From Opitutus sp. (GTDB taxonomy: Bacteria > Verrucomicrobiota > Verrucomicrobiae > Opitutales > Opitutaceae), in the NCBI GenBank assembly GCA_009695065.1, contig SIBR01000014.1:1-64000 (forward strand): a stretch of DNA of 64,000 nt, written 5' to 3'. The number at the start of each line of letters is the position of its first letter. The first letter of the stretch is position 1. The translations under genes and the position numbers were made by a program. Below the pieces are notes generated by a model, which saw nothing but the letters and a program-made list of their open reading frames with translations, did no database searches and was not told the DNA's origin. Below, piece by piece: positions 1 through 64,000 of this stretch.

Positions 1-33
1 TCGAGGTATCATCGAGGTATCATCGAGGTATCA
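1..33. repeat. Three tandem copies of an 11-bp unit at the window edge
   Basis: The unit TCGAGGTATCA occurs three times head to tail, then diverges into TGATGGTGACG. It lies beyond the broken 3' end of the TonB receptor fragment. It may be the start of a longer tandem array or an artefact of a contig end; the window cannot separate these. Confidence 0.85.
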
Positions 34-92
34 TGATGGTGACGAGGGTTCACTGTCCGGCGCGATACGCCAGCATTTTTCGGGGTGGGATT

Positions 93-854
93 TCAGGGTT
101 TTCCGCTTCGCCATTGCGCAGCGGAGGGGTGCGCCATGTCCGGCGTCGGCGACTTGATTACCTCAATGCGTTCGATCGATTCCGAACTGACCGCCAGGAA
201 CTGAAACTCGCGGGTGCCACTCTGGCTGCCGCTGGCCATCCGATCCCCGTCGCGGGTGATCGTGCTCAACTGTTGGTTCAACCCGCGAATTTGCACGAAG
301 CGGAAATCGCCATCCTGCGTTGTGCCGGAAACGCCTGGCAGGCGCACCAGCAAGTCAGCCGGGTTGCCATCAAGCGAACCAAACGCATCGGCGGAGACCA
401 CGTTCCTCACTCCGGTGGAGTTCCGCTGCATCGTGATCGCGAGCGCATTCCCCTCGCGCTCACCCGCCACCACAAACTTGCTCAATTGGTAGACATCCGA
501 CGTCAAGCCGACATCCTGGCGGTTCGCGGTGCCGTGGGAAACCGCGACCGGGATCTCGACCGTGTTTAATCCCGTGTAGAACACCACCACGACGGCGCTG
601 CCCGTCGCCACGTCGGAAAACCGATACGCGCCCTGATTATCCGTCAAGGTCTCGCGCCCCGTGCCTTTTAGCACAACTCGGGCACCCTCCAAGGTGCGTC
701 CGGTCGCGGAATTGGTGACGACGCCGGTGATGGCCTCGTGTCCGGCAGCCACCCGGGCCGCCGGATTAACGTCCGCCGCGTGAGCGGCCTGGGCCGGCGC
801 CATGGCAAAGGCGATCCAGCCTGCCATAAGGGTGATGGGGTTCTTGGTTTTCAT
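93..854 (-). pseudogene. TonB-dependent receptor, N-terminal fragment (truncated in the plug domain)
   Basis: The 253-residue frame starts with a signal peptide (cleavage near AQAAHA, residues 22-27). It continues with a carboxypeptidase-regulatory-like beta-sandwich (about residues 40-115, from ITGVVTNSATGRTLEGA) and the first part of a plug domain, including RNVVSADAFG, LLVRLPGV and the conserved IERIEVIKSPTPDM. In intact verrucomicrobial receptors this motif leads into a DADSIGG-like stretch and then a beta-barrel of several hundred residues. Here the frame turns into unrelated sequence straight after PDM and stops after 14 codons. The protein would be an outer-membrane nutrient receptor, but this piece has no barrel and cannot function as one. 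Truncation is certain; whether it is biological or a contig-end artefact is not. Confidence 0.85.
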
Positions 855-1186
855 AGCCTTTGGATTTTGATCGAAATTTTCCTAGTTACCGGACTTCGCT
901 TGGGCGGCGGCAAAGTCTCTCCGGCGTTCCCGGGAATCCAGCCCAAACTCCCCCCCTCGGGTAAAGCAGAGGTATAATCCCGGTCTTGAACCGCACCGGC
1001 GGGGGCATGCCGCCATCGAGGCATTGACCTCTCGAGCTGTCACCGGGCTCATAGCGACGGAGACACCGCTCAACGAAGATCCCTCCCGAAACTCCAGTCG
1101 TGCCGCGAAATGAATCGAAATCGACGAACCCTCCGTGTTGCCGCACAAAGGACAAGACCCCCGGCCATTTTGCGTCATGCTCTTTC
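855..1186. other. Divergent intergenic region
   Basis: This 332-bp stretch separates the leftward TonB fragment from the rightward ceramidase-like gene, so it should hold both promoters. A TATAAT hexamer lies at 973-978 on the + strand, but no convincing -35 element sits at the right spacing. No gene or RNA was recognised here. Confidence 0.4.
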
Positions 1187-2608
1187 ATGAAAATCTTCCT
1201 CCCTCAACTCCCCTTCCGGTCCGCATTCGCCGCGACAACGCTGCTCCTGTTGCCGACCAGAAAATCGCCGGCCGCCATTGACACCACCGCGCCCGGCTGG
1301 CGGGCGGGCGTGGCGACGGCGAAAGTTACACCCCAGGAACCGGTGTGGATGGCCGGCTACGCTTCCCGCAACCACCCTTCCCAGGGAGTCGTGCGCGACC
1401 TGTTTGCAAAGGCGCTCGCGCTGGAAGACGAGCGCGGCGGAAAGCTGGTGATCGTCACGATGGACGAGCACATGGTGCCGCGCGGCCTGCGTGACTACGT
1501 CGAAAAGCAAGCCGCCACCCGCTACGGCCTCAAACCGGAGCAACTCATCGTCAATGCATCGCACACGCATTGCGGACCGGAGTTGCGCACCGAGGAGATT
1601 TTCTACGAAGAGTCCGGCAAAGAGGTCAACGCCGCCGCCATCCGCTACCGCACCTGGCTGGAGGGCCGGCTCGCCGATCTCGTCGGCGAGGCTTTGCGCA
1701 AGGAGGAACCGGCCCGGCTGGAACACAGCCATGCGCGCGCCGGCTTCGCCATGAATCGCCGGCGTCCGGATCCGACTGGCCGCATTTCCCTCAGCCCCTA
1801 TCCCGCCGGGCCCGTCGACCACGAAGTGCCCATTCTAAAAGTGACCGGTGCGCAGGGTGAATTGCGGGCCGTCCTGTTCGGCTACGCCTGCCACAATACG
1901 ACGTCCGGTGGTGACCAATATCAAATCAACGGCGACTACGCCGGGTTTGCGCAGGAAAACCTGGAGGCAACCTATCGTGGCGCCGTGGCACTGTTCATGG
2001 CCGGGTGCGGTGGCGACCAGGATCCCCAGCCGCGGGGCAGCATCGTCCCCGGCCAGACGGAACTCGACCTCGCCCGCCAGCATGGTCGCGCCCTGGCCAA
2101 CGCCGTTTCCACCGCGCTGGTCGCCGGACTCAAACCGGTGCGGGGACCGCTCTCCGCCGGGCTCGGCTACGCCGACCTGCCCTATCAAGTCCTCGCGCGC
2201 GCCGAAGTTGAGAAACGGACGCAACAGGAAAAAGCCCAGTTGGTAAGGAGCAATATGCGCCGGACTCTGCAGCAGATCGACCAGGGTACCGTCGCCCGCA
2301 GCTATCCCCTCCCGGTGCAAGTGGTGCAGTTTGGCCAGGACCTCACGCTGGTGGCGATCGGCGGCGAGGTCGTCGTCGACTACGCCCTCCGGCTCAAACG
2401 CGAGCTGGCCGGACCTGGCCGGGTCTGGGTGGCCGGCTATTCCAATGACGGATACGCCTATATCGGCAACCGCCGGGTGATCGAAGAGGGCGGCTACGAA
2501 GGCTACAGCGCCAACCTCCGCACCCATCCCGGTCCCTGGGCCCCGGCGGCCGAAGAGGCGATTATCGCCAAGGTTCACGAGATCCGTAGCCGGCTCCCCA
2601 AACCCTGA
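1187..2608 (+). CDS. Neutral/alkaline ceramidase-like hydrolase, exported
   Basis: The 473-residue protein resembles the N-terminal catalytic domain of neutral/alkaline non-lysosomal ceramidases, which cleave the N-acyl amide of ceramide with a metal-bound water. An N-terminal hydrophobic segment (residues 8-23) suggests export. Family-like features are the opening GVATAKVTP strand, the metal-site motif NASHTHCGPE (about residues 123-132), the NTTSG...INGDYAGFAQ block and a glycine-rich MAGCGGDQDP segment. It is shorter than full ceramidases (about 650 or more residues), lacking their C-terminal domain, as is common in environmental bacteria where the substrate is unproven. The ATG at 1187 is chosen because it begins the signal-like sequence; an upstream in-frame ATG at 1100 would add 29 non-signal residues. 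It stands alone on the + strand facing the amidohydrolase cluster. Confidence 0.8.
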   Translation: MKIFLPQLPFRSAFAATTLLLLPTRKSPAAIDTTAPGWRAGVATAKVTPQEPVWMAGYASRNHPSQGVVRDLFAKALALEDERGGKLVIVTMDEHMVPRGLRDYVEKQAATRYGLKPEQLIVNASHTHCGPELRTEEIFYEESGKEVNAAAIRYRTWLEGRLADLVGEALRKEEPARLEHSHARAGFAMNRRRPDPTGRISLSPYPAGPVDHEVPILKVTGAQGELRAVLFGYACHNTTSGGDQYQINGDYAGFAQENLEATYRGAVALFMAGCGGDQDPQPRGSIVPGQTELDLARQHGRALANAVSTALVAGLKPVRGPLSAGLGYADLPYQVLARAEVEKRTQQEKAQLVRSNMRRTLQQIDQGTVARSYPLPVQVVQFGQDLTLVAIGGEVVVDYALRLKRELAGPGRVWVAGYSNDGYAYIGNRRVIEEGGYEGYSANLRTHPGPWAPAAEEAIIAKVHEIRSRLPKP

Positions 2609-2700
2609 CGGGCGGCGTCGCCCGGCAACAGTCCGCGGGCCGGAAAGAAACTACGTGCCCCACCCGCCGGGGGTCTTCCCGGCGGTCGTGGCTTGGTCGC

Positions 2701-4452
2701 CTACTTTTTCTCGTAGACCACCCGGCCGTCCAAAACGGTCGCGGTGACCTTGATCCTGCGGATCTGTTCTTCGCCACAGGTCATGAAATCGTCCGAGAGA
2801 ATGGCCAGATCGCCGAGCTTGCCCGTCTCGATCGAGCCGCGGGATTTTTCGTCGAAGCTCAGATAGGCCGCATCGATCGTCATCATGCGGAGCGCCTCCG
2901 GCCGGGTGACTTTTTGTTCCGGGCCGTAGATATGGCCGCCCTCGGTTTTGCGGGACACCGCGACATACATCGCGAGAAAGGGATTGAAAGGTTGCAGCGC
3001 CCGGTCGGGGTCGAGCCCCATCATGTGGTCCGCATTGATGGCCACCTTGACGCCGGCCTTCAGCCATTCCCGGAGTCCGTAGACCCGCGAAGCGCGCTCG
3101 GTTCCGATGGTTTGGACCACGGCATCTCCGTCCTTGAAATACATGACCGGCTGGGTGTCGACCACGGCACCCAGCTTGGCGACGCGACGGGCGGTCTCCG
3201 GGTTCGGCAGATAGGCATGGATGAGGTTAAAACGGCGTGGCGCGATTGGGCTGTCGCGGTCCGCCGCCTCCATCGCATCGAGAACCGTGTCGACACCCGC
3301 GTCACCCGCCACGTGGCAGGACATCTGCCAACCCGCCTTGTGGCCGGCGCGAACGATCGCGAAGATATCTTCACGGGCGGTCATCAGCTCACCGCGGTTC
3401 GTCTCGCTGGGCAAATCGTAGAAGCGGGCTGACCCGGCGGCGAGAAACGGCTCGCGCAGGAACGCGGTACCATACAGCAGTCCGCCGTCGACGCGGAACT
3501 TGAGCGGGCCGGCGCGAAGCCAGTCATCCCCCTCGCCGGGCTTGAGCGGCATGTTCGCGATCTGCCGGAGCGCATTGCCCGTGCCCTGGAAGCCGACTCC
3601 GAGCGTCACCGTCGTACGCACCTTGAGCCGGCCCTGCTGCTTGAGTTCGGCAAAGAGATTGAACTCCTCGGGCGAACTGCGCCGCTCGGTGATGCTCGTG
3701 ATCCCGAGCGCATTGTAGTGCGCATGCACCCGCTCAAGTTCCGTGAGCAGCCGTTCCTTCTCCAATTTGGGCGGAACCGGCAGGAACGAGGCGACGAGCC
3801 CACGGGCATTGCGAATCATCCCCGTGGGATTGCCCTGCGCGTCGCGCACGATCCGGCCGCCTGCCGGATCCGGCGTATCCCGGGTGATATTCGCGGCCTT
3901 GAGCGCCGCCGTATTCAAAACCTGCACCTGATTGATTCCCGCGTAACTCCAGTCGAACACCACGGGACGATCCCGCAGCGCCTGATCCAATTCCTCGCGC
4001 GTGGGAAACCGGCCTTCGCGAAACCGCGTCAGATCCACGCGCGGGATGCGGATCCATTCGTCCGGCTTGGTGCGCGAGGCTTTTTCCAGGACCCACTGCT
4101 GGACTTCTGCCAGCGAACTCAACTGGCGGAACGGATCGTCTGCCTGATCGCGCGCCACGCCCAAACTGTGGACATGGGTTTCAAACAGGCCCGGCACCAC
4201 ACTCTTCCCGGCCGCGTCAAGCACCCGGGTGCCCGGCCCGATGAATTTCTTCGCAGCGGCATTGGTGCCGACGTAAACGAAGCGACCGTTCCGGATGGCG
4301 ACGGCCTCCGCCGTGGAGGACCGCGCGTCGACCGTGAGCACCTTGCCGTTGATGACCACGACGGTGGCCGGTTCTTCCGCCGCGCGTGCCACGAATCCGA
4401 AGCCAGCGAGCGCCAGAAAGACGAGTAAACGGGAAGTGCAGGTTTTAGTCAT
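2701..4452 (-). CDS. Amidohydrolase-3 family protein (YtcJ-like), exported
   Basis: The 583-residue protein has a signal peptide (residues 1-24, cleaved near ARA-AEE), then the composite beta-sandwich and TIM barrel of the amidohydrolase superfamily. The first metal ligands are in GLFETHVHSLG (HxH at residues 93-95). Later motifs are SCHVAGDAG, FNLIHAYLP and INADHMMGLDP, which supply the remaining His and Asp ligands. Members hydrolyse amide or ester bonds, and the specific substrate cannot be read from sequence. The start at 4452 places the signal peptide at the N-terminus. The next gene upstream ends 89 bp away on the same strand, so co-transcription with the PHP-domain gene is likely. Confidence 0.88.
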   Translation of the reverse strand: MTKTCTSRLLVFLALAGFGFVARAAEEPATVVVINGKVLTVDARSSTAEAVAIRNGRFVYVGTNAAAKKFIGPGTRVLDAAGKSVVPGLFETHVHSLGVARDQADDPFRQLSSLAEVQQWVLEKASRTKPDEWIRIPRVDLTRFREGRFPTREELDQALRDRPVVFDWSYAGINQVQVLNTAALKAANITRDTPDPAGGRIVRDAQGNPTGMIRNARGLVASFLPVPPKLEKERLLTELERVHAHYNALGITSITERRSSPEEFNLFAELKQQGRLKVRTTVTLGVGFQGTGNALRQIANMPLKPGEGDDWLRAGPLKFRVDGGLLYGTAFLREPFLAAGSARFYDLPSETNRGELMTAREDIFAIVRAGHKAGWQMSCHVAGDAGVDTVLDAMEAADRDSPIAPRRFNLIHAYLPNPETARRVAKLGAVVDTQPVMYFKDGDAVVQTIGTERASRVYGLREWLKAGVKVAINADHMMGLDPDRALQPFNPFLAMYVAVSRKTEGGHIYGPEQKVTRPEALRMMTIDAAYLSFDEKSRGSIETGKLGDLAILSDDFMTCGEEQIRRIKVTATVLDGRVVYEKK

Positions 4453-4541
4453 GATGGGATGTTCAGGTTCAGGAGATGTTGGGCGAAACACAGACGCAGT
4501 TGAAAAAAGCCTCGAATTGCCGGTAGCGGCGGAAAAGGAAC

Positions 4542-5945
4542 TCACTTCGCGAAATTAACCACCGGTTGCGTCCAGGCCGTTTCAAATTCACCGGCCACGC
4601 TGCCGTTTTCTTTCGGCTTCGACGAAATGATTTTTGCCCGGACGTAGATCTCGTCGCCCTTCAGCGCGTACCCCGGGTTGTTTCCGGCGACTTCCGCGAG
4701 AACCGTCCCGATGTCCCTGCTATAGCGCCGGTGCGGCAGCGTCTTCGCCGCCGGATCGCCGGAGGCCATCAACTCGCTGGACGAATCGTAGGTTTTTCGG
4801 GTGCCGATGAAGCGGGTCACGTAGGTGACACCCGGCTCGGGCCGGACGGCGATCGCGAGTCGGTCACGTTCCCGCCTGACGTCGTTCAGGATCACGCCGG
4901 AAGTTGCATAGAAATCGCCGGCCTCCATGGCATGAACGATCGACTCCGCGGTCAGCCGGCGGGCGCGTACCATCACCCACCCGCGCCCCGCATTGCTCTT
5001 GCCGATCGCCATTGTCTGGTAGTGGTGCGAATCGTCCACGCCCACTCCATACATCACTTCCAGACCAAGCACGGACAGGCGGTGGGTGAGAATGACATCC
5101 CACATGGCGTCCATGCCGAGCCGGGTGGCATCGCCGGCGTTGTTCACTCCGGGGTGGCCGTTGTACACTTCGAAAAAATTCTCGCGCTTCACGCGCATCA
5201 GTTCCTCGGCGGTGATGCCCCATTGAAAGTTCGGGTGATTGATGTGCGCAAACATGGGCTGCCCCGTTTTTTCCCGCTGCGCCGCGACGGCGTCCACGAC
5301 ACTCTGCATGACATCGGTGGCGTTGTCGCCGCTGGCGGGCGGAATGAAATCACGCGGGTTCGTCACGTTGATATGCACCGGACCGCCCTGGGCCGGATGC
5401 ACGGCCGTCCGCTCGCGTTTCCACGTGGAGGTTATTTCCTCACTGGGAATCATCAGGAAGCGGCCGGGCTCCTCCAGCAGGGAGCGGTACTCGCTCAACG
5501 GTTTCAGCCGGACCTCCTGCTTCCCGTTCAGCTTCCGTTGTTCCACCCAATGGGGCCCGAAGCGGCGGAGGTATTTCTCCAAGACCGCGCCTCCCCCCCG
5601 CTGCGTGATTTCGCCCTTAAACGACACCGGCGGTTTGATTTCAAACCAGCGCGTGCCTTCCTCCAGCACATTGTGATCGGAAAGCGCGAGAAACTGATAG
5701 CCCTGCTGCTTATACCAGTCGGCGATCATCTCGGGATATTCATCCCCGTCGCTCCACAACGAATGGGTGTGCAGATTGCCCTTATACCATTGCGGTTGGT
5801 CCGACGGAAGCGCGGCGGCCGGCCGTTGCTGGGCCCGAACGGGCGCGATCAGGGCAGCCAACAAAACCGCGATCGTGGTGGCAGCGAACGAGAACGTTTT
5901 CTCGAAAACGGAACGCGGGGCGGAATCACGGCGGGATGGGCACAT
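4542..5945 (-). CDS. PHP-domain metallohydrolase (CehA/McbA-like), exported
   Basis: This is a 467-residue protein with a signal peptide or anchor (hydrophobic residues 20-37, ending PVRAQ). The PHP metal site is seen in GNLHTHSLWSDGD (HxH at about 59-61) and LSDHNV, with further His residues in AHINHPN and DDSHHYQTMA. PHP proteins are trinuclear metal phosphoesterases; the exported CehA/McbA-type members hydrolyse esters such as carbamates. The family is clear and the substrate is not. The ATG at 5945 is preferred over a GTG 21 bp upstream. It is followed by the amidohydrolase-3 gene on the same strand. Confidence 0.82.
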   Translation of the reverse strand: MCPSRRDSAPRSVFEKTFSFAATTIAVLLAALIAPVRAQQRPAAALPSDQPQWYKGNLHTHSLWSDGDEYPEMIADWYKQQGYQFLALSDHNVLEEGTRWFEIKPPVSFKGEITQRGGGAVLEKYLRRFGPHWVEQRKLNGKQEVRLKPLSEYRSLLEEPGRFLMIPSEEITSTWKRERTAVHPAQGGPVHINVTNPRDFIPPASGDNATDVMQSVVDAVAAQREKTGQPMFAHINHPNFQWGITAEELMRVKRENFFEVYNGHPGVNNAGDATRLGMDAMWDVILTHRLSVLGLEVMYGVGVDDSHHYQTMAIGKSNAGRGWVMVRARRLTAESIVHAMEAGDFYATSGVILNDVRRERDRLAIAVRPEPGVTYVTRFIGTRKTYDSSSELMASGDPAAKTLPHRRYSRDIGTVLAEVAGNNPGYALKGDEIYVRAKIISSKPKENGSVAGEFETAWTQPVVNFAK

Positions 5946-6066
5946 GGTGGACAAGGGAACCAACACGATTGCAGAACCAAGACGTAGCAGGAAGACGGAA
6001 TTCTCCTATTTCGCGCCAACAATCCGCCGAACAGTTTCACGCCCCCCACCCCCAATGAGATCCGCC

Positions 6067-6933
6067 TCATTCCGCCAGCCCCTTACGCCGGAGAATCGGC
6101 GCCAGCAGCCGCCGCAGATTGCCGCTGAAGATGAGTTCCTTTTCACGGTCGGAAATGGCGGCGCCGAGAACCTTGGAAAGTTCGGTGCCCATCGACCGGC
6201 CCGGCAGATGGCTGCCGAAAAGCACTCTCTCCACCCCCAGCTCCCTGACTGCCATCTCGACAAAACCCGAAGTGGGATCGAAGCCCGAGGTTTCGATGAA
6301 AATATTGGGATACGCCCGCACGGCTCGAATCCCCTCCTCCCAATCGCCCCCGGCATGGCCGCAGATGAATGACGCTTGCGGATGCCGCGCGGCCAGTTCG
6401 GCCAGCTTGATCGGCGTGGAGTAGTCGGGACTGTCTTTTTTCCCCGCCACAAAATTACACAGCTGAACGATGATGGCGCCGGCCTCCGTCAGCCGGCGAA
6501 CGATCGGATCGAATTTCGGATCATTGCACTCGAGCGCGCCCGGGCCAATGGACGGAAAGCACACTCCCACCATCGGACCGCGGACGATCCACTCGTCGAT
6601 GACGCCCAGGGCACGATTCACGTCACCCACGGTGCAGCGGGCGACTCCGAGCAGCCGGTCCCGATGCCGCTCAAGCAGATCGCGAATCGCCTGCGGGTTC
6701 TCCCGGATGAGACGATCGCGGGCCGGCTCGGCCGTTCCCTCGCCAATGTGCAGCATCGCACACTGGCGCTTGATGTGATGGCGGACCGCGACGGCGCTCT
6801 CTTCTGCATAGGTCTCGCTCAGCGGGCGGCTGCCGCGCTCCTGCCACGAGGGATAATAAAAAACGTCCCAAATCTGCGATCGCGAGAATCGCTCCAGCGA
6901 GGCGAGTCCGTAGTCTTCCGGTAGCAGGGGCAT
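6067..6933 (-). CDS. Amidohydrolase-2 family protein
   Basis: The 288-residue TIM-barrel protein is related to the amidohydrolase-2 (ACMSD-like decarboxylase/hydrolase) family. The C-terminal half carries the characteristic ICGHAGGDW segment and RVLFGSHLPGRSMGTEL, where the family normally shows a metal-binding Asp or His in a GSD/GTH motif. The N-terminal HxH typical of the family is not obvious. No signal peptide is present, so it is probably cytoplasmic. It starts 40 bp downstream of a related gene on the same strand, so the two are likely one operon and may act on related compounds. Confidence 0.75.
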   Translation of the reverse strand: MPLLPEDYGLASLERFSRSQIWDVFYYPSWQERGSRPLSETYAEESAVAVRHHIKRQCAMLHIGEGTAEPARDRLIRENPQAIRDLLERHRDRLLGVARCTVGDVNRALGVIDEWIVRGPMVGVCFPSIGPGALECNDPKFDPIVRRLTEAGAIIVQLCNFVAGKKDSPDYSTPIKLAELAARHPQASFICGHAGGDWEEGIRAVRAYPNIFIETSGFDPTSGFVEMAVRELGVERVLFGSHLPGRSMGTELSKVLGAAISDREKELIFSGNLRRLLAPILRRKGLAE

Positions 6934-6973
6934 GGTGTGGTTTCCCAATGGCGATGGTCCGGCGGCGGGCCGC

Positions 6974-7846
6974 TCACGTCTCAAGCAGCGCCCGGGGATT
7001 GGTGACGAGAAGTCGTTCCGCCTCGGCCGGGGTCAGGTTGGATTCATAGACCCGGATCAAGGCCGCCTCATAAATGAAAAATGGCGCATGCGTGCCAAAA
7101 ACCAGCCGTTTCGGCGGGAGTGCCCGCAGGAGTTTTCCCAAGGCACCGGTCCCATCCACCCGGGCGCTGTCGAAGTAGAGTCCCGGCGTGCTTCCGAGTC
7201 GCTCGATCGCGGCACCCGTCATGATCCGTCCGGCATTCAGCAACAGCACACGGGCACCCGGGACCCGCTCCATCACCGCCGGCAGGGGCGTGACGTCCAC
7301 GTCGGGGCGAAGCATCAGGGGATGCTGCCAGCGCGGATCCTCCATCGAGACCGCAATCTGCACCAGCAGGCGCCGCTCCGCCGCGCGGCGCAGCACCCGC
7401 TCAAAAAGCGGATCCTGCAGCGCATAGCCATGGTAGTTGGGATGCAGCCGAATCCCCGGCATCGAAAATTTTTCGCGGCACCGCCGGATATCCTCCTCCC
7501 AGTCCGGCAGGGTAGGATTGATCGCACCGAACGGAACCAGCCGGCCCCCGCTCTCCCGGCACTCATGGGCGAGGCGCTCGTTGACTCCGCCAATATTCCG
7601 CTGGAGCACACCCTCAAAACTGCCCGCCCACGCCGTGGCGAAGCCGTGTTCATCCATTTTGCCCAGCAGGGCCGCCGTACGGTCCAGCGGCAGCCGGCGA
7701 AAGGGCCACTGAAAAAGGCTGACGTTCGTATCGGTCATCGCCAGCCGGCGTTTACCGGCGGATGCGACGGTGGCCGATCCGGAACGGGTCGCGGTCGCAA
7801 GCGCGGCCGACGTCAGCATGGTTTCAAGAAATTCGCGGCGCTGCAT
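6974..7846 (-). CDS. Amidohydrolase-2 family protein with Tat-type signal
   Basis: This 290-residue protein begins MQRREFLETMLTSAALATA, a twin-arginine-like signal, so it may be exported folded. The body is an amidohydrolase-2 TIM barrel with GAINPTLPDWEED, GIRLHPNYHGY and LVFGTHAPFF; the last is the family's C-terminal metal-site strand. The ATG at 7846 starts the Tat motif; longer in-frame extensions upstream are not signal-like. It is followed 40 bp later by a second, signal-less amidohydrolase-2 gene. The pair suggests a periplasmic and a cytoplasmic step, but no substrate can be assigned. Confidence 0.75.
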   Translation of the reverse strand: MQRREFLETMLTSAALATATRSGSATVASAGKRRLAMTDTNVSLFQWPFRRLPLDRTAALLGKMDEHGFATAWAGSFEGVLQRNIGGVNERLAHECRESGGRLVPFGAINPTLPDWEEDIRRCREKFSMPGIRLHPNYHGYALQDPLFERVLRRAAERRLLVQIAVSMEDPRWQHPLMLRPDVDVTPLPAVMERVPGARVLLLNAGRIMTGAAIERLGSTPGLYFDSARVDGTGALGKLLRALPPKRLVFGTHAPFFIYEAALIRVYESNLTPAEAERLLVTNPRALLET

Positions 7847-7931
7847 GGCAGGGGATTTTTGGGCGGCAACGACGCGGGCAAATCTGGGTTTTCGCGCGGC
7901 GGGGGAACAGCTAAATCCAATCTCGCACCGG

Positions 7932-8374
7932 TTAGAGCCTCGGCAGGGACACGCAAAAGGCACCCATCGACTCACCTCGATCGCCTCTAGGACGAAGAGT
8001 CGCCACCAGCGCCTGATCGATGCCCTCCAGCAGCTGCCGCTGGTCGAACGGGTTCAACAGGGCGGCGTGGACACCCATGCCACGCGCAAGTTCACGCAGT
8101 CCATGGCGGCCATGTATTTTCCTCCGCCCGAGATCGCGAGAATACGGACAGACCGGCTTTTCTCCTTGCGCCGGCTGATGAGGTCGAGGCCGTCTCCGTC
8201 GGGCATTAGGACATCGGCGATCACAAGGTCGAAGTGGTCTTTCCGAAAGAACCGCAGGGCTTCCTTGCCCGTCGACGCGCCGGCCACCTTGTGCCCGTGC
8301 GGCGTCAGCGAGTGCGCGACCAAGTCCTGAATTTCCTGAACGTCGTCAGCCACGACGATCGACATCGGTTTCAT
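7932..8374 (-). pseudogene. Single-domain response regulator receiver, frameshifted
   Basis: The frame from 8374 (MKPMSIVVADDV) encodes a receiver with the acidic pair ADD, the phospho-acceptor Asp in LVIADVLMPDGDG and the ISGGGKYMA segment. It then leaves frame and stops at 8054. Moving by one base near 8090 restores a receiver tail (ARGMGVHAALLNPFDQRQ) that runs to a stop at 7932. A paralogue at 35379-35774 is intact and aligns throughout, which supports loss of one base here. The conserved receiver lysine (KPF in the paralogue) is Asn in this copy (NPF). A sequencing error explains the frameshift but not the Lys-to-Asn change, so decay is plausible. Confidence 0.82.
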
Positions 8375-8649
8375 CGCGTAAGCTGGATTCTCCAATCCGG
8401 TGCCTTTAGCGAGATCACGATGACGACGAACGCGCTGATTCCCCAAAAAATCTCTTTGCAAATTATTCCACCGGTGAAGCCACTTCCTCCCGGGGGCGCA
8501 AATCAGGCCCATTCGCATCTGTTGGGTGCCGTGTGACGGAGAACCGGGTTCCAACTGTTTTTACGCAGCCGGCATAATCGGCGATCCACCCAAAGTGGCT
8601 CCTGTCTCGGCCTCCCCTCGCCGGCCGCCAGCAGGTGGCCCGCAAGAAT

Positions 8650-9150
8650 CTATTTCTGCGGCACCGCGCCCGTAAAATCGGTCAACGTGATCTTCCCCTT
8701 CCAACCCCGCGCAACATACACCGCGCCGAGTTGAAACCCGCTCTGTGGAAAACTCGCCGGCATGTCCACCAGAACGATTTCGCGAATGCCAAAACCCGCG
8801 TTCCGAATGTCGCGCACGCGCGCCCGGGTCCAAACATGATTAATCGTGAGCAGAAACACAACGTGGTCCGAGTATCGCATCGCGTGCTGGAGGAAAAGCC
8901 GGATTTCGCTCCACGGCGGATTAGTGATGATCCAATCGACCTTTCGGTCCCAGGCGAAAAAATCGCGCCCCGCCTTGATCTCACACCATACCGTTCTCCG
9001 GGGCAGAGCGGCGAGAAAGTTGCCGTCGCCCCGACACGGTTCCAGAATCCGGCCCCACGGCCGAAAATGCTTCACCAGCCGTCGGGCCAGCTCGGGTGGC
9101 GTCTGGACTTCGTCGTTGCTGACGTAATTGCGGTTCGGTTGGGAGCGCAT
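8650..9150 (-). CDS. Small N6-adenine methyltransferase-like protein
   Basis: The 166-residue protein carries two hallmarks of N6-adenine DNA methyltransferases: a SAM-binding motif I (RILEPCRGDGNF, about residues 34-45) and the catalytic motif IV NPPW (residues 77-80) inside DWIITNPPWSEI. No target-recognition domain is visible, and at this length it is little more than the catalytic core. The order motif I then motif IV fits gamma/beta-like or phage-type solitary enzymes. No restriction endonuclease gene is adjacent. The substrate may be DNA, but RNA or protein methylation cannot be excluded, because NPPW/Y also occurs in RNA and protein methylases. Confidence 0.75.
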   Translation of the reverse strand: MRSQPNRNYVSNDEVQTPPELARRLVKHFRPWGRILEPCRGDGNFLAALPRRTVWCEIKAGRDFFAWDRKVDWIITNPPWSEIRLFLQHAMRYSDHVVFLLTINHVWTRARVRDIRNAGFGIREIVLVDMPASFPQSGFQLGAVYVARGWKGKITLTDFTGAVPQK

Positions 9151-9182
9151 CGAGCGGTTGGTGATTTATGAGTTTGCCGGCG

Positions 9183-10004
9183 TCACAAATCCCGCGGCGC
9201 CCAGCCCGTCTCCCGCGAGATCGCGCTGCCATCCACGAAACTCCGCAACGCTCCCCCGCCCTTCACCGGCACTTTGGGAAAATAAAGCTGACGGAGCGCT
9301 TCCACCTCGCCGGCCATCCACGGCCGCGGCGCCGCCGGAAAATAAACGCGAAACCCCACCGGCGCGGCGGCGAGCGCCGCCACCACCAGGCGCGCCCCGT
9401 CGGCAAACGTCAGCCACGTGAAGGCTTCATCCAGCCGGGCCTCGTCCCACTGCCAGCCCTCCGGCGGCGGCGGCTCAACGGTCAGCTTGGGAAACCGGAT
9501 CGCGACGGCGGACACGGCTCCCTTCCGCGCGTAATAGCGCAGCATATCCTCGCCCGCCGCTTTGCTTAACGCATACGGGTTAGTGGGGATTGCAGGGTGA
9601 TCGCCATCGAGCGGGAACCAAGGCAACCGGCTCGGCGCAGGCGGATCGCTGCGCCGCCGATCGCCCGTCATCGCCTGCACGGAGCTGGCGAAAACCAGCC
9701 GGCGGACTCCGGCCACCCGGGCGGCCTCGAAAACATTAAAATTCATCACCACGTTTTGATTGTAGGCCGGATCGGGCACGGCGGCCGTGGGATCGATGTG
9801 ATTACCCAGATGCACCACCGCCTCCGCGCCCACCAGCGCCGACATGATTCGCGGTGCGTCCAGCAGATCGAGGGTGAGCATGCGGACCGGGCTTTCGCCA
9901 CTGGCCACCTTGTCGATGCCCGTGACTTCATGCCCGGCTCCCGCCAGTTCGCGGACCACGTGGCGCCCCAACCTTCCCCCGGCTCCCGTGACAACAATCT
10001 TCAT
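9183..10004 (-). CDS. NAD-dependent epimerase/dehydratase (extended SDR)
   Basis: The 273-residue protein opens with the Rossmann motif KIVVTGAGGRLGRHV (GxxGxxG at 7-13). It has the SDR active site: Ser in FASSVQ (about 107-108) and YALSK (Tyr144, Lys148). A PTNPYALSKAAGE block and a C-terminal substrate-cap region are also present. It probably acts on a nucleotide sugar or sugar acid. The ATG at 10004 is chosen because it starts the first beta-strand. It is transcribed away from the symporter gene, with about 290 bp between the two starts. Confidence 0.85.
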   Translation of the reverse strand: MKIVVTGAGGRLGRHVVRELAGAGHEVTGIDKVASGESPVRMLTLDLLDAPRIMSALVGAEAVVHLGNHIDPTAAVPDPAYNQNVVMNFNVFEAARVAGVRRLVFASSVQAMTGDRRRSDPPAPSRLPWFPLDGDHPAIPTNPYALSKAAGEDMLRYYARKGAVSAVAIRFPKLTVEPPPPEGWQWDEARLDEAFTWLTFADGARLVVAALAAAPVGFRVYFPAAPRPWMAGEVEALRQLYFPKVPVKGGGALRSFVDGSAISRETGWAPRDL

Positions 10005-10294
10005 CGGACAATCCAAACGCACAGCGCTTCGCGCGGTGCAACATCAACTGGAGATTTTCCGACACGAGGCCAGGCCCGGCGATCCGCGGCACCGGAGCGG
10101 GCGGTTGGCGCGGGGCGCGGGCGACCCGGTGGCCCGACTGCGATTATTCCGTTGAACGCCGTCATCGGCAGTCCTCATCGTGGGATGACGCGCCGGTTTT
10201 CCGCCCGCTTTCCGGCTATACCGGTGAACCGACGGTTCCATCGCTCTCCTCCCCCACCTTCATCCCGATCGCAGCAACCCCAAAAACCATCGCC

Positions 10295-11893
10295 GTGAAC
10301 TTCGCGCTTAGCACCTTGGATGTACTGATTGTCGTAATCTCACTGGTGGCCGTCGTCGCCGTGGGGTTATGGAGCGGTCGGAATCAGGATAAATCCGCCC
10401 GCGGCTACTTTCTGGCCTCCGGCCGGCTGCCGTGGTACATCATCGGGGCGGCGTTCGTCTCCACGAGCGTGTCCAGCGAGCAGATCGTCGGCACGGTCGG
10501 CGCCACGTATAAACACGGGATGGCCATCGCGAACTGGGAGTGGTGGATCGTGCCGATCTACGGCCTGCTGACGGTAGTCTTCGTTCCGATCTGGCTGCGC
10601 AATCGCATCACCACGGTGCCGGAATTCCTCGCGCGGCGATTCGGTTCCCTTTGCGCCGACATCTACAGCTGGGTGATGCTGGCCGCTTACATCTTCGTTT
10701 TTCTGGTGCCGGTTCTCTACAGCGGGAGCCTCGCGCTCGCCGGACTCACCGGGTGGAATTTTCACCTCGTCCTTTGGGGCATGGTGATCCTCGTGGCGCT
10801 CTACACCACCAAGGGCGGGCTGTCCTCGGTCATGTGGACGGACGCCCTGCAATGCGTCCTCCTCGTCGGCGGCGGTGTGCTCCTGTTTTTTCTCGCGCTG
10901 GGCAAAGTCCCCGGCGGCTGGGCCGCGATGGAAGCGGCCAATCCGGATCGATTCCACCTGTATCGCCCACCGGGCGATCCCGAGGCACCGTTTCCGGGCA
11001 TCGTCCTCGCCACGTTCGGCGTGTTCATCTTCTACTCCGCCGGCAACCAGGTCATGGCACAGCGCATCCTGGCCGCACGCTCCACGTGGGACGGCTTGAT
11101 GGGGGTCTGGTGGGCTGGGGTCATCAATCTCCTCCGCCCGCTCTGCACCTGCTTCCTCGGCCTCATCGTCTATCACTGGATCAACGTGATGCGGGCCGCG
11201 CCCCCGCTCGCCGACCCGGATGAGACTTTTTCGTTCGCCCTGCGCTACCTGGCGCCCGACTGGGGTCTGCGCGGCATCATCCTCGCGGGTTTTCTCGCCG
11301 CCGTCATGTCCACGATCAGCGCGCTGGCCAACTCCACCGCCACGCTGTTCAGCCTCGATGTCTACAAACGGGTCATTCGTCCCGACGCCGACGACGCCCG
11401 GCTGGTTCGCGTGGGGCGGATGGCGTCGCTGGTTTCACTGCTCATCGCCACGCTGCTGGCTCCGTCGGTCGCCCAGCTGGGTGGAGTTTTCCGCTACTTC
11501 CAAAATGGGGTGACCTATCTGGCCACGCCGTTCATTTCCGTGATGCTTCTCGGCCTCTTGTGGAAACGCACCAACTATCAAGGCGCTTTGTTCGGCTTGA
11601 TCGGTGGCGGCGCCATCACGCTGCTGCTCGCGTTCGGCGCGCCCGTGGTGGGGATCCATCTCCACTGGTTGTACGTGGGGGCTATCGCGCAGGGCATCAC
11701 GATGCTCGGCATCGTGATAGTTTCGTCGCTCACGCCCATGCCGCCCGAGGAAAAATGGCGTCCCTTCCAATGGACGCTCTCGGCTCTCACCGCGTATGAC
11801 GATGGCATCCAGCGCCCGTGGTATAGCCGGGTGCTGCTCTGGTGGGCGCTCTTTGTCGGCGTCTGGCTGTACTTGTACTGGCGGTTCTGGTGA
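10295..11893 (+). CDS. Sodium:solute symporter (SSS family)
   Basis: The 532-residue polytopic membrane protein belongs to the SSS family. It starts with GTG. About 13-14 hydrophobic segments are visible, beginning with LDVLIVVISLVAVVAVGLW, then the GRNQDKSARGYFLASGRLPW loop and the SSEQIVGTVGATYKHG segment typical of the sugar-type (SGLT-like) branch. Later segments include LYTTKGGLSSVMWTDALQ and the AVMSTISALANSTATLFSLDVYK signature, which lines the Na+ site. It would import a sugar or similar solute with sodium. It faces away from the epimerase and is followed by the triple RidA-like gene. Confidence 0.9.
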   Translation: MNFALSTLDVLIVVISLVAVVAVGLWSGRNQDKSARGYFLASGRLPWYIIGAAFVSTSVSSEQIVGTVGATYKHGMAIANWEWWIVPIYGLLTVVFVPIWLRNRITTVPEFLARRFGSLCADIYSWVMLAAYIFVFLVPVLYSGSLALAGLTGWNFHLVLWGMVILVALYTTKGGLSSVMWTDALQCVLLVGGGVLLFFLALGKVPGGWAAMEAANPDRFHLYRPPGDPEAPFPGIVLATFGVFIFYSAGNQVMAQRILAARSTWDGLMGVWWAGVINLLRPLCTCFLGLIVYHWINVMRAAPPLADPDETFSFALRYLAPDWGLRGIILAGFLAAVMSTISALANSTATLFSLDVYKRVIRPDADDARLVRVGRMASLVSLLIATLLAPSVAQLGGVFRYFQNGVTYLATPFISVMLLGLLWKRTNYQGALFGLIGGGAITLLLAFGAPVVGIHLHWLYVGAIAQGITMLGIVIVSSLTPMPPEEKWRPFQWTLSALTAYDDGIQRPWYSRVLLWWALFVGVWLYLYWRFW

Positions 11894-12006
11894 CCCCGGA
11901 GCACTCCGCTCCGCTTTGCCATCGGCGGAGAATCGAAAGCGCGCGCGGAATCGCCGCCGCATCGGAGAAGCTGGACGCTGCAAAAAACCGCCTTTCTCTT
12001 CCTGCC

Positions 12007-13302
12007 ATGAACCACTCGCCCATCCCCTTCCCTGGCTGCGCCGGACGAACCGGCTCTTCACGCCGGCTGACCCGCCCGTCCTCCCAAGCCCTCTTGAGCA
12101 TCGCCGTGTTCGGACTCGCGGCGGCAGCGCTTTTCCTCGGAAGCGATCTGAGCGCGCAGGAGATCAAACGATTCCCCTCGCAGACTCCGGGCCTGGCTCG
12201 GGCCGTCCGAGTGGACGACACGCCGCTGGCGAATACCACCATGATGCTCGGTTGGGACGGCTCGGGAGCGATCCAGGGCGATGCCAGGGCCCAGGCGCTT
12301 CAAGCCTTGAAGAACGCCGATGCGGCGCTCATCGCCGCCGGCTCCTCGCTGGCGCAGGCGGTGAAGCTGAATTTTTATCTCACGCGCGAGTGTGACACCG
12401 CCGCCGTGGACGCCGTCGTCGCCCAGATGTTCGCCGACCGACCGCTGGCAATTTCGTGGGTGACGACGCCACTGACCGCGCCCGCCGCCTTGGTCGGCGT
12501 CGATGCCGTCGGTGCAGCCGCCGGCAAGATCGGTGGCGTCCAACTGGCCTCCGCCCGTTCGCTGCCGGCGGGTATCACCGGCGCTCACGTGGCAATCCTG
12601 CCGGCCGGCCAGCGCATCTTCATCTCGGGCATGTCCGATCCGGAAAAAGACCTGCGCCTCGCGACTCGCAAAACGATGCAGAGCCTCGGCGAGACCCTGA
12701 CTTGGCTGAAAGCGACCAAGGCCGACGTCGTCCAGGTGAAGGCCTTCCTGCGGCCTTACCCCGAGCACGCCGCCGCCCTGGAAGAAATGGCCGCGTTCTT
12801 CGCCGGTGCTCCCGTCCCCACCTGTCTCGTCGTCGAGTGGACGACGCCCGGCGCCGTGGAAATCGAAATGCTCGTCGCCGGCCGGAAGGACGCGGCGCCT
12901 ACGGCCGACGGTCTCGCCTTCCTCACACAACCGGGCGTCAAACCCTCGCCGGCTTTCGCGCGCATCGTCACCGTCGACGCCGGACACCCGCTCATTTTCA
13001 TCCCGGGACTTTACGGCAAAGGCGCTGGGAGCGTCCGCCAGGAGTGGCTGGATATTTTTGGCGAGCTCGGTGACATCCTTTGGGAAACCGGCAGCAGCAT
13101 CCGCCACCAGGTGAAGGGCACGTATTATTCTACGACCGGGGAGTCGCGTAAGCTGCACGGCGAAATTCGGGCGGTTTATTTCGATCCGGCACGGCCGCCG
13201 GCGTCGTCCGGCATGATGACCAAGGGCGTGGGTCGTCCCGACCGGACCACGACGATCGACATGATTGCGATTCCCATTCCGCGCCCGAAAGCGGGCCCCT
13301 GA
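12007..13302 (+). CDS. Exported protein with three RidA-like domains
   Basis: The 431-residue protein has an N-terminal hydrophobic segment (residues 28-50, ending DLSAQE) and then three consecutive chorismate-mutase-like RidA/YjgF units. They run at about residues 65-170, 190-292 and 312-428. Each shows the family arrangement of a strand/loop opening, an A-x-Q-A or T-x-x-x-M helix (QALQALKNADAAL; TRKTMQSLGETL), a strand with LNFYLT or VKAFLRP, and a late hydrophobic strand (ALVGVDAVG; VEIEMLVAG; TIDMIAIP). Cytosolic RidA is a homotrimeric enamine/imine deaminase using a conserved Arg; a clear equivalent Arg is not obvious in every unit. Fusing three units could make an intramolecular trimer. 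It lies 113 bp after the symporter gene on the same strand. Confidence 0.75.
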   Translation: MNHSPIPFPGCAGRTGSSRRLTRPSSQALLSIAVFGLAAAALFLGSDLSAQEIKRFPSQTPGLARAVRVDDTPLANTTMMLGWDGSGAIQGDARAQALQALKNADAALIAAGSSLAQAVKLNFYLTRECDTAAVDAVVAQMFADRPLAISWVTTPLTAPAALVGVDAVGAAAGKIGGVQLASARSLPAGITGAHVAILPAGQRIFISGMSDPEKDLRLATRKTMQSLGETLTWLKATKADVVQVKAFLRPYPEHAAALEEMAAFFAGAPVPTCLVVEWTTPGAVEIEMLVAGRKDAAPTADGLAFLTQPGVKPSPAFARIVTVDAGHPLIFIPGLYGKGAGSVRQEWLDIFGELGDILWETGSSIRHQVKGTYYSTTGESRKLHGEIRAVYFDPARPPASSGMMTKGVGRPDRTTTIDMIAIPIPRPKAGP

Positions 13303-13440
13303 TTCCCGCGCCCGAAAGCGGCGCTCGAGGCCAGGAGCGCGGCCACGGCCAAGAAGCGCTCCGCAAAGCGCAAGATATGCGGGGACTTATCGGGCCTGGA
13401 GGGACTACGTTAGGGGAAATCAAACCTAGGGAGCGCACCC

Positions 13441-13770
13441 ATGAAAATCACCCCAAAGTCACCGCAGGAACAGGAGTCGCCGGAGGAAGCGGTTCGCCGA
13501 CTCGCATATTTTCGCTGGATCGACAGCGGCGCCGTGCACGGCAACGACTGGGATCATTGGCTTGCCGCCGAGAAGCAGCTGTCGTCCGTCGCCACGCTGC
13601 CGGTCACCGCACACGAAGTCCCGGACGTCCCGCCCGCTCACTTTGCCATCCGCACGACGGTGGCGGAGCACCTGAGCGATCCGACCCATCGCTTTCACGC
13701 ACCGGGAACCGCTCATGACGCCCGGCTCGATGTGGTCGCTGGCGAAGCCCGCCAGCCGCGCGGCTCGTAA
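13441..13770 (+). CDS. DUF2934 domain protein
   Basis: The 109-residue hydrophilic protein has, in its first half, the short helical motif EEAVRRLAYFRWIDSGAVHGNDWDHWLAAEK, split here as RRLAYFRWIDSG and DWDHWLAAE. That matches the DUF2934 pattern (Y-x-x-W ... D-W-x-x-A-E). The second half is low-complexity and His/Ala-rich. No function is known for the family. A GGGAGCGCACCC stretch sits just upstream of the ATG. Confidence 0.65.
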   Translation: MKITPKSPQEQESPEEAVRRLAYFRWIDSGAVHGNDWDHWLAAEKQLSSVATLPVTAHEVPDVPPAHFAIRTTVAEHLSDPTHRFHAPGTAHDARLDVVAGEARQPRGS

Positions 13771-13927
13771 ACATCGAACGCCAAATCAGCCGGATCGCTG
13801 ATCCGCCGCACCGATCGACGCCGTCGGTGCAGGCGGCATTGTGTCGGGTGTTCGACGGGCAGGCGGACAAATGTTTCCGTCCGCTCTTTTCCGGAAACAT
13901 CTTCGTTCCGAAAAAACCCGCCCGGAT

Positions 13928-14731
13928 TCAGGACGGTCGTTCCATGTCGGCCGAATATTGTCCAAAGCGCGCCGCGGAGTTGCAACGGGCGCGGTGCAGC
14001 AATGCCGCCTGCGCTGCCGCGGCGTTTTCGGGCCGGCCCGCCCAGCACTGAAGGGCCGGCGCCTGCAGCGCCCGGCCGAACGAGAAACTCAATTCCCACG
14101 GCAGATGTTCGATGCGGTTCAGCGCGTCCAGGTGCTCCGTCGCGCGCACATCCGTCTGGCCTCCGGAGAGGAAAACAAGGCCCGGCACCGCGGCCGGCAC
14201 CGTGCGTTGCATGCAACACCAGGTCGCCTGCGCCGCGTCCGCCACCGTCGCCGGCTGCGAACAGGTCGTGCCGGACAAGACCATGTTCACCTTGAGCAAC
14301 AGCCCCTCCAAGTGCACGCGGTGTTCCGGCAGTTCGTGAAACAACTGGCGCAGGACCGACTCCGTCACTTCGAAGTGGCGGAGCAGCGTATGATCCCCGT
14401 CCATCAACACCTCGGGTTCGACGACGGGCACCAGGCCCGCCTCCTGGCTCAACGCCGCGAAGCGCGCTAGGGCGTGAACATTGGCCGCGATGCAGTTCCG
14501 CGTGGGCATCTGGGGGCCCATCGTAAGCACGGCCCGCCATTTCGCGAAGCGTGCACCCAGCCGTGCATACTCCGCCAGTCGCTCGCGCAAACCGTCGAGA
14601 CCTTCGGTGATTTTTTCCCCGGGGAAGCCGGCGAGAACTTTTGCCCCCGCGTCGACCTTGATCCCCGCAATGATGCCCTGCCCCTTAATCACCTCGGAAT
14701 GGGAGGGCGAGGCGCCGAACCCGGATCGCAT
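13928..14731 (-). pseudogene. Class I fructose-bisphosphate aldolase missing its N-terminal third
   Basis: The frame encodes the C-terminal roughly 255 residues of a eukaryote-like class I aldolase: GIKVDAG, FAKWRAVL, VPVVEPEVL, the Schiff-base lysine segment LLKVNMVLSG (usually KPNMV), FLSGGQTD and SFSFGRALQAPAL. Full proteins have about 340 residues. The first 80-90 residues, including the TADES(T)xGT motif with the catalytic Asp, are absent. Upstream codons in all three frames do not resemble aldolase. Homology begins near 14700 (SEVIKGQG), next to a hairpin at 14739-14760. An ATG at 14731 could start a 267-residue product, but it should not fold normally. Glycolytic aldolase activity must come from elsewhere in the genome. 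Confidence 0.82.
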
Positions 14732-14738
14732 CTGCCGC

Positions 14739-14760
14739 GATCCCGCACGCCTGCGGGATC
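14739..14760. repeat. Perfect 9-bp inverted repeat at the aldolase breakpoint
   Basis: GATCCCGCA and TGCGGGATC flank a 4-base loop (CGCC). No T-run follows on either strand, so a terminator role is weak. The hairpin sits within 40 bp of where aldolase homology ends, and may mark the deletion junction. Confidence 0.6.
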
Positions 14761-14850
14761 TGGGCCCGGGTCTCCACCACAACTCTGCGGGGAAGGCCCT
14801 TGTCACTTCCGCGGGGCGGGAAACCCAGCGAGCCCGAGACCATGAACCAA

Positions 14851-14881
14851 AACGCCCCGGCGCAAGCCGGGGCGTTCCTGC
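14851..14881 (-). terminator. Hairpin terminator downstream of the DUF1080 gene
   Basis: An 11-bp perfect stem (AACGCCCCGGC / GCCGGGGCGTT) with a 4-base loop spans 14851-14876. Read on the - strand it continues into GTTTTGG, a short T-run, about 85 bp beyond the stop of the DUF1080 gene. It is a plausible intrinsic terminator for that leftward gene. Confidence 0.65.
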
Positions 14882-14960
14882 CCTCCCCGGTCTCACGGGC
14901 GAGGGCGAAAAATAATCGCGAAGCCCCGTTTCGGATGGAGGCCTCGCGGAATGAGCCGGC

Positions 14961-16331
14961 TTATTCGCGCCCGAGCTCCCGGACGAAGATGTCGCGGAAT
15001 TCAACCGGGTCGGTGTGACCGGCGAAGCCGAAAAAGCCCCGGGCCCGATCCTTGCCGGGATGCGGCGATTTGGCCATGACGTTGGCCAGATCCACGGTGC
15101 TGAGGTCGGTGTCGAGGATCACCGTGCCGTTAAGTTCCACTTTGATCCGCGAACCCTGCACGGTGGTTTCTTGGAAATTCCATTCGCCGATCGGATTCTG
15201 GTAACCGCGGGCCGCGGCCACCATGCCGTAAGCCGAACCATGCACCTGACGGGGATCGATCTTCCCTTTTATCGTCTCGTAATTCTCATCGAGGATCTGC
15301 AATTCGCACACGCCATCGTAGGCCGTGTTGCCGGTTCCCGGATACCGAATTGCTAGGCCGTTGTTACCGGCCGGCGGCAGTTTGAAAAGGAGGCGGGCCT
15401 TAAAATCCGCCAGCTCACGGTTCCAATAGATGGTGCCGCCCTTGCCCTTCTGCCAGACGAGCGAGCCGTGCTGGACTTTCACGGCATCCAGCGGGCCCGC
15501 CCAGCCATCAAGATTCTGGCCGTTGAAGATCGATTGGAAGCCCTCGCGCCCGCGGCTCTCCAGGGTGCGGGTGGCCTCGGCGTTGTCGATTTCGCGAAGA
15601 TGAAGATTCCGCCACCGGATTTCCCCACCGTGGGTTTGCAGCTGGATCGGACCGCGCGGCGGGATCGGACGGCGCTGCGCCACCGGGAGCTTCTTGTCGA
15701 CCGCGTCATAGTAATTTTCGAGGATCGCGTGATCGACGACGAGGCTGCCGTTCAGCCAGATGCTGACCCGGGTGCCGACCATCACGATGCGGAAATGATT
15801 CCATTCGCCGAACGGCTTGTCGGCGACCACCAGCGGATCGCGGCCCGGCGACTTGGGATCGTTGTTGTAGAGCCCCCCGGAACCGAGGCGCGGCCGCCGG
15901 TTGGGCGCCTTGGCCATGTCGGCTTGATTAACGTCCCAGATCTGCACCTGCGGCACGCCGCGGAGATAGATGCCCGAATCGGCCTTCGGCACCGTCTTGT
16001 AGTCGATCAGCAACTCGAAGTTGCCGTAGTCCTTCTCGGTCGTCGCGTAGTCGCCGAAGCCGTCGTTGACCAGCTCGTCACCCTCCACGTGCCAGTGGGG
16101 CTTTCCGGTCTTGGCACTTACCTCCTTCATCGAGGCCGTCCACTTGGCGATGAGCGCGGCCCGTTCCGCCTCCGGCATCTCCAGGAGCTTCCGGTGGTCG
16201 AATGACTTGCCGCCCCGCCAGCCGGACAGATCCCGTTCATTAAAGAGCGAGCTGAATCCGGCGGGCGGTGGCGCCGCCCGGAGCAGACCGACGCTCAGCG
16301 CGAGCGAGAGAACAACGAGAATTCGTTTCAT
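14961..16331 (-). CDS. Exported protein with two DUF1080 (3-keto-disaccharide hydrolase-like) domains
   Basis: The 456-residue protein has a signal peptide (MKRILVVLSLALSVGLLRA) and two concanavalin-like DUF1080 domains. The first (about 25-250) opens FSSLFNERDLSGW; the second (about 270-455) opens FQSIFNGQNLDGW. The domains share the ADSGIYLRG / NNGLAIRYPG carbohydrate-face strands, GEWNHFRIV / GEWNFQET and RGPIQLQTHGGEI / ARGFFGFAGHTDPVEFRDI. The family includes 3-keto-glucoside hydrolases and sugar-binding proteins in Verrucomicrobiota and Planctomycetota. The ATG at 16331 starts the signal peptide. Confidence 0.88.
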   Translation of the reverse strand: MKRILVVLSLALSVGLLRAAPPPAGFSSLFNERDLSGWRGGKSFDHRKLLEMPEAERAALIAKWTASMKEVSAKTGKPHWHVEGDELVNDGFGDYATTEKDYGNFELLIDYKTVPKADSGIYLRGVPQVQIWDVNQADMAKAPNRRPRLGSGGLYNNDPKSPGRDPLVVADKPFGEWNHFRIVMVGTRVSIWLNGSLVVDHAILENYYDAVDKKLPVAQRRPIPPRGPIQLQTHGGEIRWRNLHLREIDNAEATRTLESRGREGFQSIFNGQNLDGWAGPLDAVKVQHGSLVWQKGKGGTIYWNRELADFKARLLFKLPPAGNNGLAIRYPGTGNTAYDGVCELQILDENYETIKGKIDPRQVHGSAYGMVAAARGYQNPIGEWNFQETTVQGSRIKVELNGTVILDTDLSTVDLANVMAKSPHPGKDRARGFFGFAGHTDPVEFRDIFVRELGRE

Positions 16332-16674
16332 GGAGGTGATTTTATTTTGAGGTTGGCAGGAAAATTTAGGTGCGAGTCGCCGGACGCCGAACGCGGCCAT
16401 CGGGAAAAGGCAACCTAAGATGAGTTCAATTCCTGACGCGCGCGAACCAAGCCGGCGTCAAGGAGGAGGCAACCGATTTGCGGGACATAGATCAAATTTG
16501 GCGGGCCGGGGTAGCGGATGCTTGACGGACAACGAAGTGAAACCAGCAAGCGACCGATTCGCAGCCTTGCGACCCGACCCCGGTCCGTCAACCCGCGGAG
16601 TAAAGCAAGAAAGAAGCGACCTCGTGGCCACTCGTGGCAAACAACCCTACCAGGGAATCGGTCGCGACCGCCGG
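16332..16674. other. Intergenic region without recognisable gene
   Basis: These 343 bp lie between the DUF1080 start and the opcA stop, both on the - strand. The part next to 16331 is locally AT-richer (TTTTATTTTGA near 16340) and should carry the DUF1080 promoter. No gene or RNA was seen in the rest. Confidence 0.4.
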
Positions 16675-17667
16675 CTAAAAAAACATTGCTTCCGCCAGGG
16701 CGACTTCCGGCGCCAGTAGACTCACCGCGGCCGGCAGCGTGGTCTGCCCGGAACCGAGATCCGCCTTGAACGCAGCGACCTTGGTGGCGAGATTGCCCGT
16801 CCAGAAAAAATGCCGCGCCGGATCCGCGTAGAGGAAACGCACTGCGAGGCTGCCGGCATCGTCACCATCGAGGGCCGCCGTGCGAAAGTTCACGCCCCCC
16901 TCCGCGCTGCACTCGGCGATGCGGCGTTCAAACCACGCCACCAACACCCGGGCCTCGGCGGCGAGTGCCGGCTCGTGGGCCACGATCACCTCGCGCAGGC
17001 CGGAGCGCAGCCCGGCCGGCGGGTAGCTCGCGAGGAACTGTCCGATCGTCTGTCGCACGGGCAGCAACCGGGAATAGACCAGATCGCGCAAGCTCTTCGG
17101 ATTCGGCCACGGATAGGTCAGGATTCCCTCCGGGGCGACCGAGCTGTCGATCAGGACGCGTTTTGCCCGGCTCAGGAGAAATGAGTAGTCGGCGAGCCGC
17201 GAGTTGGCGGTAAAGCGATGCGCCCAATAGTAGAGCGGCAGGTCGGTCGAAAGGCAGATTGAGACCTGGTTCTCCAAGAATCGGCGCGCCGCCTGAGTGT
17301 AGCAGAGCATCACGAATTCCACGCACCGTTTGTCGCTCTTCGATTTCCCAAGATAACACTCGCCGTAAATTTTTGCCCGCATCGCGATCTCCCCGGTGTC
17401 GCCGCCGCGCAACGGGCAGAGCACGACAATGCGGCTGGGATAGCGATGGGCAAAGCGAACGACGATTTGAAACTGTTCCGCCGCATCCTCCGGATTCGCG
17501 TTCAAGCCGAAATGCAGGACGACGTTCACCTGCGTCGCCTTGGCGTCCTCGGCGGCTGGAGCCGGCCTGCCGTCCGCCGCCGAAACCGCCCACCAACCCC
17601 CCAGGCGCGATGAAATCTCGCCAACGGGCACCTCCAGTCCGGGCAGGGCATCGAAAATGGCGGACAT
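16675..17667 (-). CDS. opcA: Glucose-6-phosphate dehydrogenase assembly protein OpcA-like
   Basis: The 330-residue protein matches the OpcA family in layout: a Rossmann-like N-terminal half with RIVVLCPLRGG, then the basic YGECYLGKSKSDKRCVEFV segment, LPLYYWAHRF and a VLIDSS motif. OpcA allosterically activates or assembles glucose-6-phosphate dehydrogenase. It lies 106 bp downstream of zwf on the same strand, the pairing seen in cyanobacteria and actinobacteria. The ATG at 17667 (MSAIFDALPG) is preferred; upstream in-frame sequence is Arg-rich and not conserved-looking. Together they supply NADPH through the oxidative pentose phosphate path. Confidence 0.85.
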   Translation of the reverse strand: MSAIFDALPGLEVPVGEISSRLGGWWAVSAADGRPAPAAEDAKATQVNVVLHFGLNANPEDAAEQFQIVVRFAHRYPSRIVVLCPLRGGDTGEIAMRAKIYGECYLGKSKSDKRCVEFVMLCYTQAARRFLENQVSICLSTDLPLYYWAHRFTANSRLADYSFLLSRAKRVLIDSSVAPEGILTYPWPNPKSLRDLVYSRLLPVRQTIGQFLASYPPAGLRSGLREVIVAHEPALAAEARVLVAWFERRIAECSAEGGVNFRTAALDGDDAGSLAVRFLYADPARHFFWTGNLATKVAAFKADLGSGQTTLPAAVSLLAPEVALAEAMFF

Positions 17668-17773
17668 GGCAAAAAGTGGTTCCCGGCGGAGAGATTGGAT
17701 CAGGCGGCCGTCCCCGGCGTTCCGGCCGCCGGGGCGTGCTCGCTCGGGCAAGCGGTCCAACGCTCGGGCTTCA

Positions 17774-19312
17774 TCAGGGTTGCCGCCATTCGTGGTTGAA
17801 TTTCTTGAGCAGGGTGTCCGCGTCCGCCGGCCCCCACGAGCCGGCGGGATAACTGGCCATGTCGCCCCGGCCCGCCGCCGCCCACGCGTCCAACACCGGC
17901 GTGTAGAGCCGCCATGAAGCCAGCGCCTCGTCGCCGCGGATGAAGAGCGTGCCATCGCCGATCATCGTATCGAGCACGAGTCGTTCGTAGGCCTCGGGGG
18001 TATTGGAGCCGAAGGTCGTCGCATAGCGAAAACTCATCTTCACCGGTTGCGTGCGCGTCTCGAGCCCGGGGATCTTGGTGTTGAGGATCATGCTCAACCC
18101 CTCGTCGGGCTGGATCTGGAACGACAGGGTGTTGCCCGCGAGCTGGAATTTTTCGCCCTCGGCAAACAACGTGCCGGGCGGCCGCTTGAAGTTGATCGCA
18201 ATCTCCGAGACGCGGCGGGCCATGCGCTTGCCAGACCGCACATAGAAAGGCACGCCCTGCCACCGCCAGTTGTTGATCGAGAGCCGCATCGCCGCATAGG
18301 TCTCCGTCTGCGACTGCGGGCCGATCCCCTCCTCCTCGCGATAACCCTTCACCGCGCCGCCGCCAATCATCCCGGCGGCGTATTGCGCGCGGGCCACGTC
18401 GCCCCCGGGGCCCACGACCAGCGGCTGGATCGCCCGCAGCACTTTCACCTTCTCGTCCCGGATGGCCTCCGCCTCCAGTGACACGGGGGGCTCCATCGCG
18501 GTCAGCGCGACGAGTTGCATCGTGTGATTTTGAATCATGTCACGCAGCGCGCCGCTCTGCTCGTAGTAGCCGCCGCGCGTGCCGACTCCGACCTCCTCGG
18601 CCACCGTGATCTGCACGCTGTCGATGAAGTTCCGGTTCCACAGCGGTTCGAAAATCGCGTTGGCGAACCGCTGCACCAGAAGATCCTGCACCGTTTCCTT
18701 ACCGAGGTAGTGGTCGATCCGATAAACCTGATGCTCGTCAAAAACCGAGCGTATCGTCTCGTTCAACGCCTGCGCGGAGGCGAGGTCCTTCCCAAACGGC
18801 TTCTCGATGATCACCTTTGAATGAAGGGGCTGGCCGAGGTGCCGGCCGCCCATCCCCGAGGCCCCCAGCAGCGTGAGAATCGGCGCGAAGACCGAGGGCG
18901 GGGTCGAGATGTAGAACAGCCGCTGCATTTCGCGCCCGAGCTTTCGCTCGATGGCATCGAGGTGCTGGGCCAGCCGGTCGAACGCCGGCTTCTCGTCGTA
19001 GCCGCCCGCCAAGTAACTGGTATGGGCCGCGACGCGGCCCCAGACTTCCGGGCTCAAATCGCGACGCGAAAATTCCTTGATCGCGTCCACCGCGACCTGC
19101 CGAAACGCGTCGTCCGGCATCGGCGTGCGGCCGTAGCCCACCAGAAAAAAATCCGGCGGCAGCAGGTTGTCGGCGGCGAGGTTGTAGACCGCGGGAATCA
19201 GCTTGCGCGCGGTCAGGTCGCCGGAGGCGCCAAAAATTACCACCACCGTGGGCGGTGCGCCCCGGTGCTTGCTCAGCCCGTGCAGGAACGGGTGACGTTG
19301 GGAATCGGCCAT
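17774..19312 (-). CDS. zwf: Glucose-6-phosphate 1-dehydrogenase
   Basis: The 512-residue cytoplasmic enzyme oxidises glucose-6-phosphate to 6-phosphogluconolactone with NADP+. The Rossmann motif is VVVIFGASGDLTARKLIPA (about 23-41). The active-site signature RIDHYLGKETVQD contains the catalytic His and Lys, and the NADP/substrate region has VIIEKPFGKD. The PFYVRSGKRM segment and C-terminal GDGTLFIRGDE are also typical. Length is normal for the family. The ATG at 19312 (MADSQRHPFL) is preferred over an in-frame start 39 bp upstream. It is followed by opcA. Confidence 0.97.
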   Translation of the reverse strand: MADSQRHPFLHGLSKHRGAPPTVVVIFGASGDLTARKLIPAVYNLAADNLLPPDFFLVGYGRTPMPDDAFRQVAVDAIKEFSRRDLSPEVWGRVAAHTSYLAGGYDEKPAFDRLAQHLDAIERKLGREMQRLFYISTPPSVFAPILTLLGASGMGGRHLGQPLHSKVIIEKPFGKDLASAQALNETIRSVFDEHQVYRIDHYLGKETVQDLLVQRFANAIFEPLWNRNFIDSVQITVAEEVGVGTRGGYYEQSGALRDMIQNHTMQLVALTAMEPPVSLEAEAIRDEKVKVLRAIQPLVVGPGGDVARAQYAAGMIGGGAVKGYREEEGIGPQSQTETYAAMRLSINNWRWQGVPFYVRSGKRMARRVSEIAINFKRPPGTLFAEGEKFQLAGNTLSFQIQPDEGLSMILNTKIPGLETRTQPVKMSFRYATTFGSNTPEAYERLVLDTMIGDGTLFIRGDEALASWRLYTPVLDAWAAAGRGDMASYPAGSWGPADADTLLKKFNHEWRQP

Positions 19313-19414
19313 GACAGGTCGAGTTGTCTGGCCCCGCGCCGGACCGGGCAAGGGAAATGAACCGGGATGGCGGGCGCAACGTTGGTCATCTGCCCACGGG
19401 AACCCGCCCGCACC

Positions 19415-19852
19415 TCAACCGCGGAAATACTTCGAAAACAGCGGGACGTTTTCGAAATGCCGGATTTCCGTCCCGCCCGGGGAACCCGCCATCGCGGGCC
19501 CGGCCAGGCTCACTTCGACAACGTCGAAGCGAAATGTCGGCGGTCGCTGCGCCAGACCCGCGAGATAAGCCGTGGCCGCCCGACGCACGACGCGCTTTTT
19601 CCGGGCATCGACCGCGTAATAGCCCGGCACGAGGGCCGCGGCACTGCGCGCCTTCACCTCGACGAAGACCAGCGCCCCGCCGTCGCGGCAGACGAGGTCG
19701 ATCTCATCGCGACGATCGCGCGGACTGCGCCAGTTGCGGGCGACAATTTCGAATCCACGCTCGCGCCGCAGCCAGTCGGCAGCCAGCCGCTCCCCCTCTC
19801 CACCCGCGTCGGAGCGCCCGTCGCCGAATAAATTTCGCAGAAAACGAAACAT
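19415..19852 (-). CDS. yraN: YraN/UPF0102 family nuclease-like protein
   Basis: The 145-residue protein belongs to UPF0102, a predicted PD-(D/E)xK nuclease fold. It shows the family pattern GEGERLAADWLRRERGFEIVARNWR, then the catalytic-looking D-EIDLV ... FVEVKAR (D, then ExK). KKRVVRRAATAYL follows. The biological role of YraN proteins is not settled; some are linked to DNA uptake or repair. The ATG at 19852 is chosen because it starts MFRFLRNLF; an upstream start would add 16 Cys-rich residues. Confidence 0.88.
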   Translation of the reverse strand: MFRFLRNLFGDGRSDAGGEGERLAADWLRRERGFEIVARNWRSPRDRRDEIDLVCRDGGALVFVEVKARSAAALVPGYYAVDARKKRVVRRAATAYLAGLAQRPPTFRFDVVEVSLAGPAMAGSPGGTEIRHFENVPLFSKYFRG

Positions 19853-19970
19853 TTCCCTCGCCGAACATCCCGGCCAACACTGACACCGGAGTGTGGACAT
19901 TTCTCATTGCGACACTCCCCGCCCGTACTGACAATCCCGGAAGCACCAACCCCTTTCCCCGCGCTCGTCC

Positions 19971-20734
19971 ATGGCGTCATCCAATATCGCCGGCACACTC
20001 CGCCGCTCCCTGCTCATCAAGGTCATTTCCAAGCCGGCGCCCAGCCGCGAGGACGTCGCCTCAGTCATCGAGCTGACCGCCTCGAAGGTGGTCGAAGCCC
20101 TATAGGCCCAGTCGATGACGTTCTACCTCGTCGAGGGCAACGACATCGTCTTCAAGCAAATCTATTACTCGCCACCCTCTGGGCGGGCGATCCCGCCAAG
20201 GAGAAAAAATTTCAAGATACGGCGGCCAAGCTCCTCGCCCTCAAACTGCCGCTTGGAAAGGGCAGCGTCGGCAAAGTCATCGAAACCGGCGAGTCGGTGT
20301 TCTTCCGCAACACCGATAGCCAGGCGCCCTTCATGCAATCGATGGCCCAAACCACGGGCTTCGAAGTGTGCTCGATGCTCACGGTGCTGCTTAAGACGAC
20401 CATCACGCTCGGCGCCATCCAGGTGCTGAACAAGGAAATGTCCGCCGGCACCGAAGGGGAATTTACCGAGAAGGATTTGGCGCTGCGCAAGGAGGTCGCG
20501 GAATACTCCTTCACCCTCATCCACCGCATGGTGGATCCCAAATTTGTGCCCAATGCGGAGGACACCGCGCGTTTCGTGTCCAAGCTCACCGATCTGCCGC
20601 TGATCACGAAGCCGGGGAAAATCGAGATCGACGAGAAGGTGATCGAGGAGGTCGGCGACGCGGTCATCCGGCGCGAGGGTATTTTTCCCCACAAGCGGGC
20701 CAGCCCCTGCCGCAGCAGCGTGGCGGCTTCGTGA
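19971..20734 (+). pseudogene. GAF-domain protein, broken by a stop, a frameshift and truncation
   Basis: Reading from ATG 19971 gives MASSNIAGTLRRSLLIKV and a helical lead, then an in-frame TAG at 20103 followed at once by more homologous sequence (MTFYLVEGNDIVFKQIYYS). Near 20173 a one-base loss moves the frame, after which a GAF-like domain continues (LPLGKGSVGKVIETGES, SMLTVLLKTTITLGAIQVLNK, FTEKDLALRKEVAEYS). Beyond about 20690 (RREGIFP) homology ends and the frame stops at 20734. GAF domains bind small ligands; in some relatives they precede a type II/IV secretion ATPase, and the tail after the GAF could be the start of such a partner. Three independent lesions make this a real pseudogene more likely than a sequencing error. 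Confidence 0.82.
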
Positions 20735-21043
20735 TATTTTTTCTGCCGCCACAGGTCCGTGCCCTCGGCGATGAACGCCTGTCCCTTTTTTTGCGGCAAC
20801 GGCATCTCGCCGCCACGGGTAGAAAACCGCGTCTGCGTAGCTCAGCACGCCATAGGGATTGCGCTGCCAGAGAAAAAACAGCGCGGTGGCTCCGCCGACA
20901 TAGGCGGCGACGGCGAGGCCCAGCGTCCACTTCACCAGCCCCCGCCCGCTGATCGCCAGACCATCGTCTCGCCGGCCCTCGACCCGGGAGTAGAAGCCAA
21001 ACAGCCCGAGATACCAGCGACCTTGAACAACGCGTGATCCGCC
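20695..21043 (-). pseudogene. Membrane-anchored TPR-like protein, truncated and frameshifted remnant
   Basis: On the - strand an open stretch reads RWYLGLFGFYSR ... GLAISGRGLVKWTLG, then a transmembrane helix (VAAYVGGATALFFLW) and QRNPYGVLSYADAVFYPWRRD. At a run of seven A residues (T7 at 20786-20792 on +) the frame changes. One base fewer restores KKGQAFIAEGTDLWRQKKYHEAATLLRQGLARL, split here as QAFIAEGTDLWRQ and KYHEAATLLRQGLA, a TPR-like helix pair. It ends at about 20695, where the oppositely oriented GAF remnant also ends. No start codon is certain. The homopolymer indel could be technical; the truncation is not. Confidence 0.6.
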
Positions 21044-21092
21044 CTAGCCGAATTTCAATCGCGGGATCTTCACGCCGGGAAGTCACTCCCTC

Positions 21093-24000
21093 CTAGCCGC
21101 CAGCGAGCGCGGGCGCTTTTACCCCGGTCACGAACTCGGCGAGATTCGGGGCGTGCGCCTCGGGTTCGCCCCGTTCCTGGTTGAACCGCATCGAGACCGT
21201 CTTCGAAACGCCGCGCTCCTCCATCGTCACCCCGTAAATGGCACCGGCCGCCGATACCGTACGTTTGTTGTGCGTGATGATGATGAACTGCGATTCGCCG
21301 ACGAATTTCTTCAACAGGTTCGTAAACCGGCCGATGTTCGATTCGTCGAGCGGGGCGTCGAGTTCGTCGAGCAAACAGAACGGCGACGGCTTCACCATGA
21401 ACAACGCGAAGAGCAGCGCGACCGCCGTCAGCGTCTTCTGTCCGCCCGACAGCAACGTGATGCCCTTGAGCTTGGTGCCGGGCGGCTGCGCGACGATTTC
21501 GATGCCGCTCTCCAGAATGTCCTCCGCCTGGATCAGCTCGAGGTGCGCCCGGCCGCCGCCGAACAGGGTGTGGAAGGTGTATTCGAAATTCTTCCTGATC
21601 TGCTCGAACGTCACTTGGAACTGCTGGAGCGATGTCTGGTTGATCTCGTCGATCGCCTTCATCAACTCCGCCTTCGCGGTTGTGAGGTCGTTTACCTGGT
21701 TCTGCAGGAAATCATGCCGCTGCTTGAGCTCGGCGTACTCTTCGATCGCGACGAGGTTGACCGCGCCCATGCTGTTCAGGCGCTGCCGCAACGCTTCGAT
21801 CTCGGCCTTGGTTACCGTCCAGTCCGTCGACTCCAGGGCCTGAAGGTCCGCCTCGGTCGGCTCGCCCCGCGCTTCCTTCTTCTTCCGCCGGCGCTTCGGC
21901 GCCTCGGCATTGGCCGGCTGCGCACCGTCCTCCGTCCGCTGTCCTCCGTCCTCTGTTTCCTCCTCCTCGTCGAGATCGAGGGGCTTGAGCCCCTCCGGCT
22001 CGTCGTCCGCTTGCCAGAGCTGCCTCTTCCAATCGATCGCCGCCACGTCGGCCTGAAACTCCCGTATCACTTCCTCGACGAGGAACTGCGCCCGCTGGCG
22101 GTTCTCGGCGAGCTTCACCTCGTGGGCGCTCAGTTCGTCGTGCGCCGCCTCGGACTCGCCGCGCACCGTGTGCTGGGCGGCTTCGAGGCCGTTGATTTCG
22201 CGTTCGATGTCGACCAGTTCGACGCGGACTTTTTCGACCTGCGCCTGGGCGACGGCAAAGGTTTCGCCGAGCTGCGCCGCCTTGGCGCGCTGCGTGGCGG
22301 TTTCGCGTTCGAGCTCCGCGGTCTGTTCGCTCCACGTCTCGATTTCATGCTGCCGCTGCACGAGCAATTCGCTGAGTTGCTGGCGGCGCCGCTCCATCTC
22401 ACCGAGGCCGCGGTCGAGAACCTCCACCTTTTGCCGGCGCTCCGCGAGTTCGAGTCGCGCCTGGGCCAGCGACTCCCGCTTCACGTCGCGGTCCGTGCGT
22501 ACTTCCACAATTCGCGTTTCCAGCTTGTGAATCACCTCGCGCTGGGCCGTTGCTGCGGTGTCGGCTTCGGTCAGCCCGGCCTGCGCCTTTTCCCAGCGCG
22601 CATGCGCCTCGTTGCGGGCGTGCTCGAGCGAAACGACCTCGCCCTCCATCCGCGCGAGGCGGTTGCCGACGTCATCCACGTTGCGCTGCGCGTTGCGCTG
22701 CTCCGCCTGGACGGCGGCCAGCGTCTGGGTGGCCGTCAAAACCTCGGCGCGCTTTTGTTCGAGCGTCTGCTCCGCCTCGGCGAGCCGGGCGTTGAGCCCG
22801 TCGATGATCGCCTTCTGGTCGTCGTGCGCCTTTTGCTCGTCCACCAGCGCCTTTGCCGTTTCGCGCAGGTCGATCTCGCGCTGCACGATGCTGTGCGCCG
22901 CGCGCTTGCTGCTGTGATGCCCGCCGTAAACCAGCCCGCGCCGGTCGACCAGGTCGCCTTTGCGCGTGGCCACCGCGAGAAACGGAAAGGCCGGATTCGC
23001 CTTCCAGAAATCGAGAAAGGCGTTCAGGTCGTCGGCCACGAACGATTCGCGCAACACCCCGAGCGCCGGATGCCCCGGGTCCGTGTCCGTCACCGCTTGG
23101 GCGGCCGGCACCAATCCGGGCGGCAGTTCAAAATGCCCTTCCGTTCGCAATCCGATGTCCGTGACCCGCAGCACCGCCGAGCCGATCTGCTCGGCCTCGA
23201 GTTGGGCGAAGATTCGCTGGGCGGTGGACAAGTCGGCGACGCTGATCGCCTCCGCCGCCGAGCCGAGAATGGCCTCGATCGCCTTGCCGAACTCGGGCTG
23301 GACACCGAGGCCCTGCATGATCGGGGAAACCTTTGCGCCGGCGAGCGCAGCGTCGAGCCGGCCTTGGAGGACGGCCTTGGCGCCTTCGCCGAAACCCTCC
23401 CACTTTTCCTGCAATTGCTGCAACAGCCTCAGCCGCGCGGTGCGGTGCGCCAGCGCGCGGTCGATGTCCTGCAGCTTGCGCTGCGCCTCGCGAAAGTCCC
23501 GGGTTAAATCCGTGATCGCCTGTTGCGCCACCGCCGATTCGTTGTGCGTGCGCGATTTTTCCGCGAGCGCCTCCTCCAGCCGCACCGCGCACTCGGCCGC
23601 GACTTGCGCCGCCGCCGCCTGTTGCTGCCGCACGCCTTCGAGTTCGCGGGCCAGCGAGTCGTGCTTGTGCACGCTCGTTTTCTGGTCGACCTCGTAGCCC
23701 GAGCAGTCGGTGCGCAGCCGCGCCACCGTGCTCTCCAGTTGCAGCAGGCGGAACTTCGCCTGGTTCAGCTCCTGTTCGAGCTTCGTCAGCTCGCCCTCGG
23801 CGATCGATTGCTCGCGATTGCGCTGCTGGAAACCCGCGTCGCTGCCGCCGAGCAATTCCAGCTGCAGCTGCTTGTCCTTCGCCCCGGTGTCGACCTGCCC
23901 CGCGACCTCGCGCAGCTGCATGTCGAGTTCGCCGAGGGTGTCGCGGGACGAGGCCAGCCGGTCCTCAAGACCGCTGCGCCTGATCTGGGCGAGGTTGGCC

Positions 24001-24908
24001 GCGTTCTCCGACGCTTCCTTGCGGGAGCGCAAGTCGAACACCGCCTGCTGCGCATCCTGCACGCGCTGGTTCAGCCGGCTGCGGTGCGCCTTCTTTTCGT
24101 TCAGGGACGCTTCCTGTTCCTCAAGACTGGCGCGACGCACGTCCGCCTCGGCACGCAGGGAGGCGACCTTCGCTTCCAACGCGCCGAGCGTCGCCGTCAA
24201 CTGGGCGTGATTGAAACCGCTCCACGCCAGCGCCAGGTGCCGCAGCCGGTGGTTGAGCCGCTTGTAACGCATCGCCTTCGCGGCCTGCCGGCGCAGGCTG
24301 CCGATCTGGCGCCCGACCTCGCCAATCACGTCCGCCACGCGGGCGAGATTCTGGTCAGTCAGCGCCAGCTTCTGCAGCGCCTCGCGCCGTTGCGACTTGT
24401 ACTTGGTGATCCCGGCCGCTTCCTCGAACACCGCGCGGCGTTCCTCGGGCTTCGACGACAGGATCTGGTCGATCTGGCCCTGCGCCATGATCGAATAACT
24501 CGTCCGGCCCACGCCGGTATCCATGAAAAGCTTCTGAATGTCCTTCAGCCGGCACGGCTGACCGTTGAACGCATACTCGCTCTGACCGTCGCGATGCACG
24601 CGCCGCGTGATCTCGATCTCGTGAAACTCGCTGCCGAGCTGCTTCTCGCAATCCGTCAGCAGAAGGGAAACCTCGCAGAGTTGCGCCGGCTTGCGGGTAT
24701 CGGCGCCCTCGAAGATGACGTCCTGCATCTTGCCGCCGCGCAGGGCCTTGGCGCTTTGTTCTCCCAGCACCCACCGGATCGAATCCGCGATGTTCGATTT
24801 GCCGCAGCCATTGGGCCCGACGACGGCCGTCACCCCGGGTTCGAAGCGCAGCGTCGTCGCGTCCGCGAAGGATTTAAAGCCATGGAGCTTGAGCGCCTTG
24901 AGATACAT
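21093..24908 (-). CDS. smc: Chromosome segregation protein SMC
   Basis: The 1271-residue ATPase starts MYLKALKLHGFKSFAD. Walker A is VGPNGCGKSN (about 31-40), followed by QGQIDQILSSKPEERR typical of the N-head. Long heptad-rich coiled coils flank a hinge near residues 520-660. The C-head has the signature LLSGGQKTLTAVALLFA and Walker B LLDELDAPLDE. SMC with ScpAB condenses and segregates chromosomes. It is about 80-100 residues longer than usual; part of the excess is an acidic then basic low-complexity insert (DEEEETEDGG, PKRRRKKKEARGE) just before the second head region. Genes on both sides are unrelated. Confidence 0.97.
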   Translation of the reverse strand: MYLKALKLHGFKSFADATTLRFEPGVTAVVGPNGCGKSNIADSIRWVLGEQSAKALRGGKMQDVIFEGADTRKPAQLCEVSLLLTDCEKQLGSEFHEIEITRRVHRDGQSEYAFNGQPCRLKDIQKLFMDTGVGRTSYSIMAQGQIDQILSSKPEERRAVFEEAAGITKYKSQRREALQKLALTDQNLARVADVIGEVGRQIGSLRRQAAKAMRYKRLNHRLRHLALAWSGFNHAQLTATLGALEAKVASLRAEADVRRASLEEQEASLNEKKAHRSRLNQRVQDAQQAVFDLRSRKEASENAANLAQIRRSGLEDRLASSRDTLGELDMQLREVAGQVDTGAKDKQLQLELLGGSDAGFQQRNREQSIAEGELTKLEQELNQAKFRLLQLESTVARLRTDCSGYEVDQKTSVHKHDSLARELEGVRQQQAAAAQVAAECAVRLEEALAEKSRTHNESAVAQQAITDLTRDFREAQRKLQDIDRALAHRTARLRLLQQLQEKWEGFGEGAKAVLQGRLDAALAGAKVSPIMQGLGVQPEFGKAIEAILGSAAEAISVADLSTAQRIFAQLEAEQIGSAVLRVTDIGLRTEGHFELPPGLVPAAQAVTDTDPGHPALGVLRESFVADDLNAFLDFWKANPAFPFLAVATRKGDLVDRRGLVYGGHHSSKRAAHSIVQREIDLRETAKALVDEQKAHDDQKAIIDGLNARLAEAEQTLEQKRAEVLTATQTLAAVQAEQRNAQRNVDDVGNRLARMEGEVVSLEHARNEAHARWEKAQAGLTEADTAATAQREVIHKLETRIVEVRTDRDVKRESLAQARLELAERRQKVEVLDRGLGEMERRRQQLSELLVQRQHEIETWSEQTAELERETATQRAKAAQLGETFAVAQAQVEKVRVELVDIEREINGLEAAQHTVRGESEAAHDELSAHEVKLAENRQRAQFLVEEVIREFQADVAAIDWKRQLWQADDEPEGLKPLDLDEEEETEDGGQRTEDGAQPANAEAPKRRRKKKEARGEPTEADLQALESTDWTVTKAEIEALRQRLNSMGAVNLVAIEEYAELKQRHDFLQNQVNDLTTAKAELMKAIDEINQTSLQQFQVTFEQIRKNFEYTFHTLFGGGRAHLELIQAEDILESGIEIVAQPPGTKLKGITLLSGGQKTLTAVALLFALFMVKPSPFCLLDELDAPLDESNIGRFTNLLKKFVGESQFIIITHNKRTVSAAGAIYGVTMEERGVSKTVSMRFNQERGEPEAHAPNLAEFVTGVKAPALAGG
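21928..21955. repeat. smc: 14-bp direct repeat inside smc
   Basis: TCCTCCGTCCGCTG is followed directly by TCCTCCGTCCTCTG (one substitution). It encodes part of the low-complexity TEDGGQRTEDG insert in SMC. The unit is not a multiple of three, so the two copies are read in different frames, yet no stop results. Confidence 0.75.
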
Positions 24909-25089
24909 GCAGGATAAAAAGGGGCCATTGAAGAGCGGCCTCCGGGTCCCGCAATGGAAAAACCCGGAAGATTGTTCACCCGGAATTCACGATGCGTCTT
25001 GCGCCTTTTTGACGGGCCGCCAAACGGGCAACGCCCGGCTCGACGAAGCGCAGAGTTGCTTCCCGACGGTTCGCGTCTAGCGGTGGAAA

Positions 25090-26577
25090 ATGCCCGCAAC
25101 CGCCGCGCCCGCCGAAACCATTCCGGCTCCCATCTCGGCGGAAACACGTCGCTATCTCCCCTGGCTGGTCGCCGTCGCGCTGTTCATGGAAAACCTCGAC
25201 GCCACCATCGTGAACACCGCCGTGCCCACCATGGCCGCGAATCTCGGGGTCGCGCCGCTCAGCCTGAAAGGGGTGCTCACGGCCTACACGCTGAGCCTAG
25301 CGGTTTTCATCCCGGTCAGCGGCTGGATGGCCGACCGGTTCGGCACCTACCGGGTGTTCCGTTCGGCGGTAATCGTCTTTCTCGTCGGTTCGCTGCTGTG
25401 CGGCCTCGCGACCAACGTGCCCTTCCTTGTCGCCGCCCGCATCCTGCAGGGCATGGGCGGGGCGATGATGACCCCCGTGGGCCGGTTGGCGCTGGTGCGG
25501 GCCTTCCCCCGTTCCGAGATGCTGCAGACGATGAATTATGTGATCATCCCTGCTCTGCTCGGCCCGCTGCTCGGCCCCTTTGCCGGCGGCCTGATTGTGC
25601 ACTGGATGTCGTGGCGCGTGATTTTCCTCCTCAACCTCCCGCTCGCCCTCTTCGGCCTGTGGATGATCCGCCGCTACATGCCGGACTATCGCGACGACCG
25701 GGCCCCGCCGCTCGACCGCCGCGGCTTCCTGCTCTTTGGCACCGGCATCGCGCTGCTCTCCTACGCGCTCGAAGTGTTCGGCGAGCACCGCCTGAGCCTC
25801 TCGGCGATCCTGGCCATGCTCGTGGTCTCGCTCGCGCTGCTCGCCGCTTATGTCTGGCACGAGCGCGGCATGACCGCCCCCGTGCTGGAACTCGCGCTGT
25901 TCAAGATCCGCACCTTTCGCGCGTCGGTCGCCGGCGGGTTCGTGACGCGCCTCGGCGTGGGCGGCATGCCGTTTTTGCTGCCGCTGCTTTACCAGATCGG
26001 CCTCGGCTACCCGGCCTGGAAAGCCGGCCTCCTCACCATGCCCCAGGCCCTCGCCGCCATGGGCATGAAACTCATCACCCAGCCGGTGCTCAAACGCCTG
26101 GGCCACCGCACGGTCCTCGTGGGCAACACCGTGCTGCTCGGCCTCACGATGATGCTCTTCACCCAGGTGCAACCGGGCATCCCGGAGTGGACCATCGTGC
26201 TGCTCAGCCTGACCCAAGGCTTCTTCTCGTCGCTGCAATTCACCGCCTTGAATTCGCTCATTTACGCCGACATCGAGGATCGCGATGCCAGCAAGGCGGG
26301 CAGCATTTCGAGCACCGCGATGATGCTCTCGCTCAGCTTCGGCGTCGCCGTCGGTTCGCTGACCACGGCATGGTTCCTCGGCCACGTCGACCAGACGGAC
26401 GCGGCGCAAACCATCCCGGCGCTGCACAAGGCGTTCTTTACCCTCGGCCTGATCACCATCGTGTCGTCCCTCTCGTTCTGGAGCCTGCAACCCGACGACG
26501 GGAACAACATCAGCGGCCGCACGCCCCGACCCGTCCCCCGCGGCCAGGAGCGGGCCGACAGCCGCGCCTACCTCTGA
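25090..26577 (+). CDS. MFS transporter, DHA2 (14-TM) family
   Basis: The 495-residue membrane protein has DHA2 drug:H+ antiporter features. They are the TM1 motif ENLDATIVNTAVPTM, motif A GWMADRFGTYRVF between TM2 and TM3, and the antiporter motif C region LLGPLLGPFAGGL in TM5. The count of hydrophobic segments fits 14 helices. It is closest in style to MdtD/YegB-like exporters. The substrate is not predictable. It is transcribed alone, divergently from smc with 181 bp between starts. Confidence 0.88.
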   Translation: MPATAAPAETIPAPISAETRRYLPWLVAVALFMENLDATIVNTAVPTMAANLGVAPLSLKGVLTAYTLSLAVFIPVSGWMADRFGTYRVFRSAVIVFLVGSLLCGLATNVPFLVAARILQGMGGAMMTPVGRLALVRAFPRSEMLQTMNYVIIPALLGPLLGPFAGGLIVHWMSWRVIFLLNLPLALFGLWMIRRYMPDYRDDRAPPLDRRGFLLFGTGIALLSYALEVFGEHRLSLSAILAMLVVSLALLAAYVWHERGMTAPVLELALFKIRTFRASVAGGFVTRLGVGGMPFLLPLLYQIGLGYPAWKAGLLTMPQALAAMGMKLITQPVLKRLGHRTVLVGNTVLLGLTMMLFTQVQPGIPEWTIVLLSLTQGFFSSLQFTALNSLIYADIEDRDASKAGSISSTAMMLSLSFGVAVGSLTTAWFLGHVDQTDAAQTIPALHKAFFTLGLITIVSSLSFWSLQPDDGNNISGRTPRPVPRGQERADSRAYL

Positions 26578-26603
26578 AGGCCATCACCGGACGCGATCAC
26601 GGC

Positions 26604-28040
26604 CTATTTGTGATCCCACGGCAGCTGCACCGCTAGCCGCGCGTGTTTCCAGACTTCGAAGACGTCGAACATCTTTCCGGGATTGAGGATACCGCGCGGG
26701 TCGAGGGCTTTCTTTACGGCCTGCATCGCGCGAACCTGGGCGGGTGAATGCTGGATGCGGAGAAATGGCGTCTTCGCCAGCCCGATGCCATGCTCGCCGG
26801 AGATCGCGCCGCCGAGCGCCACCACGGTCTTCATGAGCAGCTGCACGGCCTTTTCGGCCGCGGCGCTCTCCTTTGGGTCGGCGCGGTGATACATGATGTT
26901 CACGTGCAGATTGCCATCCGCGAGGTGGCCGAAGGTCGGCACATACAAGCCCGACTCCCGTTTCAGCCGCACGAGAAACCGCGCGAACTTCACGTAGCTG
27001 CGCATCGGGATGACGATGTCCTCGTTGAGCTTCGCGTCGCCCAGCTCGAACATCGCCCCTGAGCACTTGCGGCGCACCGCCCAGAGTTGTTCGGCGGCCT
27101 CGCGGTCTTTCGCCACGCGATGGGCCGTCGCATGCGCCTTCACCCACGCCAGCACCGCGGCGCTCTGTTCGCGCACCTCGGATTTCGAACCGGCCAGTTC
27201 CAACAGGATCACCGGCCGCCCGGCCTGGCCCGCAAACACGCTCTGCTTCGTCGCCCGCTCCGCGCACAGCACGCTCTCGCGGTCGAGAAATTCGCAGATC
27301 GCCGGCTGCACGCGCGACCGGAACAGCGCCAGCGCGGCCTCCAGGGCGTGGGTCTCGCTGGGAAACGAGGTGAGCAGCGTCCAGCGCGCCGCGGGTTGCG
27401 GAATCAGTTTCAACACCGCGCCGGTGATCACGCCGAGCATGCCCTCGCTGCCGATCCAAAGGTCGCGCATGTTGAAGCCGGCGGAAAACTTCTTCGTCGC
27501 CGTGCCCCACTCCACCGGCTCGCCCGTCGGCAAAAACCCGCGCAGCGCCACGACGAAATCGCGCGTCACGCCATATTTGCCGCCATGCATGCCACCCGCA
27601 TTGCACGCGATGTTGCCGCCGATCGTGCAATACTCCTTCGAGGACGGATCGGGCGGATAGAACCAACCCTTCGCCTCCGCCGCGCGCTGGATGTCCGCGA
27701 CCTTGGCGCCGCACTGCACGTGGGCCATGCCCGCCTCCTCGTCGATCGCGATCCGATTAAGGGCCAGCGTATCGAGCACCCACCCGCCGCACACCGGCGT
27801 CGCGGCACCCGTCAGCGTCGTGCCGCGGCCGCGCGTCGTGACCGGCACGCCGTGCCGATTGGCCAGCGCGAGCACCACACCGACGTCAGCCTCCCGTCGC
27901 ACCTTGATCACGGCCTCCGGCCGGAAGGGAATCTTCGCACTGTCGAAGGAGGCCTCGTGCAGGGCCGGCGCGTCGGTCACGACGACGCCACGCCTCAGTT
28001 TGCGTTTCAATGCCCGGGTTGCGACCGAAAATTGCTTCAT
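26604..28040 (-). CDS. FAD-binding oxidase, GlcD/D-lactate dehydrogenase type
   Basis: The 478-residue flavoenzyme has a PCMH-type FAD domain: VVTTRGRGTTLTGAATPVCGG, split here as VPVTTRGRGTTLTGA and TPVCGGWVLD, then CTIGGNIACNAGGMHGGKYG. The C-terminal oxidase domain has TFGHLADGNLHVNIMYH and GGAISGEHGIGLAKTPFL, the substrate/metal-binding His motifs. It probably oxidises glycolate, D-lactate or a related 2-hydroxy acid. The ATG at 28040 (MKQFSVATRALKRKLR) is preferred because homology begins there. It diverges from a 2-hydroxyacid dehydrogenase gene, fitting a shared 2-hydroxy/2-keto acid theme. Confidence 0.9.
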   Translation of the reverse strand: MKQFSVATRALKRKLRRGVVVTDAPALHEASFDSAKIPFRPEAVIKVRREADVGVVLALANRHGVPVTTRGRGTTLTGAATPVCGGWVLDTLALNRIAIDEEAGMAHVQCGAKVADIQRAAEAKGWFYPPDPSSKEYCTIGGNIACNAGGMHGGKYGVTRDFVVALRGFLPTGEPVEWGTATKKFSAGFNMRDLWIGSEGMLGVITGAVLKLIPQPAARWTLLTSFPSETHALEAALALFRSRVQPAICEFLDRESVLCAERATKQSVFAGQAGRPVILLELAGSKSEVREQSAAVLAWVKAHATAHRVAKDREAAEQLWAVRRKCSGAMFELGDAKLNEDIVIPMRSYVKFARFLVRLKRESGLYVPTFGHLADGNLHVNIMYHRADPKESAAAEKAVQLLMKTVVALGGAISGEHGIGLAKTPFLRIQHSPAQVRAMQAVKKALDPRGILNPGKMFDVFEVWKHARLAVQLPWDHK

Positions 28041-28210
28041 GATGGAATCTCCCGGCGGGAGGGTCGCATGAGAACCCAACGCCAATTCTCCTGCAAGCAG
28101 GCTGATACCCCGCCGCCACGGAGAACCCGCATCGCCTGACGCCTGGCCCATCGCCGGAAAGTTTCGCTTTCCAACCCCCGCGCTCGTGTGCGAGAAGAAC
28201 CCTCCCTGCA

Positions 28211-29191
28211 ATGACCAAAATCCTCCTCACGACCACTTCGTTCCAAGACACGCCGGGCGAACACCACAAGCTTCTCGCCGACACCGGCTGGGAGATCATC
28301 CGCGCCCGCGGCCCGCTCAACGAAGCCGACACCATGGCCCTTGTCGGCGATGTCGACGGCTACATCTGCGGCGACGACGCGATCACGCGCCAGGTCCTCG
28401 AAAAGGCCCGGCCCAGGCTCAAAGTGCTTTCCAAGTACGGCATCGGCGTCGACAAGATCGACGTGAAGACCTGCACCGAGTTCGGCATCCCCCTGCTCTT
28501 CACCCCCGGCGTCAACCACACGACCGTCGCCGAGCACACCTTCCTCCTCCTGCTCGCGCTCGAAAAGGATTTTCTCTTCCACACCGACTCCACCCGCTCC
28601 GGCGGCTGGAAACGCAAGACCGGCCACGAGCTCCTCGAAAAGACCATCGGCATCGTCGGCCTCGGCCGCATTGGCAAGGAAGTCGCCATCCGCGCCCGGG
28701 CGTTCGGCATGAACGTCGTCGCCTTCGACGTTTACTGGGACGAAAAATTCGCCACCGCCAACAACGTGAAGCGCGCCGTGACGCTCGACGAGGTCTTCGG
28801 CGTCTCCGACTACCTCTCACTGCACACGAACCTCACGCCCGAGACACGCGACATGATCAGCGCGAAGAATATCGGGAAGATGAAGAAGGGCGTGCTCATC
28901 CTGAATTGCGCCCGCGGCGAGGTCGTCCACACCGCCGATCTCATCGAGGCGCTGAAGTCCGGCCAGGTTGGCGGCTACGGCACCGACGTGCTCGACCACG
29001 AGCCGCCGGCGGCCGATCACCCGCTGCTCAAGCTGCCGAACGTCGTCTGCACGCCACACATCGCCTCCCGCACCTACGAGAGCGTCGTCCGCCAGGCGAC
29101 CGCCGCGGTCAAGAACCTCATCCTCGCCATGCACGGCGAAAAGCCCCTCGCCCAGATCAACCCCGAGGTCGCCGTCAAAAAGGTGGTCTAA
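28211..29191 (+). CDS. D-2-hydroxyacid dehydrogenase (phosphoglycerate dehydrogenase-like)
   Basis: The 326-residue NAD-dependent enzyme shows the family's nucleotide site TIGIVGLGRIGKEVAIRA and the catalytic triad: Arg in NCARGEVV, Glu in DHEPP and His in TPHIASRT. There is no C-terminal ACT domain, so this is the short form. It may act on 3-phosphoglycerate or another 2-hydroxy acid. The next gene is a second NAD(P)-dependent 2-hydroxy acid dehydrogenase 120 bp downstream on the same strand. Confidence 0.92.
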   Translation: MTKILLTTTSFQDTPGEHHKLLADTGWEIIRARGPLNEADTMALVGDVDGYICGDDAITRQVLEKARPRLKVLSKYGIGVDKIDVKTCTEFGIPLLFTPGVNHTTVAEHTFLLLLALEKDFLFHTDSTRSGGWKRKTGHELLEKTIGIVGLGRIGKEVAIRARAFGMNVVAFDVYWDEKFATANNVKRAVTLDEVFGVSDYLSLHTNLTPETRDMISAKNIGKMKKGVLILNCARGEVVHTADLIEALKSGQVGGYGTDVLDHEPPAADHPLLKLPNVVCTPHIASRTYESVVRQATAAVKNLILAMHGEKPLAQINPEVAVKKVV

Positions 29192-29211
29192 GAAAAATCC
29201 AACGAAACAAA

Positions 29212-29285
29212 TTGGGGAACTCAGGAAAACGGGAACGAGCCAAAACCAAGTCCTCCGTTCACCGCCTTTCCTGATTTCCCCATAA
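29212..29285. repeat. Imperfect inverted repeat in an intergenic spacer
   Basis: TTGGGGAACTCAGGAAA (29212-29228) is mirrored by TTTCCTGATTTCCCCATAA (29267-29285), with about 38 bp between the arms. It fills most of the spacer between the two dehydrogenase genes. It could fold in RNA, or be a small non-autonomous repeat. No T-run follows, so it is not a standard terminator. Confidence 0.55.
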
Positions 29286-29311
29286 GCCAATTCTCCCTCT
29301 TCCCAAATCCC

Positions 29312-30406
29312 ATGTCCGAAATCTTCTACGTCGTTCCCGAAACCCAGCACAACGCCCTCGTCGAGTCGGCGTATAAAAAGCGCGGCTACTCCGGGCAGGA
29401 GGCTGCCTCCGGCGCGCGGTTCTGCGCCGAAGCCACCCGCCACGGCATCCGCACGCACAACGCGCTGAAGGCCCTCCACCTCGATCACATGTTCGGGTCC
29501 CAGATCGGCGGCTGCAAGCCGAAGGCCAAGATCGAGAAGGTGAAGACGCGCTTCCGTGGCGCCGCGGTCTGGAACGCCAACCGCAAGCTCGGCCAGGCCA
29601 CCGGCTACGCCGCCATCGAGGCCGCCATCAAGCTCGCCGACAAATACGGCGTGGGCATGGTTTCGGTCGACAACGCCTTCCACTACCTCTGGGGCGGCGG
29701 TTACGTGATGGACGCCGCCAAGCGCGGCTATATCGCCTACACCAACTGCACGGCCTCGCTCGCCGAGGTGGTGCCGTTTGGCGGCAAGTTCCCCACGCTC
29801 GGCACCAACCCGCACTCGTGGGGTTTCCCGACCACCGCCGCGATCGGCTATCCCATCGTGATGGACTGGGCGACGTCCGTCGTCGCCATGGGCCGCGTGC
29901 AACAGCTCGCCCGCGAAGGCAAGCAGCTGCCCCCCGGCGCCGCCGTCGACGCCAATGGCTCGCCCACCACCGACCCGAACCAGGCGAAATACCTCCTGCC
30001 TTTCGGCGCCCACAAGGGCTACGGCATGTCGTTGATGAACGAAATCATCGGCGCGCTCATCGGCGGCTCAATCCCGACGCTGCGCAACCGCTGGGACCAG
30101 CAACCCGATGAAAAGCACACCTGCGCGTTCTTTTTCCAAGTCTGGCACCCGGACGCGATGAATGCCGGCGCCTTCGCGAAGGGCCGCACCCAGACCGAGA
30201 ACGTCAAGGCCGTGATCCAGGACATCCTCGGCCATGGCAACGAAGGCTGCATGCTCCCGGGCCAGCTCGAGGCCGAGGCCGCGGCCCGCAGTGCCAAGAA
30301 CGGCGGCCTGCTCTTCACCGAAGCCGAGATCAACGCCTTCAACGAAATCGCCGCGGAGTGCCGCAAGGCACGCTGGAAGCTCGCCGACTTCAAGGTCGCG
30401 GAGTAA
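29312..30406 (+). CDS. Malate/L-lactate dehydrogenase-family (Ldh-2) oxidoreductase
   Basis: The 364-residue protein matches the YlbC/MdhC family, NAD(P)-dependent enzymes unrelated to classical LDH that reduce 2-keto acids (malate, ureidoglycolate, 2,3-diketo-L-gulonate types). Visible motifs are the N-terminal ATRHGIRTHNALK with the conserved His, GVGMVSVDNAFHYLWGGGY, NPHSWGFPT and LLPFGAHKGYGMSLMNEI. Its neighbour is a 2-hydroxyacid dehydrogenase. A terminator follows at 30485, so the unit probably ends here. Confidence 0.9.
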   Translation: MSEIFYVVPETQHNALVESAYKKRGYSGQEAASGARFCAEATRHGIRTHNALKALHLDHMFGSQIGGCKPKAKIEKVKTRFRGAAVWNANRKLGQATGYAAIEAAIKLADKYGVGMVSVDNAFHYLWGGGYVMDAAKRGYIAYTNCTASLAEVVPFGGKFPTLGTNPHSWGFPTTAAIGYPIVMDWATSVVAMGRVQQLAREGKQLPPGAAVDANGSPTTDPNQAKYLLPFGAHKGYGMSLMNEIIGALIGGSIPTLRNRWDQQPDEKHTCAFFFQVWHPDAMNAGAFAKGRTQTENVKAVIQDILGHGNEGCMLPGQLEAEAAARSAKNGGLLFTEAEINAFNEIAAECRKARWKLADFKVAE

Positions 30407-30484
30407 CCCGCCGGACTTGCCGCGGGGAAATCGGGCCACCCGACCGTTTTTTGCCGGCCCGATTCTTCCCGCTTTCACGATTTG

Positions 30485-30522
30485 AAACGCCCCATCGCTG
30501 CCGCGGTGGGGCGTTTATTTTT
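30485..30522 (+). terminator. Intrinsic terminator after the Ldh-2 gene
   Basis: A 10-bp stem AAACGCCCCA / TGGGGCGTTT closes a 12-base loop and is followed by ATTTTT. It sits 79 bp past the stop codon at 30406. Confidence 0.8.
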
Positions 30523-30687
30523 GGTGTCGTAGCTCCGACTGGCCGCGAACGGGGACAAATGGCCGCCCGCATTTTCGAAGCGGGAACACTCCCAGACATG
30601 TCATGGTCCGCCCGCCGCGCCGTTCTGTGCTCGACTGCCAACCGCCTCGTCACCCAGATAGGCCGTTCGCGCCGCGAGGAAATCAAC

Positions 30688-30764
30688 GGATCCGTAGCTC
30701 AGTTGGATAGAGCACTTGGCTTCGAACCAAGGGGTCGGGGGTTCGAGTCCCTCCGGGTCCGCCA
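30688..30764 (+). tRNA. tRNA-Arg (anticodon TCG)
   Basis: All four arms can be folded. The acceptor is GGATCCG / CGGGTCC, the D-arm GCTC...GAGC, the anticodon stem CTTGG / CCAAG with loop CTTCGAA (anticodon TCG, reading CGA), and the T-arm GGGGG-TTCGAGT-CCCTC. The 3' CCA is encoded. Total 77 nt. It is a single tRNA with no neighbouring RNA gene. Confidence 0.95.
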
Positions 30765-30791
30765 TCCTTCGCTCTGCGAGCTTCGGATGGC
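30761..30791. repeat. Hairpin overlapping the tRNA 3' end
   Basis: GCCATCC (starting inside the tRNA CCA end) is mirrored by GGATGGC, with an inner GCTC/GAGC stem. The arm uses the last four tRNA bases. It may act in tRNA 3' processing or transcript termination, or be part of a palindromic repeat family with the next two elements. Confidence 0.6.
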
Positions 30792-30800
30792 GCGGCTGCG

Positions 30801-30826
30801 CCCTGCGAAGCTTTAGCGTAGCAGGG
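30801..30826. repeat. 26-bp palindromic repeat, copy A
   Basis: CCCTGCGAAGC and GCGTAGCAGGG flank the loop TTTA. The outer six base pairs and inner pairs match, with mismatches between. Copy B at 30985-31010 has the same length and arms. Confidence 0.75.
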
Positions 30827-30984
30827 CCCGTGCCCCTCGAAGTTGAGCGTGGCAGGGTCACGGAGCAGCCGGAAACCAACGTTGAGCGATGAGGTCGGAC
30901 GACACCTACCCCCTTTCGTTCTGGTTGAAATGGGGACGCCTCCCGTCTTCGCTCGCCGTTACCGGCGACCCGAAGACTGCCCCA

Positions 30985-31010
30985 CCCTGCGAAGCCTCAG
31001 CGCAGCAGGG
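30985..31010. repeat. 26-bp palindromic repeat, copy B
   Basis: CCCTGCGAAGC and GCGCAGCAGGG flank the loop CTCA. It differs from copy A at a few loop and inner-stem positions, consistent with a dispersed REP-like family. It ends 30 bp before the start of the Gfo/Idh/MocA gene. Confidence 0.75.
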
Positions 31011-31040
31011 CCGCGCCCCCGAAATTTTACCCAACCCGTC

Positions 31041-32273
31041 ATGACTCACCCCACTCCATCCTCCCCGTCCCGCCGCCAGTTCCTGCACGACTCGGCCGTC
31101 ATCGTCGCCGCTGGGTTGCTGGCGCCGAACCTGCTTTCCGCGCAAAGCCGCCCGGCCCCTTCGAGCCGCAAGATTCGTATGGCCGTGGTCGGCGGCGGGT
31201 TCGGCACGTCGTTCCAATGGCATGAACACCCCAACTGCATCGTGGAGGCCGTCAGCGATCTCATCCCGGAGCGGCGCGCGAAGCTCAAGCAGGTCTACAA
31301 ATGCGACAAGGCTTACGACTCGCTGGAGCAGCTGATCCTCGACCGCAACGTCGAGGCCGTCGGCGTGTTCACCGGGGCGCCGGATCACGTCCGCCACGCC
31401 TTGGCGTGCCTCAAGGCGGGCAAGCATGTCATCTCCGCGGTTCCGGCCTGCATGACGCTTGAGGAGGCCGAGGTGCTCCTCGCCACGGTGGAGAACACCG
31501 GGCTGAGCTACATGATGGCGGAAACGAGTTGGTATCACCCGACCGTGATCCTGGCCCGCCAGTGGTTCCGTGAGGGCCGGTTCGGCGAGATCTTTTCGAC
31601 CGAAGCCGAGTATCATCACACCGGGCTGGAGGAACTCTTCTTCGACGCCAACCGGCAACGCACCTGGCGCTACGGTTTTCCGCCGATGCACTACCCGACC
31701 CACTGCACGGGTTATCTCGTCGGCGTCACCGGCGAACGGTTGACGCGGGTGTCGTGCACCGGCTGGGGCGACGACTCGAAATTCCTCAAGGATAACGCCT
31801 ATAAAAACCCGTTCTGGAATGAGACGGCGTTTTTCGTCACCGACCAGGGCCACAACTTCCGCGTCGCGGTCTACTGGAACACGCCCACCGGCGGCACGGA
31901 GCGCGGCCAGTGGATCGGGTCCAAGCTGAGCTTGTTCGATCCGCACCCGAACGGGGCCAAGGCCACCGTCGGCGAACTGACACCCGCGCACGAAAAGGAC
32001 GACGGCGGATTCATCCGCGCGAAGGTCGCCCTGCGGCAGCCGCCGATTCCGGAGTATTGGAAGACCGACCTGCTGCCCGAAGCGCTGCGGCACCCGAGCG
32101 GGCACGCCAATTCGCACACCTTCCTGACCCACGAGTTCATCGACGCGCTCGTGACCAACCGCCGGCCCGCCGTGAACATCCACGAAGCGCTGGCGCTGAC
32201 CGTGCCGGGCATCGTCGCCCACCAGTCGGCGCTCAAGGGCGGCGAGCAACTGAAAATTCCGCAATTCGGCTGA
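31041..32273 (+). CDS. Gfo/Idh/MocA family oxidoreductase with Tat signal
   Basis: The 410-residue protein opens with a twin-arginine signal (SRRQFLHDSAVIVAAGLLAP). A Rossmann domain starts IRMAVVGGGFGTSFQW. GKHVISAVPACM stands where the family usually has GKHVxxEKP, so the common EKP lysine is replaced by a VPA-type sequence. The C-terminal alpha/beta domain includes YPTHCTGYLVGVTGERL. It is probably exported and acts on a sugar or glycoside in the periplasm. It is preceded by palindromic repeats and is not in an obvious operon. Confidence 0.88.
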   Translation: MTHPTPSSPSRRQFLHDSAVIVAAGLLAPNLLSAQSRPAPSSRKIRMAVVGGGFGTSFQWHEHPNCIVEAVSDLIPERRAKLKQVYKCDKAYDSLEQLILDRNVEAVGVFTGAPDHVRHALACLKAGKHVISAVPACMTLEEAEVLLATVENTGLSYMMAETSWYHPTVILARQWFREGRFGEIFSTEAEYHHTGLEELFFDANRQRTWRYGFPPMHYPTHCTGYLVGVTGERLTRVSCTGWGDDSKFLKDNAYKNPFWNETAFFVTDQGHNFRVAVYWNTPTGGTERGQWIGSKLSLFDPHPNGAKATVGELTPAHEKDDGGFIRAKVALRQPPIPEYWKTDLLPEALRHPSGHANSHTFLTHEFIDALVTNRRPAVNIHEALALTVPGIVAHQSALKGGEQLKIPQFG

Positions 32274-32714
32274 GCGGGCGCTCTGCGCCACGACTTAGAC
32301 TTTTGCCGGGACCACGCCTGAACTGCAAAAACCTGAGTTCAGAAAACGATGATTGAAGGTCCGGCGTTTAGACGACTCGATGTCCTCCGTGAGCAGTCGC
32401 CAACTTAGGCCTTACGCTGAGGCTGAATAATACTGTCCGGAAGAACAGAAGCGCCATGATTCACTGGAATGCCCTCCTCGATGTGTTGCTCGGCTGGTCG
32501 GGCTTTTCCATGCCGATAGGACAATGAAGGTAGCCAGGTAAAGACCCAACACGCGGAATGACCGCAGCAACCTTACGCCACGTCCTTCGCCGCGCTCGGC
32601 GATTGACCCCCGGTCGGGTCCTTCTTTCCCTCCCCTTTCGCCGCGGCACTCGCCGCGCGCCGGACGGCGCCCCCCGGAACATCGTTCGGCATTCTCTCGG
32701 TCCCTACCAAACTC
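32274..32714. other. Intergenic region, no gene recognised
   Basis: These 441 bp separate two + strand genes. The first part (32290-32560) has a more even base composition than the surrounding coding DNA and no reading frame with recognisable homology; the last 150 bp are C-rich and should hold the kinase promoter. No terminator, RNA or repeat could be supported. Confidence 0.4.
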
Positions 32715-33809
32715 ATGTCACTCAACATCCGTCCATCCGCGCAATGCGCCTTTGACCAAATTTCGCTCGGCGAAGTCATGCTCCGCCTCGATCCCGGCGA
32801 GGGCCGGATTCGCACCGCCCGCGAATTCAAAGTCTGGGAGGGCGGCGGCGAATACAACACCTCCCGCGGCCTCCGCAAGGCCTTCGGCCTGAAGACCGCC
32901 GTGTGCACCGCCTTCGTCGACAACGAGGTCGGCCACCTCGTCGAGGACTTCATCATGCAAGGCGGCGTCGCCACCGACTTCATCAAGTGGCGCGAAGACG
33001 ACGGCATCGGCCGCACGGTCCGCAACGGCCTCAATTTCACCGAGCGCGGCTTCGGTATCCGCGGCGCCGTCGGCAATCCCGACCGCGGCAACACCGCCGC
33101 CTCACAGCTCAAGCCCGGCGACTTCGACTGGGATCACATCTTCGGAAAGCTCGGCGTGCGCTGGTTCCACACCGGCGGCATCTTCGCCGCGCTCTCCGCC
33201 ACGACCGCCGAACTGACCGTTGAGGCCGTCAAGGCCGCCAACAAGCATGGCACGATCGTCAGCTACGATCTCAACTACCGCCCCTCGCTCTGGAAGACCA
33301 TCGGCGGCCTGAAGAAGGCCCAGGAGGTCAACCGCGAGATTGCCAAGTGCGTCGACGTCATGATCGGAAACGAGGAGGACTTCACCGCCTCGCTCGGTTT
33401 CGAGGTCAAGGGCGCCGAGGATCTCAAGCACATCGAGACCGACGCCTTCAAGGCGATGATCGAGACGGCCGTGAAGGAATTCAAAAATTTCAAGGTCGCG
33501 GCCACCACGCTGCGCCACGTCATCACCGCCACGAAGAACGACTGGAGCGCGATCCTCTGGCACGACGGCAAATTCCACGAGAGCCGCCAGTATCCCGGCC
33601 TCGAGATCCTCGACCGCGTCGGCGGCGGCGACTCGTTCGCCTCGGGCCTGCAGTTCGGTTTCCTCCAGTTCAACGACGCCCAGAAGGCCGTCGAGTACGG
33701 CGCCGCCCACGGCGCGCTCGCCTCGACCACCCCCGGCGACACCTCGATGGCCACGCGCAAGGAGGTCGAGAAGACCATCGGCGGCGGCGGCGCACGGGTC
33801 GTGCGTTGA
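32715..33809 (+). CDS. PfkB-family sugar kinase (2-keto-3-deoxygluconate kinase-like)
   Basis: The 364-residue cytoplasmic kinase shows PfkB signatures: the N-terminal GEVMLRLDPGEG and GGGEYNTSRGL substrate strand, VSYDLNYRPSLW (conserved Asp-Asn-Arg) and the catalytic Asp in VGGGDSFASGL near the C-terminus. The DLNYRPSLW motif is typical of KdgK-like enzymes, which phosphorylate 2-keto-3-deoxygluconate from uronate degradation. Exact specificity is inference. A strong terminator follows at 33872. Confidence 0.88.
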   Translation: MSLNIRPSAQCAFDQISLGEVMLRLDPGEGRIRTAREFKVWEGGGEYNTSRGLRKAFGLKTAVCTAFVDNEVGHLVEDFIMQGGVATDFIKWREDDGIGRTVRNGLNFTERGFGIRGAVGNPDRGNTAASQLKPGDFDWDHIFGKLGVRWFHTGGIFAALSATTAELTVEAVKAANKHGTIVSYDLNYRPSLWKTIGGLKKAQEVNREIAKCVDVMIGNEEDFTASLGFEVKGAEDLKHIETDAFKAMIETAVKEFKNFKVAATTLRHVITATKNDWSAILWHDGKFHESRQYPGLEILDRVGGGDSFASGLQFGFLQFNDAQKAVEYGAAHGALASTTPGDTSMATRKEVEKTIGGGGARVVR

Positions 33810-33871
33810 TCTCTCCGTAATCGCGCCGCGTTGAGCCCGTTGAATGGGCCGCGCGCAAATTCCTCAAAGGC

Positions 33872-33907
33872 CGAAGGGGCGCAGCCACGCTGCGCCCCTT
33901 CGTTTTT
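33872..33907 (+). terminator. Intrinsic terminator after the sugar kinase
   Basis: A perfect 13-bp stem (CGAAGGGGCGCAG / CTGCGCCCCTTCG) with a 5-base loop is followed by TTTTT. It lies between two convergent genes, and the hairpin could also stop the leftward transcript, though the T-run is weaker on that side. Confidence 0.9.
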
Positions 33908-33922
33908 AAAACGTCAGCCGCG

Positions 33923-35197
33923 TCAGACGAGTTCGACCATGCCCGGAATGGGCACCGGGCCGAACCGGCCGGGACCGGGGCCATATTCCTTCGGGAAGAT
34001 ATCGAGCTTCGAGCTGTTAAGCAGCCAGCTCCACGAAATCTCCCGGCCCGTGTAGGCCGCCATGCGGCCGCCGATGGCGGTCAGCGTGCTCTCGGCCACC
34101 CGCTGCCCTTCGTTCAACGGCGTGCCATTGCGCATGCTCGCGATCAAATCCGTGTGCTCCTGCACCAGGGGATTCGGATTCGCCCCCGCATAGTCGAACG
34201 GCTTCTCGCCCCGAATAGAACCGTTGTTGGGATCGGAGACTCCCCGGGTGCCGACGACGCGCTCGGCAATGCGGCCCGCCGATTTCGGCGAGTGGCGGCA
34301 CATGCTCGCGACGCGCGCGCCGTTGGCATATTCCATTTCCACGGCAAAATGATCCCAGATGTTGCCGGGCTTGTCGCCGCGGTTCTGCCGGCCGCCGAGA
34401 CCGAGGAACTTCGCTGGCGGTCCGCCGAATGCCCAGTTCATGACGTCGAGATTGTGAATGTGCTGCTCGACGATCTGGTCGCCGCTCAACCAGTCCCAGT
34501 GATACCAGTTCCAGCACTGCCATTCGAAATCGGTGAGGTCCGCGAGCCAGTCTTTCTTCTCGCGATACCAGACGTCCTCGCTGACCCAGTAACACTGGCC
34601 GCCGACGAGTTCGCCGATGTCGCCGCCGTGGATGCGCTGCATCGTCTCGATGTAGCTGGGCTGGTGACGCCGCTGCGTGCCGGCAACGACGGCGAGCCGC
34701 TTCTCCTTGGCGAGCTTCGCGGTGGCGATGACCGAGCGGCAGCCCACCGGATCCACCGCCACCGGCTTTTCCATGAACACGTTCTTGCCGGCGGCGATCG
34801 CCGCCGCGAAATGCTGGGGCCGAAAGCCCGGCGGCGTGGCCAGAATCACGAGGTCGATGTCGGTCGCGAGAAGCTTTTGATAGGCGTCGAATCCCGAGAA
34901 GCAGTGCTCGCGATCAATCTCCACCTTGAGCTTGGTCCGGGTGGCCTCGACCTGCCGCTGGAACAGGTCGGCCAGCGCCACGATCTTCACGCCTGGCGCG
35001 GCATCGAGGCAGTTTTGCGCCGCGGCGGTGCCCCGGCCGCCGCAGCCGACCAGGCCGACGCGGATTGTGTCCGAGCCCGCGGTCGCGGCCATCACTCGAC
35101 TTGTGCCAAGGCTGCCCAGGACGGCGGCACCGGCGGTGGCGCCGGACAACTTGACGAAATCGCGACGCGAAAGATCGGAGGGAGACGGGACATTCAT
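33923..35197 (-). CDS. Gfo/Idh/MocA family oxidoreductase with Tat signal
   Basis: The 424-residue protein starts with a twin-arginine signal (LSRRDFVKLSGATAGAAVLG). The Rossmann domain begins IRVGLVGCGGRGTAAA. The NAD-site motif GKNVFMEKPVAVDP has the conserved EKP lysine, and the substrate-site His residues are in GDQIVEQHIHNLDVMNW. This is the planctomycete/verrucomicrobial secreted oxidoreductase type. It differs from the 31041 gene in keeping the EKP motif. It converges on the kinase across the shared terminator. Confidence 0.92.
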   Translation of the reverse strand: MNVPSPSDLSRRDFVKLSGATAGAAVLGSLGTSRVMAATAGSDTIRVGLVGCGGRGTAAAQNCLDAAPGVKIVALADLFQRQVEATRTKLKVEIDREHCFSGFDAYQKLLATDIDLVILATPPGFRPQHFAAAIAAGKNVFMEKPVAVDPVGCRSVIATAKLAKEKRLAVVAGTQRRHQPSYIETMQRIHGGDIGELVGGQCYWVSEDVWYREKKDWLADLTDFEWQCWNWYHWDWLSGDQIVEQHIHNLDVMNWAFGGPPAKFLGLGGRQNRGDKPGNIWDHFAVEMEYANGARVASMCRHSPKSAGRIAERVVGTRGVSDPNNGSIRGEKPFDYAGANPNPLVQEHTDLIASMRNGTPLNEGQRVAESTLTAIGGRMAAYTGREISWSWLLNSSKLDIFPKEYGPGPGRFGPVPIPGMVELV

Positions 35198-35378
35198 GGG
35201 GAGGACGAGGGATCAGGGGTTGAAGGATGCCGGTAAACGCCACTGCGCACACCAACGGCCGCAGCCACGGCCGCCGACATGCCACGAAACGCCCGTCAAT
35301 TTACGGCGATCCGGGCCGGAGGCGATCCCCGTTTGGAAATTCTCCACCCGCCATTCGCGCGCGCTGGCTCCGGCCGTG

Positions 35379-35774
35379 TCACGCAGTCGCGCGATTGTCA
35401 TCGGGCAGAACCTGCGCGATCGCATCGAGAAACTTTTGCCGGTCGAACGGCTTCAGGAGCACCGCGTGCGCACCGAGCCCCCGGGCGACCTTCAGGCAGT
35501 CCGACGCCGCCATGTATTGGCCGCCCCCGGAGATGGCCAGCACGCGCGCCGCAAGCTGCTTCTTCCTCAAGGCCGCAATGACTTCGAGGCCGTCGCCATC
35601 CGGCATGAGTACGTCCGTGATCACGAGGTCCACTGGCCGGAGGCTGAGCAGCTTCACCACTTCGTTGCCGGTGGCGCAGGCGAAGACCTGGTGCCCCAAA
35701 TCGGTCAGCCAGTAGTCCATCAAATAGCGGATGCCATTGACATCGTCGGCGACCACGATGGAAAGCGGTTTCAT
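35379..35774 (-). CDS. Single-domain response regulator receiver
   Basis: The 131-residue protein is a stand-alone receiver. The acidic pair is ADD (IVVADDVNG), the phospho-acceptor Asp is in DLVITDVLMPDGDG, a Thr/Ser switch lies in LAISGGGQYMA and the conserved lysine is in VLLKPFDRQ. There is no output domain, so it would signal by protein contact. No histidine kinase gene is adjacent. The start MKPLSIVV is shared with the frameshifted paralogue at 7932-8374. The upstream region contains a 20-bp perfect palindrome. Confidence 0.9.
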   Translation of the reverse strand: MKPLSIVVADDVNGIRYLMDYWLTDLGHQVFACATGNEVVKLLSLRPVDLVITDVLMPDGDGLEVIAALRKKQLAARVLAISGGGQYMAASDCLKVARGLGAHAVLLKPFDRQKFLDAIAQVLPDDNRATA

Positions 35775-36132
35775 GACGGGCAGGTCCGATTGATCAAAGC
35801 GAAGGAGGAGGAAAAGGGCATTGGCGCGCTTGAAAATATCCGGGAGCGGATCGGATTCAGGATTGCGCATCGCACCGCCAAGGAAACCACCTGAACTACC
35901 GGAATTCCGGTAGTCGCCGACGATGCGCCCGGAACCCATCGTCGCCACGGTCGCGGTCCGAACACACCCTCCCCGGTCTTCGGCCGCCCGACCATCGGGC
36001 CCGAACGGAACGGCGCGATCGAACGTATGTCCGGCCGGAAAGAATGTTTTCCGGGAATTCGACTCTGCCGGAAACTCCATTCTCTTGGAGCGCAACCACT
36101 CCGCCGCCAGCGGCGCGGGTTCATCCGAAATC
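35775..36132. promoter_or_regulatory. Divergent regulatory region rich in inverted repeats
   Basis: These 358 bp separate the receiver gene (-) from the MBL-fold gene (+). They hold a 20-bp perfect palindrome (35895-35914), an 8-bp inverted repeat CGACGATG/CATCGTCG (35918-35944) and an imperfect inverted repeat TTTTCCGG...CCGGAAA around 36047-36075. These could be operator sites; no promoter hexamers are assigned. Confidence 0.5.
35895..35914. repeat. 20-bp perfect palindrome
   Basis: ACTACCGGAATTCCGGTAGT equals its own reverse complement. It lies 121 bp upstream of the receiver gene and 219 bp upstream of the MBL-fold gene. The symmetry fits a dimeric repressor or activator site. Confidence 0.85.
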
Positions 36133-37053
36133 ATGGGACGAATCAAATTTCTCCGCCAGATGTTCTTCGACGGCCGCGGCCCGCCGGTGCCCTCGCCGGC
36201 CCGCCCGGATCCGGGCCGCTGGACCGACGACGCGATCACGGGCAGCTGCCTCGGCCATGCCACGGTGTTGCTGAATTTCCTTGGTGTGACCGTGCTCACC
36301 GACCCCGCCTTCTCCACGCGAGTCGGGCCGGGCATTGCCCCCTTCATCTTGGGACCCAGACGCTTCATCCGCCCCGCCCTGCTGCCGCGGGAATTTCCGG
36401 CGCCCGACGTCATCGTCCTTAGTCACGCCCATTTCGATCATTTCGATCTCGGCAGCCTCCGGAAATTTCCCCGCACGACCCCGGTCATCACGGCCCGAGC
36501 CACCGGCGACTTGCTGCGAAAATTGCGGTTTCGGGAGATCCACGAGCTCGACTGGGGCCAGTCGGTCACGCTCACGCCGCGGGGAAAATCCCTGCGGATT
36601 ACCGCGCTGGAAGTCTCACACTGGGGCGCCCGGATGATGCGCGACGAGCACCGGGGCTACAACGGCTACCTCCTCGAACGCGACGGCCGAACGGTCTGCT
36701 TCGCCGGCGACACAGCTTACACGCCCCTGTTCAAACGCCTGCGCAATCCGCGGCGCCCGCTCGATCTCATGCTCATGCCGATCGGCGCCTACGATCCGTG
36801 GATCCGGGCCCATTGCAGTCCCGAGCAGGCGGTCGCGATGGCCGCGCAGGCGCATGCCAGTTATTTCGTCCCGATCCACCACCAGACATTCAAGCTCAGC
36901 TCGGAGCCGATGGAGGAGCCCGCCACGCGGTTGCGCGCGGCGTTGGCGAACGAACCCCACCGGTTGCTCGCCGTCGGAACCGGGGAAACCTTCCGCGTTC
37001 CGCTCGAAGGACCGAGCGCACCGTGGCGCCTGGTGCGGCGTGTTGCCGGCTGA
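36133..37053 (+). CDS. MBL-fold metallohydrolase (UlaG/NAPE-PLD-like)
   Basis: The 306-residue protein has the metallo-beta-lactamase metal site VLSHAHFDHFDLGSL (HxHxDH), an Asp in VCFAGDTAYTPLF and a His in FVPIHHQTF. The GSCLGHATVLLNFLGVTVLTDP start is typical of NAPE-PLD/RomA-like lipid phosphodiesterases. It lacks a signal peptide. The substrate may be a phospholipid derivative, which would fit the next gene (acyltransferase fusion), but they are on opposite strands. Confidence 0.88.
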   Translation: MGRIKFLRQMFFDGRGPPVPSPARPDPGRWTDDAITGSCLGHATVLLNFLGVTVLTDPAFSTRVGPGIAPFILGPRRFIRPALLPREFPAPDVIVLSHAHFDHFDLGSLRKFPRTTPVITARATGDLLRKLRFREIHELDWGQSVTLTPRGKSLRITALEVSHWGARMMRDEHRGYNGYLLERDGRTVCFAGDTAYTPLFKRLRNPRRPLDLMLMPIGAYDPWIRAHCSPEQAVAMAAQAHASYFVPIHHQTFKLSSEPMEEPATRLRAALANEPHRLLAVGTGETFRVPLEGPSAPWRLVRRVAG

Positions 37054-37069
37054 AACGCCCGCGCTCCCC

Positions 37070-39301
37070 TCACACGCCCGGGTCAGCCGCAAATTCGCGG
37101 GCCCGCTTCAAGTCCGTCTTGCCCGTGCCCAGCATCGGAATCTGGTCCACGTGCCGGATCATCCGGGGAACCCAAAGATTGGGCGCACCCGCCGCGAGCA
37201 ACCGCGATCGCAGTTCGTCGATCGTGACCGGCCGCGTGGTGAGCAGGACGAGCGCCTCGCCCCTCGTCGCGTCGGGCAGGCCCACCACCAGAATCGTCGG
37301 GGCCTCGTTCGACTCCCAGCCGAAGGCCTGCAGGATCATCTGCTCGACGGTGCCGTGCGGCACCATCTCGCCGCCGATTTTTGAAAAACGCGAAAGCCGG
37401 CCCTCGATGAAGAGAAACCCGTCGTTGTCGAAGCGCCCCAGGTCGCCGGTGACAAACCAGCCGTCGCGAAACGCGGAGCGCGTCTTGTCCGGGTCGTTGA
37501 GATAGCCCTCGAACACATTCGCGCCGCGAAACAGCACGATGCCCGTGTCCGTCAGCGCCCGCTCCCCGCCCGTATCGGGATCGACGATGCGCGCCGTCAT
37601 GCCCGGCATCATCCGGCCGACCGAGCCGGCGCGCTTGCCGACCTGCGGCTCGTTCGTCGAGACCACCACGGGCGGATGCGGCTGGTTGATATTGGTGGCC
37701 GGGGTGGTCTCGGTGAGACCGTAGCCCTGCAGGATATCGAGGTGAAAGGTCTCCATGAACCCACGGGCCAGGTCCTCCGGCAGTCTCTCGGCGCCCGTGA
37801 CGACGAGATCGAGCGAAGCCAGCTCCGACGGATGGGCCCTTTTCAGGATCGGCCGGACAAAGGTCGGCGCCCCGAGAAGCACGGTCGCCTTCTCGTCGCG
37901 GATGGCCTCGATGACCTTGCGCGTCTCCAGCGGACTCGGCACCGTGACCACCCGGCAGCCACGCAGCATCGGATACCACAGCGTCACGGTGAAACCGAAG
38001 CTGTGAAACACGGGCAGGCAGCCGAGCAGCGAGCACGATTCGGGCAGGATGGAGAGCGAGGAAATCTGCGCGCAGTTCGCGAGCACGTTGCGGTGAGTCA
38101 GGACCACGCCCTTGGGCTCGCCCGAGCTGCCGCTGGTGAACAACAATCCCGCCTCCGCCCGGTCGCCGATCTTCGGCAGCCGCAACAGTCCGGCGCACCA
38201 CTGGTTCGGCAGCAACCAGGCGGCCGCGAGCCACGGCAGCATGGCCCGTTTGCCGCCCGCGGCGGCGATTTCGGTGCGCAGGTCGAGGGTGCGCGGTGGC
38301 CAGGGAAAGCCCGGCACCTTGGCGCGCAACGCATCGGCGGTGATCACGGTGGCCACGCCGGCGATGCGCAGGCTGGCCTCGATCGCCGCCCGCCCCGCGG
38401 TGAAATTCAGATTCACCGGCACCTTGCCCGCGACCATGACGGCGAGATTGGCGATGAAAGCCCCGGCGCCGGGCGGCAGGGCGATACCGACGCGATTTTC
38501 CGGTACGGTTCGGCGCAGCCGGCCGGCCAACGCCGCCGCCGCGGCAAAAATTTGCGCGCAGGTCAGCGGGCGGCGATCGGCGGTGCGATCGACGACGAGC
38601 AACCGGCCCGGATGCTTCGTCAGGGTGCGCACGCATTCGCGGCCGAGGTGGCGCCGCAACACGGGCCGTTCGCCAAACGCAATCGCCCCCAAGTCGAGCA
38701 GTTCCCGCCGCGCCCAGGCCGCGCTCACCTGCTCCGGCGGCGTCGGCCGGCCAAAAGCGATAAAGACGGGAGTCGGCAGGAGCCGGGGCGATTTCCAAAG
38801 GCACTTGTTGCCCGCAAACGAGAAGATCGAACCCCACAGCCCGTCGAGCGCCGCGGCCACCACCGGCACGCCCGCCTGCCGCGCCATCACCTCGAATCCC
38901 CTCTTGATCTCCATCAGCTGTCCCGTCCGGGAAATATGCCCTTCCGGGCAAATGCACACGACCTCCCCCTGGCGGAGGGCGCGCACCGCCGCCCGGATCG
39001 CCTCCGTCGGACGTTCCGGGGCCACCGGAATGCAGCCGCTGACGTCGAAGCAAAAATCGAAAAAACAGTGATGCCGGAGGCCGTTGTAACCGACGAACCG
39101 GATGGGTCGTGGACAGACCAGCTGGAGCACCACCACATCGACGTAAGAAATGTGGTTGATGACCAGCAACACGCCACCGCGGGCGGGGAAATTTTCCGTT
39201 CCACTGGCCCGGACACGATAAAGCAGCCGGGCGACGAAACGCGCCATCAGCTCGAGAAATAACGGGAGGGTCGAGCGCCGTCGAAACAGGGGTAGGGCCA
39301 T
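37070..39301 (-). CDS. Acyltransferase / acyl-ACP synthetase fusion (Aas-like)
   Basis: The 743-residue protein fuses two enzymes. Residues 1-210 are a PlsC-type lysophospholipid acyltransferase with the NHISYVD motif (an HX4D variant) and PEGHISRTG. Residues about 220-740 are an AMP-forming acyl-CoA/acyl-ACP synthetase with GLLFTSGSSGEPKGVVLTH, GYGLTETTPA, DGWFVTGDLGRFD and a C-terminal GTGKTDLKRA lysine. The same architecture in E. coli Aas recycles lysophosphatidylethanolamine at the inner membrane; there is no large transporter domain as in LplT-Aas fusions. The ATG at 39301 starts the acyltransferase; a TTG upstream is less likely. It follows the TOPRIM-like gene by 10 bp. Confidence 0.9.
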   Translation of the reverse strand: MALPLFRRRSTLPLFLELMARFVARLLYRVRASGTENFPARGGVLLVINHISYVDVVVLQLVCPRPIRFVGYNGLRHHCFFDFCFDVSGCIPVAPERPTEAIRAAVRALRQGEVVCICPEGHISRTGQLMEIKRGFEVMARQAGVPVVAAALDGLWGSIFSFAGNKCLWKSPRLLPTPVFIAFGRPTPPEQVSAAWARRELLDLGAIAFGERPVLRRHLGRECVRTLTKHPGRLLVVDRTADRRPLTCAQIFAAAAALAGRLRRTVPENRVGIALPPGAGAFIANLAVMVAGKVPVNLNFTAGRAAIEASLRIAGVATVITADALRAKVPGFPWPPRTLDLRTEIAAAGGKRAMLPWLAAAWLLPNQWCAGLLRLPKIGDRAEAGLLFTSGSSGEPKGVVLTHRNVLANCAQISSLSILPESCSLLGCLPVFHSFGFTVTLWYPMLRGCRVVTVPSPLETRKVIEAIRDEKATVLLGAPTFVRPILKRAHPSELASLDLVVTGAERLPEDLARGFMETFHLDILQGYGLTETTPATNINQPHPPVVVSTNEPQVGKRAGSVGRMMPGMTARIVDPDTGGERALTDTGIVLFRGANVFEGYLNDPDKTRSAFRDGWFVTGDLGRFDNDGFLFIEGRLSRFSKIGGEMVPHGTVEQMILQAFGWESNEAPTILVVGLPDATRGEALVLLTTRPVTIDELRSRLLAAGAPNLWVPRMIRHVDQIPMLGTGKTDLKRAREFAADPGV

Positions 39302-39311
39302 GGACGCCGTT

Positions 39312-39992
39312 TTATGCCGGTGAACTTGGAGGATGTTCAACCCGGATCTTGGTCTCCATAGCCGTCTTGAGCGCCCGCAAATCCTGCGCCAGCGCGTGGA
39401 ATCCCGGAAAATCGAACTCCAGCCGGCGCAGGTCGCGCCGGTGCCGCTCGACCTCGCGCAGCGCGCAGTGGATTTCGTGGGGCAAGCTTGGCCGGTCGGT
39501 GCCGTAGACGCGGAACTTCAACTGGGCGCGGGTATACGGCAGTCGTCCCGCCGCCTGGCCTGTGACCCACGCCGCCTCGGTCACGGAAGGTTCCCGGCCG
39601 CAAAGATACCACGCCTCGATCGCCGGCACCGCGATGCCCACCCCGCGCAGCACGCGCTCGCGGCCATGCGCCTTGGGCAGCTTCTTGGCCGTCTGGCGGA
39701 AAACGGCCCGAATCTGGCACATCCGGCACTGGGGATGAAAATAGCCCGGCGCGTCGTGGTCCCCGGTGTGAACCACGGAATCGTCGGAATCCACGACGAC
39801 CACAAGGGCGTCGGTGTCGGTGTTGAAATGCAAATGCCGGATGACCGCCGGCAACACCTGCACCACATTCGGCCAGCCCCGCGCGCGAAACCCCGGCGCC
39901 ACAAACTGCGGCCGGGCGCCATGGGCGGCCTCGACCAGCACGCGCAATGCGGCCTCATCCGCCGGCGACTCGCTCAGCAGCGCGAGCTTCAT
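39312..39992 (-). CDS. TOPRIM-like/DUF4276-type partner of the ATPase
   Basis: The 226-residue protein is not in a family I can name with certainty. It begins MKLALLSESPADEAALRVLV, with an N-terminal Glu, then has an acidic D-S-D-D in ALVVVVDSDDS and an IEAWYLCG motif near residue 130. This layout (early Glu, DxD strand, E-x-W motif) resembles TOPRIM-fold proteins of the RloB/DUF4276 type, which act as nucleases or effectors beside ATPases. There is also a CxxC (CRMC). Its ATG overlaps the stop of the ATPase gene (ATGA), with GAGGA immediately before, so the two are translationally coupled. Confidence 0.6.
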   Translation of the reverse strand: MKLALLSESPADEAALRVLVEAAHGARPQFVAPGFRARGWPNVVQVLPAVIRHLHFNTDTDALVVVVDSDDSVVHTGDHDAPGYFHPQCRMCQIRAVFRQTAKKLPKAHGRERVLRGVGIAVPAIEAWYLCGREPSVTEAAWVTGQAAGRLPYTRAQLKFRVYGTDRPSLPHEIHCALREVERHRRDLRRLEFDFPGFHALAQDLRALKTAMETKIRVEHPPSSPA

Positions 39993-40975
39993 TCCTCGTC
40001 CGGCACGCCGCCGAGGATGCCGCTATACCACATGTCGCCGAGCGAACCTTCGCGCAGGAGCTCGGGCAGGTCGGGCCGGTCGGCCAGTCGCTCGAAATGC
40101 GCCGCGCGCCCGTGTTTGTGCGAGATCACGATCTCCTCGGGATGCCCGCGGAACAGATCGAGGAGATAGGGCGAGTGGGTGGTTGCCACCACCTGCGTCG
40201 GTGGACGCGTCAGTCCGTGCGACGACGGATAACTCAGCCGATACAGCAGGTCCCGGACTTCGCGCAGCATCCGGGGGTGAATGCCCCGGTCGACCTCCTC
40301 GATGCAGATCAACCGCGGCGGCGCCGACTCGAACGCGAGCGCCAGCAGCGCGAGCAGGTAGAGCGTGCCCTGGGACAATTCATTGGCCGGCACCAGGCCG
40401 TTTTCCTCGAGCTCCAGTCCGAGTTCGACCTGACCATCCGGTCGCTCGACCAACTCCACCGATCGAAATTCCGAGGCGATCCGGCGCATCTCGGCCGTCA
40501 GCCCGGCAAAAGCCGCGGGATCGCGCTCGCGAATCTGCGCCAACATGGCGCTCAAGTTGCTCCCGTTACGGGTTAATTTCTCCCCGTTCTGCCGCGCCGA
40601 CGGCATACCCATCGCGACGTGATCGAGAGCGTAACTGCGCATGCCGGCGAGTTCGGCGCGCAACGCCGGCCAGCCCGCGGCATCGGGAGGCTCGATGCCG
40701 ATAAAATCGCAGGCCTCCTCTGCGACACACCCAAGTCGCGCCGAGATCGTTTCGTGCGGCGGGGAGAAATGGACGTCGATCTCCGGGCCGGCCTCCCTGG
40801 TCACGGTCCGCGCTTCGCCCGGCGGCAGCTTCGAGAGCGAGCGCAACATCAGGAACGCCTCGATCAGGCTGGTCTTGCCGCTGCCATTGGGCCCGATGAC
40901 GAGGTTGAAGGGCGCGAGCGTTAGGCTCGTGGCCCGCAGCGCCTTGAAATTTCGAAAAGCGATCGAAGCGATCAC
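39989..40975 (-). CDS. Compact AAA-15/AAA-21 type (RecF/SMC-like) ATPase
   Basis: The 328-residue protein is a minimal ABC-type head ATPase. Walker A is VIGPNGSGKTS (about 27-36), the signature-like motif is ELSQGTLYLLALL (199-211), Walker B is RLICIEEVDRGIHP (221-234) and the H-loop is VATTHSPYLLDLF (263-275). There is no long coiled coil between the halves. This is the OLD/AriA/RloA style of ATPase, and with the TOPRIM-like partner it looks like a two-gene defence or DNA-transaction module. It starts with GTG, 36 bp after the potA stop. Confidence 0.8.
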   Translation of the reverse strand: MIASIAFRNFKALRATSLTLAPFNLVIGPNGSGKTSLIEAFLMLRSLSKLPPGEARTVTREAGPEIDVHFSPPHETISARLGCVAEEACDFIGIEPPDAAGWPALRAELAGMRSYALDHVAMGMPSARQNGEKLTRNGSNLSAMLAQIRERDPAAFAGLTAEMRRIASEFRSVELVERPDGQVELGLELEENGLVPANELSQGTLYLLALLALAFESAPPRLICIEEVDRGIHPRMLREVRDLLYRLSYPSSHGLTRPPTQVVATTHSPYLLDLFRGHPEEIVISHKHGRAAHFERLADRPDLPELLREGSLGDMWYSGILGGVPDEE

Positions 40976-41011
40976 AGCCGGACGATGAGACGTGGCAGGA
41001 TGCGATGCAAC

Positions 41012-42100
41012 TCAAGCGTGCCCGCTCCGCACCAATACCAGGTCGTCCGCGTGCATCGAGACCCACACCCGATCGCCCGCATGCAGGGGCTCGCGCAGCG
41101 CACTCTCGTTCGCCACCACCGCCGTCAACCGCGTGCCCGCCAGGGTCGTTAGCACCAGCCGGTCGGTGGCACCCTTGAACGTCTCCTCCTCAATCCGCGC
41201 CTCAAAGGTGTTTTCACCGGGAAGCGGAACCTTGCTGACATGCACTTTCTCCGGACGGATCGCCAGCATCGCCCGGATGTCCGGCGCCGGCCATACGCCG
41301 GCGGAGAGTTGCAAAGTGAGTCCTCCGGCCACGCGCACGCGCACGCTGGCACCCTCGCGCGCAATCAACTCGGCTTCGAGTAGATTGGCCTTGCCGATGA
41401 ACTCCGCCGCGAACGCAGAGGCCGGCCTGTGATAGATTTCGTGCACGCCGGCGAGTTGCTCGATGCGCCCGGCGTGCATCAGTGCGATGCGGTCGCTCAT
41501 CGTCAGGGCCTCTTCCTGATCGTGCGTGACATAGATGAATGTGGTCCCGAGCTGGCGCTGCAGCCGTTTCAACTCGAGTTGCATCGCGTGCCGCAGACCC
41601 GCGTCGAGCGCGGACAACGGCTCGTCGAGGAGGAGCACCGCGGGCCGCGGCGCCAGTGCACGGGCCAGGGCCACGCGCTGGCGCTGACCCCCGGAAAGCT
41701 GATGGGGCTTCCGGTCCTCCAGGCCGGCAAGCGACACCAGGGCCACGGCCTCGGCTACCCGCGCCACGATTTCGGGCGCGGGCAGCCGCTGCATGCGCAG
41801 GCCGAACGCGACGTTGTCGCGTACGCTGAGATGCGGAAAGAGCGCATAGCTCTGGAAAACCTGGTTCACGTTACGCCGGTAGGGCGGGAGCTGCGTCACG
41901 TCCGCCCCGTCGAGCCACACCGTGCCACGCTCCGGAAGATCGAAGCCGGCGATCAACCGCAGCACGGTCGTCTTGCCGCAGCCGGAAGGGCCCAGCAACG
42001 TGAGAAATTCACCCGCGTAGATCGTCAGGCTGACGTCCTGGACGGCGGCCACGAGGCCGAAATGCTTCGTGACACGGCGCAGCTCGATCGTGGCGCTCAT
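41012..42100 (-). CDS. potA: Spermidine/putrescine ABC transporter ATP-binding protein PotA
   Basis: The 362-residue ATPase has Walker [10 protein letters not shown], the Q-loop [11 protein letters not shown], the signature [15 protein letters not shown], Walker [13 protein letters not shown] and the switch His in [14 protein letters not shown]-terminal TOBE domain (about 280-360) fits the PotA/CysA group that drives solute import. Its ATG overlaps the potB stop (ATGA). It closes a potC-D-B-A operon. Confidence 0.93.
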
Positions 42101-42945
42101 CGGCGCACCTCCCCAAAACGCCCGCCCCGGCGCTGGAGCAGCCAGTACGCCGCGACAAACAGCAGCAGGAAGATGACGCCGAGAGCCGCGCCGAACGGCT
42201 TGTCGCGGGCCTGGCCGACGAATTGATCCTGGATGACGTTGCCGATCATCGGCACGCGCGCCCCGCCCATGAGATCAGTGACCGCAAACATGCCGATGGC
42301 CGGCACGAAAACCATCAGGATACCCGCCAGGAGACCGGGCCGCGTGAGCGGCAGTACAATCTGGACGAAGGCGCGCCAGGGACCGCAGCCGAGATCCTGG
42401 GCCGTCTCGATCAGGGCGGGATCGAGTTTTTCCGCGCTGCCGTAAATCGGCAGGATCATGAACGGGAGATAAACGTAGACCAATCCGATGAGCACCGCCA
42501 CCGGCGTGTAAAGCAGTTCAAGCGGCGCGACGATTGCTCCCGCCGACAGCAACAGGCTATTGAGCAGTCCTTCCGACTTGAGGATCGTAATCCACGCGTA
42601 GGTGCGAATCAGAAAACTAGTCCAGAACGGGATCATGATCAGGAGCAACAGCCGGTTCCGCCAGGGCCCGCCGGCCCGGGCAATGAACCAGGCCACGGGA
42701 TAACCGAGGACCGCACAAATCACCGTCGTCAATCCGGCGTAGCCGAGCGACCGGCCGAAGACGTTCAAGTAAATCGGATCGAACACCCGGCGGTAATTTT
42801 CCCATGAGAAGGTGAAAATCACGCGACCCAGCTCGTCGCGTTCCGCGAAACTGTACGCGACGAGAATCCCGGCCGGCACGACGACGAACGCCACGAGCCA
42901 GAGCACCAGCGGAGCCAGCAGGAGCCAGAGGGAAAGTCGCTTCAT
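42097..42945 (-). CDS. potB: Spermidine/putrescine ABC transporter permease PotB
   Basis: The 282-residue permease has six predicted membrane helices, starting [22 protein letters not shown], and the EAA-like loop [23 protein letters not shown] that docks the ATPase. [12 protein letters not shown] is a family signature. It lies 88 bp downstream of potD and overlaps potA by 4 bp. Confidence 0.93.
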
Positions 42946-43033
42946 GGGCGCGGCGGGGGCGACGGGGCGGTTTCGCGGCGGCCCCCTGGTGCGCGACGCG
43001 GCGCCACCGGAGTAACTCGAATCGCGTGCGGGC

Positions 43034-44086
43034 TCATTGGGCGCTTTTCAAATCGGTCACGAGCTTGTCGATGTCGGCCGCCGCCTTCCCGATGTCGCGA
43101 AACGGCTGGAACGTTTCGAGTTTCGGATAACTGGCCGGATTGGCGAGTTGGGCCGGGGAAAGGAGTTTCCGCGCCGCGGCGTTGGGATTGGTGTAGGGAA
43201 ACTCATCGGAGATCAGCTTGCTGACGCCGGGCCGCAGCACGTAGTCGAGGAAGCGATGGGCGGCATCGACGTTCGTCGCCGCCACGGGGATCGCAAGCAC
43301 GTCCACGAACGGATGCACCCCCTCGGCCGGCAGCACATAGCTGAACTTCCGATGCTGCGCGATCAACCGCGCCGCCTCGCCGCTCCAGACCACGCCCAGG
43401 TCGACGTCGCCGTTGAGCAGGGGCGTCTTCGGGCTGTCGGAGTCGAATACCTTCACCAGCTTGAGCCAGGCGGCGACGAGCGGCCTGGCCTGCGCGAGCG
43501 CGGCGGGGGTGATCGCATTTGGATCGAGCCCGAGGGTGACGAGCGCCCAGCTCACGATCTCCCGGTTGTCGTTCACCACGACGATGCGATTTTTAAACTT
43601 CGTTTGAAACAGATCGCGAAAGCCGCGGATCGGCTCTTTCACGATGGCCGTGTTGACCACGATGCCCACCGTGCCGGTCATGTAGGGCACCGTGAATTTC
43701 TGCCCGGGATCGTGGGGCAGCTGCAAAAACTCCGGCGCGATATTCTTCAAGTTGGGCAGCTTCGCCAGATCGAGCGGCCGGAGCAGCCGGTGCTTGATCA
43801 GCGACTCGGCGATGTAGTCCGGCGGCTGCACGAGATCGAAGGCGGCGCCGCCGGAAAGGAGCTTGGACAGCATTTCCTCCCCCGAGGCGTAGGTGTCGTA
43901 GTTGACCTTGATGCCAGTCTCCCGCGTAAAGCCGGCGATGACGGCCTGGGGTACGTATTCGGACCACGCGAAAAGATTCAACTCCGCGGCGGCGCGCAGG
44001 CCGGGGCCGCCGCCGGCGGCGGCGGCCAGAAGCAGGAGCGTCAGCGCCAGGCGCCCATGAGGGATGCGGGGAAAAAACGCGGCCAT
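43034..44086 (-). CDS. potD: Spermidine/putrescine-binding periplasmic protein PotD
   Basis: The 350-residue protein has a signal peptide (hydrophobic LALTLLLLAAAAGG, then LRAAAE) and the PotD/PotF fold: LNLFAWSEYVPQAVIAGFTRETG, DLVQPPDYI, VPYMTGTVGIVVN and LGVVWSGEAARL. It delivers polyamines to PotBC. It begins 15 bp after potC. Confidence 0.93.
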   Translation of the reverse strand: MAAFFPRIPHGRLALTLLLLAAAAGGGPGLRAAAELNLFAWSEYVPQAVIAGFTRETGIKVNYDTYASGEEMLSKLLSGGAAFDLVQPPDYIAESLIKHRLLRPLDLAKLPNLKNIAPEFLQLPHDPGQKFTVPYMTGTVGIVVNTAIVKEPIRGFRDLFQTKFKNRIVVVNDNREIVSWALVTLGLDPNAITPAALAQARPLVAAWLKLVKVFDSDSPKTPLLNGDVDLGVVWSGEAARLIAQHRKFSYVLPAEGVHPFVDVLAIPVAATNVDAAHRFLDYVLRPGVSKLISDEFPYTNPNAAARKLLSPAQLANPASYPKLETFQPFRDIGKAAADIDKLVTDLKSAQ

Positions 44087-44101
44087 GAAGGGGAAGATAA
44101 A

Positions 44102-44917
44102 TCAGCGGATGGATTTCTTGAGCCACTCCGAGAAAACCACCGCCGCCAGGGTCGCGAGAATGAAAATCGCGGAGAGCGCGTTGAGCATCGGATTGAGGCC
44201 CACCTTGGCCATGCCGAAGATCCGCAACGGGAGGGTGGCCGACGCGGGACTCGCGGTGAAATACGTCACGATGACTTCGTCCATCGACAGCGTGAATGCC
44301 ATCAGGGCACCCGCGATGATCGCGGGGCGGAGGCTGGGCACGATCACCAGCCAGAACGCGCGGACCGGAGTTGCCCCGAGGTCCAGCGCCGCCTCTTCCA
44401 GCGCCGGGTCGAGTCCGGCGAGCCGCGCCTGCACGGCCAGCAGCACGAAGGGAAAGCAAAACGTGATATGCGCGAAAATCACCGTCGCGAATCCGAGCGG
44501 CAGTCCCACGGTGGCAAACATCACGAGCAGACTCACGCCCATGATGATTTCCGGCATCATCACGGGCACCCCGACGAGCGTTTGCACCAAGCGGAAGCCC
44601 CGAAAGTGGTAACGGTGCAGCACCCAGGCCCCGAGCGTGCCGAGGACCACGGATGCGGCGGTCGTCACCCCGGCGACAATCAGGCTGTTCCCCAGGGCGC
44701 GCATCAGCGGCGCGTGCGTCCACACCTCCCGGTACCATTCGAGTGTGAAGCGCTCCCAAACGATGTTGAGCCGCGACGAATTGAACGAATACACCACCAG
44801 CACGAAAATCGGCAGATAGAGGAAAACGAGCACCGCGGCCGTCCAACCTCCGAGCAGCAGGTGAAAAACGCGCGGGCCCGTCAGCGGATGGCGGGGTGGG
44901 GCGGAGTCGGGCGGCAT
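44102..44917 (-). CDS. potC: Spermidine/putrescine ABC transporter permease PotC
   Basis: The 271-residue permease has six predicted helices and the loop ALEEAALDLGATPVRAFWLVIVP that contacts PotA, plus FTLSMDEVIVTYF typical of PotC. It is the first gene of the potC-D-B-A operon, unlike the potABCD order in enterobacteria. Upstream lies pilC, with an 81-bp gap. Confidence 0.93.
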   Translation of the reverse strand: MPPDSAPPRHPLTGPRVFHLLLGGWTAAVLVFLYLPIFVLVVYSFNSSRLNIVWERFTLEWYREVWTHAPLMRALGNSLIVAGVTTAASVVLGTLGAWVLHRYHFRGFRLVQTLVGVPVMMPEIIMGVSLLVMFATVGLPLGFATVIFAHITFCFPFVLLAVQARLAGLDPALEEAALDLGATPVRAFWLVIVPSLRPAIIAGALMAFTLSMDEVIVTYFTASPASATLPLRIFGMAKVGLNPMLNALSAIFILATLAAVVFSEWLKKSIR

Positions 44918-44998
44918 GATGGCGCAAGTAGGATCGCGAAAATTATATGGGAAGGTTGCACGCGGATCCGTCGCACCGACGCGCCAAAGACCGGCCGC

Positions 44999-46177
44999 TC
45001 AGGATAGGTACTGGATGATGCTCACCAGCGGCAAGAAGAGCGCGATCACGATCGTGCCGACCATCAGGGCCATGAGCACGATCATCACCGGCTCGATGAT
45101 GGAGGTCAGTCCGGCCACGGCGTTATCCACCTCTTCATCGTAAGTGTCGGCAATGCGGGTGAGCATGTCCGGCAACGCGCCCGTTTCCTCCCCCACCTCG
45201 ATCATGCTGGTCACCATGCCCGGGAAAATCCGGGTCGACTCCAGTGGCCCGGCCACGCCGTCGCCCTCCTTGACGCGGTCGTGCACCACGTTGATCGCAT
45301 TGGCTACATGCAGATTGCCGCTGGTGTCGCGGGTGATCACCAGTGCCTGCAGGATCGGCACGCCCGAAGCCAGCAGGGTTCCGAACGTCCGAGTGAAACG
45401 GGCGATGGCGGCCTTCAAAAACAAATCGCCGGTCACGGGCAGCCGGATCAAAGCCCAGTCGATCGCCCGCCGGCCCCGGCGCGTCCGGCCCACGAGTTGA
45501 AAACCGACATAGGCGGCGGAAAAACCGGCCCCCGCCACCACGTAATGGTTCTTGAGGAAATTGCTCACGGTGAGCAGCCCCTGGGTCAGCGCCGGCAGGG
45601 GCTGCCCCTTCAGAAGCCCGCTGAAAATATCCTGGAATTTCGGCACCACGAAAATCATCAGCACGGATACGATGGCCGCCGCGACACACACGACGATCAC
45701 GGGATAAATCATCGCCGATTTCACTTTCCCGGAGATTCGCTGGGCCTTCTCCATGAAGACCGCGAGGCGCTCGAGGATGGTGTCGAGCACGCCGCCGGCC
45801 TCGCCCGCCTTGACCATGTTGACGTAGAGCCGGTCAAAGACGCGATCGTTCGCCGCCAGACCGTCGGAAAAATTCCCGCCCGACCGGATGGTGTCGGCGA
45901 TGTTTTCGATCACGGCCTGGAACGCCGGCCGCTTCTCCTGTCGCGCGAGCACCTCCAGGCTGCGCAGAATCGGCATGCCGGCGCGAACCAGCGTCGCCAG
46001 CTGGCGGGTGAAGACGGCGAGGCCCTTGGCATTGATCAGCCGGCCGAAAATACCCCTCCGGCGCCGGGCGGCGGCACTGGCCGGCCCGACCCGGCCGCCC
46101 GGCCGTCCGGCCGTCTTCGCCGGGAGTGCAGCCGAAGCGGTCAGAGGCGCATCGGCGCGAATGGAGAATTTAGCCAT
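44999..46177 (-). CDS. pilC: Type IV pilus inner-membrane platform protein PilC / GspF family
   Basis: The 392-residue protein has two GspF repeats (about 60-185 and 260-385). Each has the FTRQLATLVRAGMPILRSLEVL or FTRTFGTLLASGVPILQALVI helix pair, and three membrane helices (AMIYPVIVVCVAAAIVSVLMIF, the middle helix, MIVLMALMVGTIVIALFLP). It anchors the pilus base and couples to PilB/PilT. It follows pilB by 27 bp in one leftward cluster. Confidence 0.92.
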   Translation of the reverse strand: MAKFSIRADAPLTASAALPAKTAGRPGGRVGPASAAARRRRGIFGRLINAKGLAVFTRQLATLVRAGMPILRSLEVLARQEKRPAFQAVIENIADTIRSGGNFSDGLAANDRVFDRLYVNMVKAGEAGGVLDTILERLAVFMEKAQRISGKVKSAMIYPVIVVCVAAAIVSVLMIFVVPKFQDIFSGLLKGQPLPALTQGLLTVSNFLKNHYVVAGAGFSAAYVGFQLVGRTRRGRRAIDWALIRLPVTGDLFLKAAIARFTRTFGTLLASGVPILQALVITRDTSGNLHVANAINVVHDRVKEGDGVAGPLESTRIFPGMVTSMIEVGEETGALPDMLTRIADTYDEEVDNAVAGLTSIIEPVMIVLMALMVGTIVIALFLPLVSIIQYLS

Positions 46178-46204
46178 GGGGGAAATCGACGGGTGCCGGG
46201 TGCG

Positions 46205-47899
46205 TCACGTATATTTAATCACTTCTTCGACTGACGTGTGGCCGTCGAAGATGGCGCGAAGTCCGTCGTCCCGCAGCGTCCGCATGCCGTGTTCGATGGC
46301 CTTTTGTCGAATCACCAGCGTCGGGGCGCGGGCCGTGATCAAGTCGCGCACGGGTTCGCTGACGCGCAGCCATTCAAAAATGCCGAGCCGACCACGATAG
46401 CCGGACTGGCTGCACGCGGGGCAGCCCCGCCCATGGGAAAATTGCCGGTCGCCGGAACCATTGCTCCGCAGGCCGAGCTGCGTGAGCATTTCGGGCGCGG
46501 GATCGTACGCGGTTTTGCACTGCCGGCAAATCCGCCGCACGAGCCGCTGCGCGAGGACCGCTTCCAGCGTGGACGCCACGAGGAAAGACTCCACCCCCAT
46601 GTCGACGAGCCGGGTAACCGCGCCCGCGGCGTCGTTCGTGTGCAGCGTCGAAAGCACCAGATGGCCGGTGAGCGAGGCTTGAATGGCAATCTGGGCGGTC
46701 TCGAGGTCGCGGATCTCCCCCACCATGATCACATCGGGATCCTGCCGCAAAAACGACCGCAACACCGCCGCGAACGTCAGGCCCACCAGAGGATTCACCG
46801 GGACCTGCATCATGCCCTCGATCTCGTATTCCACCGGGTCCTCCGCGGTCAGGATCTTCAAGTCGATCGTGTTGATCACCCGCAGACCGCTGTAAAGCGT
46901 CGTGGTCTTGCCGGAGCCGGTCGGCCCGGTGACGATAAAGATCCCGTTCGGCCGGCGCACGAGTTCCTGTACGCCGGCAAACACGTCGGCGGGCATCTCC
47001 AGCTGGGTGATGTCGAGTTGCACCGCCGACTGGTCGAGCACCCGCAACACCACGCTTTCGCCAAACTGGGTCGGAAGGGTCGACACCCGCAGATCGACCG
47101 GCCGGCCGGCGACCGCGATCTTGATTCGGCCGTCCTGCGGAATGCGGCGCTCGGCGATGTTGAGATTGGCGAGGACCTTGATGCGCGAGATGATGGGCAG
47201 GGCCAGTGACTTCGGCGGCGGAGCCATTTCGTGGAGCGCACCGTCGATGCGATAACGAATCTTGAACTCGTGCTCGAAGGGCTCGAAATGGACATCGCTC
47301 GCCTGGTCCCGGATCGCCTGGCCCAGCACCAGATTCACTAACTTGATGATCGGCGTTTGTTCGGCCAGCGCCTCGATATCGCGTTTCGAGAGCTCCCGAT
47401 CCTCGGCCGGCGCGAGCCAGTCGGCCCGAATTTCCTGGAGCAGGTCGTCGAGGCTCTCCTCGTTTTCACCATAGTGGAGCTTGATCTGGATCTCGACCTT
47501 GTCGGGGTCGGCAAAAAAAAGCCTCACCTGCCGGTTGAGGGCGAACGCCAGGTCGTCGACCGCATGCGGACTGAACGGGTCCGCCACCACGAGATCGATG
47601 TTCCGATCGTCGGCCTGCAGCGGCATCACCCCATAGTCGCGAGCGAGCCGGCCGGTGACCGCGGCAATGGCCGCGCCAGGAAACTGGGCCGGCAACTCGG
47701 GCAGGAAGTCGTAGCCGAGATGATCGGCAATGCGCCGGAAGAGATCAGCCCGGTCGATGAGGCCGAGGTCGACCACGACGTCCGCGAGCGATTTGCCGGT
47801 GGCACGATGCTCCGCATTGAGCTCGTCGAGGTCCGCCGTCTCCACCAGCCGCTGTTCCTTCAGGAACTCGTAAACGGCCGCATTGTGGCTGGGGAACAT
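46205..47899 (-). CDS. pilB: Type IV pilus assembly ATPase PilB / GspE family (copy 1)
   Basis: The 564-residue hexameric ATPase has an N-terminal MshEN-type domain (about 1-150), then Walker [17 protein letters not shown], the Asp box LKILTAEDPVEYEIEGM, Walker B DPDVIMVGEIRDLET and the His box LTGHLVLSTLHTND. Two CxxC pairs (CRQCK, CPACS) form the zinc site. It powers pilus extension. It lies 15 bp after pilT. Confidence 0.93.
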   Translation of the reverse strand: MFPSHNAAVYEFLKEQRLVETADLDELNAEHRATGKSLADVVVDLGLIDRADLFRRIADHLGYDFLPELPAQFPGAAIAAVTGRLARDYGVMPLQADDRNIDLVVADPFSPHAVDDLAFALNRQVRLFFADPDKVEIQIKLHYGENEESLDDLLQEIRADWLAPAEDRELSKRDIEALAEQTPIIKLVNLVLGQAIRDQASDVHFEPFEHEFKIRYRIDGALHEMAPPPKSLALPIISRIKVLANLNIAERRIPQDGRIKIAVAGRPVDLRVSTLPTQFGESVVLRVLDQSAVQLDITQLEMPADVFAGVQELVRRPNGIFIVTGPTGSGKTTTLYSGLRVINTIDLKILTAEDPVEYEIEGMMQVPVNPLVGLTFAAVLRSFLRQDPDVIMVGEIRDLETAQIAIQASLTGHLVLSTLHTNDAAGAVTRLVDMGVESFLVASTLEAVLAQRLVRRICRQCKTAYDPAPEMLTQLGLRSNGSGDRQFSHGRGCPACSQSGYRGRLGIFEWLRVSEPVRDLITARAPTLVIRQKAIEHGMRTLRDDGLRAIFDGHTSVEEVIKYT

Positions 47900-47914
47900 G
47901 ACCGGCGCAGGGAC

Positions 47915-48997
47915 TCACACCTCGCGAAGCTTCAACCCCATCTGGAGGAATTTCTCGCGCATCAAATTCGGGTCCTGCGCCTTGTCCAGCGCCTCGTCCG
48001 GCGATACGAGTTCGCGGTTCACGAGGCTCATCAAATGCGTGTCCATGGTGATCATGCCCAGCTGGGCGCCCGTCTGAATGTCGGACGTGATCCGGAACGT
48101 CTTGTTTTCGCGGATGAGAGAACCGATGGAGGTCGTGTTGACCATAATTTCGTAGGCCGCGATGCGGCCGCCGCCGACCTTTTTGCACAGGACCTGGGAG
48201 ATGACCGCGACCAGCGACGACGCGAGCTGCGTGCGAATCATGTCCTTAATGTTTGCCGGGAAGGCATCGACGATGCGATCGACGGTTTTCGCCGCGCTGT
48301 TGGTGTGCAGGGTACCGAAGACCAGATGGCCCGTCTCGGCGGCGCTGATCGCCGCCTCGATCGTCTCCAGATCGCGCATTTCACCGACGAGAATGACATC
48401 CGGATCCTGCCGCAAGGCGCGCCGGATCGCCTCGGAAAAACTCGGCACGTCGACGTGCACCTCGCGCTGCGTCACGACACAACGCTTGTGATTGTGGTAA
48501 TATTCGATCGGGTCCTCGATCGTGATGATGTGCCCGTCGCGGGACTCGTTCATGTAGTTCACCATCGAGGCGAGGGTCGTCGACTTGCCCGAGCCAGTCG
48601 GACCGGTGACGAGAATGAGGCCGCGCGGCCGGAAGAGCAGTTCGCGGATCTTGTCGGGTAGGCCAATGTCACGCAGGCCGAACATCTTGTAGGGGATCTG
48701 CCGCAGGACCATACCGTAGTTCGACTTGGACTTGAGCACCGACACGCGGAAACGAGCCTTTTCGCCGAAAGCGAAACCGAAATCGGCGCCGCCATTGAGC
48801 TTCACGTTGCTCACATGGGAATCGGGCGTGATGGCCAGCATGAGCTTCTCCGTGTCGCCCGGCGAGAGCGGCGGACCGTCGATCGGCATCATGCTACCAC
48901 TAAGCCGCAGCGTTGGCGGCTGGCCGACTTGCAAGTGGAGATCGGAGGCGCCCTGGTCGACCATCAGATCGAGCAAATCATTCATTTCGTAGCTCAT
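47915..48997 (-). CDS. pilT: Pilus retraction ATPase PilT
   Basis: The 360-residue ATPase has [44 protein letters not shown] and [16 protein letters not shown]. The C-terminal SLIRENK segment corresponds to the PilT AIRNLIRE motif. The start [22 protein letters not shown] is typical, so the ATG at 48997 is preferred over one 36 bp upstream. It retracts pili for twitching and DNA uptake. Confidence 0.95.
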
Positions 48998-49242
48998 GGT
49001 GCGGGGGGATGGAGGGATGGAAATCGCGCGCAATAGCCAGGCTGGGAGTGAGACGAGGGACCATGGTAACGATCAAGCCGGGCCGACTCAAGAGCAGCCC
49101 GAACCCGGAGACGAGTTCTCCCGCATTCGCCAGAATGCTGCCGGCGGCGCGCCGACCGGAGGCCCGCCGGACGGCTCCGGCCGGGCCGCTGACAAACCCG
49201 TGGGGAAAGCGGAGGCATGGAAATTTAAACACGGGCCGCGCT

Positions 49243-50970
49243 TCAATCCGCGTCGCCCACCGTGATCGAAACAACCTCCTCGATCGTGGTCAAACCAGCC
49301 GTGACTTTGCGCACGCCGTCCTCCCGCATCGAGCGCATGCCGAGCGCCCGGGCCTTTTCCCGCAACGCGGCCGTGCCCGCCTGTTCATAAATCATTTTCT
49401 GGATCTCCTCGTTGACCACGAGGATTTCAAACAGGCCCATCCGCCCCCGATAACCCGTGGCATTGCAGGCGGCGCAACCGTCGCCACGAACAAAGGTCGC
49501 GCTGGCAACCTGGGCCGGCGCGATGCCGAGGGCGCGCAACGCATTCGCGTCGGGCCCGCAGGACCGCCGGCACTGCGGGCAGACCTTGCGCACGAGCCGC
49601 TGCGCCATCACCGCGCGCAGCGAAGTCGATACGAGGAAGGGCTTCACCCCGAGGTCGATCAGGCGAGTGACCGCGCCCGGAGCATCGTTCGTGTGCAGGG
49701 TGGAAAAAACCATGTGCCCGGTCAGCGACGCGTTGATCGCAATTTCCGCCGTCTCCAGGTCGCGAATCTCCCCCACCATCACGACATTCGGCGCTTGGCG
49801 CAGCATGGCCCGCAGCGCCGAGGCAAACGTCATGCCGACCTCATGGCGCACCGGCACTTGGTTGATGCCGTTGAGTTGATACTCGACCGGGTCCTCGACC
49901 GTAATGATCTTGCGATCGGGTTTGTTGATGTGGTGCAGGCAGCCGTACAAAGTCGTCGTCTTGCCCGAGCCGGTGGGGCCGGTGACCAGCAAGATGCCAT
50001 CCGGCAGCGTGATTAGCCGTTCGAATGTGGCGGCGTCGTCGCTAAAGAAGCCGAGTTCCGGAAGCCCCAGCTGCAATCCCTCCTTGTCCAGGATGCGCAT
50101 CACGATGCTCTCGCCATGCGCCGTGGGCAGGGTCGAGACCCGCAGGTCAAGCTGCCGGCCGCCGACGCCGATCTGAATCCGGCCGTCCTGGGGCAGGCGT
50201 TTTTCGGCGATGCTGATGTTCGCCATGATTTTCACGCGCGAGATCATGGCCAGCTGCAGACGTTTCGGCGGATTTTCGACTTCGATCAAGACCCCATCGA
50301 TCCGATACCGAACCCGAAATCGTTTCTCCAGCGGTTCAAGGTGAATGTCCGACGCGCGCCGCTGGATCGCTTCGAAAATGATTTGGTGCACGAGCTTGAT
50401 GATCGGCGCGTCCGCCGAGGCATCGCTGACATCGCCCGCCCCATGCGTTTCGGTGATCACCGCGGCCGGGTTGGTCTCTGCCGAGGAAGACAGACTGCCC
50501 AGCAGCGCATCGATCGAACCGGCGTCACGACCATAGAACCGATCGATGGCGGAGCCAATCTCATCCGCCGTGGCGACCAGCGGCTCGATGGGAATCTTCA
50601 GCAGGTACCCAAGGGCGTCGATTCCGTCCGTATCGAGCGGATCGGCGATGGCCACCCGGAGCCGCTCGCCCGCGCGCGCCAACGGCAGCAGGCGATAACG
50701 CCCCGCCAGCGCCCGGGGCACGAGCGCCAGGACCTCCGCTGCGATCCGGACCAGAGCCAAGTCCGGCGCCATGGCCATGCCAAATTCCGCCGCCAGCATT
50801 TCCGCCACCCGTCGGTGATCGATCGCCCCCTGCCCGATCAAAACATCGAGTAAACTCGGCGGAGGCCTGGTCTCGTCGCGCTGACCGACAACGAGCGCCC
50901 GGGCCACTTCGATCTGGTCGGGCCGCAAAAATCCGCGCGCAACCGCAAGCTCGAGAACAAAGTCGTGCAT
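49243..50970 (-). CDS. Type II/IV secretion ATPase PilB / GspE family (copy 2)
   Basis: The 575-residue ATPase has the same layout as copy 1: an N-terminal domain, Walker [43 protein letters not shown] and LTGHMVFSTLHTND, with CPQCRRSC and CAACNATG zinc pairs. The two copies may serve pilus extension and a separate type II-like secretion machine. The ATG at 50970 (MHDFVLELAVARG) matches the family N-terminus better than a GTG at 51003. It is separated from pilT by 245 bp. Confidence 0.92.
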   Translation of the reverse strand: MHDFVLELAVARGFLRPDQIEVARALVVGQRDETRPPPSLLDVLIGQGAIDHRRVAEMLAAEFGMAMAPDLALVRIAAEVLALVPRALAGRYRLLPLARAGERLRVAIADPLDTDGIDALGYLLKIPIEPLVATADEIGSAIDRFYGRDAGSIDALLGSLSSSAETNPAAVITETHGAGDVSDASADAPIIKLVHQIIFEAIQRRASDIHLEPLEKRFRVRYRIDGVLIEVENPPKRLQLAMISRVKIMANISIAEKRLPQDGRIQIGVGGRQLDLRVSTLPTAHGESIVMRILDKEGLQLGLPELGFFSDDAATFERLITLPDGILLVTGPTGSGKTTTLYGCLHHINKPDRKIITVEDPVEYQLNGINQVPVRHEVGMTFASALRAMLRQAPNVVMVGEIRDLETAEIAINASLTGHMVFSTLHTNDAPGAVTRLIDLGVKPFLVSTSLRAVMAQRLVRKVCPQCRRSCGPDANALRALGIAPAQVASATFVRGDGCAACNATGYRGRMGLFEILVVNEEIQKMIYEQAGTAALREKARALGMRSMREDGVRKVTAGLTTIEEVVSITVGDAD

Positions 50971-51108
50971 TTCCGCGCCGACGATCGAACGGGGAGGCGT
51001 CACGGCCTTCGCCTCCGTCGCCGGCCAGATGCCCCACCGCCCGCCACTGGCGATTCTTCGTAGCGCTCGGAATCTAGGGCGGAAGGCATCGCAGGGGACC
51101 GGACGCGG

Positions 51109-53073
51109 CTATTTCGGAGCGAGGCTGAGCAGGAATTCCGCGTTGGATTTCGTCTTTTTCAGCCGCGTGATCAGCATCTCCATCGATTCGATCGGACCGA
51201 GTCCCTGCATCGCGCGCCGCAACCCATAGATGCGCTGCAATTCTTCGGGATGGTAAATCAGCTCCTCCTTGCGGGTGCCGGAGCGGTCGATGTTGATGGC
51301 GGGAAAGATCCGCCGCTCGACCAACCCGCGATCGAGATGGAGCTCGCTGTTGCCCGTGCCCTTGAATTCCTCGAAGATGATCTCGTCCATGCGGCTGCCG
51401 GTGTCGACCAGCGCGCTGGCGATGATGGTCAGACTGCCGCCACCCTCGATGTTGCGGGCGGAGCCGAAGAACCGCTTCGGTTTCTGCAACGCATTCGACT
51501 CGAGGCCGCCGGACATGGTCTTGCCCTGGTTGCCCGCCAGCGCGTTGTACGCGCGGGCCAGCCGGGTGATGGAATCAAGGAGGATCACGACGTGCTCCCC
51601 CTGTTCGACGCGGCGCCGGCAAATCTCGATCACCATCTCGGCGCAATGCACGTGGCTCTCCGGCATTTCGTCGAAGGTCGAGGAAACCACCTCACCCTTG
51701 GTGTGGCGCCGGAAATCCGTCACTTCCTCCGGACGCTCGTCGATCAGCAGGAGGATGAGCTTCACCTCAGGACTGTTTTCCGAGATCGAGTTCGCGATGT
51801 TCTGGAGGAGGATGGTCTTGCCCGTCCGCGGCGGCGCGACGATCAGTCCGCGCTGGCCGAAGCCGATGGGCGTAAGGATGTCGACGGCCCGCATCGAAAC
51901 GTCCTTCACATGAATCTCCGGCGCCTCGAGCAGGATGCGCTTGAGGGGATAATACGGCACCAGCTCCTCAAACGGCGTCACCTTGGAGATGTCGTCGGGC
52001 TTTGCCCCCATCACCGCGTCGATGCGCACCACGGAGGGGCAACGCTCACCTTCCTGTGGCGGCTGGAGCGTGACCTCGACGCGATGACCGCGCTTGAGGC
52101 CGTAACGCTTCACGAGGCTGTCCGGCAGATAGGCGTCCTCCGGATACAGGCGGTAATTGACCTTTTCGTGCACGACGAACGACCCGCGGTCGGTGACATC
52201 GATGTAGCCGCAGTCGCGCAGCGTGCGTTTGTTCTCGGCGGCAAACTTGAAAATGCCCGCGAGCAATTGGCGACGGTTCGGCGCGCCTTCGAACACCGTA
52301 CCCAGATTGCGGGCATAGGCGGTCAGCTCCGCGAGAGTCATCGCATAAATCTCGTTCAACCAGAGCGGTTCGCCGGTCCCGGCCGAAAGTTCGGTGGCCA
52401 GCGTATCCAGCGCGGCCAGGTCCAAGAAGCGGGACGGATTCGGCAGGTCGCCAAACACTGGAATATTGCTCGGTGGCGGTGGCTGGGGCGGATTTTGCTC
52501 CCGGCCTCCACCACCTCCACCGCCCCCACCCGGCTGCCAATGGCCTCCGCCGCCGCCGTGACGGCCCCGCTTCCGCTTGCCATGTTTCCAAAAACCGCGG
52601 TCACCGCGATCAGGCTGGCCCTGCTGCCAGTCCCCGCGATTACCCTGCCCACCCTGAGCGCCCTGCCCTCCCTGGGCCCCCTGGCCGCCTGCCGTGGGAG
52701 CGGAGCTGGACGAAGGCTCGCTCTCGACGAACGATGCCGGATGCGAAGCACTCGGGGCTGGCGGCACCTCCGCCACCGGTGAGTGGTCAACCGGAAGGCG
52801 TTCGTTACGGACGGGCTGTTCCTCGATCCGCCGGGCGGGCTCGCGCGGCGACGGAGCCGGTGCTTCCTCCCGGGGCGGAGGTGGCACTGGGAAGAGTTCA
52901 CGCTCCACGATAACTGGGGCCACCGGTGAACTTGCTCTTGTCGTCCGTGTCGTTTTTGCCGGCTTTTCCGACTTTGGTTTGCGCGGAGCGCTCCGCGTCA
53001 AACGGGATTTCTTTTTGCCGGCAGCGGTATCGGAAGACGGCGTTTCGCCGTCGGATTTGGAAGGAAGGGCCAT
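51109..53073 (-). CDS. rho: Transcription termination factor Rho with a long disordered N-terminal extension
   Basis: The 654-residue protein has a low-complexity N-terminal region (about residues 1-235) that is Pro/Ser-rich, then Gly/Gln/Arg-rich (QGAQGGQ repeats and a poly-Gly tract). It is followed by the Rho N-helical domain, the RNA-binding cold-shock domain (NYRLYPEDAYLPDSLVKRYGLKRG, split as NYRLYPEDAYLPDSL and VKRYGLKRG), Walker A IVAPPRTGKTILLQ, Walker B VVILLDSITRLARAYN and the R-loop GGLESNALQKPKRFFG. E. coli Rho has about 419 residues, so the extension is large, as in Bacteroidetes and actinobacteria. It follows coaE. Confidence 0.96.
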   Translation of the reverse strand: MALPSKSDGETPSSDTAAGKKKSRLTRSAPRKPKSEKPAKTTRTTRASSPVAPVIVERELFPVPPPPREEAPAPSPREPARRIEEQPVRNERLPVDHSPVAEVPPAPSASHPASFVESEPSSSSAPTAGGQGAQGGQGAQGGQGNRGDWQQGQPDRGDRGFWKHGKRKRGRHGGGGGHWQPGGGGGGGGGREQNPPQPPPPSNIPVFGDLPNPSRFLDLAALDTLATELSAGTGEPLWLNEIYAMTLAELTAYARNLGTVFEGAPNRRQLLAGIFKFAAENKRTLRDCGYIDVTDRGSFVVHEKVNYRLYPEDAYLPDSLVKRYGLKRGHRVEVTLQPPQEGERCPSVVRIDAVMGAKPDDISKVTPFEELVPYYPLKRILLEAPEIHVKDVSMRAVDILTPIGFGQRGLIVAPPRTGKTILLQNIANSISENSPEVKLILLLIDERPEEVTDFRRHTKGEVVSSTFDEMPESHVHCAEMVIEICRRRVEQGEHVVILLDSITRLARAYNALAGNQGKTMSGGLESNALQKPKRFFGSARNIEGGGSLTIIASALVDTGSRMDEIIFEEFKGTGNSELHLDRGLVERRIFPAINIDRSGTRKEELIYHPEELQRIYGLRRAMQGLGPIESMEMLITRLKKTKSNAEFLLSLAPK

Positions 53074-53119
53074 GTAAAAGAGAGTCTTAAGGAATGCGAG
53101 GCACGATCGCCGCGGACCG

Positions 53120-53704
53120 TCAGCGGCTGGCCAGAAGCGCAGTGACCAAGTGATCGACCTGAGTCCCGAGGAATTCGGCGGAGCCTTGATTCCAAAGGAC
53201 CAGATCGGACAGCTCGATTTTCCGCGCTAGCGGCAGTTGCTTGGAGATTCGCTGCCCGGCGAGCACGCGCGGAAGGCCGCGTTGCTCCAGTCGGGCGAGT
53301 TGCGAACTCGGAGCACAGGCGACGCACACCGTGAAATCAAACCAATTCTCCAGCGCCTTTTCGAACAGCAAGGGCACTTCGACCGCCCAATGGGCCGATG
53401 GTTCGGCCGCGAAAGCCGCCCGCCAGAAGGAAAAAACCGCCGGATGCGTAAGCTCCTCCAGCCAGCCAAGCTCGGTCTCGTCGGTGAACACCCGCGCCGC
53501 GAGGTCCGGCCGGCTCACCACCCCGGCCCGATCCACCACCGGTTCGCCATAACGGACGCGGAGGGCCGCCACCACGGCAGGTGTCGTCAGGACATGCTCA
53601 CGCACAATGCGGTCGGAATCGAGCCGGCGAAATCCACGCGCTTCCAACAGACGCGTCACCGTCGATTTGCCACAACCCAGGCCACCGGTAATCCCTGCGA
53701 TCAT
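53120..53704 (-). CDS. coaE: Dephospho-CoA kinase
   Basis: The 194-residue kinase makes CoA from dephospho-CoA. The P-loop is GITGGLGCGKSTVTRLLEARG (GxGCGKST), and the substrate region has DSDRIVREHV. VPLLFEKALENWFDFTVCVA and QLARLEQRGL are family segments, with RISKQLPLARK as the lid. It is probably co-transcribed with rho, 46 bp downstream. Confidence 0.94.
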   Translation of the reverse strand: MIAGITGGLGCGKSTVTRLLEARGFRRLDSDRIVREHVLTTPAVVAALRVRYGEPVVDRAGVVSRPDLAARVFTDETELGWLEELTHPAVFSFWRAAFAAEPSAHWAVEVPLLFEKALENWFDFTVCVACAPSSQLARLEQRGLPRVLAGQRISKQLPLARKIELSDLVLWNQGSAEFLGTQVDHLVTALLASR

Positions 53705-53820
53705 TCAGTATTTGCTGCAGAGCTTTGGGCTTGCGACGCGATTCCGCAAATTCTTAATCAGCCATCGCTCGGTCGTGCCGCTTACCCCGGTCATGTCGAG
53801 GTGAAACCCCTCCTTTCCCC

Positions 53821-54717
53821 GTGCTCAAGTTTCCATCTGTCGACACGAAGGACGCCACCAAAGTAGCGGCGTTTGCGCGGGGAAAATTCTCGGCAATGTA
53901 CCCCGGGGCGGGCCTGCACTGGCTCGAGCGGCTTTTCGCCGATATGGACGATCTTTTTTCGGGCCGAAATCCCGATTACGCTGCGGTCGACATTCGCTAC
54001 CAAGATTTCGAACACACGTTGCAGGCAACCCTGTGCCTCGTGCTGCTGCTCGCAGTCCGGCACAAGGCCGGAGTCGAACCCAAGCTGAACGCCCGCCAGT
54101 TTGAATTCGCGCTGTCGGCCGTCCTCTTGCACGACGCCGGCTACATCAAGTTGCGCTCCGACACCGTCGGGACCGGCGCCAAGTACACGTTTTGCCACGT
54201 CCTGCGGAGTTGTGCCTTTGCCGCCTCGTACCTTCCCACCCTCGGTGCGACCGACTACGAAGTGGAAGCCGTGCTCGGCGCGATCAACTGCACCGCCCCG
54301 ACCAAGCAAGTCAGCCGTTTGCATTTCCGGGAGCAGGTCGAACGGATCATCGGCTGCGCCCTGGCCACCGCCGATTATCTGGGCCAGATGGCCGCGCCGG
54401 ACTATCCCGACGAACTCGGAATCCTGTTCGAAGAATTCCAGGAGTCGGACAACTTCATCCACCTTCCGTCCTCGCGGCGAACCTTCAAATCGGCCGACGA
54501 TTTGATCAATCTGACTCCCGTATTCTGGAAGCAGTTCGTGCTGCCAAAGCTCGAGAGCGACTTTCAGGCGGTCTATCGGTTTCTCGCCCGTCCCCATCCG
54601 CACGGCCGGAACGCCTACCTCGACGCGGTGGAAAAAAACATCGCGAAGCTCAAACGCCGGGTGGCGTCGCGCCGCGGGGCGGTCAGGTATGCGTCGCCTC
54701 ACGCGGGCCGAGCGTAG
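53821..54717 (+). CDS. HD-domain phosphohydrolase-like protein
   Basis: The 298-residue protein, with a GTG start, shows an HD-superfamily pattern. There is a His in YQDFEHTLQ, the HD pair in AVLLHDAGYIK, another His in KYTFCHVLRS and an Asp in ATADYLGQM. The family includes nucleotide phosphohydrolases and cyclic-nucleotide phosphodiesterases, so the substrate is not assigned. No second domain is visible. It lies 12 bp before comM on the same strand, so the two are likely co-transcribed. Confidence 0.7.
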   Translation: MLKFPSVDTKDATKVAAFARGKFSAMYPGAGLHWLERLFADMDDLFSGRNPDYAAVDIRYQDFEHTLQATLCLVLLLAVRHKAGVEPKLNARQFEFALSAVLLHDAGYIKLRSDTVGTGAKYTFCHVLRSCAFAASYLPTLGATDYEVEAVLGAINCTAPTKQVSRLHFREQVERIIGCALATADYLGQMAAPDYPDELGILFEEFQESDNFIHLPSSRRTFKSADDLINLTPVFWKQFVLPKLESDFQAVYRFLARPHPHGRNAYLDAVEKNIAKLKRRVASRRGAVRYASPHAGRA

Positions 54718-54729
54718 CACGTTGATCGT

Positions 54730-56271
54730 ATGCTCGCGACCATCACTTCGGCCGCCCTCCAAGGCATCGACGCCGAGGTCGTGCACGTTGAGGTAAATAC
54801 CGGCGAGGCCGGTGAACCCAAACTGATCCTCGTCGGGCTGCCCGACGCCGCCGTCAAGGAGTCCGACGACCGGGTTTTCTCGGCGCTGAGCAACAGTGGC
54901 TTCAAGCCGCCCCGCACCCGGACGACCATCAACCTCGCTCCCGGCAATCTTCGCAAGGAGGGCCCGTTTTACGATCTGCCGATCGCGCTCGGTATCCTGG
55001 CGGCGACAGGCCAACTGCACGCGGCCCAGCTCTCCGAGTACCTGATTGCGGGCGAACTCAGTCTCTCCGGCGCGACGCGGCCCGTCCGTGGTGCACTGGC
55101 GATGGCCCGACTGGCCGTCAGACTGGGAAAACGCGGAGTGCTGCTGCCCGCACGCTCCGCCGAGGAGGCCGCGCTGGTCGACGGAGTCGAAATCTACCGC
55201 GTGGATTCGCTGGATGCCGCCGTCCGCCTCCTGAGTGGCGAAGCCGGCGTCCGGCCCCTCGCCGCCACCGCCATCGGCCATCGGACCGGGGTGACTACGA
55301 CTGAAGGTGCGGTGGATTTCGCGGAATTAAAGGGCCAGCATGCGTTGCGCCGTGCCGTCGAGGTCGCCGTCGCCGGAAACCATAATTTACTGATGATCGG
55401 TCCGCCCGGTGCGGGAAAGTCAATGATCGCGAAACGCATCCCGTCGATCATGCCCGCACCCACCCGCGAGGAGCATCTGGAAATCCTCGGTATTCACTCG
55501 GCGGCGGGGCGCACGATCAGCGGCGAGATGATTTGGGAATCGCGGCCGTTTCGCTCGCCCCACCATACCGTCTCGGACGTCGCCCTGTTGGGGGGCGGCA
55601 CGATCCCCGGTCCCGGAGAAATTTCGCTGGCTCATCACGGGGTGTTGTTTCTCGACGAACTGCCCGAGTTCAAGCGTTCCGCGCTTGAGGTGTTGCGCCA
55701 GCCGCTCGAAGACGGCGACGTCACCATCTCGCGCAGCGCGGGAAAAATCACATTGCCCTGCGCCTTCATGCTCGTGGCGGCGATGAACCCCTGCCCGTGC
55801 GGCTATCTCGGCGATCCGCGGCACGAGTGCCGGTGCACGCCGACGCAGATCCAGCGGTACCGGGCCCGCATCAGCGGCCCGCTCCTCGACCGCATCGATC
55901 TGCACATCGAGGCGCCGGCACTGTCGGTCGCGGAATTGCGTTCGGAAAAGGCCGGCGAATCCTCCTCCGCGTTGCGGGGCCGCATCCAAACCGCGCGCAC
56001 CGCCCAGCACGCCCGCTTTGCCGGCACCCGGATCACGTCCAATGCCCGCATGACTCAAGCCCAAATTCGAAAATTCTGCGGCATCGATGCTTCACTGGGC
56101 GACCTCCTGCAACATGCAATGGAAGAACTGCACCTCTCAGCGCGAGCGTACGATCGCATCCTCAAGGTCGCCCGCACGATCGCGGATCTGGCCGGAACCG
56201 CGAACATCGAGTCGCCGCACCTGCTTGAGGCGATTCAATACCGCAGCCTCGACCGATCGGTGTTTTACTGA
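54730..56271 (+). CDS. comM: YifB/ComM family Mg-chelatase-like AAA+ ATPase
   Basis: The 513-residue protein has an N-terminal Lon-S5-like domain ([41 protein letters not shown]). The AAA+ core has Walker [15 protein letters not shown], Walker [14 protein letters not shown] and [14 protein letters not shown]-terminal lid ends RSLDRSVFY. ComM is a branch-migration helicase that widens recombination during natural transformation, which fits the type IV pilus genes nearby. Confidence 0.94.
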
Positions 56272-56637
56272 GACGCGGCCAGGCGGCAACGGCTGCCCGC
56301 CGGGGTGAACCGCGGCCTTACCTTTTTCTTGGTGGTGTTGGGCTGGATTCCCTTTCGAGCCGAACCCCCCGGGCAAGCCGGGGAGTTTTTTACCGCGCTG
56401 TTTCGCCCGCGGCCGGCCGGGGTGGAGATCAGCGGCGAAATCTGGGCCTTCCTGTTCGTCAGCCTCGCCATTTGCCTCTGGCCGGCACTGCGGGGACCGC
56501 CTTCTCCCGGGGAAGCGAATACCCGGTTCCCTTGGGCTCGCAGTCTCGGCCTCGCGGCCGGTTTCGCGCTCTTCTGGGTCGCGGTGGCGCGTCTGGCCAG
56601 CAGTTCCGACCAGTCGTTCATCTACTTTCGGTTTTGA
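56272..56637 (+). pseudogene. C-terminal remnant of an MBOAT (AlgI-like) O-acyltransferase
   Basis: Directly after the comM stop, in the same frame, the sequence reads RLPAGVNRGLTFFLVVLGWIPFRAEPP and later a hydrophobic helix, ending SFIYFRF. This is the typical end of AlgI-type membrane-bound O-acyltransferases (GWVFFRA..., FIYFxF). The upstream 350 or so residues with the catalytic His are missing. The remnant abuts the comM stop, so a deletion probably fused them. A frameshifted SGNH partner gene follows. Confidence 0.8.
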
Positions 56638-56643
56638 ACCATC

Positions 56644-57821
56644 ATGCCCGCTGTCTCGTCATTTCAGAAGATTTTGCTGCTGTCGTTCTTCGTGCTGCTC
56701 TTTTTCCCGGGCGGCTATCTGATGGCGAATCGATTCCGCTTCGGCCAATGGGGCATCGACCTTGGTCTGACCGGTGCCGCCGAGCGACAGGAGCTGCCCG
56801 CATTCACCGTGGCGGCCTGGTGGAGCGGACATTTCCAGCGCGATTTCCTCGAATGGTTCGGCACTTATTTTTGCCAGAAGCCGCGCCTCGTTAAGTACTA
56901 CAATGGTTTTCTGTACGCCGCGTTCCGCGTCTCTCACATGAACGGCGACACCCTGCGCCTCGGTCTGCGGGACTGGATCTTCGAGGATCTTTACCTGCGG
57001 GATTTTTTCAACGGCGAGCCGCCGGCACTCGCGTCGGCCCTGACCGAACGGGCGGACGCCATCGCCCGGCTTCACCGTGCCTGCAAGCAAAAGGGATTTT
57101 TTCTGCTCGTCATCTCTCCGAACAAGGCCGCGTTTCATCCCGAAGAAGCGCTCCTTTGGTTCCAACGCAAGGGCGCAAAAGTCGAACGAGGCGTCGACCG
57201 CTTCTTTGTCTGCTCAAGGAAAGAAAGATTCCCGTCGTCGACGCCCACCCCCGGCTCGTGGAAAAAAGAAAAGCGGGTGAGCCCTGGCCTTTCTTTCCGC
57301 GAGGAGGCACGCGCTGGAACCTCTGGGCGGCCAGCCTGGTGCTCCAGAATATCCTCAAGCAGGCGGATGATTTTTTCCAACGGCCCATGGCCCGGCTGGT
57401 TGCAAGCCATCTCCGCGTGGATTTTACACCTGAGAAAACCGATACCGATCTCGCACGCCTGCTGAACCTTCCCGTGCCACCGACCAATTATCCGGCCGTG
57501 AAATTCGACCGGCGGATCGAAACAAGACCGGATACTTTTCTGCCCCGCACGTTCTGGGTCGGTGACAGTTTCAGCCGCCAACTCCTGCAAGTGGCCGCCA
57601 CCGATACTCAAAGCGTGTTCGCGACGCTGGACTACGGGTTCTATTTTGACGAATTTCGTCGCTGGAACGAACCCGGTTTGTTCATCGAAGCCGGCGCCCG
57701 GGTCCCGGTGCCGGCGTTGCGTTCGGCCGAGTTGATCGTCCTCGAAATGAACGAGGCGGCGATCACCCGTTTCGACTACTCGATTCGATTCGCCAACGAG
57801 GCGGTCTGCCGGCTGCGCTAA
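56644..57821 (+). pseudogene. AlgX/AlgJ-like SGNH acetyltransferase, frameshifted
   Basis: The first frame (from ATG 56644) gives a membrane anchor (ILLLSFFVLLFFPGG), LEWFGTYFCQKPRLVKYYN, LGLRDWIFEDLYL and GFFLLVISPNKAAFHPE. Near 57200 one base is lost (…DRFF | LLKERKIPVVDAH), and the second frame continues to 57821 with PRTFWVGDSFSRQLLQ (the SGNH Gly-Asp-Ser block) and ELIVLEMNEAAI. AlgX/AlgJ proteins work with MBOAT acyltransferases in polysaccharide O-acetylation, so the locus is a decayed acetylation pair. The shift could be a sequencing error, but the MBOAT truncation beside it supports decay. Confidence 0.8.
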
Positions 57822-57893
57822 CGCGGCCGGCGCGGAGTCCAGCAGTCATCCGGATCGCATCGAACGCAAGGCCGTGCCGGCGGGTGCTTCCCC

Positions 57894-57921
57894 TTGACTC
57901 TCCTTCGAGCGGACCTAGCCT
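57894..57921 (+). promoter_or_regulatory. Candidate sigma-70 promoter of ileS
   Basis: TTGACT (57894-57899) and TAGCCT (57916-57921) are separated by 16 bp and lie about 20 bp before the ATG at 57940. The -35 is close to consensus and the -10 is weaker. It leaves a very short leader. Confidence 0.5.
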
Positions 57922-57939
57922 CGCGCACTTTTCTTTGGC

Positions 57940-60789
57940 ATGGCCCAGGACCTGAAAGACACTCTGCAGCTTCCAAAAACGGATTTCCCGATGCGCGCCG
58001 GCCTGGCGCAGCGTGAGCCAGGGCGGGTTGTGCACTGGGAAAAGACCGGGCTCTACGACGCCATCCAGAAAAAGCGCGCCGGCGCCCCCGCCTTTGTCCT
58101 CCACGACGGCCCGCCCTTCACCAACGGCGACGTCCACATCGGCACGGCGCTGAACAAATCCCTCAAGGATTTCGTCAACCGCTACAAGTCCATGCGGGGC
58201 TTCCGAACGCCCTTCGTCCCCGGCTGGGACTGCCACGGCCTGCCCATCGAACAAAAAGTCTCCCGCGAAGTCCGCGACGAAAAGCTCACCCTGACGACCG
58301 CGCAGTTGCGGGCGCGGTGCGACGCGTTTTCCGAAAGCTGGATTGCGAAGCAGACCGCGCAGTTCAAGCGCATTGGCGTCCTCGCGGACTGGAAAAACGA
58401 GTACAAAACGAAGGCCCCCGCCTTCGAAGCCGACATCGTGCGCACCTTCGCCGAGTTTGTCGAAAAGGGCCTCGTTTACCGCAGCAAGAAACCCGTTTAC
58501 TGGAGCATTCCCTTCGAAACCGCGCTCGCCGAGGCCGAGATCGAATACAAGAACCACACTTCGATCGCGATCTGGGTAAAGTTCGCCGTGCCCGCCGCCG
58601 AGGCGCAAAAATTCGGCCTGCCCGCCGACAAGCCGCTCTTCGTTGTCATCTGGACGACCACTCCGTGGACGATCCCCGCCAATCTCGCGATCGCCGTTCA
58701 CCCCGAGATCGACTACGTCGTCGCCGACCTCGGCGCCGAACGAATCATCATCGCCGAGGCCCTGCTCGGTTCCGTGCTCGCCGCCGCGAAGATCGAAGCC
58801 GCGCCCACCATCACCACGAAGCGCAAGGGCGCCGAGTTGGAGAAACTCGCCCCTCGCCATCCCTTGATCAACCGCGCCTCGCCGGTCGTGCTCGCCGACT
58901 ACGTCACCACCGACAGCGGAACCGGTGCCGTCCATACCGCCCCCGGCCACGGCGCGGAAGATTATCTCACCGGCCTCAAACACAAACTCGAGATCTACTG
59001 CCCTGTCGGCGATGACGGCCGCTATCTTGACGACGGCCAGGTGCCCGCCGACCTCGTCGGCCTCACGACGCTCGAAACCGTCGAGGATCTCGCCGCCAAA
59101 AAGCCGTCGCCCGCCAACCTCGCGGTCCTGAAAAAACTCGCCGAGGCCAATGCCCTGTTCGCCAAAGCGAAATACGCACACAGCTATCCGCACTGCTGGC
59201 GTTCGAAAACCCCGATCATTTTCCGCGCGGTTGACCAGTGGTTTGTCTCGCTCGACAAGGCCAACCGGCGCGGGATTGCGCTCGACGAGATCAAGAAGAT
59301 CGCCGCCCACCAGGGCTGGATCCCGGCGTGGGGCGAGGCCCGCATCCGCGGGGCGGTGGAGTCGCGCCCCGACTGGTGCATCAGCCGGCAGCGCGCGTGG
59401 GGCGTACCGATCCCGGCGTTCTACGACGAAAAGAAAAACGCCTACCTCGATGCCGGCGTCGCCCGCGCCATCGCGGACAAATTTGCCACGCACGGCACCA
59501 ACCTCTGGTATGACGCCACGCCCGCCGAGATTCTCGCCGGCATCGCGCTTCCGGCAAACTGGCCCGCGCCAGCCGCGCTCGCCGCCGGCCGGGACACGCT
59601 CGATGTCTGGATCGACTCCGGCTCCACCCACGCCGCCGTCCTCAAGCGCGGCCAAGGCGGCACCTTGTGGCCCGCCGACCTTTATCTCGAAGGCAGCGAC
59701 CAGCACCGCGGCTGGTTTCAATCGTCGCTCTGGACCAGCGTGATTGCGTTCGACGCCGCCCCCTACAGGGCCGTCCTCACCCACGGCTTCATCGTCGACA
59801 AGGCGCGTCAGAAAATTTCCAAGAGCAGCACCTACCAGAAGCCGCAGACGAGCGACGCCTACATCGCCCAGCACGGCGCCGACGTGATCCGCCTCTGGAT
59901 CGCCTCGCAGGATTTCCGCGACGACATCCCGGTGGACGACGAGATCCTCAAAAACGTCGGCGAGTCGTACCGGCTGTTTCGCAACACCCTGCGCTACCAG
60001 CTCTCCAATCTTTTCGATTTCGACGCCGCGCGCGATGCCGTGCCCGTGGAGCAGATGGACACGCTCGACCGCTGGGCCCTCCATCAGACGGCCGTCCTCA
60101 TCCGGGAGTGCACCGCCGCCTATGAGGCCTACGAGTTCCACCGCGTCTACCAGCTGTGCAACCAGTTTTGCGCGGTCACGCTCTCTGCGACTTACCATGA
60201 CATCCTGAAGGACCGGCTCTACACGCTCGGCACCCACGCGCCGCTCCGCCGCTCCTCCCAGACCGCCCTCCATCATATTTTCCACACCCTCGTCCGCCTG
60301 CTCGCGCCCGTACTCACGTTTACCTGCGACGAAGCCTGGGGCTACGCCACCGCGAATGCGGAGTATATCAACGATTCGATCCATCTCCAGGACTGGCCCG
60401 TCGCGCCCGCGAACTGGACGAATACCGCGATCGAGGCTGACGTGGCCGCGCTTCTGAAAGTTCGCACGCTCGTCAATGAAACGATCGAACCCCAGCGAGC
60501 CGCGGGCCGGCTGGGCAAGTCGCTCGACGCCGCCGTCACCATCACCATCGCCCCGGAAGATGCCCTTTTCGTGGTGCTGGAGAAGCACCGTGATTTTCTT
60601 CCCGAACTTTTCATCGTTTCACATGTCACCCTGCTCCCGGCCACGGGAGCCGCGCTGCACGTGGAGGTCCGTCCCTGCGCTGAACTGGGTCTTGTCCGCT
60701 GTCCGCGCTGCTGGCGCTGGGTGCCGGCGCTGAACGCCAGTTCGCACGGCGAGGTCTGTCCCCGTTGCGCCGAGGCGTTGAAATTCTAG
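57940..60789 (+). CDS. ileS: Isoleucyl-tRNA synthetase
   Basis: The 949-residue class Ia synthetase has GPPFTNGDVHIGTALNKSLKD (HIGH region, here HIGT; split as GPPFTNGDVH and IGTALNKSLKD), WDCHGLPIEQKV, the editing-domain TTPWTIPANLAI and GTGAVHTAPGHGAEDY, and the KMSKS-type loop ARQKISKS. A C-terminal zinc finger is seen in CPRCWRW...CPRCAEAL. It charges tRNA-Ile and edits valine. It is followed 23 bp later by the DksA-like gene. Confidence 0.97.
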   Translation: MAQDLKDTLQLPKTDFPMRAGLAQREPGRVVHWEKTGLYDAIQKKRAGAPAFVLHDGPPFTNGDVHIGTALNKSLKDFVNRYKSMRGFRTPFVPGWDCHGLPIEQKVSREVRDEKLTLTTAQLRARCDAFSESWIAKQTAQFKRIGVLADWKNEYKTKAPAFEADIVRTFAEFVEKGLVYRSKKPVYWSIPFETALAEAEIEYKNHTSIAIWVKFAVPAAEAQKFGLPADKPLFVVIWTTTPWTIPANLAIAVHPEIDYVVADLGAERIIIAEALLGSVLAAAKIEAAPTITTKRKGAELEKLAPRHPLINRASPVVLADYVTTDSGTGAVHTAPGHGAEDYLTGLKHKLEIYCPVGDDGRYLDDGQVPADLVGLTTLETVEDLAAKKPSPANLAVLKKLAEANALFAKAKYAHSYPHCWRSKTPIIFRAVDQWFVSLDKANRRGIALDEIKKIAAHQGWIPAWGEARIRGAVESRPDWCISRQRAWGVPIPAFYDEKKNAYLDAGVARAIADKFATHGTNLWYDATPAEILAGIALPANWPAPAALAAGRDTLDVWIDSGSTHAAVLKRGQGGTLWPADLYLEGSDQHRGWFQSSLWTSVIAFDAAPYRAVLTHGFIVDKARQKISKSSTYQKPQTSDAYIAQHGADVIRLWIASQDFRDDIPVDDEILKNVGESYRLFRNTLRYQLSNLFDFDAARDAVPVEQMDTLDRWALHQTAVLIRECTAAYEAYEFHRVYQLCNQFCAVTLSATYHDILKDRLYTLGTHAPLRRSSQTALHHIFHTLVRLLAPVLTFTCDEAWGYATANAEYINDSIHLQDWPVAPANWTNTAIEADVAALLKVRTLVNETIEPQRAAGRLGKSLDAAVTITIAPEDALFVVLEKHRDFLPELFIVSHVTLLPATGAALHVEVRPCAELGLVRCPRCWRWVPALNASSHGEVCPRCAEALKF

Positions 60790-60812
60790 TTTGCATTCAC
60801 CCAAAACTCCCC

Positions 60813-61712
60813 ATGGCCAAGCACAAGAAATCATCCGTCAAATCATCCGCCGCAAAGTCCGCCGTCAGGAAAGCGCCGCCGGCGCGGGGTAAAACCCCGC
60901 CCGCCAAGCCGGTCAGCGGCCGGCCGGCACCGGCGGCCAAACCGGCGGCCAAACCGGCCAAGCATTCTCCCACCATGGAAAAGCCCTCTAAGAAAAACGC
61001 GCTGCGCAACAGCATCCTGAAGCGCAAAGCCGCCACGAAACCGATCGCCTTCAGCCTCGACGAAGTTCGCGCCATCGCGAAAACCGTCACTACGAAGACG
61101 GCTGCGCCGTTTTCAAAAGCCACGAAAGCGGCACCGGCAAAAAACGCGGCCGCGCTGAAAAAGGCCGCCAAACCCCAGCACGTGAAGGCCGCCTCGCTCG
61201 CCGACATCCTCGGCTTCAATCCGAAGAAGGGAAAAACCCCCAACGCGCTGAGCGACAAGAACGTCCCCGAAAAATTCAAGCGCTACTACAAGCTTTTGAT
61301 TGATCTGCGCTCCAGCCTGACGGAGGGCATCGAACGCCATTCCGAGGAGACTCTCCATCGCTCCGCCAAGGACGACGCCGGAGACCTTTCCTCGTACGGC
61401 CAGCACATGGCGGATGCGGGCACCGATACCTTTGACCGTGATTTCGCGCTCAGCATGGTGGCCAGCGAGCAGGAAGCGCTCGCTGAAATCGACGCGGCCA
61501 TCAAACGCGTTCACGACGGCACCTATGGCGTGTGCGAGATCACGCAGAAGCCGATTGCCAAGGAGCGCCTCCTCGCGGTTCCGTTCACCCGCTATTCGGC
61601 CGAGGCGCAAAAAAACCTTGAGCGCAATCGCCACCGCTCCCGCACCCAGGCGGGGATTTTCGGCGAAGAGGGCGGAAAGATCATGGACGAGGATTCGCGC
61701 GGCGACGAGTAA
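60813..61712 (+). CDS. DksA/TraR-like protein with a histone-H1-like basic N-terminus
   Basis: The 299-residue protein has a Lys/Ala/Pro-rich N-terminal half (about 1-150) with KPAAKPA-type repeats, like bacterial H1-like proteins. The DksA-like C-terminal half has LRSSLTEGIERHSEETLHRS, EALAEIDAAIKRVHDGTYGVCEITQKPI and RLLAVPFTRYSAEAQ. In DksA this region is a four-Cys zinc finger; here only one Cys remains (GVCE), so the finger is degenerate. It may bind DNA or RNA polymerase. It sits between ileS and lspA and is probably in one transcript with them. Confidence 0.8.
   Translation: MAKHKKSSVKSSAAKSAVRKAPPARGKTPPAKPVSGRPAPAAKPAAKPAKHSPTMEKPSKKNALRNSILKRKAATKPIAFSLDEVRAIAKTVTTKTAAPFSKATKAAPAKNAAALKKAAKPQHVKAASLADILGFNPKKGKTPNALSDKNVPEKFKRYYKLLIDLRSSLTEGIERHSEETLHRSAKDDAGDLSSYGQHMADAGTDTFDRDFALSMVASEQEALAEIDAAIKRVHDGTYGVCEITQKPIAKERLLAVPFTRYSAEAQKNLERNRHRSRTQAGIFGEEGGKIMDEDSRGDE
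60930..60959. repeat. 12-bp direct repeat in the DksA-like gene
   Basis: CCGGCGGCCAAA occurs twice in tandem, with a partial third copy, encoding the PAAKPAAKPAK stretch. It is in-frame, so copy number can change without breaking the gene. Confidence 0.7.
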
Positions 61713-61740
61713 GAGCGCTGCCACTCCTGAGGACTTTCGA

Positions 61741-62316
61741 TTGAATCCGGTCGATCCCAGTCCGCCCCGCCGGAAGCCGTCATCGCTTGGCGCCCCTTCC
61801 GCCCCCGGAGATTCCGGGGATCGCAAATCAGCCCTCGATCGTTTGCTCGCCTACCGCGTCCTGCTTACGCTGACTTTGGTGATCCTGGCGCTGGATCAGC
61901 TCACCAAGGCGTGGATCGCCGCCCGGCTGCCCTTTCCAACCTACGGGGATCCGGGCGGGGCCATTCCGGTAGTAAAGGGGTTTTTCTATCTCGTGCACGT
62001 CGGCAACACGGGCGCGGCCTGGAGCATGTTTTCCGGCCAAAGCGTAATGCTCGCCGTCCTGGCCGCGGCAACGCTGGTCGCCATCTGGTTTTGGCGCAGC
62101 GCACTTCATCTGCGCGAGCGTCTGCCGCAAATCGCCTTCGGCCTGCTCTGCGGCGGCATTGTCGGCAACCTTCTCGACCGCCTGCGCCACGGCCATGTGG
62201 TCGATTTTGTCGACCTGCATTTCGGCACCTACATTTATCCGACGTTCAACGTGGCCGACTCCGGCATTTGTGTCGGCGTTTTCCTCTACCTCTGGCAGTC
62301 GCTCCGCGAGCACTGA
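61741..62316 (+). CDS. lspA: Lipoprotein signal peptidase (signal peptidase II)
   Basis: The 191-residue aspartyl membrane protease has four predicted helices. The catalytic Asp pair lies in GNLLDRLRHGHVVDFVDLHF and FNVADSGICVG, and LDQLTKAWI is the first-helix motif. It cleaves prolipoprotein signal peptides. A TTG at 61741, preceded by GAGGA with 7-nt spacing, gives a 34-residue hydrophilic N-terminal extension; a later TTG at 61843 would give the typical length. It is 28 bp after the DksA-like gene. Confidence 0.9.
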   Translation: MNPVDPSPPRRKPSSLGAPSAPGDSGDRKSALDRLLAYRVLLTLTLVILALDQLTKAWIAARLPFPTYGDPGGAIPVVKGFFYLVHVGNTGAAWSMFSGQSVMLAVLAAATLVAIWFWRSALHLRERLPQIAFGLLCGGIVGNLLDRLRHGHVVDFVDLHFGTYIYPTFNVADSGICVGVFLYLWQSLREH

Positions 62317-62367
62317 TCCCGCCCCCGGGAAAGCGGGAATTGCGGGCTGACTGCGCGCTCCGACGCC

Positions 62368-63240
62368 CTACTCGACGTTCGCCATCTGTTCCCGAACGCG
62401 CTCGAGTTCGTTCTTCAGTTCGATCACCGCGCGCGCGATTCCCAGATCGTTGGCCTTGCTGCCGATGGTGTTCACCTCGCGGCCGATCTCCTGCAGCAGA
62501 AACTCCGCCTTTCGCCCAATCTCGGCGTCCGATTTCAATAAGGCGGAAAACTGCTCGAAATGGCTGCGCAGCCGGGTGACCTCTTCCGTCGTGTCGCAAC
62601 GATCCGCGAAGAGCGCGATCTCCCGCAGGACCCGCTCGTCGTTCAGGTCGAGTTCGAGTACCGCATCGCGCAGGCGCTTCATCAATTGTTCGCGATAGTT
62701 CGCCGGCACCAAAGGCGCGCGGGCGGCGATCGAATCGACCAGGCGGTGAAGCACTTCGCTGCGTCGGATAAAGTCGACGAACAGCGCCTCGCCTTCCTTG
62801 GCCCGCATGGCGGCAAATGATCGCAACGCCGTGGTCAACGCCTCCGTGACCGCCGCGTGGGCGCTTTCCGCCGACGGAAAAGTCGTCGAGCGCTTCTGCG
62901 CGTTGGCTACCTGCCAGAGCAACTCGGCCGTGGGTTCGAACGGCACACCGCGGCGGGCGGCAAACGCCTCCAGCCGGCTCAGTGCGTCGGCGGCCGCGGA
63001 TTCGTCCCACGTGGCGGATGCGACGGACTTGTCCCCCGTCAGCTCGATGTTCACGTGTACCTTGCCCCGGGCCGCGAATTTCCGCACGAGTTCCAGCACT
63101 GTCGGCTCAAGGCTCTCCCATTCCGCCGGCAGGGACACCGTGAGATCGAGCGTCTTGCGGTTGACCGAGCTCACCTGGACGGTGAGCGAGAGTCCGCCCA
63201 CGGTGCCCGTCGCGCGTCCGTAGCCGGTCATGCTTTTCAT
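62368..63240 (-). CDS. yicC: YicC/YloC family endoribonuclease-like protein
   Basis: The 290-residue protein starts [12 protein letters not shown], the family hallmark. It has [13 protein letters not shown] and the conserved C-terminal block [19 protein letters not shown], then a helical end. YicC proteins act on RNA (degradation of specific sRNA/mRNA in E. coli). The ATG at 63240 overlaps the trpB stop by 4 bp, so translation is coupled. It converges with lspA. Confidence 0.92.
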
Positions 63241-64000
63241 AATGTAACTCCGAGGAACTTCGCCACTTGGTTCACATCCTTGTCGCCGCGACCGGAGAGG
63301 TTGATCACCAACACCTGATCGCGGTTCATCTCCTTCGCGCGTTTCAGCCCGTGCACCAGCGCATGCGTACTCTCCAGCGCCGGAATAATGCCCTCCAGCC
63401 GCGAGCAAAGTTTAAAAACCTCCAGCACCTCGTCGTCGCAGGCATACGCGAAGTCGATGCGTTGACGGTCGCGATAGAACGCGTGCTCCGGTCCGATCGC
63501 CGCGTAGTCCAACCCCGCGCTCACCGAGTGCGTCAGCTCGATCTGCCCGTCGGGATTCTGCAGAATATACGTCTTGCAGCCCTGCAACACGCCGAGTTTG
63601 CCGCCTTCGAAACGCGCCGCGTGATCGCCCCGAGTGATCCCGCGGCCACCGGCTTCGACCCCCACCAGCCGGACGCCCGGCTGCTCGAGAAATTCAAAAA
63701 AGAAGCCGATCGCGTTCGAGCCACCACCGACGCACGCGATCATTTCGTCCGGCAGCCGGCCTTCCCGCGCGAGAATCTGCTCTTTTACTTCGCGGCCGAT
63801 CACCCGGTGAAAGTCGCGCACCATCATGGGATACGGATGCGAACCCAGGGCGCTGCCCAGAATGTAATGCGTGCCGCGGACATTGGTTACCCAATCGCGC
63901 ATCGCCTCGTTGATTGCTTCCTTCAGGGTCTTCTGCCCCGCCTCGACGCCGCGCACTTCGGCACCCATCAGGCGCATGCGGAAGACATTCAAGGCCTGCC
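63237..64000 (-). CDS. trpB: Tryptophan synthase beta chain, C-terminal part (runs off the window)
   Basis: The frame reads to the window end with [19 protein letters not shown] and [20 protein letters not shown], the PLP-phosphate glycine loop [12 protein letters not shown], then [11 protein letters not shown] and [14 protein letters not shown]. These are diagnostic of TrpB, which joins indole and serine. The N-terminal part, including the PLP lysine, lies beyond 64000. It is transcribed into yicC with a 4-bp overlap. Confidence 0.96.

Follow-up and report, generated by a model that had tools for sequence, protein, structure and literature searches.

ATPase-TOPRIM pairs have mostly been studied as mobile defence modules. 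In OLD and PARIS, an ABC ATPase is coupled to a two-metal TOPRIM nuclease. The PARIS effector AriB cuts tRNA once it is released by AriA, as given in the excerpted text of PMC10568477 and PMC12409363. Cran1, a class 5 OLD protein of Sulfolobales, is described in the excerpts of PMC12796447 as a non-defence protein which is vertically inherited and clade-restricted, with a conserved neighbour and no link to known defence systems, and its deletion was not achieved. An ATPase and a DUF4276 protein also make up HEC-01, a candidate system of PADLOC. Among the papers listed by literature searches on HEC-01 there was no description of the A/B pair reported here (the term 'HEC' occurs 0 times in PMC8565338), and searches on DUF4276 and on Opitutaceae together with TOPRIM found no paper in the library searched.

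The pair lies in a stretch of 64,000 nucleotides of an Opitutus sp. contig (SIBR01000014.1), which was analysed as a whole and is referred to as the window. It consists of the following features:

39989..40975, minus strand: gene A, predicted compact AAA_21/RecF-like ATPase, 328 aa, GTG start
39312..39992, minus strand: gene B, putative DUF4276-related, TOPRIM-like partner, 226 aa, ATG start
39989..39992, minus strand: ATGA start/stop overlap of A and B, four bases (ORF list and sequence)

As in HEC-01, the ATPase is followed by its partner on the same strand with a short overlap or direct adjacency. Unlike HEC-01, B carries an invariant His/Cys insert and has a weak HEC-01B score (0.0058), and the pair is vertically inherited, chromosomal and found in one family among the genomes searched. 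In the window, no restriction-modification genes were noticed next to it. With PARIS (AriA/AriB, proposed as class 4 OLD in the excerpted literature) it shares an ATPase and a putative TOPRIM-type effector encoded as split genes, A matching AriA at 1.1e-30, but the partner B aligns with DUF4276. The pair resembles Cran1, as portrayed in the excerpts of PMC12796447, in being a putative OLD-like ATPase-nuclease that is clade-restricted and vertically inherited, keeps a conserved neighbour and is not linked to known defence systems; it differs in that Cran1 is one archaeal, undeletable protein holding both domains, whereas A and B are split, bacterial and missing in some lineages.

The two ORFs of 328 and 226 residues with their ATGA overlap had been reported in the first-pass annotation and are both present on the minus strand. 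Its reading of a compact RecF/SMC-type ATPase with a TOPRIM-like partner, as in split OLD-type modules, is supported by the profile matches of A and B, and these matches likewise support the architecture of an ATPase + DUF4276 pair (HEC-01), a split OLD-like module. The pair had also been put forward as the best candidate for an undescribed system, a claim that is not supported in this form, the same architecture being already known as the ATPase + DUF4276 pair. Overall, we consider A and B to be a split OLD-like ATPase and a DUF4276-related TOPRIM-like nuclease, ATP-gated and resident in Opitutaceae, with a probability of roughly 0.62.

Sequence features of the ATPase and its partner

A is classed by its model matches as an AAA_21/RecF-like ATPase with intact motifs. 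It matched AAA_21 in Pfam (4.8e-31), and its best scores among the PADLOC models were those of HEC-01A (1.8e-42), PDC-M07A and AriA (E-value as above). The AF2 model of A has a pLDDT of 90.6 and a pTM of 0.90. The motifs and their conservation in related loci are as follows:

40871..40894, minus strand: Walker A GPNGSGKT of A (K34), Lys in 88 of 89 aligned sequences and Arg in one, with 3 gaps
40367..40378, minus strand: LSQG signature of A, residues 200-203, Gly203 in 92/92 and Ser201 in 87/92
40289..40306, minus strand: Walker B CIEEVD of A, residues 224-229, E226 in 91/92, E227 in 87/92 with Asp in 5
40169..40180, minus strand: H-loop THSP of A, residues 266-269, His267 in 86 of 91 aligned sequences, with 1 gap

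In one related locus (L067, 5865-10001), a single stop-free ORF of 1378 aa spans A and an AsmA-like gene, a possible fusion that is taken here as chance in-frame read-through.

B showed no significant match to Pfam, NCBIfam or PHROG models or to PDB sequences, and its family represents a divergent DUF4276-related group that is missed by the models of these three collections. The curated DUF4276 model (PF14103) was not among the Pfam matches of B up to E 10, although above about 0.1 most matches are discarded by the filters of HMMER, and because this model was not passed, B is referred to as related to, and not as a member of, DUF4276. A PADLOC scan up to E 10 listed two HEC-01B models alone for B, the HEC-01B match being the weak one given above, and the AriB model was not listed.

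Profile comparisons support the view that B is DUF4276-related, with its putative catalytic positions in register. With hhalign, a B profile of 97 rows aligned with DUF4276 at a probability of 71, and a profile of 337 rows reached 85, its score being attained by 0 of 60 shuffles; both sets contain repeats (L081-L084 are the loci of L036, L032, L007 and L075, and there may be P proteins identical to proteins of the loci). A trimmed B profile gave a probability of 61, and 0 of 100 column shuffles reached its score. Glu8, DxD and IEAW are in register in these alignments. When the B profile was compared with the four plasmid DUF4276 members alone, homology was not recognised. RloB (PF13707) and the OLD TOPRIM (PF20469) were rejected as nearest family of B, both being near chance with 2/100 and 1/60 shuffles as high for RloB and 4/100 and 3/60 for OLD TOPRIM. 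DUF4276 is thus the best fit among these three families, each of which had been suggested for profile comparison at first pass. In the RloB alignment, DxD and PxFExWLL lie opposite the DxD and PAIEAWYL of B.

The AF2 model of B (pLDDT 86.2, pTM 0.83) gave no match at E ≤ 0.001 in a Foldseek search against viral models, and matches to lumazine synthase, Argonaute MID and esterase were set aside as generic alpha/beta similarity. Model strands below are in a numbering without M1, one lower than the residue numbers used here:

39969..39971, minus strand: Glu8 of B, putative TOPRIM-type glutamate just after strand 1 (model strand 2-6), 336 of 336 aligned sequences, 1 gap
39780..39791, minus strand: D68-S-D70-D71 of B, putative TOPRIM-type DxD at the end of model strand 61-67, D68 and D70 in 337/337, D71 in 333/337 with Glu in 4
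39717..39770, minus strand: H75/H79/H86/C89/C92 of B, putative metal-binding insert, H75, H79, C89 and C92 in 337/337, H86 in 328/337
39609..39620, minus strand: I125-E126-A127-W128 of B, within IEAWYLCG, E126 and W128 in 337/337

All motifs named in the first-pass annotation (Walker A, signature, Walker B and H-loop in A; an early Glu, DxDD and IEAWYLCG in B) are therefore present. IEAW of B lies opposite FEAL of DUF4276, and some DUF4276 proteins have LEAW or IEAW. CxxC occurs in 0 of 17 DUF4276 proteins, two of which are short pieces. Its sequence suggests that the His/Cys stretch after the DxD strand is a metal-binding insert special to the B family, and the metal would be zinc.

Conservation of the pair and its relatives

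A and B are a genuine gene pair. Matching protein clusters, low dN/dS and the maintained adjacency of A and B indicate that it is not a chance pair of ORFs. Clusters matching A numbered 3005 at E ≤ 1e-10 and those matching B 2134 at E ≤ 0.01 (the best 120 were examined in each case). For the 40 closest pairs, ranked by the neighbouring gene C (see below), A had a median dN/dS of 0.121, compared with 0.107 in B and 0.081 in C. Of 92 related loci, 91 have A on the strand of B and upstream of it, with a spacing that ranges from an overlap of 4 to a gap of 160 bases, and 57 of those 91 pairs have the exact 4-base overlap; in the sole exception (L027) A was not found. The 92 loci consist of 80 loci from an exact short-peptide scan of contigs and 12 loci from a second set, and genomes may be common to both. 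In the scan, 80 of 90 loci were kept; its peptides were exact, short and from close relatives, so that it says little on distant ones. GC content is 0.657 in A, 0.671 in B and 0.672 in C, close to the 0.642 of the window, and GC does not therefore mark the pair as foreign. An antisense ORF of 278 aa (window 39333-40169, plus strand) covers parts of B and A and has matching ORFs in 72 of the 80 related loci; it is probably a by-product of GC-rich codon use.

In relatives of the pair an ATPase precedes DUF4276, indicating that B occupies the place of DUF4276. The DUF4276 model by itself retrieved 13 Verrucomicrobiota loci from 8 genomes (L096 looks fragmentary). In 12 of them DUF4276 is directly preceded by an A-like ATPase on its own strand, and in the 13th (L094) DUF4276 lies near the contig end. 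The HEC-01B matches in the phylum genomes coincide with DUF4276 matches in 3 of 3 cases. Plasmid relatives of A were found in 7 records at 24-36% identity. DUF4276 directly follows the ATPase in all four plasmid regions examined, three of which are restriction-modification-like operons, these loci having been found through A and hence not being an independent sample. Two Aeromonas plasmids have the order methyltransferase, ATPase, DUF4276, helicase; on a Meiothermus plasmid, type I restriction genes surround the ATPase + DUF4276 pair; a Piscirickettsia plasmid carries the pair without restriction-modification genes. Over 16 loci (12 DUF4276 and 4 plasmid loci) the A HMM gave E-values of 1.1e-37 to 7.4e-17, and hhalign of A with the four plasmid ATPases reached a probability of 100 over 311 columns. 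The Aeromonas and Meiothermus pairs within restriction-modification-like operons are at L265 3962-5756, L267 3491-5285 and L268 3431-5328, and the role of pairs nested in this way may be undescribed.

Distribution, inheritance and neighbourhood

B was present in 127 of 200 genomes drawn from the family of Opitutaceae bacterium EW11 (G001, the genome of locus L036), with one match each except in G190, where two B parts lie on two contigs. The same 200 genomes yielded RecA in 182 and C in 180 (E ≤ 1e-80). In 387 genomes of the phylum, 27 strong B matches were found, all in genomes also in the Opitutaceae draw, and 5 further marginal B pieces (E 0.0016-0.009); the phylum draws are samples, and the searches scored at most 15 (family) and 7 (phylum) candidates per genome. 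DUF4276 itself was found in 8 of 115 phylum genomes. A search with a divergent B member matched 1759 clusters (best 120 examined). The named B matches among the best 120 are from Opitutaceae, Opitutales, Opitutus, Verrucomicrobia(ota), Rariglobus and Cephaloticoccus, the last two of which we take to be Opitutaceae, and most carry no organism. Organism titles of the 80 loci are similar, apart from one 'bacterium' (L026) and one Akkermansia (L073). The latter record, titled as an Akkermansia muciniphila MAG, has an Opitutaceae-type pair, and its label is probably wrong. B had no match in the plasmid records, phage records and viral contigs searched; the plasmid search, as a positive control, did recover relatives of A.

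A and B are vertically inherited in Opitutaceae, and their divergence is in step with RecA. Over 20 genomes, distances were correlated between RecA and A (0.857), RecA and B (0.819) and A and B (0.830), and for each of these 0 of 2000 permutations were as high; the Walker motif of RecA served to set its reading frame. On a tree of RecA from 79 genomes (40 with B and 39 without), which were picked, not at random, from those with listed RecA places (L215 was left out as it has no RecA motif), the presence of B requires 12 changes compared to 26.8 in shuffles (0 of 500). The absence of B is clustered and not scattered, and the patchy, horizontal spread of a mobile element was not found; some absences may represent incomplete assemblies. 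In one deep clade of 17 genomes on this tree, B occurs in G035 only. This clade may never have had B; for the deepest clade, we infer loss rather than B never having been gained. Of the 73 genomes lacking a B match, 58 have a match to C, and in 20 of 20 B-lacking genomes examined (those with a listed C place) neither A nor B was detected in the stretch around C. The pair is cleanly absent in L153 and L160, where C follows directly on the pot-like genes; the same holds for L145, where the gene directly before C has a weak AsmA match below Pfam's cut-off. A-B is thus not essential for Opitutaceae and is dispensable in some lineages.

The pair is flanked in the window by the following genes:

37070..39301, minus strand: gene C, acyltransferase + AMP-binding (Aas-like), Pfam Acyltransferase 8.2e-24 and AMP-binding 3.3e-66, likely ATG at 39301
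41012..44917, minus strand: pot-like ABC transporter operon directly upstream of A, Pfam matches of four genes, context only

C, which had gone unmentioned in the first-pass annotation, begins 10 bases after B in the window. It was found in 78 of the 92 loci, on the strand of B in 74 and on the opposite strand in 4, and its start lies within 1 kb downstream of B on the same strand in 49 of the 78, several of the loci without C ending soon after B. C is a frequent neighbour and probably not part of the A-B module. The polyamine (pot-like) operon noticed beside the pair at first pass is real, with 36 bases between the end of its ABC ATPase gene and A. A pot-type ATPase gene was matched in 20 of the 80 loci, mostly just upstream of A, in a comparison in which ORF ends are first-start limits and not true starts. 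Other flanking genes, partly recognised by eye, are efflux, TolC-type and oxidase-like genes. In a divergent relative (L133, 9680-13243), B is followed by a MarR regulator and then a DUF2339 membrane protein, and a gene family of similar length and place, probably the same, was seen in 13 loci. The neighbourhood of A and B in Opitutaceae is largely conserved and comprises envelope or transport genes and an acyltransferase/AMP-ligase.

A PADLOC scan (E ≤ 1e-10) of 118 neighbour proteins, which are part of 335 neighbour cluster representatives and include some antisense ORFs, matched AbiEi models in 1 member, mad3 in 2, and mad2, mad8, LmuB and GajA in 1 each; location of the pair in a defence island was not seen among these 118. 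It had been proposed at first pass that a defence system would be doubtful if homologous pairs were kept with pot or pil genes and were never near defence genes. Vertical inheritance, the conserved neighbourhood and the few defence matches agree with this in part, but the commonest neighbour is C, and pot genes lie beside A in some loci only.

Possible role in Opitutaceae

As a resident ATP-gated module, A and B would be produced together through translational coupling. On the model of OLD and PARIS, A, as an ABC/RecF-type protein, would bind and hydrolyse ATP as a dimer and hold or gate B, and on a signal B would be released to cut nucleic acid, using a metal site from E8, D68 and D70. Nuclease activity of B and ATP gating by A are thus predicted from these described systems. 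The H75/H79/C89/C92 cluster would probably be a structural zinc site or help to choose the substrate, and phage infection or DNA/cell stress could provide the signal. A mobile ATPase + DUF4276 module would have become a resident chromosomal pair in Opitutaceae, this direction being the one we infer, and today's pair could be a mobile defence module that has settled and perhaps taken on a new purpose. With respect to its present role, we lean slightly towards resident defence or stress response over essential housekeeping, because some lineages do without A-B. Architecture and inheritance are the firm part of this picture, and the defence and cellular roles are close in probability.

A working anti-phage (abortive) defence system of the PARIS/HEC-01 type, chromosomally stable in Opitutaceae, has a little less than an even chance of being correct. 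The best-scoring models of A are the defence-model ATPases HEC-01A, PDC-M07A and AriA, relatives occur on plasmids within restriction-modification-like operons, the catalytic-type residues of B are invariant and the pair is missing from several lineages, all of which point to defence, but the divergence of A and B in step with RecA, the largely conserved neighbourhood, the failure to find B in the plasmids, phages and viral contigs searched and the few defence-model matches among the 118 neighbour proteins speak against it. As a new defence system the pair is unproven; the way it is inherited and the genes around it do not fit a typical mobile system. A domesticated non-defence module for DNA or RNA maintenance or the cell cycle, comparable to Cran1, is a tentative alternative. 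The pattern described for Cran1 in the excerpts of PMC12796447 (clade-restricted, vertical, with a conserved neighbour and unlinked to known defence) recurs here, and the mean distance of B (0.341 in 20 genomes) is close to that of its metabolic neighbour C (0.347 in 17 genomes). Against it, the 20 of 20 B-lacking contigs examined keep the neighbourhood without A-B, whereas Cran1 is, in those excerpts, undeletable. Slightly more doubtful still is the specific proposal that Opitutaceae have domesticated A and B for cellular work outside defence, for example quality control of the genome or of RNA, and that the nuclease gained a new metal-binding insert, which would make the pair a two-gene bacterial counterpart of Cran1. 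With a widespread vertical pair, purifying selection, invariant catalytic-type residues and clean absences, recruitment to cellular work versus resident immunity is directly testable.

A reading of the three genes A, B and C as one working operon for membrane lipid or envelope metabolism, with C regulated by A-B, is very unlikely. Such an operon is suggested by the 10-base gap between B and C in the window, by the occurrence of C in 78 of 92 loci (74 on the strand of B) and by the envelope-type genes around the pair, partly recognised by eye, but C starts no more than 1 kb downstream of B and on its strand in only 49 of 78 loci, is on the opposite strand in 4, and is replaced after B by MarR and DUF2339 genes in some relatives. 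Since 58 of the 73 genomes that lack a B match retain a match to C, A, B and C as one functional unit were rejected as the main reading.
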